From the IMG/VR virus record IMGVR_UViG_3300034012_001395, positions 1 through 26,727 of that record: 26,727 nucleotides of DNA; one strand, given 5' to 3'. Below the pieces are notes generated by a model. That model was not told the DNA's origin. It made no database searches and worked only from the letters and a program-made list of their open reading frames with translations. Source of the DNA: a virus. The position numbers were made by a program, and so were the translations under genes. Positions 1 to 26,727 of the stretch are shown here, piece by piece. How positions within the stretch are numbered: the first letter of the stretch is position 1; every line of letters starts with the position of its first letter.

Positions 1-1
1 C

Positions 2-2086
2 CAGCACCTCAAGAACCTGTTCGGCAACGCTGGCGAATACGACGACGGCATGATCGAGATCGCCGTGAACACCGGCAAAGGGTGGCTCGGGCAAATCTAT
101 CGCACCGACGAGATTGAGGCCGCGACGGCCTATGCGGTCGCGAAGAACGAGCAGCGGTGCAACGTCTACGTCGGCGTTGCCTTGCGAGACCCTGATCTGC
201 CACCGTTCGGCAGAGCCTCGGACTCGGACCATTACGCGACCACAGCGGTCGCCGGTGATCTCGACACCGCCGAGTCGTCGGCTGCGGCGCCCGCCAGAAC
301 CAAGGTGCTGCCGCCGTCCTTCATCGTCTGCACGGGCACGCATCCCCACGCCAGGCTTCAGCCCTACTGGGTCTTACGCGAGGCCATCACCGACCAGGAG
401 CAGCACCGCGCTGCGTTCGGAGGTATCGCGGACAGCCTTGAGGGTGACCGAGCGATCACCAACCCCTCCCGCGTGATGAGGCTGGCAGGCACGATCGCCT
501 GGCCGACTAAGCCGGGCAGGGTGCCAGAGCTCACGTCGCTCGTGCCGCTGAAGTACAAGCCGAGAGCCTACGACCTCGACGCAATCATGCGGGCATACCC
601 TGCAAGCGACAAGGTCCACTCAATCGACACAGGCCGGAAGAATGATCCAATCGAGCGCATCGCGACCGGCTCTCTCGGCCTCGGTGCCGAGCAGATCTCG
701 GACGGTCGAGAAGCATATATGCGGGACACGATCCTCGCCGTGCTCATCCAATGGATCGGTGAGAACGGGTCGGTTCCGACCGACCAGGAGCTCTACGACG
801 CCGCGTGGACGCAGTACAGCTCGCACGTCGATTTCAGCCGTCCAGGCCGCGGGCCTGACGAGATGGTGCGGAAGATCCGGTCCACGCTTGGACGGTTCGA
901 GCGTGGCCAGCTGCGGGGGCTGCCAGACATGGATGCTGCCGTGGCAAGGTGGCGGGAGAAGCAGAAGCAGACAGCGGAGCGGAAGCCTTTGGATCTTCCC
1001 CCGCCGCCAAGAACGCATCAGGAGGCCGACACCAGCCGCTTCCAGTGGTTGACGGCCAGCACAGGGCTTGCGCCGGTCCTGAACGGCAACTGGCTGATCA
1101 AGCACGTCTTGCCCGCGGAGGGTCTCGGCGTGATCTTTGGAAGGCCAGGCAGCGGCAAGACGTTCTCGGTGATGGATATCGCCATGCACGTCTCTGCGGG
1201 CATCAAGTGGCGAGGCAAGAAGGTCCGCAGGGCGGCGGTTTCATACGTCAGCCCGGAAGCTGGTCGGCTTGGCGTCAATCGTGTCATTGGCTGGGCTAGG
1301 CATCATGGGATCGCTTGGCCAGAAGGCTTCCGGCTGTCGCCAGCAGCCATCAACCTGTGCTCGGACCAGACCGACGCAGACGCGCTGATCGCCGACGTGA
1401 AGGCCAATCAGCCCGGCTGCCGCCTGGTCGTGATCGACACCCTCAACCGTGCGATGGCGGGTGGCGACGAGAACTCGGGCGAGGACATGGGCCGTTTCGT
1501 CCAGCTCTGCGACCACATCGCCAAGCAGCTCGGCGCCTTCGTCCTTGTCGTCCACCACAGCGGCAAGGACGCCGCCAAGGGCTCCCGCGGCCACTCCAGC
1601 CTTCTGGGCGCCGTCAGCCTTGAGCTGGAGGTCACCAAGGAGCAGGGGCAGCCCGGCACCATCAAGGTGACAAAGATGCGCGATGGCGAGGACGGGGCCG
1701 AGTACGGCTTCAACATCGACAGCGTGCCCCTGGGCGAGGACGAGGACGGCGAGGAGGTGACGACCGGAATCTCGGTCGATGCCGACGTCGAGGAGGCCAA
1801 GGCCGTCAGGGCAGCAGTCCCGAAGGGCAACAACCAGAAGGCCGTCGCCATCGCCTTTGAGCAGTATGTCGATGACCACGGCAGACCCAACCCGCCAGGA
1901 ACCGGCTTCGCCGAAGCCGGCAAGGTCAGGGTGGTTGATGTCGATGCCTTCATTGAGTTCGCCTCGGGGAAGATCGTCGGTGGCAAGCCGCACGAGAAGA
2001 GGAAGGCCGCACGCGAGGCGGCCCACGGTCTGGTCGCCAAGGGGTTCTTCGCCGTTAACGGCGGCCTCATCTGGAGGTCCAAATGA
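2..2086 (+). CDS. RepB-type primase / RepA-like AAA helicase fusion, 5' partial
   Basis: Predicted phage replication protein that would prime and unwind DNA. The reading frame is open to the left edge, so the true start lies upstream; the first ATG inside the window is at 50 and residues are numbered from it. The N-terminal part looks like an archaeo-eukaryotic (RepB-like) primase: an acidic GDLD motif (D70, D72), histidines at 98 and 100, and RVMRLAGT at 141-148. The C-terminal half is a RecA-fold ATPase of the AAA_25/RepA type, with Walker A GRPGSGKT (364-371), Walker B LVVID (D463), and a VHHSGKD...GSRG segment typical of hexameric RepA helicases. The tail (about 600-678) is probably a winged-helix-like DNA-binding end. 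The stop codon overlaps a short ORF at 2083 in ATGA fashion, followed by iterons and hairpins. The domain calls come from motifs only; the primase half is less certain than the ATPase. Confidence 0.85.
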   Translation, partial: QHLKNLFGNAGEYDDGMIEIAVNTGKGWLGQIYRTDEIEAATAYAVAKNEQRCNVYVGVALRDPDLPPFGRASDSDHYATTAVAGDLDTAESSAAAPARTKVLPPSFIVCTGTHPHARLQPYWVLREAITDQEQHRAAFGGIADSLEGDRAITNPSRVMRLAGTIAWPTKPGRVPELTSLVPLKYKPRAYDLDAIMRAYPASDKVHSIDTGRKNDPIERIATGSLGLGAEQISDGREAYMRDTILAVLIQWIGENGSVPTDQELYDAAWTQYSSHVDFSRPGRGPDEMVRKIRSTLGRFERGQLRGLPDMDAAVARWREKQKQTAERKPLDLPPPPRTHQEADTSRFQWLTASTGLAPVLNGNWLIKHVLPAEGLGVIFGRPGSGKTFSVMDIAMHVSAGIKWRGKKVRRAAVSYVSPEAGRLGVNRVIGWARHHGIAWPEGFRLSPAAINLCSDQTDADALIADVKANQPGCRLVVIDTLNRAMAGGDENSGEDMGRFVQLCDHIAKQLGAFVLVVHHSGKDAAKGSRGHSSLLGAVSLELEVTKEQGQPGTIKVTKMRDGEDGAEYGFNIDSVPLGEDEDGEEVTTGISVDADVEEAKAVRAAVPKGNNQKAVAIAFEQYVDDHGRPNPPGTGFAEAGKVRVVDVDAFIEFASGKIVGGKPHEKRKAAREAAHGLVAKGFFAVNGGLIWRSK

Positions 2087-2274
2087 CCCGGAAATCGATC
2101 GGGACAAAACGGGGGAAACGGGGAAAACGGGGGAAATCACCGTTTTCCCCGTCCCGGAAAAGGGTGTTGACGGCGGGGGAAATAGGGGTTAAAAACGCTT
2201 TGCGTTTTTACCCGTTCCCCCGTCCAACATCCCCCGCCATTTCAGCCGCTGCTTTTTTGCTGGTGGCGAAATGA
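2083..2274 (+). CDS. Possible 63-residue basic peptide spanning the iteron/hairpin region
   Basis: This short frame starts with an ATGA overlap on the primase-helicase stop and ends with an ATGA overlap on the next gene, so ribosomes could pass through it. The product would be strongly basic at its N-terminus, with repeated Lys-Arg-Gly triplets, and hydrophobic near its end. Its sequence is largely dictated by the G-rich 9-bp repeats and the hairpins, which suggests that the DNA or RNA structure is what matters. It may be only a coupling reading frame. No family is recognised. Confidence 0.25.
   Translation: MTRKSIGTKRGKRGKRGKSPFSPSRKRVLTAGEIGVKNALRFYPFPRPTSPAISAAAFLLVAK
2109..2136 (+). repeat. 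Three 9-bp G-rich iterons
   Basis: Copies of ACGGGG(G)AAA begin at 2109, 2118 and 2127, exactly 9 bp apart, immediately after the replication gene. Tandem iterons next to a replication initiator are a common feature of origins, but a 9-bp period also equals three codons. The role is inferred. Confidence 0.6.
2118..2152 (+). promoter_or_regulatory. Perfect 13-bp inverted repeat in a candidate origin
   Basis: The arm at 2118-2130 (ACGGGGAAAACGG) is exactly complementary to 2140-2152, with a 9-nt loop. It shares its left arm with the iterons. No T-run follows, so it is not an ordinary terminator. It could be an origin hairpin, a protein-binding dyad or an mRNA structure that controls coupling to the next gene. 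Confidence 0.65.
2174..2222 (+). promoter_or_regulatory. Long two-tier hairpin, 49 nt
   Basis: The outer arms CGGGGGAA (2174-2181) and TTCCCCCG (2215-2222) match over 8 bp. The inner arms 2186-2198 and 2202-2213 (AAAAACGC pairing GCGTTTTT, extended with GGGT/ACCC around one bulged T) close a 3-nt loop. A competing 8-bp partner for GGCGGGGG (2172-2179) occurs at 2231-2238 (CCCCCGCC), so two folds are possible. Together with the upstream dyad this suggests an origin or a post-transcriptional control element between the primase-helicase and the next gene. Confidence 0.6.
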
Positions 2275-2825
2275 CCAAATCCCCCGCCCAGCTGGCGATC
2301 GAGGCACTCGACGAGATGGCCCGGTCGATGGAGGTGAAATGGGGTTGTGGGCGCCTGCCCCGGCTCGTGGCGGGCATCAACCCAGAGTTGGCGGGAAAGT
2401 TCTGGTCGCAGTTCGAGAAGCTCAACGCCGCCTGCCAGGCCGGATACCTCGCAGAGCAGGAGATCCAGGCGACCCGGATGCGGGCGGCGTGGACGCAGCT
2501 CGATATCGCCGCCGAAGCTCACAGCTGCGAACCCATCAGCCCGAAGCGCCTCGAGGGGCGGCTACCGGATGGCAGGCTCCTGGTCGTCGTAGACGGGCCG
2601 GAAGGCGCCTGGCGGGTGGCGCACGAGGATCGTGCGGCGGTGGTCTGGTCGATCGACGAGGTTGTCAGGATGCTGTGGTCGTTTGAGATGGTGAACGAGG
2701 CCAAGACCGTCTGGCCGGGGGCCAGGGTCGAAAAGGTCAGGGTCGATCCTGACAGCCTCAAGCCGCCGGTGGACTGGAAGGTCGGCGACGAGCTGCCGGC
2801 GTCCATGATGCTGGGCGCGGGTTGA
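2271..2825 (+). CDS. Hypothetical protein, 184 aa
   Basis: No family is recognised. The protein is soluble by composition, with an amphipathic helical N-terminal half (residues about 5-85, rich in Ala, Glu and Trp) and a beta-like C-terminal half containing a VVVDGPEGAWRV stretch near residues 104-115. There is no signal peptide or membrane segment. The ATG overlaps the end of the preceding short frame, and the stop overlaps a possible TTG start of the next gene, which places it in the same operon as the replication protein. Codon use has the G/C-rich third positions of its neighbours, supporting a real gene. A replication-accessory role is possible from position only. Confidence 0.7.
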   Translation: MTKSPAQLAIEALDEMARSMEVKWGCGRLPRLVAGINPELAGKFWSQFEKLNAACQAGYLAEQEIQATRMRAAWTQLDIAAEAHSCEPISPKRLEGRLPDGRLLVVVDGPEGAWRVAHEDRAAVVWSIDEVVRMLWSFEMVNEAKTVWPGARVEKVRVDPDSLKPPVDWKVGDELPASMMLGAG

Positions 2826-2830
2826 GCCGA

Positions 2831-3064
2831 ATGGTGAGTGGCATCTACGCTTGGCGGTCGGTGATGCAGCAACCGGCCGATTACACGCAGCCGGATCCAC
2901 GGGCCTTGGCAGATCGCGCCAGGCGGCAGGCGACGCCTGAGAGCAGGGATCTCACCGGCATCCTGCTCGGCGACCCGCCAGCGGGCAGAAGCGCATTGGA
3001 TCGGAAGAGGGAGGTCGAAAATCGAATCAACCACCAGCTCGAGGAGCACACCGATGGCGAGTGA
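2831..3064 (+). CDS. Hypothetical protein, 77 aa
   Basis: A small, highly charged protein of unknown function with an Arg/Glu-rich C-terminal helix (about residues 45-75). An in-frame TTG at 2822 overlaps the previous stop in TTGA fashion and would add three residues; I chose the ATG at 2831, and neither start has a clear ribosome binding site. Its 3' end overlaps the next gene by 11 bp, and the next gene's GAGGAG ribosome binding site lies inside it. Tight packing and shared codon use support it as real. Confidence 0.6.
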   Translation: MVSGIYAWRSVMQQPADYTQPDPRALADRARRQATPESRDLTGILLGDPPAGRSALDRKREVENRINHQLEEHTDGE

Positions 3065-3581
3065 TAACGACGAGATCATCAGGCCGACGCCCGAGCGGAT
3101 GCGTCGCGCCATTGGCTACGACGAGCTCACCGAGACGCAGAGGGGTGGCACGACCCGAAAAACCGGGGCGGTTCGGATGTGGACGAATTTGGAAGATCTA
3201 AGGCGGAAGCATCTGATCACCAACGAGCAGTTCGAGGCTGGGCAGAAGTATTTCTACGATCACGAGCTGGCGGGTTACTCGCCGCGGGTGACGATGCGCT
3301 GGCAAGAGTGGATACAGGGGATGGCTGGCAGCCCAGGGAACCTAGATGCCGCTGAGCGACGTGTCTTCCACCAGAAGCGATGGGCTGCAGCCAATAAGCT
3401 GCTCGAGGAATTGGGGTGCCGGAAGGCAATGCACTGGCTGATCATGGATAACCTGAAGCCCGAGGAAATCGGAAAGCGGTTCTGGGGCTACTCGGGGCAG
3501 CGGGCTGCTTCTGCGTCGGCGAGGGTAACAGCAGCTTTGGCGCTGCAACAATTGGCCAAGTTCTACGGGATTGTGAAATAA
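3054..3581 (+). CDS. Putative DNA-binding phage protein, 175 aa (DUF6456-like?)
   Basis: The start ATG follows a GAGGAG ribosome binding site (3041-3046) at 7-nt spacing. The protein is rich in Trp, Arg and Lys and mostly helical. The last 50 residues (CRKAMHWLIMDNLKPEEIGKR...) resemble the C-terminal helix-turn-helix of DUF6456-type alphaproteobacterial proteins, where a short helical pair precedes a conserved Gly and an Ala-rich helix. It is the last gene of the replication operon, directly before the hairpin at 3635 and the packaging genes. That is a position typical of a late-gene activator or antiterminator, so a regulatory role is plausible. The family assignment is by impression and weak. 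Confidence 0.65.
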   Translation: MASDNDEIIRPTPERMRRAIGYDELTETQRGGTTRKTGAVRMWTNLEDLRRKHLITNEQFEAGQKYFYDHELAGYSPRVTMRWQEWIQGMAGSPGNLDAAERRVFHQKRWAAANKLLEELGCRKAMHWLIMDNLKPEEIGKRFWGYSGQRAASASARVTAALALQQLAKFYGIVK

Positions 3582-3634
3582 CACTAGCACCGTAACGTGG
3601 GTTTCCGTCTATTCGGGTATCATCAGATGATTTG

Positions 3635-3659
3635 CGCCCGCAGTTGAGAGCTGCGGGCG
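3635..3659 (+). terminator. Stem-loop between the replication operon and the terminase genes
   Basis: A perfect 9-bp stem (CGCCCGCAG, 3635-3643, with CTGCGGGCG, 3651-3659) closes a 7-nt loop. It is followed by TTGCTATTT, a poor T-tract, so it is a leaky terminator at best. It could instead be the target of late-gene control. The rest of 3582-3680 shows no other clear signal. Confidence 0.55.
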
Positions 3660-3680
3660 TTGCTATTTCGAGGTGCAATT

Positions 3681-4148
3681 ATGGCCGAAGCTGTGTTGGG
3701 ACGGCCGACTGTTTTCACGGCGGACACCAAGGATTTGATCCTGGAGTACATCGAAAGTGGGATGAGTAACCCCGAGGCGTGCAGGATGCTCGGCGTTCAG
3801 CCGTCAGGGCTTTACCTGACATTGAGCCGTGATCCTGATTTTCGGGAGCGTTATGAGCAGGCAAAAGCTGCTGGCGTCGATGCGATCGTTGATGAGGCCG
3901 AGCAAGCCGCGCACGAGGCCCGGCGCGCTGAGAGCGGCCATCAGGTCGCTGGTGCGAAGGTGTTCGCGGATTTCAAGAAGTGGCAGGCCGCGCGCCTGGC
4001 GCCGAACCGCTGGGGCGAGAAGGCGCAGGTCCACATCACGGGCCAGATCCAGGCTGACGATCAGGAGATGGCCAAGCGGGTGGCCTTCCTGGAGGCGCTA
4101 CAGGGCGGTGACGACGAAGAAGGGGCCGACCTACAGGCCGACCCCTGA
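3681..4148 (+). CDS. terS: Terminase small subunit, Sf6-like
   Basis: Small terminase that would recognise phage DNA and bring it to the large-subunit motor. The architecture matches the Sf6-type family: an N-terminal helix-turn-helix with a SGMSNPEACRMLGV segment (residues 26-40), a central helix with VDEAEQAAHEA (70-80), and the conserved KWQAARLAPNRWGEK block (100-114), followed by an acidic tail. Length (155 aa) is normal. I chose the ATG at 3681, which has a CGAGGTG ribosome binding site 6 nt upstream; an in-frame TTG at 3660 is less likely. It is separated from the large subunit by about 2.7 kb that holds a resolvase and accessory genes, which is unusual because the two subunits are normally adjacent. 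Confidence 0.8.
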   Translation: MAEAVLGRPTVFTADTKDLILEYIESGMSNPEACRMLGVQPSGLYLTLSRDPDFRERYEQAKAAGVDAIVDEAEQAAHEARRAESGHQVAGAKVFADFKKWQAARLAPNRWGEKAQVHITGQIQADDQEMAKRVAFLEALQGGDDEEGADLQADP

Positions 4149-4154
4149 TTGCCG

Positions 4155-4179
4155 CCAGCGGACTCCTGTGAGTCACTGG
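4155..4179. terminator. Hairpin between convergent terS and resolvase
   Basis: The inner stem GACTC/GAGTC (4161-4165, 4170-4174) and outer stem CCAG/CTGG (4155-4158, 4176-4179) are separated by small internal loops. It lies where two convergent genes meet and overlaps the resolvase stop codon. There is no T-run, so the terminator function is tentative. Confidence 0.35.
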
Positions 4180-4718
4180 GAGGCATCTAGCGCGCGGTAG
4201 ACCGTCTCGCGGCTGATGCCCATCTGCTTCGCGATCTTCGCCTTGGGGATGCCCAGTGCGACGAGCTCGCGGATCTTCGCTTGGTCGACCGACACGGGCC
4301 GGCCGCGGTACTTGCCCTCGGCCCTGGCCTTGGCAATGCCCTCGCGCTGGCGCTCGAGCATCATCTCGCGCTCGAACTGGGCCACGCTGCCCAGGACGTT
4401 CATCATCAGCTTGCCGGTGGGCGTGCTGGTGTCGAGGTTCATGGCGAGGATCCGCAGTCCGACGCCCTTCTTCTCGAGGCGGCGGGTGATGTCCATCAGG
4501 TCGGCCATTGAGCGGGCCAGGCGGTCAAGCTTGGTGACGACGAACGTATCGCCGGCTCGGGCGAACTCGATCGCAGCCTCGAGCTGCGGCCGCTGCGCCA
4601 TCGACGACAGCTGCTCGCTGAACATCTTCTCGACCCCGGCCTGAGCCAGGTCGCGGTGCTGGGCGTCCAGGCCGGCGTCCTGGTCGGTGGTGCTGGTGCG
4701 GGCGTATCCGATAAGCAT
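4173..4718 (-). CDS. Serine resolvase/invertase, 181 aa
   Basis: Small serine recombinase of the Hin/Tn3-resolvase family, which cuts and rejoins DNA through a 5'-phosphoserine link. The catalytic domain begins MLIGYARTSTTDQ, with the nucleophile at S9 and R7 beside it. KLDRLARS (63-70) carries the active-site arginines, and the long E-helix spans about 101-125. The C-terminal GRPVSVDQ linker leads to a helix-turn-helix at about 153-176. The length is typical of a complete enzyme. I chose the ATG at 4718 because AGGAGAG lies just upstream and the protein then starts as the family does; a longer in-frame reading to 4808 is unlikely. This is the only convincing minus-strand gene here. It could resolve multimers of a plasmid-like phage, invert a segment, or be an inserted cargo gene. 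Confidence 0.92.
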   Translation of the reverse strand: MLIGYARTSTTDQDAGLDAQHRDLAQAGVEKMFSEQLSSMAQRPQLEAAIEFARAGDTFVVTKLDRLARSMADLMDITRRLEKKGVGLRILAMNLDTSTPTGKLMMNVLGSVAQFEREMMLERQREGIAKARAEGKYRGRPVSVDQAKIRELVALGIPKAKIAKQMGISRETVYRALDASQ

Positions 4719-4734
4719 GGGGCTCTCCTGTCTC

Positions 4735-4747
4735 GTTATTCGATAAC
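4735..4747. promoter_or_regulatory. Dyad upstream of the resolvase
   Basis: GTTAT (4735-4739) and ATAAC (4743-4747) form a symmetric dyad with a 3-bp centre, 17-29 bp upstream of the resolvase start. It may be an operator or a recombinase half-site pair. It is short and the function is inferred. Confidence 0.35.
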
Positions 4748-4783
4748 AGGACGATACTGCCGCATAACTCAGAACGCAATTCA

Positions 4784-4843
4784 AATGTGACACTGCCTCA
4801 AGGCTCAAGAGGCCGCCTCGTTTGGGCTTGCCCTAATGTGACA
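4784..4843. repeat. Direct repeat pair, candidate recombination subsites
   Basis: AATGTGACA occurs at 4784-4792 and again at 4835-4843, 51 bp apart, in the non-coding DNA upstream of the resolvase. Resolvase res sites normally lie directly upstream of the gene and contain TGTC-type half-sites; read on the resolvase strand both copies begin TGTCACATT. No inverted partner was found for either copy, so this is only a candidate. Confidence 0.3.
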
Positions 4844-4886
4844 GCCAAGCAGCAAGCAGCCAAGCGCGACGCAGCCAAGCGGCGAG
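4842..4886. repeat. Three tandem 15-bp repeats
   Basis: CAGCCAAGC begins at 4842, 4857 and 4872, a strict 15-bp period with variable 6-bp spacers. No convincing gene covers it. A period divisible by three allows a remnant coding repeat, but iteron-like protein-binding sites are equally possible. Confidence 0.6.
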
Positions 4887-4998
4887 GCCCGGTCCAGATC
4901 CGGCCGAGCCGCACCCCGGCAGCCGCGGCCGGCTGGCGGCCGACCCCCGGCCACCCCCCTGCGGTGGGGCCCCCCCGCTGGAGCTGGCCCTGCCGTTT
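4887..4998. other. Extremely GC-rich non-coding block ending in an A/T-rich dyad
   Basis: This stretch is made of long C and G runs (for example 4951-4977, including the palindrome GGGGCCCC at 4966-4973) and then switches abruptly to GTTTTTGAGAAAAAAC (4995-5010), itself an inverted repeat. Together with the preceding repeats it fills the 280 bp between the resolvase start and the next plausible gene. Its position in the packaging block makes a cos or pac site conceivable, but no termini evidence can be read from sequence. Confidence 0.35.
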
Positions 4999-5220
4999 TT
5001 GAGAAAAAACCAAAATTTGAACCCTGCAACCAAAGAGTGCAGCCAAGACATCCCACACGACGTGGCCGTCTATGAGACCGCACCGGACTACAACTGGCGG
5101 CTCGACGCCTACGGCTCCTACCTCTTCGCTCTGCGGATGATGGCGCTGGCGGTCGGCTCACGCCTCTTTGAGACCCTGCCTGAAATGTACTGGCAAGAAC
5201 AACACGGCCTCATCGTTTGA
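4999..5220 (+). CDS. Hypothetical protein, 73 aa, start uncertain
   Basis: The C-terminal 45 residues look like real coding sequence (aromatic-rich, with DYNWRLDAYGSYLFALRMM), and the frame runs to within 12 nt of the next start. The only start I can offer is a TTG at 4999 without a ribosome binding site, inside the A/T-rich dyad. The frame is actually open back to 4837 through the GC-rich block, so the original N-terminus may have been lost or displaced by rearrangement next to the resolvase. No family is recognised. Confidence 0.4.
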   Translation: MRKNQNLNPATKECSQDIPHDVAVYETAPDYNWRLDAYGSYLFALRMMALAVGSRLFETLPEMYWQEQHGLIV

Positions 5221-5232
5221 AACGGACACCGG

Positions 5233-5655
5233 ATGCCAAAGACCCTCTACAGCCTCCTGAACCCCAAGACGCTCCGCATCGCCGACCTGATGATCGACGA
5301 TGGCGAAGGCGGAATGGACGCTCGCGTGAACGCCGCCAACCGCCAGGTGGTGGTGGACAGCTGGAACCTGGGGCCGGAAGAGGCGTCCGTCGACCCTGCG
5401 GCCAACGGCGAATACTGGCGCAAGATGGCCGACCTCTGGATGATCGAGGAGCCTGAAGCGCGCCGTCGCTTCTGCGCGAATTGCGAATATTTCGATAATT
5501 CGGTCGAGCGCATGGAGGGGATCGAAGCCGTGCGCCTTGACAAGTTCGACCTGGATGGCGGCGGCCGCGGCTACTGCACCAAGTTCGACTTCATCTGCCA
5601 CAACCTCCGCGTCTGCCAGGCGTGGGAGCCGTGCGACGACAAGGGAGAGGACTGA
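5233..5655 (+). CDS. Cysteine-rich phage protein, 140 aa, possible metal or Fe-S site
   Basis: Function unknown. The N-terminal part contains ADLMIDDGEGGMD and an N-A-A-N segment. The C-terminal third holds a cysteine cluster: C81 and C84 in CANCEYF, C115 in GYC, C122, C128 in RVCQAWE, and C134. The CxxC plus GYC-aromatic spacing is reminiscent of small zinc ribbons and of high-potential iron-sulfur proteins, but it does not match either exactly. There is no signal peptide. The gene overlaps the next by one base (TGATG), so the two are likely co-translated. Similar Cys-rich small proteins occur among the virion gene clusters of podoviruses, which I note as an impression only. Confidence 0.75.
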   Translation: MPKTLYSLLNPKTLRIADLMIDDGEGGMDARVNAANRQVVVDSWNLGPEEASVDPAANGEYWRKMADLWMIEEPEARRRFCANCEYFDNSVERMEGIEAVRLDKFDLDGGGRGYCTKFDFICHNLRVCQAWEPCDDKGED

Positions 5656-5930
5656 TGCCCGTCGTCAAAGCTGGCGAGATCTTCGCGGGCTACAACAAGC
5701 CGAAGCGCACGCCGAAGCATCCGACCAAGAGCCATGCCGTCCTGGCGAAGGTTGGCGACAAGACCAGGCTGGTCCGTTTCGGCCAACAGGGCGTCAAGGG
5801 TGCCGGCGACAACCCGACGACCGAGAAGGAGAAGGCCCGCAAGCGTTCCTACTACGCCCGGCACAACGCGCAGGATCCGAACCCCGACAAGATGTCGGCG
5901 CGGTACTGGTCGAATAAAGTGAAGTGGTGA
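5655..5930 (+). CDS. Small basic phage protein, 91 aa
   Basis: The start ATG overlaps the previous stop by one base (TGATG). The protein is strongly basic and has a pattern seen in many phages: a KTRLVRFGQQGVKG segment, then KARKRSYYARH, and a C-terminal KMSARYWSNKVKW. I recognise this as a recurrent phage family whose members read 'RFG..G....RR..FRARH...ARYW', of unknown function and sometimes near virion genes. It may bind nucleic acid, judged from charge. No membrane segment or cysteines. Confidence 0.75.
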   Translation: MPVVKAGEIFAGYNKPKRTPKHPTKSHAVLAKVGDKTRLVRFGQQGVKGAGDNPTTEKEKARKRSYYARHNAQDPNPDKMSARYWSNKVKW

Positions 5931-5937
5931 GTGCATC

Positions 5938-6108
5938 ATGGCAGCTCCGCAGCAGCCCTTCTGGGCAGGCTCAAACCCGAAGAAGAAATCTACGAAGCTG
6001 ACAGACATCCAGAAGTCTGCCGCAAAGCGCCGCGCTGCCAGCTCTGGTCGACCGTACCCGAACCTCGTCGATAACGCCTGGGCTTCACGCCAGAAGAAGG
6101 GCAAATGA
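5938..6108 (+). CDS. Small basic phage protein, 56 aa
   Basis: A short gene 7 nt after the previous stop, with the coding bias of its neighbours. The product has a Pro/Gln-rich N-terminus, a Lys-rich middle (KKKSTKLTD), and a GRPYPNLVDNAWASRQKK end. The GRPYPNLVDN motif recurs in small proteins of unknown function in podoviral packaging/portal regions (recollection, not a search). It may be DNA-binding from its charge. It is followed 13 nt later by the protease gene with a GGAGGCGCCTG ribosome binding region. Confidence 0.7.
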   Translation: MAAPQQPFWAGSNPKKKSTKLTDIQKSAAKRRAASSGRPYPNLVDNAWASRQKKGK

Positions 6109-6121
6109 TTGGAGGCGCCTG

Positions 6122-6868
6122 ATGCGCTCAGTGCTTGCCGCCGTGCTTATGACCTGCATGTCTTCCGGCCTCGCATTCGCCTGGTCGATCGACGACATGA
6201 ACGCCCAGATTGAGAAGACGAACGTGATCGTTGGCGGGGTGTGTTCCGGCACGATCATTGACGTGAAGGAGCGACTTGTCCTGACCGCCCACCACTGCAT
6301 CGACCAGCAGCTGGTCGAGGAAGAGGTCAAGGAGATCGACGACAAGACGGGCGAAATCAAAACGAAGAAGGTCCAGAAGCGGAAGCCTCTGGAGATCACC
6401 GTCAACCGGATCGTTGACTACGAGATCGTGTCGAGCGTTGACTATCTGGTGAAGATCGTCGGCACTGATACGCAGAACGACATCGCTCTGCTGCAGGTGA
6501 TCGACACGGAGTATGTGCCAGCAGCGGCTGCAAAGCTTGCTCCCGATGGCTTCGTCATTCGCCGCGGCATCCGCGTCTATGCGGTCGGGAACCCAGGGGT
6601 GATCTACGACAACTCGATCACCGAGGGCATCATCTCGGCGCCGCAGAGGACGCTTGAGATTGACGGCAAGAGGTTCAAGTTCTTCCAGCACTCGGCCTCG
6701 ATCATCGGCGGCAATTCTGGCGGTTCGATCCTGAACGAGGATGGCGAGCTCATCGGCACTGTATCTGCCGGCGTGCGTGGTGCTGCCATCGGCTTCGCGG
6801 TGCCGATTTCCTTTTCGAAGGATCTGATCCGCAAGGCTGGTTTCGGCAAGGTTCTTGAGGCCAAGTGA
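6122..6868 (+). CDS. Secreted trypsin-like serine protease, 248 aa
   Basis: Predicted exported S1-fold protease. Residues 1-20 form a signal peptide (Arg near the start, hydrophobic core, Ala-Phe-Ala before the likely cleavage site). The catalytic triad is visible: H58 in LTAHHC, D120 in QNDIALLQ and S199 in GGNSGGS. C41 and C59 sit where chymotrypsin has its C42-C58 disulfide. Between them (about 63-90) is a long charged insertion with many Glu and Lys residues. The ATG has GGAGG 8 nt upstream. The last codons overlap the terminase start (GTGA), coupling the two. Such proteases are not standard packaging proteins. It may act in the host periplasm, be a lysogenic-conversion cargo gene, or process virion proteins; the signal peptide argues against a cytoplasmic prohead protease. 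Confidence 0.88.
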   Translation: MRSVLAAVLMTCMSSGLAFAWSIDDMNAQIEKTNVIVGGVCSGTIIDVKERLVLTAHHCIDQQLVEEEVKEIDDKTGEIKTKKVQKRKPLEITVNRIVDYEIVSSVDYLVKIVGTDTQNDIALLQVIDTEYVPAAAAKLAPDGFVIRRGIRVYAVGNPGVIYDNSITEGIISAPQRTLEIDGKRFKFFQHSASIIGGNSGGSILNEDGELIGTVSAGVRGAAIGFAVPISFSKDLIRKAGFGKVLEAK

Positions 6869-9549
6869 CAGCACAGAACCGCCTGACCCCGCACCTCGAG
6901 AAGATCGCGGGCGTCAAGGACAAGAAGAAGCTCGCCAAGGACATCGCCGCGGCGACGAAGCACCTGCGGTTTGTTCCCTGGCCTGGGCCGCAGACCGACG
7001 CATACCTTTCAAAAGCTGACGAGCTGTTCTATGGTGGCGCTGCCGGAGGAGGTAAGCGCTTGGACATAGATACTGAAATACCAACTATTTCTGGTTGGAC
7101 TAAAATGGGAGACCTACAGCCGGGAGACATGGTCTTCTCGGTTGATGGATCACCGACGCGAGTAACAGCGGTCTCAAAAATTGAGCCCGCTCCTCGCAGT
7201 TTTGAGGTGGTGTTCGACACCGGCGAGGTCATCTACGCTGATGGCGAGCATCTCTGGACGACGATGGACGCTAAGGAGCGGATGGCAGCGCAGCGCCTTA
7301 CGGACGAGTACCGGGAGAAGCGTAAAGCCAACCGGGTGTCACGAGCCGTGGCGAAATCCAAGAAACCCTGGGTGAGCAAGGCGATCACCGCGATCAACCA
7401 GGCTCGTGAGTATGAGTACCTTGAGCCCCCAACCGGCAGCGTTCGGACAACGGACGAAATCCGCAAAACGCTTTTGGTAGGAAAGAGGGTCAATCACTCC
7501 GTCGCGGTCGCTGGTGCGCTTGAGCTTCCGCACGCTCGACTGCCGATTGAGCCATACTTATTGGGGCTTTGGCTGGGAGACGGCACGTCTGCCAGTGGCG
7601 CGATCGGTATGGCAGACTACGACATCGACGAAGTGATTGGCTACACCAACGCTCCGCTTGTTTCGCGAATTGCTTGCGGGAAAGAGCGAAAAACGCCGTA
7701 CATTATCGCCCGCTTTAAGGGGTTGCACACTAAGCTTCGTGAAAGCGGGCTGTTGAGCAACAAGCACATTCCGCTTGGATACTTCCGCGCCTCCCGTGCC
7801 CAACGCCTCGCACTTCTGCAAGGCATCATGGACACGGACGGGCATTGCGACATCCGAGGTCAGTGTGAGCTGACACTCAGCAAACGCAATCTGATTGAAG
7901 ACGTCCACCATTTGGTGTCGTCGCTCGGGATCAAGGCCACTATCACGGAAAAGCCAGTCAAGCGTGGGAACACCGCCTACCGGCTCAAGTTCGTGTCAGC
8001 CGAGCCGGTGTTCCGGCTCAAGCGTAAGTTGGTGCGACAGAAGCTTACGGACCACCGAGAAACGACGCGGAGGCGCTACATCGTGGACGTGAGGCCGTGC
8101 GAGCCGCGCATGATGCGCTGCATCGCGGTTGATCATCCAAGCCGGTTATACCTAGTCGGTCCGACGTGCATCCCAACGCACAACACCGCAATGCTGGTCG
8201 GTCTCGCCGTCCAGGCGCACACCAAGAGCATCATATTCCGTCGGGAGTATTCCCAGATCCGTGGCCTCGAGGACGAGGCAGCAAAGCTTCTGGGTGCGCG
8301 CGACGGTTACAATGCGACGGAGAAGGTCTGGCGCCACTCAGGCGGGCGGGTGCTGGAGTTTGGCTCTGTTCCGCACGAATGGGACCGCGAGAAATATCAG
8401 GGCCGTGCGCACTCATTCATCGGCTTCGATGAGATCACGCACTTCACCCCGTCGATCTACAGGTATCTCATCGGCTGGAACCGCTCCGACGTGAAGGGGG
8501 AGCGGTGCAGGGTCGTGGTGACAGGTAACCCGCCGACGACGGCCGAAGGCCGGTGGGTGGTTGAGTATTGGGCTCCCTGGCTCGACCCGAACCACCCGAA
8601 CCCGGCAAAGCCCGGCGAGCTTCGATGGTTCACCACAATTAAGGGCGAGGACGTCGAGCTCCCCGGTCCAGATCCGATCGAGGTTGATGGCCGCGTCGTT
8701 ACACCTCGAAGCCGCACGTTCATCGCGGCGAAACTCGAGGACAACCCGGCGCTGATGGACAGCGGCTATGCGGCGGTCCTCGAGAGTATGCCCGAGCCCC
8801 TCCGCACCATGATGCGCGAGGGACGGTTTGATCTCGGCCAGCAGGATGACGATTTCCAGGTGATCCCGTCGGCCTGGGTAGACCAGGCGATGTCGAGGTG
8901 GTCGAGGCAGCGGCCTGACGATCCTATGACATCGATGGGCGTGGACGTCGCCCAGGGTGGCGCCGACGAGACGGTGATCTCTCGGCGGCACGGCAGCTGG
9001 TTCGACGAGATCATCGCCAGGAAGGGTATCGACACCAAGGATGGTCCTGCCGTTGCGGGCCTCATCGTGCAGTACATGCGAGACGGCTGCGAGGTGAACA
9101 TCGACACGGGCGGCGGCTGGGGCGGGTCTGCTTTCGACCACCTGAAGCACCAGAACGTGAAGATCCGCGGCGTCCTGGGGTCGAGTGGCTCGAGCGCCAA
9201 GACGAAGGACCGCCAGCTCGGCTTCATCAACAAGCGAGCCGAGACATGGTGGAAGCTTCGCGAGGCACTGGACCCGAACTTTGCCAAGCCGGTGGCGTTG
9301 CCACCAGACCCGCAGCTGCGGGCAGATCTCTGCTCACCGAGATGGAAGCTGGTGCCGCGCGGGATACAGATCGAGTCGAAGGACGACATCAGGAAGCGGC
9401 TCGGCCGATCGCCAGATCGCGGAGACGCTGTCGTTCTCGCGTGGGTGACTGCGTCTGAAAGCAATCAGGTTCAGCCTGCTGGCAGGAACTTCCTGCAGAA
9501 GAAGGCTGTGCTTGGATATTCAAAGATCAAGAAGGTGATCAGAAGATGA
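6865..9549 (+). CDS. terL: Terminase large subunit with in-frame intein
   Basis: The packaging motor and nuclease. The GTG start overlaps the protease stop. The precursor is 894 aa; removing residues 65-440 (intein) leaves 518 aa, a normal size. After splicing, Walker A reads GGAAGGGK joined to T441. Walker B is IGFDE (D522, E523), the coupling motif is VVTGNPP (around 550), and the RNase H-like nuclease has three acidic residues: D694 in MGVDVAQGG, D747 in NIDTGGG and D854 in GDAVVLAW. All are present, so the spliced protein should be active. Splicing is needed for ATPase function because the intein separates the P-loop lysine from its threonine. The next gene starts inside the stop codon (ATGATG). 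Confidence 0.95.
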   Translation: MTAQNRLTPHLEKIAGVKDKKKLAKDIAAATKHLRFVPWPGPQTDAYLSKADELFYGGAAGGGKRLDIDTEIPTISGWTKMGDLQPGDMVFSVDGSPTRVTAVSKIEPAPRSFEVVFDTGEVIYADGEHLWTTMDAKERMAAQRLTDEYREKRKANRVSRAVAKSKKPWVSKAITAINQAREYEYLEPPTGSVRTTDEIRKTLLVGKRVNHSVAVAGALELPHARLPIEPYLLGLWLGDGTSASGAIGMADYDIDEVIGYTNAPLVSRIACGKERKTPYIIARFKGLHTKLRESGLLSNKHIPLGYFRASRAQRLALLQGIMDTDGHCDIRGQCELTLSKRNLIEDVHHLVSSLGIKATITEKPVKRGNTAYRLKFVSAEPVFRLKRKLVRQKLTDHRETTRRRYIVDVRPCEPRMMRCIAVDHPSRLYLVGPTCIPTHNTAMLVGLAVQAHTKSIIFRREYSQIRGLEDEAAKLLGARDGYNATEKVWRHSGGRVLEFGSVPHEWDREKYQGRAHSFIGFDEITHFTPSIYRYLIGWNRSDVKGERCRVVVTGNPPTTAEGRWVVEYWAPWLDPNHPNPAKPGELRWFTTIKGEDVELPGPDPIEVDGRVVTPRSRTFIAAKLEDNPALMDSGYAAVLESMPEPLRTMMREGRFDLGQQDDDFQVIPSAWVDQAMSRWSRQRPDDPMTSMGVDVAQGGADETVISRRHGSWFDEIIARKGIDTKDGPAVAGLIVQYMRDGCEVNIDTGGGWGGSAFDHLKHQNVKIRGVLGSSGSSAKTKDRQLGFINKRAETWWKLREALDPNFAKPVALPPDPQLRADLCSPRWKLVPRGIQIESKDDIRKRLGRSPDRGDAVVLAWVTASESNQVQPAGRNFLQKKAVLGYSKIKKVIRR
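7057..8184 (+). mobile_element. Class 3 (WCT) intein with LAGLIDADG homing endonuclease
   Basis: Residues 65-440 of the terminase precursor (376 aa). It begins RLDIDTEIPTISGW, so the usual N-terminal Cys or Ser is absent, and ends PTHN followed by Thr. The block B region has GEHLW with H129 and W131, block F has RCIAVD with C419, and T438 precedes H439-N440: the W, C and T that define class 3 inteins, in which the block F Cys starts splicing. The two LAGLIDADG helices are LLGLWLGDG (catalytic D239) and LLQGIMDTDG (D325), so the endonuclease looks intact. Insertion is exactly between the P-loop Lys and Thr codons, a known preference of inteins for conserved active sites. Confidence 0.9.
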
Positions 9550-9761
9550 TGTTTGACAATGGCGATACGCTCATCCCGTCGCGTCGGAAGAAGAAACTGT
9601 CTGATGACGCCGGCGTCAAGAGCCCGTTCGCAGACAACTTCATGAACTACTTCCAGAACAACTACATGGGGAACGGTGGCATCGTTGCCTACGTCTCTGA
9701 TCTGATGAGCGGCGGCATCAACAAGTCCCGCGTATCTCGAACCAAAACAACCAGCGTCTGA
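9546..9761 (+). CDS. Hypothetical protein, 71 aa
   Basis: Starts inside the terminase stop codon; a second ATG follows at 9549. The product has a basic RRKKK segment near residues 13-17 and an aromatic, Asn-rich stretch (FMNYFQNNYMGNGG, about 32-45), then a basic Ser/Thr-rich end. No family is recognised and there is no membrane segment. Coupling to terL and the following virion-type gene suggest a structural or assembly role. Confidence 0.6.
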   Translation: MMFDNGDTLIPSRRKKKLSDDAGVKSPFADNFMNYFQNNYMGNGGIVAYVSDLMSGGINKSRVSRTKTTSV

Positions 9762-9771
9762 GGAGACGAAC

Positions 9772-9987
9772 ATGTCCAGTCTTTTCAACCCCAAGACACC
9801 TGACATCCCGCCGCCGCCGGCTCCCAAGCCGATGCCTGACCCCGATGATCCCAAGGCCAGGGCCGCTCGTCGTATGGCGATGGAAGAGATGATGCGGCGA
9901 GGTGGTCGGTCCAGCACGAACCTTGAACGGAACGAAGGCGGTGGAACGATCGCCGGCGGCGCCTATTCGAAGACAAAGCTCGGTTAA
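9772..9987 (+). CDS. Small proline-rich virion-cluster protein, 71 aa
   Basis: AGGAG overlapping the previous stop gives a good ribosome binding site. The protein has a conserved-looking layout: MSSLFNPK, a proline-rich segment (PPPPAPKPMPDPDDP, 13-27), an Ala/Arg/Met-rich helix (29-44) and a C-terminal GRSST...GGAYSKTKLG. This layout is common among small proteins encoded near terminase, portal and tail genes of podoviruses. Their function is not established in my knowledge; an internal-virion or head-tail junction role is possible. Confidence 0.75.
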   Translation: MSSLFNPKTPDIPPPPAPKPMPDPDDPKARAARRMAMEEMMRRGGRSSTNLERNEGGGTIAGGAYSKTKLG

Positions 9988-10003
9988 TGGAAGGAACTGA
10001 AAC

Positions 10004-10486
10004 ATGAGCATTGCAAACGCAACAGAAACTGCGATCCTGAAGCTTGTGTTTCAGGCCGTCGCCTGGGCCAACTACGCCGACAACGCAGGCGCCTCGCCAG
10101 AGACCAATATCGCGGTCGCGCTGCACACTGCAGACCCGACCGATACAGGCGACATGACGTCGTCTGAGGCGGCCTACACCTCCTACGCTCGCGTGTCTGT
10201 CGCCCGCACGACCGGCGGCTGGTCCGAAAGCTCTGGCACGGTGTCGCCCGTTGCCAACATCGACTTCCCGGCTGGTACGGGTGGTTCCGGCACGGCGACG
10301 CACTTCTCCACCGGCAAGACCGGCGGCGGTGCGACCGCGATCCTGTGGTCGGGCACCATTTCGCCGAATATTGTATGTGGGAATGGTGTTACCCCCCGTT
10401 TGACTACAGCTTCCACGATCACGTTGGACGCCCATTGGATTCCAACGGTAATTTCAGCTGTTCTCGGCTTCCTGGTGTTCTTTTGA
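10004..10486 (+). CDS. Phage structural protein, 160 aa, with abnormal hydrophobic C-terminal extension
   Basis: AAGGA precedes the ATG at 10004. Residues 1-142 match a recurrent phage family that I recognise by its layout: an N-terminal helical segment with a WANYADNAG stretch, VALHTADPTDTG, YARVSVART.GGW, ANIDFPAG, and the terminal block NGVTPRLTTASTITLD ending at D142. Family members are probably small virion or fibre-associated proteins and normally stop about there. Here the frame continues for 18 residues (WIPTVISAVLGFLVFF at the end), very hydrophobic and unlike the rest. An HNH endonuclease gene begins 73 bp downstream, so I infer that the endonuclease cassette replaced the native stop codon. 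Codon use after D142 also looks more A/T-rich. Confidence 0.75.
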   Translation: MSIANATETAILKLVFQAVAWANYADNAGASPETNIAVALHTADPTDTGDMTSSEAAYTSYARVSVARTTGGWSESSGTVSPVANIDFPAGTGGSGTATHFSTGKTGGGATAILWSGTISPNIVCGNGVTPRLTTASTITLDAHWIPTVISAVLGFLVFF

Positions 10487-11354
10487 TAATACGGCGTTAC
10501 CTAGAGCTTGATTAAAACAAAGAGCGATCCTATGTTTGTGGCGCACAAGGAGCCGCCACATGGGAAAGAAACGATCCGTAGATGTGTCTGACGATGAGAT
10601 CGTTGCCGCTTATGAGCGGCTGCGGTCGCAATACAAGGTTGCAAAAGAGTTGGGCATCGGAGCGACCACGGTTGCTCGTGTTTTGTATTCGCGCGGTGTG
10701 AAGCTGACAGGTCTCTCTGAGTTCCGCGAGAAAATTACGCGGTTCAAGGGCCAAGAGGCTGAAATAAGAGCGATCTACGAAGCAGGGGCTACATACGATC
10801 AACTGCGAAAGCAGTTTGGTGAATGTTCCGATTATGCCCTGAAAAGTGCCATCAAGAGGGCCGGTGGAAATTTGCGGGAAAACCCAGCACCACTGGTGAA
10901 GGATGGTGAGGTCGAGCGCATTAAAGATCTACACAAGAGCGGTCTTGGGCAGGTCCATATCTCTCTCGCGATTGGTAGGTCTCAGTCGTTTGTGAGCCGC
11001 GTTATGCGGAGGAATGGCATAGCACCTCATGATGCGCGTGGTTCCAAGCACTCGATGTGGAAAGGCGGGCGCGTAATCGACAGTAATGGGTACGTCCGGC
11101 TGTGGGTTCCGCAAAAAGATCCGCTCAAATGTATGTCCTTGAATGATGGCTACGTACTTGAGCATCGATATGTGATGGCCAAGCACCTTGGCCGCCCGCT
11201 TGAGCGTCACGAGACCGTCCACCACATCAACGGCAACCGAGAAGACAACCGCCTTGAAAACCTTCAGCTTCGCCACGGCAAGCACGGCAAGGGTGTGCGC
11301 CTCCGTTGCCGGTGCTGTGGCTCAACAGACATTGAGAAAATAGAACTGGATTGA
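10430..11354 (+). mobile_element. Probable HNH homing-endonuclease insertion
   Basis: From just after the expected end of the upstream gene (codon 142) to the HNH stop, the DNA is poorer in G/C at third positions than its surroundings and carries one endonuclease gene. The left boundary is inferred from where family similarity ends; the right boundary is set near the HNH stop, because the next gene begins 9 nt later without its own ribosome binding site. No group I intron core was recognised. Confidence 0.4.
10560..11354 (+). CDS. HNH homing endonuclease, 264 aa
   Basis: The ATG at 10560 has AAGGAG 7 nt upstream; an in-frame TTG at 10536 is less likely. The N-terminal two-thirds contain repeated helix-turn-helix-like modules for DNA recognition: residues about 11-47 (VAKELGIGATTVARVL), 64-103 and 117-154 (HISLAIGRSQSFVSRVM). 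The C-terminal nuclease is an HNH_3 domain: EHRYVMAKHLGRPL (201-214), then HHINGNREDNRLENL (221-235) with the H-N-N pattern, followed by C250, C252 and C253. These enzymes nick or cut a specific site and promote copying of their own gene. The base composition is more A/T-rich than the flanks, as expected for a mobile gene. Confidence 0.88.
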   Translation: MGKKRSVDVSDDEIVAAYERLRSQYKVAKELGIGATTVARVLYSRGVKLTGLSEFREKITRFKGQEAEIRAIYEAGATYDQLRKQFGECSDYALKSAIKRAGGNLRENPAPLVKDGEVERIKDLHKSGLGQVHISLAIGRSQSFVSRVMRRNGIAPHDARGSKHSMWKGGRVIDSNGYVRLWVPQKDPLKCMSLNDGYVLEHRYVMAKHLGRPLERHETVHHINGNREDNRLENLQLRHGKHGKGVRLRCRCCGSTDIEKIELD

Positions 11355-11362
11355 ACAACCGA

Positions 11363-11809
11363 ATGCAGCACGCCTCCGAGTTCCGCCGCTGCCTGCTGGA
11401 AATGGATGTGGTCGGCATCATGCGCCTCTGGCGTCATGTGTCTCCACACCTTCCACAGCCAAGCGAGGCTGAAGCGCTGATCCAGCTGCACATCGCAAGA
11501 TGTGAGGCAAAGCGCTTCCCTCAGAAGGCAAAGGCGTACTCGCAAGCCTGGCTGGCAGAGCAGGGATATCAGAATATCGACGGACAGTGGATCTCTGGTT
11601 TGCCTGTTGCAAAGCCCGTCGCTGAGGCGGTTGGTATTTCGTCGAGATCGGCTGGTGGTTATGTCCTGCCGTTCAATAAGAAGATCATGCAGTTCATGGA
11701 AGACGCGCTTCTCAACGCGATGGCAAAGGGGATCACCGAGCCCCCTGTGCAGAAGGAAGCGATGTTGAGAGCGCGTGACAAGATACGATTTAGGGCGAGG
11801 GTCGCATGA
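11363..11809 (+). CDS. Conserved-type phage protein, 148 aa
   Basis: I chose the ATG at 11363; a TTG at 11351 overlapping the HNH stop would add four residues. The start MQHASEFRRCLLEMDVVGI and the following LWRHVSPHLPQP are typical of a phage protein that I have seen described only as hypothetical. The middle, rich in Ala and Arg, reads as helices (SEAEALIQLHIARCEA), and YSQAWLAEQGY follows. No membrane segment or catalytic motif is visible. The 3' end overlaps the tail fibre gene (ATGA), suggesting co-translation and possibly a virion or fibre-assembly role. Its native ribosome binding site may have been lost to the HNH insertion. Confidence 0.7.
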   Translation: MQHASEFRRCLLEMDVVGIMRLWRHVSPHLPQPSEAEALIQLHIARCEAKRFPQKAKAYSQAWLAEQGYQNIDGQWISGLPVAKPVAEAVGISSRSAGGYVLPFNKKIMQFMEDALLNAMAKGITEPPVQKEAMLRARDKIRFRARVA

Positions 11810-13983
11810 CGATTTCAGTCAAGCACAAGTTCACAAGTGCGAAGTCTGATAGCGCAGACACGTCTCTCGTGCGCCCGTCAAACTGGAACGACGAGCATAA
11901 CCTGACGCTGGCGTCCGACACCATCCTTGGACGAGACACGGCAGGAACTGGTGCTGTCGAAGAGATAACCGTTTCCGGTGGCCTGGAGTTCACCGGGTCT
12001 GGCGGTATTCAAAGATCTGCTCTGACTGGTGACGTGACGGCCTCTGCTGGCTCTGGAACAACAACGATTGCCAATGACGCTGTCACCTATGCGAAGATGC
12101 AGAACGCCTCGACGAGCGATGTCGTCCTTGGAAGGGCATCCGCAGGCACAGGCAACATTGAGGAAATCTCCTGCACAGCTGCTGGCAGGGCATTGCTTGA
12201 CGATGCTGACGCTGCTGCACAGAGAACGACACTTGGTGCAGCAGCTTCTGGAGCCATCACTGGCTCTGGCTTAACGCAAACAACGAGCCGAATCCTCGGC
12301 CGTACTACTGCAAGCACCGGCGCAATTGAGGAGATCTCTGTCGGAACCGGATTGACGCTGTCGGGTGGCTCTATATCGGTGACGACAAATACATACCAAC
12401 CTCTTGATGCTGACCTAACAGCAATTGCAGCTCTTTCTCCGGCTCTTGACAATATCATTGTCGGAAATGGTACGGCATGGATTGTTGAATCCGGGGCTAC
12501 GGCTCGTTCATCACTTGGTGCCGCTGGCACGGGTGTCACGAACACATTCACCGCCAACCAGATCGTATCAGTCACCGACAACACGAATGCCGCCCTCCGC
12601 ATCACCCAGCTTGGCACGGGAAACGCGCTCCTCGTTGAAGATTCGACCAACCCAGATGCGACGCCAACCGTTGTAACTGCTGATGGTACTATAGTTGTTG
12701 GGCATACAGCCGCCCTTAACACCGACAATTACGCCGGGACGCAGATAACACCGAAGGTTCAGGTCCAAGGAATAAACAACGAAACGTCCACATTAAGCGC
12801 GACTGCATGGGCAGCCAGCACTGGTGGGCCGCAAATTGCTCTTGGCAAGTCAAGGTCCGCTACGGTCGGAACAAACACAATTGTACAGAGCGGAGATACT
12901 CTTGGGGCCGTAACCTTCGCTGGTGACGACGGCACTGCGATAATCATCGGTGCTTCAATAGTTGGCGAGTCTGATGGCACTCCCGGCACAAACGATATGC
13001 CGGGTCGCCTCGTGTTCAGCACGACAGCGGATGGTGCCCAGACAGTAACGGAACGACTGCGAATTTCCAGCACTGGTGCATTTGGTATCTCTGGTGCGAA
13101 CTACGGTTCGGCAAATCAGGTTCTTATTTCTGGCGGATCTGCCGCGGCCCCTTCTTGGAGCAGCGGCACGTTCAGCGGAACAAGCTCTGGAACAAACACC
13201 GGAGACCAAAACATTTTCCAGACGATTGCTGTCTCTGGCCAGTCGAACGTGGTTGCAGATAGCACTGCTGATACCCTTACGCTGGCTGCTGGCACCAATA
13301 TCGCAATCACGACAAATGCTACAACTGACACCATTACAATTGCTACATCCGGGCTTGGCACTGCTGCGATAGAAGGCACCGGAACGTCTGGGGCAACAAT
13401 CCCTTTCTGTAACGGAACAAACACTTGGGCAAACACTCAAACCTTTAATGCTTCATCTGCCATAAGAGTATCTGGCGGAACCGCTTCTACAACTGGAAGA
13501 GTTATCATTGGTGATGTTTCTGCTGGTAACAATGCCGCGACCGTTGGGATTGAAACCATAACAACATCGACAGCAGCACGTTTCCATATGTCTTTCAAAA
13601 ATGGAAACGGTATTGTCGGATCAATCAGCACGAACGCCTCGGCAACCGCATTCAATACAAGCTCAGACTACCGTCTGAAAGAAAATATCCAGCCGATCAG
13701 CAATGCATCTCACAGGGTCTCACTACTGAACCCTGTGAGGTTCAACTGGATTTCCGATCCTGGTGGGCCAGTTGTCGATGGATTCATAGCTCACGAAGTC
13801 CAGTCCGTTGTGCCGGAGGCGATCACCGGGCAAAAAGATGAAGTTAACCCAGAAGACGGAAAGCCATTATTTCAGGGCATAGATCAGTCAAAGTTGGTTC
13901 CGCTTCTTGCCGCCGCATTGAAAGAAGCCATTGGTGAAATAGCCAATCTCAAGGCAAGGGTTTCCGCCTTGGAGGGCGTATAG
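11806..13983 (+). CDS. Tail fibre/spike with S74 self-cleaving chaperone domain, 725 aa
   Basis: Host-recognition fibre. The N-terminal 190 residues contain three copies of an ILGR.TA.TGA.EEI motif (about 40-54, 108-121, 163-178), typical of phage fibre shafts. The middle is Thr/Ser/Gly-rich beta-structure. The C-terminus is an intramolecular chaperone (Peptidase_S74): SSDYRLKENI (619-628), then NPVRFNW, GFIAHEVQSVVPEAI, a KLVPLLAAALKEAI helix and a coiled-coil end. By comparison with endosialidase, the Ser-Lys pair would be S620 and K625 and cleavage would fall before S620, releasing about 106 residues after trimerisation. The start overlaps the previous stop. The region is less G/C-rich than the terminase genes. 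Confidence 0.88.
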   Translation: MTISVKHKFTSAKSDSADTSLVRPSNWNDEHNLTLASDTILGRDTAGTGAVEEITVSGGLEFTGSGGIQRSALTGDVTASAGSGTTTIANDAVTYAKMQNASTSDVVLGRASAGTGNIEEISCTAAGRALLDDADAAAQRTTLGAAASGAITGSGLTQTTSRILGRTTASTGAIEEISVGTGLTLSGGSISVTTNTYQPLDADLTAIAALSPALDNIIVGNGTAWIVESGATARSSLGAAGTGVTNTFTANQIVSVTDNTNAALRITQLGTGNALLVEDSTNPDATPTVVTADGTIVVGHTAALNTDNYAGTQITPKVQVQGINNETSTLSATAWAASTGGPQIALGKSRSATVGTNTIVQSGDTLGAVTFAGDDGTAIIIGASIVGESDGTPGTNDMPGRLVFSTTADGAQTVTERLRISSTGAFGISGANYGSANQVLISGGSAAAPSWSSGTFSGTSSGTNTGDQNIFQTIAVSGQSNVVADSTADTLTLAAGTNIAITTNATTDTITIATSGLGTAAIEGTGTSGATIPFCNGTNTWANTQTFNASSAIRVSGGTASTTGRVIIGDVSAGNNAATVGIETITTSTAARFHMSFKNGNGIVGSISTNASATAFNTSSDYRLKENIQPISNASHRVSLLNPVRFNWISDPGGPVVDGFIAHEVQSVVPEAITGQKDEVNPEDGKPLFQGIDQSKLVPLLAAALKEAIGEIANLKARVSALEGV

Positions 13984-14056
13984 CCAAGCTTTATTTATTC
14001 TCAGTGTTGAAAATCAGAGAATGGTTTCAGCACCCCTAATGTAAGGTGACCAGGTC

Positions 14057-15760
14057 ATGGCTTTCGACACGGTGTTCGACAGCGTAGCATTTGACCTGTC
14101 CGCGTTTCAGTGGCCCTATTCAGGGTCGGCAAGTTCGGCAGGATCAAGCACTGCATCGGCTGGCGGCGCTCTCGTAAGGGCCGCAGACGGATCAGCAACT
14201 GCCTCTGCTTCTGCAACGGCCTATGGAGCATCAAATAGAGCAGCAGCCGGATCGGCGGCTGGCTCTGGGTCTGGATCTGCGAGCGGTCGCGGTATCAAGC
14301 CGTTCGCCCTCATCGTTGATGCGTCCGGTTCTGCGAGTGCTGTCGGCGCGTCGACGTTTGCTGGCGCTGCGTCAGCAGCAGGCATTGTGTCTGGCGGGAT
14401 TGCCGGTTCGTCTACGGCTGCGGCATCCGCATCGGGATCCGGCGCCGCAAGCGGCCTGGCGTCTGGCGCCTCAATATTTGCCGGATCTGCCGGCGCGTCG
14501 GGAAGCGCCGGTGCCCAGGCGGGTGGGGCCAGCACAGCAGCGGCGCTATCAAGTTCTGCTGGCTCTGGGTCTGGAGCGTGCGCTGCGCAGTTTGTTCGGG
14601 TGTCGTCGTTCACGTCGCAAGCCTCTGGAGCTGGTGCGGCGTCGGCTTTGGCAATATTCGCTGGCAGCGGTTCCGCTCTTGGTACGAGTTCATCAGGCTT
14701 CGCAGACAGCGGTATAACGTATGTTGAGTTCGCCTATGCCAATGCCGTGGGTGTCGGAGACCTGACGGCGGTTGGAATGATTGTTCTGCCTGCCAACGCA
14801 AATGCGCCTGGCACCGGAGCTTCAGTGGTGCTTGGCCTGCAGCGTGGCCCGGTCTTGTCAATAGCAGCAGCCTCTGGCTCTGGCTCAGTGTCTGGTGTTG
14901 GGGCGTTCAACTATGGTGTTGCCAGTGCATCTGGCAGTGTGGGTGCTGCTGCAGTAGGTGAGTCGCGTTTCAACGCAGCCGCCACAGTATATGGATCAGT
15001 AAGTGCGATCTCCCTCGGCACCACTGCGGCTGAAGGCGTCAGGGTTGTTACAGAGTTTGGTGTAGCCAATTCTGAGTCAATCGAAGACACAGAGGTTGAA
15101 GGCGATGCCAATGTCGACGCCTTCGGTTATGGTTTTGGCGTAGGTGACCAAATTGTCTTTTCGTCTGGCAAGGCACAGGCGATCGCGAAGTCAACCATAT
15201 TCCAGTCTGATACCTTTGATACAGCTTCCTTTGGATCAAATGCAGAGACCGCACTTGGACAAGGCGTCGCGAAGCAGTTCACGGATGCAGCAGTAGCAGC
15301 TTCTGGCGTTGGCGGTGCATCTGCCGTGTTCCGAGCGTTTGATGGCGGGGTCGCCGCTGGCATTGGTGCATCTTCTGTTATCGGCACTCGTGTCACGCAT
15401 TCTTCTGGATCTGCCGCAGGTGCTGGCAATCTTCTGGCCGTCAGGTCTGGAACGGTGCAGTCATCCGGCACGGCTCGCGCTCTTGGTGGCGCGGCGGCGG
15501 TTGGTGCTGTCGTATCGGATATCAGGGCCGTAGCAGTCGGAACAGGATCAGCGTTTGGTCGGTGGGGAACGTCATCAGCCGTTGGTTCTGCATTCTCGAG
15601 CGGGGATTGCTCCGGTGTGTCTCGAACTGACGTCGGTGTCGCGAGGGCTTCCAACAGCCTCGTGTTCAACTTTGGGCAGTCAAACGGGCGTGGCAGCGGC
15701 ATCGTCAGCGTGAATGGCATCGTCTCAGGATCTGGCAGCGCACTGGCCAGGGCAGCTTAA
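14057..15760 (+). CDS. Ala/Gly/Ser-rich repetitive virion protein, 567 aa
   Basis: AAGGTG lies upstream of the ATG at 14057. The first 20 residues alternate Phe with Asp/Ser (FDTVFDSVAFDLSAF). A related aromatic block, FQSDTFDTASF, recurs at 382-392, so the protein may be two fused modules. The rest is low-complexity, dominated by Ala, Gly and Ser with short SGSASA-type repeats and very few charged or large residues. Similar Gly/Ala-rich proteins occur beside fibre genes in phages, where they may form extended or polyglycine-like shafts. I see no catalytic motif and no signal peptide. It sits between the fibre and the portal, and stops 15 nt before the portal start. Function is inferred only as a probable fibre or appendage component. 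Confidence 0.75.
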   Translation: MAFDTVFDSVAFDLSAFQWPYSGSASSAGSSTASAGGALVRAADGSATASASATAYGASNRAAAGSAAGSGSGSASGRGIKPFALIVDASGSASAVGASTFAGAASAAGIVSGGIAGSSTAAASASGSGAASGLASGASIFAGSAGASGSAGAQAGGASTAAALSSSAGSGSGACAAQFVRVSSFTSQASGAGAASALAIFAGSGSALGTSSSGFADSGITYVEFAYANAVGVGDLTAVGMIVLPANANAPGTGASVVLGLQRGPVLSIAAASGSGSVSGVGAFNYGVASASGSVGAAAVGESRFNAAATVYGSVSAISLGTTAAEGVRVVTEFGVANSESIEDTEVEGDANVDAFGYGFGVGDQIVFSSGKAQAIAKSTIFQSDTFDTASFGSNAETALGQGVAKQFTDAAVAASGVGGASAVFRAFDGGVAAGIGASSVIGTRVTHSSGSAAGAGNLLAVRSGTVQSSGTARALGGAAAVGAVVSDIRAVAVGTGSAFGRWGTSSAVGSAFSSGDCSGVSRTDVGVARASNSLVFNFGQSNGRGSGIVSVNGIVSGSGSALARAA

Positions 15761-15775
15761 AATCAGGATGTAGAA

Positions 15776-17416
15776 ATGGATAACAACGGCAAAGAGCTCA
15801 TGAAGCGCTGCAAGCGACTTTTTGAGCGCAAGTCTACGTTTGACAGTCTTTGCCAGGAGATCGCGTCAAATTTCTATTCCGCGCGTGCTGACTTCACGAC
15901 GCAGATCAATCTTGGGGATGAGTTTGCCTCTCACCAGGTTGATAGCTATCCCGAGCTTGTCAGGCGTGATCTCGCCAACGCATTTGCCTCCATGTTGCGC
16001 CCCTCAAACCAGCAGTGGTTTGAGGCTCATGTCGACGAGGAGCTCGAGGCCGACAAGACTGTGCGCTCGTATCTGGAGTACATGACGAAGGTCACATCGC
16101 GCATTCTTTACGACCCGTCCACGAATATGAGGCGCGCTTGCACCGAGGCCGATAATGATCTCGCTGCATTCGGAAATGCCGTGGTCTCCATCGTCGACAA
16201 TAAGGACCGCAGCGGCATCAACATGCGAGCCTGGCATCTTCGGGACTGCGCGTGGGCAGAAGATGAGCTTGGTCAAGTGTTCAGTCTGTATCGGAAGCAG
16301 AAGATCACCCTGGGCAATCTGGCTCGCCAGTTTGGCGAGGCCAAGGTTCCGGCCAAGTGGAAGTCGAAGCTCGATACGGATCAGATGCACGAGATCGAGA
16401 TCTATCACTGCGCGATGAGGAAGGATCTGTACGAGCCTTACGGATCGAAGAAGACATTCGGCGGTATGCCGTTTGTGTCCGTCTGGTTCACTCCAGAAGG
16501 CGAAATTCTCGCGGAGATCCCAGAGCCAGTGTTCCCTTATGTGGTCCCGCGGTGGTCAAAGGTATCGACGTCGCCATATGCCTTTTCGCCGGCGACGATC
16601 ATCGCCCTGCCGAACGCCCGGCTGATCCAGAGAATGATGCTCACCCTCATCGAGGCTGCAGAGAAGACTGTTGACCCGCCTCTGGTTGCCACCCACGAGG
16701 CAATCAAATCCGAGGTGGACCTGACGGCTGGCGGTATCACATGGGTGGACCGTGAGTATGACGAGCGCCTCGGAGAAGCCATTAGGCCCCTGCAGCTTGG
16801 CCGGAATGTGTCGATCGGCGTCGATCTGCTGGAGCAGCAGCGGAGGATGCTTGCTGAGGCATTCTATCTTTCGAAGATCAACCTCCCGCAGGCCCGTGAG
16901 AAGACTGCCTATGAGACTGCGAGGCTGGTCGAGGAGTACGTCAGAAACGCTCTCCCCCTCTTCGAGCCTCTTGAGGACGAGTACAATTCTACAATACTTG
17001 ATGCCGTGATGGTGCGCGGACTGCGCCTCGGAGCCTATGGGGCTCCTGACATGATCCCCCAACCACTCCGAGGTCAGAACGTGAAGTTCACCTTCCAGAA
17101 CCCGCTGCGTGAGGCGATGGCGCGCAAGAAGGTCATTGCCTTCAACGACAGCGTCCAGCTGATCGCTGCGGCCTCTCAGATCGACCAGTCTGCTTTGGCT
17201 GAGGTGAGCGTCAGCACCATGCTTCAGGACGCTATGGTCGGCGCTGGCGCCCCAGCCAGGTGGATGAAATCGGACGAGGAGAAGGCCGCACAGGCCGAGG
17301 CAATGAACCAGCAAGCCCAGATGGCTCAGATGATCAACATGGTCGGTTCCGGTGCGAATGCTGCGAAGACGATCGCCGAAGCCGAGGCAAAGGCAAATGA
17401 GGTGGTTTCGCAGTGA
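15776..17416 (+). CDS. Portal (head-to-tail connector) protein, T7-like, 546 aa
   Basis: Forms the dodecameric DNA gate at the head vertex. The sequence matches the podoviral head-tail connector family (PF12236 type): an N-terminal helical region with LMKRCKRLFERKSTFD, the LANAFASMLRPSNQQWF segment (around 65-82), VPRWSKVSTSPYAFSPATIIALP (near 260-280), and the helix with LIEAAEKTVDPPLVA. The C-terminal 60 residues form a Met/Gln/Ala-rich helix, the usual barrel end. The length is typical (T7 gp8 is 536 aa). A GGATG-type ribosome binding site precedes the start. The stop overlaps the next gene's GTG start. Confidence 0.9.
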   Translation: MDNNGKELMKRCKRLFERKSTFDSLCQEIASNFYSARADFTTQINLGDEFASHQVDSYPELVRRDLANAFASMLRPSNQQWFEAHVDEELEADKTVRSYLEYMTKVTSRILYDPSTNMRRACTEADNDLAAFGNAVVSIVDNKDRSGINMRAWHLRDCAWAEDELGQVFSLYRKQKITLGNLARQFGEAKVPAKWKSKLDTDQMHEIEIYHCAMRKDLYEPYGSKKTFGGMPFVSVWFTPEGEILAEIPEPVFPYVVPRWSKVSTSPYAFSPATIIALPNARLIQRMMLTLIEAAEKTVDPPLVATHEAIKSEVDLTAGGITWVDREYDERLGEAIRPLQLGRNVSIGVDLLEQQRRMLAEAFYLSKINLPQAREKTAYETARLVEEYVRNALPLFEPLEDEYNSTILDAVMVRGLRLGAYGAPDMIPQPLRGQNVKFTFQNPLREAMARKKVIAFNDSVQLIAAASQIDQSALAEVSVSTMLQDAMVGAGAPARWMKSDEEKAAQAEAMNQQAQMAQMINMVGSGANAAKTIAEAEAKANEVVSQ

Positions 17417-17742
17417 AGCTAGCCCCCTGGCGCCCCTGGAAGCCCGTCGAGGTCAATGAGACCACAGTTGTCGGGCCAGGGTTTCTCAACAAGGCTGACG
17501 CTATGGCCATCAAGGCAATGGCAGAAGGCACGGCAACACCAGACCAGCAGAAGAGGGCGCTCGACGCCATCATCTATCGGGTCGCCTGCGTCGATGATCT
17601 CTCATACCGCGCCGATGATCACGGCGGCGAGAGGGATGGCGCTTTCGCTGAAGGCAAGAGATACGTTGGGCTGCAGCTCAAGAAGCTGGTGGCAACACGT
17701 CTCGATATTCTCCTCGGGCAGGACAAGCCCGCGAGGAAGTAA
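17413..17742 (+). CDS. Bbp19-like phage protein, 109 aa
   Basis: The GTG start overlaps the portal stop (GTGA), so translation is likely coupled. The C-terminal half has the pattern AFAEGKRYVGLQLKKLV (around 77-93), which resembles the Bbp19 family of small proteins encoded next to the portal in Bordetella BPP-1-like and other podoviruses. Its role is not known to me; the position between portal and scaffold suggests head assembly. The N-terminal 25 residues contain KLAPWRPWKPVEV, and a helical segment (about 27-60) follows. The family assignment is moderate. Confidence 0.7.
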   Translation: MKLAPWRPWKPVEVNETTVVGPGFLNKADAMAIKAMAEGTATPDQQKRALDAIIYRVACVDDLSYRADDHGGERDGAFAEGKRYVGLQLKKLVATRLDILLGQDKPARK

Positions 17743-17743
17743 C

Positions 17744-17770
17744 GCGGACACCCCGCTATAGCGGCTCCGC
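17744..17770. promoter_or_regulatory. Palindromic hairpin before the scaffold gene
   Basis: CCGCTATAGCGG (17753-17764) is a perfect 12-bp palindrome, flanked by GCGGA (17744-17748) and TCCGC (17766-17770), which extend the stem past a small internal loop. It lies just after a stop codon and ahead of the scaffold ribosome binding site (GAGGA). It may be an RNA processing or translation control element; there is no T-run for termination. Confidence 0.45.
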
Positions 17771-17787
17771 ACAACCCACAGAGGAAC

Positions 17788-18756
17788 ATGGCTGAAGAAC
17801 ACGTCGAAGTCGGCGGGCAGGAAACTGTTGCCGGAACGGATACTGCTGCGCCCGAAAAGACCCTGTCAGAAGCAGGTATTGCCGATCAGAAGGCCGCTGA
17901 GACAGCGCAAACTCCACCGGCAGACCAAAAGCAGGCGACAGATTACAGCTGGCCTGAAGACTGGCGGGACCACATGGCAGGCGGCGACGACAAGATCAAG
18001 TCGCTGCTTCAGAGGTACACGTCTCCAGCTGCTGCTGCGAAAGCCTTCCGTGACCTCAGGACAACCTACGACAGCAGGGACACAAAGAAGGAGCCACAGA
18101 AGGATGTGGTGCTTCCTGACAACCCTACTGACGAGCAGCTCGCTGAATATCGGAAGGCAAGGGGCGTTCCTGACAAGCCAGAGAATTACGAGTTCGAGGT
18201 TCCTGAAGGTCGAGAACTGACCGACGCTGACGTCAGCATCATGAATGACTTTGCAAGTGCCATGTTCGAGCGAAACATGCCGGCAGACGTCGTGAAGAAC
18301 ATTTCCGGTTGGTTCCTGGACTATGAGGAGTCAGTCGCGCAGCAGCGCGCTGAAGCAGCCTACAAGGCTCGTGTCGATACAGAAGAGAAGCTTCGCGCTG
18401 AATGGGGCGGTGATTTCAGGGCGAACGTCAACCTCATGTCGAATGTCCTTCAGGAGCACCTCGGGACATCTGCCCAGGACTTTCTGTCAATGCAGCTGGT
18501 CGATGGGTCGCGCATTGGCGACAACGAGGCGTTCATCAGGTTGATGGCCGATCTTTCGCGCAAGGTCGGTGGATCAAGCGCAGAGCTCTACACCTCAGAT
18601 GTTGAGACGACTGGCAAGGGTCTTGAGACAAGGAAGTCTGAGCTCATGAAGATGATGAACGACCCAGACCCCGTGGTTCGCAAGAAGTATTGGAGCGCCG
18701 ACGTCCAGAGTGAGCTGCAGCGCATCCATGGTGCCCTGTCTCGCCGGGCGTCATAA
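17788..18756 (+). CDS. Scaffolding protein, 322 aa
   Basis: Capsid assembly scaffold, inferred from position between portal and major capsid genes and from composition. The protein is acidic and helical. Residues 1-50 are a disordered Ala/Glu/Thr region. Then comes a WPEDWRDHMAGGDDK segment (around 53-67) and LLQRYTSPAAAAKAFRDLR (72-90), a motif seen in many podoviral scaffold-like proteins. A PDKPENYEFEVPEGREL stretch (127-143) follows, then helices to a basic C-terminus, as expected for a capsid-binding end. GAGGA precedes the ATG. No cleavage motif is evident. Confidence 0.82.
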   Translation: MAEEHVEVGGQETVAGTDTAAPEKTLSEAGIADQKAAETAQTPPADQKQATDYSWPEDWRDHMAGGDDKIKSLLQRYTSPAAAAKAFRDLRTTYDSRDTKKEPQKDVVLPDNPTDEQLAEYRKARGVPDKPENYEFEVPEGRELTDADVSIMNDFASAMFERNMPADVVKNISGWFLDYEESVAQQRAEAAYKARVDTEEKLRAEWGGDFRANVNLMSNVLQEHLGTSAQDFLSMQLVDGSRIGDNEAFIRLMADLSRKVGGSSAELYTSDVETTGKGLETRKSELMKMMNDPDPVVRKKYWSADVQSELQRIHGALSRRAS

Positions 18757-18777
18757 CAAACAGAAAGGAAGCAGAAT

Positions 18778-18969
18778 ATGCCAAAAGGCGGATATTACCC
18801 ATCTGAAACCTCCAAGCCCACTGGCATGAAGGTCGGCACGGATGAATACTATCAATGGGCATACGGTACGCGTGGCAAGGATGTCATTGACTTGGCACCC
18901 AAGGCCAAGTCTCCCAACGCCAAGAAGAAGACCGTAAAACTGAAGGATATGGGAAAGAAGGGCCGCTGA
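18778..18969 (+). CDS. Small basic hypothetical protein, 63 aa
   Basis: AAGGAAG precedes the ATG at suitable spacing. The product starts MPKGGYYPSETSKPTGMK, has a YYQWAYGTRGKDVI segment and ends in a Lys-rich tail (KKKTVKLKDMGKKGR). It lies between scaffold and capsid genes, so it may be a minor capsid or DNA-binding component, which is only an inference. No family recognised. Confidence 0.65.
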   Translation: MPKGGYYPSETSKPTGMKVGTDEYYQWAYGTRGKDVIDLAPKAKSPNAKKKTVKLKDMGKKGR

Positions 18970-18994
18970 TCACAACTTGCATGAATGGTGGCGC

Positions 18995-19270
18995 ATGAGC
19001 GACAATGTCATTCAATTTGAGAGCGCCAAATCAGGGACCATCGCCAAATCTTCGGAGCAGATGCAAGCGACACCTGAAGAGCTCAACAACTACAACAAAG
19101 AGCACATCGATGGTCTCATCAAGTCGGTCGATACCGGAGCAATCAAGTCTCTGGTGTCCATCGCATTGCACACAGACGGCTCTATCGATTGGACTGTGTC
19201 TGGAAGCTCTTCCAATTTCGAAATCATCGCAGCTCTTGAGAGTACGAAATTTGATTTTCTGAACTCTTGA
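18995..19270 (+). CDS. Hypothetical protein, 91 aa
   Basis: I chose the ATG at 18995; an in-frame TTG at 18977 is an alternative and no strong ribosome binding site helps decide. The protein is mixed alpha/beta by pattern: a Ser/Gln-rich start, a Glu/Asn-rich helix (around 28-44), then SLVSIALHTDGSIDWTVSG (around 52-70). The latter recalls small proteins that modulate host functions in phages and plasmids, but no family can be named. Codon use is less G/C-rich than the capsid gene, and the gene sits just before a terminator cluster, so it could be an accessory insertion. Confidence 0.55.
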   Translation: MSDNVIQFESAKSGTIAKSSEQMQATPEELNNYNKEHIDGLIKSVDTGAIKSLVSIALHTDGSIDWTVSGSSSNFEIIAALESTKFDFLNS

Positions 19271-19281
19271 GCAGTCGAGAT

Positions 19282-19300
19282 CCCTCCTCACGCAGGAGGG
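19282..19300 (+). terminator. Short GC-rich hairpin after the 18995 gene
   Basis: A perfect 7-bp stem (CCCTCCT, 19282-19288, with AGGAGGG, 19294-19300) closes a 5-nt loop, 12 nt after the stop codon. No T-run follows, so it may be an attenuator or RNA-stabilising stem rather than a terminator. It also buries an AGGAGG that would otherwise look like a ribosome binding site. Confidence 0.45.
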
Positions 19301-19362
19301 TAAGCAGGCACCCCGCACTGCGGCCCTGCATCTGAATTAACGCAGACGTTTTCGCCCCATTC

Positions 19363-19401
19363 AAGGGCTCGTGGACCGCAAGGCACCCCACGAGCCCTTT
19401 T
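19363..19401 (+). terminator. Rho-independent terminator or leader hairpin before the capsid gene
   Basis: The 12-bp perfect stem AAGGGCTCGTGG (19363-19374) and CCACGAGCCCTT (19388-19399) has a 13-nt loop and is followed by TTCTGTTT. It has the form of an intrinsic terminator. It lies 63 bp before the major capsid start, so the capsid gene probably has its own transcription start or depends on antitermination. Confidence 0.7.
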
Positions 19402-19463
19402 CTGTTTGGGCACCCGAGAACCGAAGCCTCCCCAACAACCTCATCAGAATACGGAGAACTGCA

Positions 19464-20291
19464 ATGGCTGTGCCAATGCAAACTCTGTATCGCGACGAGT
19501 TCGTGGCGAGCTTCGAAGTTCGCCAGTCGTATCTCCGCGATACAGTAACGTCCGAGGCAATGGTCAAGGGTAATTCCGCCATCTTCCTCGTCACCGGCCA
19601 GGCCGACACCATGAAGGAACGTGGCGTCGATGGTCTTATCCCCGCCGCCAACGAGACCGACACCCAGGTGACGATCTCGCTGAAGGAAATGCACCACCGG
19701 GCTACCCAGACCGGCTGGGACATTTTCACTGGCCAGTCCGACCGCCGCCGCATCCTTCAGGAGCGCGGCATGAAGGCTGCGAACAAGGAGATCGATCAGG
19801 CCATCCTGACGGCTCTCAACGCGACGACCACCAACTACAACTCTGGTTCGGCGATCACGCTGACCTATGGCAAGCTGGTGGATGTTCTCTCGGATCTCTA
19901 CGAGAACGAGGTGGACAATGACGGCATGATCACCTGCGTCTGGTCTCCCAAGACCTACGCTCGGATCCTGACCTTCGCCCAGGCGACCTCCATTGACTAC
20001 GTCAACGCGAAGCCGCTCGTCGAGGGTCCGCAGCCGTTCCGCTTCCTTGGTGCGCAGCATATCATGCACCCCAAGGTTCCGGGCGTCGGCACCGCAACCG
20101 CGAAGTGCTATGTTTACCACAAGTCCGCAATCGGTCACGCCATCGACACCGCTGGCATCAAGACCGACATCGGCTTCAACGGTGAGCATGACTATTCGTA
20201 TGCCCGCCACTCCGTTTATCACGGCGCCAAGATCCTCCAGAACTCTGGTGTGATCGAGGTCACCGTCGATGACACGGCGGCATTCTCGTAA
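19464..20291 (+). CDS. Major capsid protein, 275 aa
   Basis: Builds the icosahedral shell. Position after the scaffold and composition identify it: an N-terminal helix (TLYRDEFVASFEVRQSYLRD), a SEAMVKGNSAIFLVTGQ segment (30-46), the loop with RGVDGLIPAANETDTQVTISL, then an ATQTGWDIFTGQSDRR helix and AANKEIDQAILTAL, as in podoviral coat proteins. The C-terminal beta region has CYVYHKSAIGHAI and DYSYARHSVYHGAKIL. I chose the ATG at 19464 with GGAG (19453-19456) upstream; longer in-frame readings start within the terminator hairpin and are not credible. It is somewhat shorter than T7 gp10A (345 aa). Third codon positions are strongly G/C, as expected for a highly expressed gene. Confidence 0.88.
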   Translation: MAVPMQTLYRDEFVASFEVRQSYLRDTVTSEAMVKGNSAIFLVTGQADTMKERGVDGLIPAANETDTQVTISLKEMHHRATQTGWDIFTGQSDRRRILQERGMKAANKEIDQAILTALNATTTNYNSGSAITLTYGKLVDVLSDLYENEVDNDGMITCVWSPKTYARILTFAQATSIDYVNAKPLVEGPQPFRFLGAQHIMHPKVPGVGTATAKCYVYHKSAIGHAIDTAGIKTDIGFNGEHDYSYARHSVYHGAKILQNSGVIEVTVDDTAAFS

Positions 20292-20312
20292 GACAGAAAG
20301 GAGTAAAACCTC

Positions 20313-20615
20313 ATGGCTTACGTTTCTTCTGAACTGCGCCTGCTGGTGCCGACTTTGAACGGCAACAGCGGCACCCCGCAGCTCTGGTCCCTTCAGGGCG
20401 TCGATGCTGTGGGCGATGTGGATGCTGCCAACTTCATCAGCGACGCTGATGGCCGTGGCATGCGAAAGGGTGATATTGTCCTCTATACCAAGTGGGACAA
20501 CATCACGACGAAAGCGACCTGTCAGGGTCACCACATCTTCTCTGTGATCGCTGTGGCTTCGACGGGTGCTGACCTGTCGAGCGGTACGGCGGTTACGGCG
20601 ACGAACGCCGACTAA
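20313..20615 (+). CDS. Possible capsid decoration or head protein, 100 aa
   Basis: AAAGGAG (20297-20303) gives a strong ribosome binding site. The small protein is beta-rich by pattern (YVSSELRLLVPTLNG, LWSLQGVDAVGD, ATCQGHHIFSVIAVAS) with no membrane segment. It directly follows the major capsid gene and is closed by a strong terminator, so the two form a transcription unit. That arrangement is typical of a decoration or head-stabilising protein, but it is inferred from context and no family is recognised. Confidence 0.65.
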   Translation: MAYVSSELRLLVPTLNGNSGTPQLWSLQGVDAVGDVDAANFISDADGRGMRKGDIVLYTKWDNITTKATCQGHHIFSVIAVASTGADLSSGTAVTATNAD

Positions 20616-20624
20616 CGACACTGG

Positions 20625-20653
20625 GCGGGGGCCATAACGGCCCCCGCTTTTTT
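20625..20653 (+). terminator. Strong rho-independent terminator after the capsid unit
   Basis: A perfect 9-bp GC stem (GCGGGGGCC, 20625-20633, with GGCCCCCGC, 20639-20647) and a 5-nt loop are followed by six T. This is a textbook intrinsic terminator, 10 nt after the stop codon. Confidence 0.92.
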
Positions 20654-20673
20654 CACATCAACATGAGGTATTC

Positions 20674-21099
20674 ATGAAGCCCCTCAAGGCGACTGCCCTT
20701 GATCACTCTCACTATGTGCGCCTCAGCATGTTTGCTGAAGTTCCGGCCGGCACATCTCTTGAAGACGTTTTGACGCCCGAGTTCTGGGCTAACCACACGC
20801 AGCGCCTCAAGCGCGGTGCGATCATTGAGGTGCTGTCGGAAGACAACGTCCTGGACTGCGATCTCCGCGTCCTGAAGGTAGGTCAGACATACGCAAACGT
20901 CCGCCTGCTTCGGCACTACATTGGCGGGGAGGAAGCAAGGACGGCACCCAAGATCCACGAAGACGTTACCGTCAACTATGGCGGCAAGCAGGACCGCTGG
21001 CGGATCATGCACCGAGGAACGGTCGTATCAGCCGGCCTCGAGACGAAGGCTGACGCCGAGAAGGCAGCAGAGGAATACAGGCTGAAGATGGTGGCCTGA
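20674..21099 (+). CDS. Virion-cluster protein of unknown function, 141 aa
   Basis: GAGGT lies upstream of the ATG. The protein has KATALDHSHYVRLSMFAEVP at its start and a FWANHTQRLKRGAIIEVLSED segment (38-58), with a small C-terminal domain of the form DRWRIMHRGTVVSAGLETKADAEKAAEEY. That last unit resembles short strand-strand-helix modules found in phage proteins between capsid and tail genes. A head-tail joining role is possible. No catalytic motifs are seen. It is the first gene after the strong terminator, so transcription of the tail genes likely restarts in or just before it or relies on read-through. Confidence 0.7.
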   Translation: MKPLKATALDHSHYVRLSMFAEVPAGTSLEDVLTPEFWANHTQRLKRGAIIEVLSEDNVLDCDLRVLKVGQTYANVRLLRHYIGGEEARTAPKIHEDVTVNYGGKQDRWRIMHRGTVVSAGLETKADAEKAAEEYRLKMVA

Positions 21100-21115
21100 T
21101 AAAGGGAAAGACCAG

Positions 21116-23497
21116 ATGGCAACGAAGCTCGAGATTTACAACGAAGCCCTTCGCCTTGTCGGAGATCTCCGTCTGGTCGCCACGACTGACCAGGTCGAGG
21201 CACGATACGCGCTTGATGACGCCTGGAGCAGGGCCGTTCTGTTCTGCGGCGCACAGGCTGACTGGCCATTCGCAATGGCCGACATTCAGCCACTCTTGGA
21301 TTCAGACTCATCGATCGGGTACAACAAGAGCTATACGTTCGATCCAAGTGTTTGGTTGAGAACGGTTGCCGTCTCACTGGATGAGAATTTCGCCGTTCAG
21401 GCGCACTACATGCAGACGGCAACGAAGTTCCGTTTCAACACCTCTGAAACCAGAGCTTATTTCAGGTACATCTCAAAGAACCTGCTGCAGGACACCGATG
21501 TGCCGAATTGGCCTGAGATGTTCTGCAGTGTGGTCGCACACAGGCTGGCCTTCGACGTTTGCGAGCGCCTGACACAAGACCCCCAGAAGGCCCAGGGGCT
21601 GTATCAGCTGTTCGTTGAGGTTCTCGGCCTGGCAAAGTCTCAGCACGCGCCCGAAAGGGGCGGCATGATGATTTCGCCTGCACAGTGGGCGGCAAAGGTT
21701 CACAACGATACGGTCGCGGCGATCTGGGAAGAGGCCATCAGGTTGATGGGAACCGGCGACCCGAAGATCGCTATGGTTCAGCGCCCGGTTGACGCCAAGC
21801 CCGTGCATGAGGTCTTGGAGATGGCCTGGCGCGGCGTCGTGCTATACTGCCTGAATGAGTTCGGCTGGAACTTTGCTACCAAGACCTCACTGCTGAGCAC
21901 GTCTGCCGGCACAGGCACAGGGTACACGCACAGCTTCTCCAAGCCTGCAGACTGGCTGAGGACCGTGGACGTAGCCGCCGGGACTGACGCTGACTTCAAG
22001 GCTCCCATCGACTATCGTGACGAGGGTGGTCGCTGGTATGTAAATTCGTCCTCCATCTATGTTCGATATGTATCCACCGAATACGCTCAAGATGCTGACG
22101 CGACTGCGTGGCCAGACAACTTCAAGCGGTTGCTTGCATGCCGGTTGGCCTATGAGTGTGTCGATCTTGTCACTGGGATACCAGACAAGAGAGCAGCCCT
22201 TGAGAAGGAATATGGAGGGCAGGCCGCTCGAGCGATTTCGATCGATGCAGCAGCCAATAGCCTGGCGATCCCAAAGAGGCGAAACGCGACAGTTGGATCC
22301 ATCTGGTCTGAGTCCCTGCGGCTCATGGGCTATGTGGAGGGCTCCAAGGGTACTGCTGACAAAGACGATGAGGCTGATCGCGTCTACCGTGTTCTTGACG
22401 CTGCGTGGTCCCGCGTTGTCAAGTTTTGCCTTACAGAGCACTACTGGAATTTCGCCACAACCACGGTCAGCATCCTAAGTTCTGGCGCCCCATCCCTTGG
22501 TTACAGCTATGGATTTGTGAAGCCATCAGATTGGCTCCGCACGATCGGCGTGGCCAGTGATGCGGCATTTTCTTCATCCATTGAATATCGAGATCAGGGC
22601 GGCCGCTTCTTTGCAAACGTCACGCCAATCTATGTTCGATACATATCTTCAAACTCGTCCCTCGATGCTTCTGCCACGTCATGGCCAGAGCCTTTCGTTC
22701 GCGCCGTCGCTTATCGACTGGCGTATGAATGCTCTGATGTTGTGACCGGAGATCCTGCTCGTCGAGCGGCTCTTCTTGAGGAGTACAAGTCGGCGCTTGA
22801 AAGTGCTGCGAGGAAGGACGCTGCCGACCAGAGTCTCATCATCCCGAAGCGCCGCAATTCAACAATCACGGCAATCTGGAAAGAGGCGTCCCGGCTGATG
22901 GGATACCCGGAAACAAGGAAGGCTGCGCCAGAGACGGAGATTGGGATTGAGAGCGTCTATCAGATCTTCGATGACGCTTGGCAACGTGTCGTTAGGTTCT
23001 GCCTGACTGAGGGGTTGTGGAACTTTGCCACCAAGACATCTCAGATCACGCAATCTGGTGTCCCAATACCTGGCTGGCAGTATGCTTTCAACAAGCCAAG
23101 CGGCTGGCTGCGGACGATTGCTGTCTCGAACTCCAGCGAGTTCTTCGCAGAGGCGAGGTATCACGACGAAGGCGGCAAGCTATATTCCAACGACAGCACC
23201 CTCTACATTCGCTTCATGTCTTCTGACTATGGGGCGGATGCTGAGGCGCCGAACTGGCCTGAGATGTTCTGCCGCGTTCTGGCCTACAGACTGGCCTACG
23301 AGTGCTCTGATGCAGTCACTGGCGATCCTAATCGATCTGCGAAACTGATGGCTGACTACAAGAGCATGCTCGCGCAGGCAAAGGGCAAGGATGCAATGGA
23401 TCAGGCGCAGATGTTCCCGCGGACATCCAACTGGCTTGGCGCAATGCGGGGCGTGAGCAATCGCCGCTACGACCGCGGCTCTTTGAGTGGGTTCTGA
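21116..23497 (+). CDS. Tail adaptor protein made of four tandem gp11-like (tail tubular A) units, 793 aa
   Basis: T7 gp11 (tail tubular protein A, about 196 aa) forms the ring between portal and nozzle. This protein is four such units in one chain, starting at residues 4, 203, 396 and 587 (spacing 199, 193 and 191). Each unit begins with an E(A/S).RL(M/V)G helix and contains a (D/E).AW.R.V.(F/Y)C segment, a WLRT(V/I).V motif, a Y(I/V)R(Y/F)(I/V/M)S strand and an A.RLA(Y/F) helix. Units 2-4 share I(P)KRRN-type linkers, NFAT.T and Y(R/H)D(E/Q)GG(R/K), and are closer to each other than to unit 1. AAGGG precedes the ATG. The single open frame has no stop or frameshift. Confidence 0.88.
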   Translation: MATKLEIYNEALRLVGDLRLVATTDQVEARYALDDAWSRAVLFCGAQADWPFAMADIQPLLDSDSSIGYNKSYTFDPSVWLRTVAVSLDENFAVQAHYMQTATKFRFNTSETRAYFRYISKNLLQDTDVPNWPEMFCSVVAHRLAFDVCERLTQDPQKAQGLYQLFVEVLGLAKSQHAPERGGMMISPAQWAAKVHNDTVAAIWEEAIRLMGTGDPKIAMVQRPVDAKPVHEVLEMAWRGVVLYCLNEFGWNFATKTSLLSTSAGTGTGYTHSFSKPADWLRTVDVAAGTDADFKAPIDYRDEGGRWYVNSSSIYVRYVSTEYAQDADATAWPDNFKRLLACRLAYECVDLVTGIPDKRAALEKEYGGQAARAISIDAAANSLAIPKRRNATVGSIWSESLRLMGYVEGSKGTADKDDEADRVYRVLDAAWSRVVKFCLTEHYWNFATTTVSILSSGAPSLGYSYGFVKPSDWLRTIGVASDAAFSSSIEYRDQGGRFFANVTPIYVRYISSNSSLDASATSWPEPFVRAVAYRLAYECSDVVTGDPARRAALLEEYKSALESAARKDAADQSLIIPKRRNSTITAIWKEASRLMGYPETRKAAPETEIGIESVYQIFDDAWQRVVRFCLTEGLWNFATKTSQITQSGVPIPGWQYAFNKPSGWLRTIAVSNSSEFFAEARYHDEGGKLYSNDSTLYIRFMSSDYGADAEAPNWPEMFCRVLAYRLAYECSDAVTGDPNRSAKLMADYKSMLAQAKGKDAMDQAQMFPRTSNWLGAMRGVSNRRYDRGSLSGF

Positions 23498-23500
23498 TAG

Positions 23501-26446
23501 ATGCCACGATCACAAGTACCGTTCTATTCTCTCAATGCCGGCGAAGTGGATCCAGACGCCCTCGGGCGGATCGACCTCGAGAAGCTGCGCATCGCCGGCG
23601 AGAGCGTCGTGAATTTCACGCCAACGGTGCTTGGCGGCCTCCACATGCGGCCAGGCACGAAGTTCGTGGGCGAAACGATTTCGGGCAATGCAGCAACTCT
23701 TCTCATCCCGCACATATACAACTCATCAAAGGTAAGCCTGATCGAGATCAGTAGTCAGGCAATTCGCGTCCGAAACTCTGACGCGCTGGTGACTTTCGAA
23801 GACTACAGCACGACTATAAACAATCCGTATTTCACATCTGCCATCGTCACGAATGTTGACAGCGGTTGGATCAACGCTTCGTCAAATAAGCAGAACAGGG
23901 CAACAACGGTTTCCACAACAGCCGGTGGAAGGCTTTTGCTAAGTAGTACGAAATACTCTTTCGCCATAGCGAGACAGCGCGTGACTGTAGCTTCTGCAGA
24001 CAGGCAAAAGCTACATACACTGAAGATTATTGTTCTGAAGGGGCCAATCACATTTCGAGTTGGTACAGTATCCGGCAAGAATGACGTGGTGTCCGACCAG
24101 CGGCTTGACAATGGAACGCATTTCATAACTTTCAAGCCGAACAATGCGAGTGTGGTGATCGAGCTCGAGGCGAATGACAGTGGTCATTGCGACAAGCGGG
24201 TAGATGAATGCTCATTCGTAAAAAATAAAATCATGGAGCTCCCGAGCCCATACACCAATGCCAATCTCAAGGACATCAGGTATGCGCAATCTGGGTCTGT
24301 GATTTTCATAGCCTGTAGAGGTGTGCCTCCGTACATGATCGAAAGGCGGGGCGACAATTCGTGGGGGCTGGTTGAATACAGAACAATCAATGGACCTTAC
24401 ATGCCGTACTCCGGCAGGAAGGTGCGCCTGAAGGTATCAAGGTCAATTGGTAACCCTACCACGATGGAGTCTGACCAGCCCTTCTTCAATGAAAAAATGG
24501 TCGGATCACTATTCGAAATTACGACCGATGGACAGAGGCGAACGGTTATATTCACTGACAAGAACCAGGCGTCTGAGCCAATCCGGGTGAGCGGGCGCGG
24601 CGGCATGGAAGGTCGAGCAAGGAGATACACTTTTACCACTACTTATTCGTCTGCGTTCACTGACACATCCACAGGTTCGTCTGTTTCAGTTCCAGCTGCC
24701 AGTGGCAACATACAGGTACAGTTCTCCTACGGACAGCCTGATGCCTGGGTGAACGGCTACGGCGAGCAAACGGCTGGCGGTATAACTCCTGTCACGACAA
24801 GCGGTACGTTCGTAGTCAACGATGCCCGCCTAAAGTCTAATACCAGCCCGGCATATACCCTTGAGTCGAATGACAATTCTGTTGTTTATCACAGGCTCCT
24901 ACGAACAAGTGGAAACACAAACGGAACGATTGCAGCAACGATGGATTATGCCGGTGGCGCTCAGACTGGTGTCGTGAGGTTGTATGAGGTCATTGACAGC
25001 AAGACCGCAACCGTTGAAGTCCTTAAGGAAATCGGAGCAGCAGACACCTTTACAGATGACTGGAGAGAGGGTGCCTGGAGCGCCAATCAGTCGTGGCCAA
25101 CGGCCGTGGCGATACATGACGGAAGGCTGTGGTGGGGTGGTCTCGACAAGGTATACGGATCTGTGTCTGATGATTACTTCAACTTCGACCCAAGGATCGA
25201 GGGTGATAGCGGCCCAATCATACGATCTATTGCGACTGGTCCTGTCGAGAACATATCTTGGATCCTCGGACTTCAGCGCCTTGTGGTCGGGACTGCATCG
25301 GCAGAGGCATCGATCAGATCCAGCTCATTCGATGAGCCACTCACCCCGTCACAGTTCACTGTTCGGAATGCGTCGACGATGGGTTGCGCATCAATTCAGG
25401 CGTTACAGCTCGACAGCACAGGCATCTTCGTCCAGAAGAACTTATTCAAGATCTATGAGTTTCTCTACGACGTCAACGTCAACGACTACACGTCGAGAGA
25501 CCTGACCAGGCTCAACAAGTTTGTCTGTAAGCCAGGCGTAATAGATATGGCAGGACAGAGACAGCCAGACACGAGGGTGTGGTTCGTCAAGAGAGACGGG
25601 TCTATGGCTATGCTCTTGTATGAACGGCAGGACGATGTGGTTGGCTGGTCACGCTTTGAAACGGATGGCGAGATCGAGTCTGTCTGCACTTTGCCATCAA
25701 ATGGTTCTAGCCCCAATGTTTCATCTCGTGATGATGACGTATACTTGGTTGTCAAGAGGGTCATCACCATAAATGGTCAGGCGACAGAAAAGAGATACAT
25801 TGAAAAGCTGACGTCCTCTTCTGAAACCGAGGATGGAGACGGATCGTATCTTGTCGATTGTTCTGTGAAATACACGCCCGACGTAAGCTCGACGAAGACA
25901 GTCCCAGGATTGCAGCATCTCAGGGGAAAGCAAGTTGTCGCAAAGAATGGATCGTCTGATCCAGGAAAGCTGTATACGGTCAGCAACAACGGAACAATAA
26001 CGCTCGACAATTTCATCGGGACGGGGCAGTCGATCAAGTCAGTTGTTGTTGGTCTTCCTTATACCGCCAAGTTCAAGTCAGTGAAGCTGGCCTATGGCTC
26101 CGCGCAGGGCACGGCTCTCGGGCAGAAGAAGAGGGTTGACCACCTCGGGATTGTTGCAAACAACACGGCCCCTGAAGGCGTTTCGATCGGCCGTAATTTC
26201 AGCGACATGACGAAACTGTCTAGCCTGATCCGCGGGAAGCCGCTGTCGGACGGCCAGATCATCGAACACTACGACTATGATGCCACCAGTTTCGGAGGCG
26301 CATGGGACACTGACAGCAGGGTCTGCATTAAGTGCGCGTCGCCATACCCCGCACATATCATTGGCCTCGTCATCAAGATGAATACCAATGACAAAGCCTA
26401 TGCGTGGCAGCGACGTCAGAGTGACACCACGCCTGATGAGGCTTGA
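23501..26446 (+). CDS. Tail nozzle protein, T7 gp12-like (tail tubular B), 981 aa
   Basis: Forms the distal tail nozzle below the gp11-like adaptor. The N-terminus is typical of the family: PFYSLNAGEVDPDALGRIDLEK, then FTPTVLGGLHMRPGTKFVGE. Further family-like stretches are RYAQSGSVIFIACRGVPPYMI (around 261-281), SWPTAVAIHDGRLWWGG (around 531-547), and LGLQRLVVGTASAEASI. The C-terminal part has an IYEFLYDVNVNDYTSRDLTRL segment and beta-rich repeats. It is longer than T7 gp12 (794 aa), with an added insertion around residues 95-200 that contains Thr/Ser-rich strands and a VELEANDSGHC segment. It starts 3 nt after the gp11-like stop, and the next gene starts inside its end. Confidence 0.88.
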   Translation: MPRSQVPFYSLNAGEVDPDALGRIDLEKLRIAGESVVNFTPTVLGGLHMRPGTKFVGETISGNAATLLIPHIYNSSKVSLIEISSQAIRVRNSDALVTFEDYSTTINNPYFTSAIVTNVDSGWINASSNKQNRATTVSTTAGGRLLLSSTKYSFAIARQRVTVASADRQKLHTLKIIVLKGPITFRVGTVSGKNDVVSDQRLDNGTHFITFKPNNASVVIELEANDSGHCDKRVDECSFVKNKIMELPSPYTNANLKDIRYAQSGSVIFIACRGVPPYMIERRGDNSWGLVEYRTINGPYMPYSGRKVRLKVSRSIGNPTTMESDQPFFNEKMVGSLFEITTDGQRRTVIFTDKNQASEPIRVSGRGGMEGRARRYTFTTTYSSAFTDTSTGSSVSVPAASGNIQVQFSYGQPDAWVNGYGEQTAGGITPVTTSGTFVVNDARLKSNTSPAYTLESNDNSVVYHRLLRTSGNTNGTIAATMDYAGGAQTGVVRLYEVIDSKTATVEVLKEIGAADTFTDDWREGAWSANQSWPTAVAIHDGRLWWGGLDKVYGSVSDDYFNFDPRIEGDSGPIIRSIATGPVENISWILGLQRLVVGTASAEASIRSSSFDEPLTPSQFTVRNASTMGCASIQALQLDSTGIFVQKNLFKIYEFLYDVNVNDYTSRDLTRLNKFVCKPGVIDMAGQRQPDTRVWFVKRDGSMAMLLYERQDDVVGWSRFETDGEIESVCTLPSNGSSPNVSSRDDDVYLVVKRVITINGQATEKRYIEKLTSSSETEDGDGSYLVDCSVKYTPDVSSTKTVPGLQHLRGKQVVAKNGSSDPGKLYTVSNNGTITLDNFIGTGQSIKSVVVGLPYTAKFKSVKLAYGSAQGTALGQKKRVDHLGIVANNTAPEGVSIGRNFSDMTKLSSLIRGKPLSDGQIIEHYDYDATSFGGAWDTDSRVCIKCASPYPAHIIGLVIKMNTNDKAYAWQRRQSDTTPDEA

Positions 26447-26727
26447 CGTCGTTTCCCTCGACGAGAGGGAGTTCGCCCGTTTCTACAAAGTTGATCCATC
26501 AACAATACTCCCTGTTCTCGGGGTGGCGGCCAAGCGTGGCTCGTTGACGATTGGCGCCGGCGGCGTCGTTCACGGCAACGATGGGCGCGTCTGGGGCTTC
26601 CTTGACATCTTGCCTGGCAGGGCGCCGAAAACGACGTTGCGGATACTGTTGAGGTTTTTGAGGGACCGCGCTGCGGACGGGATCAAGGAGATCCGCGTCA
26701 CCAGGGACGCCAGTCTCTCAACATCCG
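26436..26727 (+). CDS. Protein cut by right edge, possible GNAT-like virion protein
   Basis: The ATG at 26436 overlaps the nozzle gene by 11 bp, and the frame stays open to the window end (97 complete codons). The visible part starts MRLDVVSLDEREFARFYKVD and continues with a beta pattern (GSLTIGAGGVVHGNDGRVWG), then an Arg-rich helix (TLRILLRFLRDRAADG) and EIRVTRDAS. This order of strands and helix resembles acetyltransferase-like (GNAT) proteins that many podoviruses encode right after the nozzle gene, but the catalytic acyl-CoA loop is not clear. The assignment is tentative. Confidence 0.6.
   Translation, partial: MRLDVVSLDEREFARFYKVDPSTILPVLGVAAKRGSLTIGAGGVVHGNDGRVWGFLDILPGRAPKTTLRILLRFLRDRAADGIKEIRVTRDASLSTS

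Follow-up and report, generated by a model that had tools for sequence, protein, structure and literature searches.

Adaptor rings are conventionally treated as fixed 12-unit joints, and the known podovirus adaptors have one unit per chain. In T7 the ring is built of 12 gp11 units, which contact the nozzle through their alpha1-alpha2 loop and the portal through their C-terminal embracing helix (PMC6702177); the same placement of loop on nozzle and C-terminal helix on portal recurs in the published structures (PMC6702177, PMC10575957, PMC9509320). The tail barrel of phicrAss001, seen by cryo-EM, consists of five stacked dodecameric rings (R1-R5), between portal and nozzle, of paralogous ring proteins, adaptor-fold copies that are encoded by separate genes (PMC10172136).

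Here we describe an adaptor gene in positions 1 to 26,727 of IMG/VR virus record IMGVR_UViG_3300034012_001395, a stretch of 26,727 nucleotides that we call the window. The fold of each of its units and the order of the surrounding genes are those of the podovirus dodecameric adaptors (T7 gp11 / KP32 tail tubular protein A; Carin-1 connector 8ck1; PHROG 394), but a single chain contains four units, and the nozzle-facing and portal-facing features are split between the first and the last. The four-unit fused adaptor is well supported as a real protein, and it is a variant of the known gp11-type podovirus adaptor.

A tandem array of four adaptor units

The 793-residue open reading frame at 21116..23497 (+ strand, ATG start) is confirmed by sequence profiles, AlphaFold and Foldseek to comprise four tandem, complete adaptors of the T7 gp11 type. 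All of its parts lie on the + strand: unit 1, residues 1-199 (21116..21712); unit 2, residues 200-392 (21713..22291); unit 3, residues 393-583 (22292..22864); and unit 4, residues 584-793 (22865..23494), which bears a C-terminal tail. Pairwise identity among the units is 28-49%, with BLAST E values from 3e-21 (units 1 and 2) to 6e-70 (units 3 and 4) and bit scores of 74-199, as against at most ~20 for shuffled sequence. Taken singly, every unit has a match to PHROG 394 ('tail protein', 190 positions), with E=1e-23, 3e-24, 1e-26 and 3e-29 for units 1 to 4, and this family has four separate matches in the virus record. An adaptor-family HMM that includes these units aligns with each of them along almost its full length, at E 2e-41 to 8e-48, and profile A2, likewise built with these units included, finds PDB 8ck1 at E=1.6e-42. 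In a Pfam search the four-unit protein stayed under the family cut-off of SU10_adaptor. An earlier note, made from the letters of this stretch, had claimed four related gp11-like units in one polypeptide, unit 1 being the most diverged. BLAST between units, PHROG 394, the HMM, AlphaFold and Foldseek bear out the former claim and sequence comparison the latter, and the profile search gives a gp11-type match for all four units rather than one such fold with unrelated repeats.

The protein was modelled with AlphaFold2 as two tandem pairs, units 1-2 and 3-4, at pLDDT 84 and 83. Every unit has alpha1, alpha2, fibre-dock strands, alpha3 and alpha4, so that the adaptor fold, an alpha-helix bundle with a fibre-dock beta domain, is present in all four. 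An additional C-terminal helix follows unit 4 only (residues 773-781; helix 381-389 of the unit 3-4 model); this embracing helix and the tail (23432..23494) resemble the tail of a single-unit adaptor from the sister phage L345 and are the putative portal-contact part. The best PDB matches returned by Foldseek are the Carin-1 connector 8ck1, LME-1 9efk, phiM1, T7 gp11 (7box/6r21) and KP32 5mu4, with further matches to the P-SCSP1u and SU10 adaptors and to phicrAss001 ring-fold chains. The linkers are short, about 11-21 residues: the first (residues 177-197; 21644..21706) is mostly of low confidence with a short helix, the second spans about residues 383-393 (22262..22294), and the third runs for 13 residues from alpha4 to the next alpha1 (residues 573-585; 22832..22870). 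Because the pTM is only 0.50-0.52, these models do not predict how the units are placed relative to one another.

The array recurs in its entirety in a twin contig, IMGVR_UViG_3300045999_000811, which is 99.4% identical to the window at the nucleotide level with zero gaps over 6,778 bases; within the adaptor gene the two differ at 7 synonymous and 2 non-synonymous positions. The gap-free array in this second contig makes it unlikely that the assembly is collapsed or chimeric. Searching INPHARED and IMG/VR with the whole protein returned the twin contig and one weak match, and nothing else.

Genomic surroundings

The gene lies where an adaptor is expected, directly ahead of the nozzle gene (23501..26446, +; 981 residues, tail tubular protein B type, PHROG 376, E=8e-143) and downstream of a single 546-residue portal gene (15776..17416, +; Head-tail_con, PF12236, E=6e-60) and the major capsid protein gene (19371..20291, +; Phage_capsid_2 / PHROG 3437). 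The resulting order of portal, scaffold, capsid protein, adaptor and nozzle matches that of T7-like and epsilon15-like podoviruses. At its end the window is overlapped by contig L009, which runs on into further genes.

Elsewhere in the window, the terminase large subunit frame (6865-9549) is split by an insert with LAGLIDADG homing-endonuclease matches that begins beside a GGAAGGGK motif and ends in HN-T; from its sequence this insert looks like an intein. A trypsin-like serine protease gene (6122-6868) stands immediately before the terminase. An HNH endonuclease gene with helix-turn-helix domains (10536-11354) is likely a homing endonuclease, and a serine resolvase/invertase gene (4173-4808, - strand) is oriented against the structural genes. 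A tail-fibre-like protein (11806-13983) ends in an endosialidase-type chaperone domain (Peptidase_S74), and a 567-residue Ala/Ser/Gly-rich protein with no Pfam match (14057-15760) is encoded immediately before the portal gene.

One, two and three units among relatives

We surveyed relatives by nozzle-guided scans and an adaptor-guided scan, with loci scored by an iterated adaptor HMM; the nozzle queries were alignments of subsets, all 13 nozzles together being too diverse. Single units form the majority of the surveyed nozzle loci, and a single-unit adaptor precedes the nozzle in individually examined isolates and contigs with related nozzles (e.g. HTVC010P, phiV10, BcepC6B, CP2). Two-unit proteins occur in about 50 contigs of one main clade (the L105 clade) and, as a separate form, in L175. 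Three-unit proteins are of three kinds: L313/L314 (one protein in two contigs), L361, and L218, a prophage in the genome of the cultured isolate Albimonas donghaensis DSM 17890. Within the surveyed nozzle neighbourhoods four units are found in the window and its twin only, and neither the nozzle-guided nor the adaptor-guided scans returned a protein with five or more. Whole-genome searches gave matches in 11/397 genomes for the family around Albimonas, in 60/397 for the order, and in 57/385 for the class, where sampling was centred on a Xanthobacteraceae genome; Albimonas was the sole multi-unit case at all three levels. A scan of genome contigs with adaptor profile A1 found no match.

Several apparent multi-unit loci were rejected on inspection. 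Rhizobiales frames of 335-620 residues comprise a single unit and a non-coding upstream frame, and the double hits in L019, L051, L163 and L201 come from adaptors of one unit in which tens of residues are inserted close to the fibre dock. In L339 (3914-5012) two overlapping open reading frames (178 and 206 residues) in different frames encode one adaptor unit each, either an unfused pair or a frameshift. Our search of open-access papers found no report of a fused adaptor; the earlier statement that no described phage has this arrangement thus holds for the papers covered, but two-unit and three-unit relatives do exist in sequence databases. Like the window, the L105 clade, L313/L314, L361 and L218 carry the tandem fusion beside the nozzle gene, with fewer units.

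The closest relative found, the sister phage L345 (IMGVR_UViG_3300044972_001237), has the same gene order and is 86% identical to the window in the capsid protein and 47% in the nozzle, yet its adaptor is a single unit of 209 residues. Because this sister has one unit, the expansion in the window lineage is comparatively recent. In unit trees, units 2-4 of the window cluster together (SH-aLRT 97-98; 100/97 in a careful tree), and constraining all four window units to one clade was not rejected (p-AU 0.36). The units of L218 also cluster together, and the two units of L175 are sisters. In the main two-unit clade all first units fall in one group and all second units in another, and L313 arose within this clade, from a first-type unit. 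By these groupings the two-unit, three-unit and four-unit fusions are largely separate events, about five to six in number. In L313 (4004-5734) the middle unit has the body of the first type but the loop of the second, as unequal crossing-over would give, a case suggesting that loop types can be copied between units in this way.

Polarity of the fused units

We scored the alpha1-loop segment and the tail of each unit against 189 single-unit adaptors. Unit 1 of the window, the most diverged overall, falls inside the normal range of these singles for the alpha1-loop segment (score 99.8, with 44% of singles lower), and its alpha1 and alpha1-alpha2 loop are of the single-unit type. From these scores and the contact made by the T7 gp11 loop (PMC6702177), its alpha1-alpha2 loop (residues 16-31; 21161..21208) is the probable nozzle-contact segment. 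Units 2-4 score 37-39, under all 189 singles. The first unit likewise has the segment most like singles in the two-unit clade, L313, L175, L218 and L361, with the qualification that in L218 and L175 even the first unit ranks around the 5th percentile of singles or lower. The later units of every fusion have a diverged nozzle-facing segment or none, and the portal-embracing tail is kept in the last unit only. The effect is specific to the loop region: in the two-unit clade, as in the window, later units preserve the fibre dock better than the first unit does.

Written by loop type, the window reads A-B-B-B and L313 A-B-B. Units 2 and 3 of L361 are without alpha1 and its loop altogether, and alpha4, at the portal end, leads directly into the next alpha2, at the nozzle end, a junction that suits head-to-tail stacking. 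In none of the units is a canonical nozzle-facing segment combined with a canonical portal-facing tail. Counting initial duplications only, 5/5 cases point in the same direction, with a chance of about 0.03 in a test devised after the sequences were seen. Fusion itself could, as a side effect, have removed the tails at internal junctions.

Arrangement of the chains

We consider it probable that the four-unit protein fuses a stack of adaptor rings, its chains spanning from nozzle to portal. Each chain would lie along the tail axis: the hexameric nozzle would carry unit 1, units 2 and 3 would form middle storeys, and unit 4 would clamp the portal via its embracing tail. With twelve such chains placed side by side, four 12-unit rings would be stacked, and the neck would exceed that of the single-unit sister phage by roughly the height of three rings. 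At about 4.6 nm per ring, the value given by 23 nm for the five rings of phicrAss001, the four-ring barrel would be about 18 nm high; provided that 12 chains are present, there would be more than one adaptor-fold unit per portal subunit. Chains of this kind, which would pass through stacked 12-unit rings on the way from nozzle to portal, fit the polarity of first and last units. We propose, by analogy, that the window adaptor is a covalent counterpart of the five-ring barrel of phicrAss001, with the difference that the phicrAss001 rings come from separate paralogous genes and their stack is seen, whereas the window units belong to a single fused gene and their stack is an inference.

The earlier note had instead proposed that three four-unit chains close one 12-unit ring on the portal, with specialised positions, an arrangement in which two-unit relatives would require six chains and three-unit relatives four. 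The T7 ring does have 12 units, published contacts (PMC6702177) suggest that alpha1 begins and alpha4 ends on the portal side, where a short linker could join neighbours, and linkers of about 11-21 residues could equally reach a lateral neighbour; the embracing loop of SU10, moreover, touches neighbouring portal subunits (PMC9509320), and the two loop types of two-unit proteins could match T7's two alternating nozzle contacts. That 2, 3 and 4 all divide 12 might seem to favour it, and the earlier note so argued from four, but we dropped this point: the numbers are small, and every unit number seen elsewhere divides 12 as well. Lateral chains would place every unit on the nozzle, and a 6-fold nozzle would favour A-B-A-B loops with unit 3 like unit 1, yet unit 1 resembles the singles and units 2, 3 and 4 all differ from it. 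Three-unit chains would be out of phase with that nozzle, the embracing tail is gone from internal units, and units 2 and 3 of L361 have no nozzle-facing segment at all. We therefore regard the lateral ring as unlikely.

Decoration, the alternative offered by the same note, in which the ring takes one unit per chain from 12 chains while the rest project, for example as extra fibre docks, would account for the well-preserved fibre-dock region of units 2-4. It needs one unit with both ends intact, however, and the nozzle-contact and portal-contact parts never occur in the same unit; the linkers, too, are short, and we judge this reading distinctly improbable. Post-translational cleavage of a polyprotein to single adaptors seems more improbable still: the protease gene ahead of the terminase could be invoked for it, but junction sequences vary between units and among fusions, no cleavage motif was found, and the internal units are without tails. 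That the array is an assembly artefact or a neutral, non-functional expansion is scarcely credible. Its rarity, with no further four-unit protein in the survey, would fit such an origin, but the frame is open, the second contig carries the array with mostly synonymous differences, and several independent fusions exist elsewhere, one of them in the genome of a cultured isolate. Stacked chains are thus the favoured reading.

Implications for podovirus necks

More generally, the length of the podovirus neck may be set by the number of fused units, in repeatedly evolved covalent barrels of two, three and four storeys whose first unit is specialised for the nozzle and whose last is specialised for the portal, a generalisation that we hold to be about evenly balanced. 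The pairing of a four-unit with a one-unit phage whose capsid proteins are 86% identical, together with a cultured strain carrying a three-unit prophage, makes the idea testable. If it is true, recurrent fusion into two-unit, three-unit and four-unit chains would be a simple genetic route to longer short tails.
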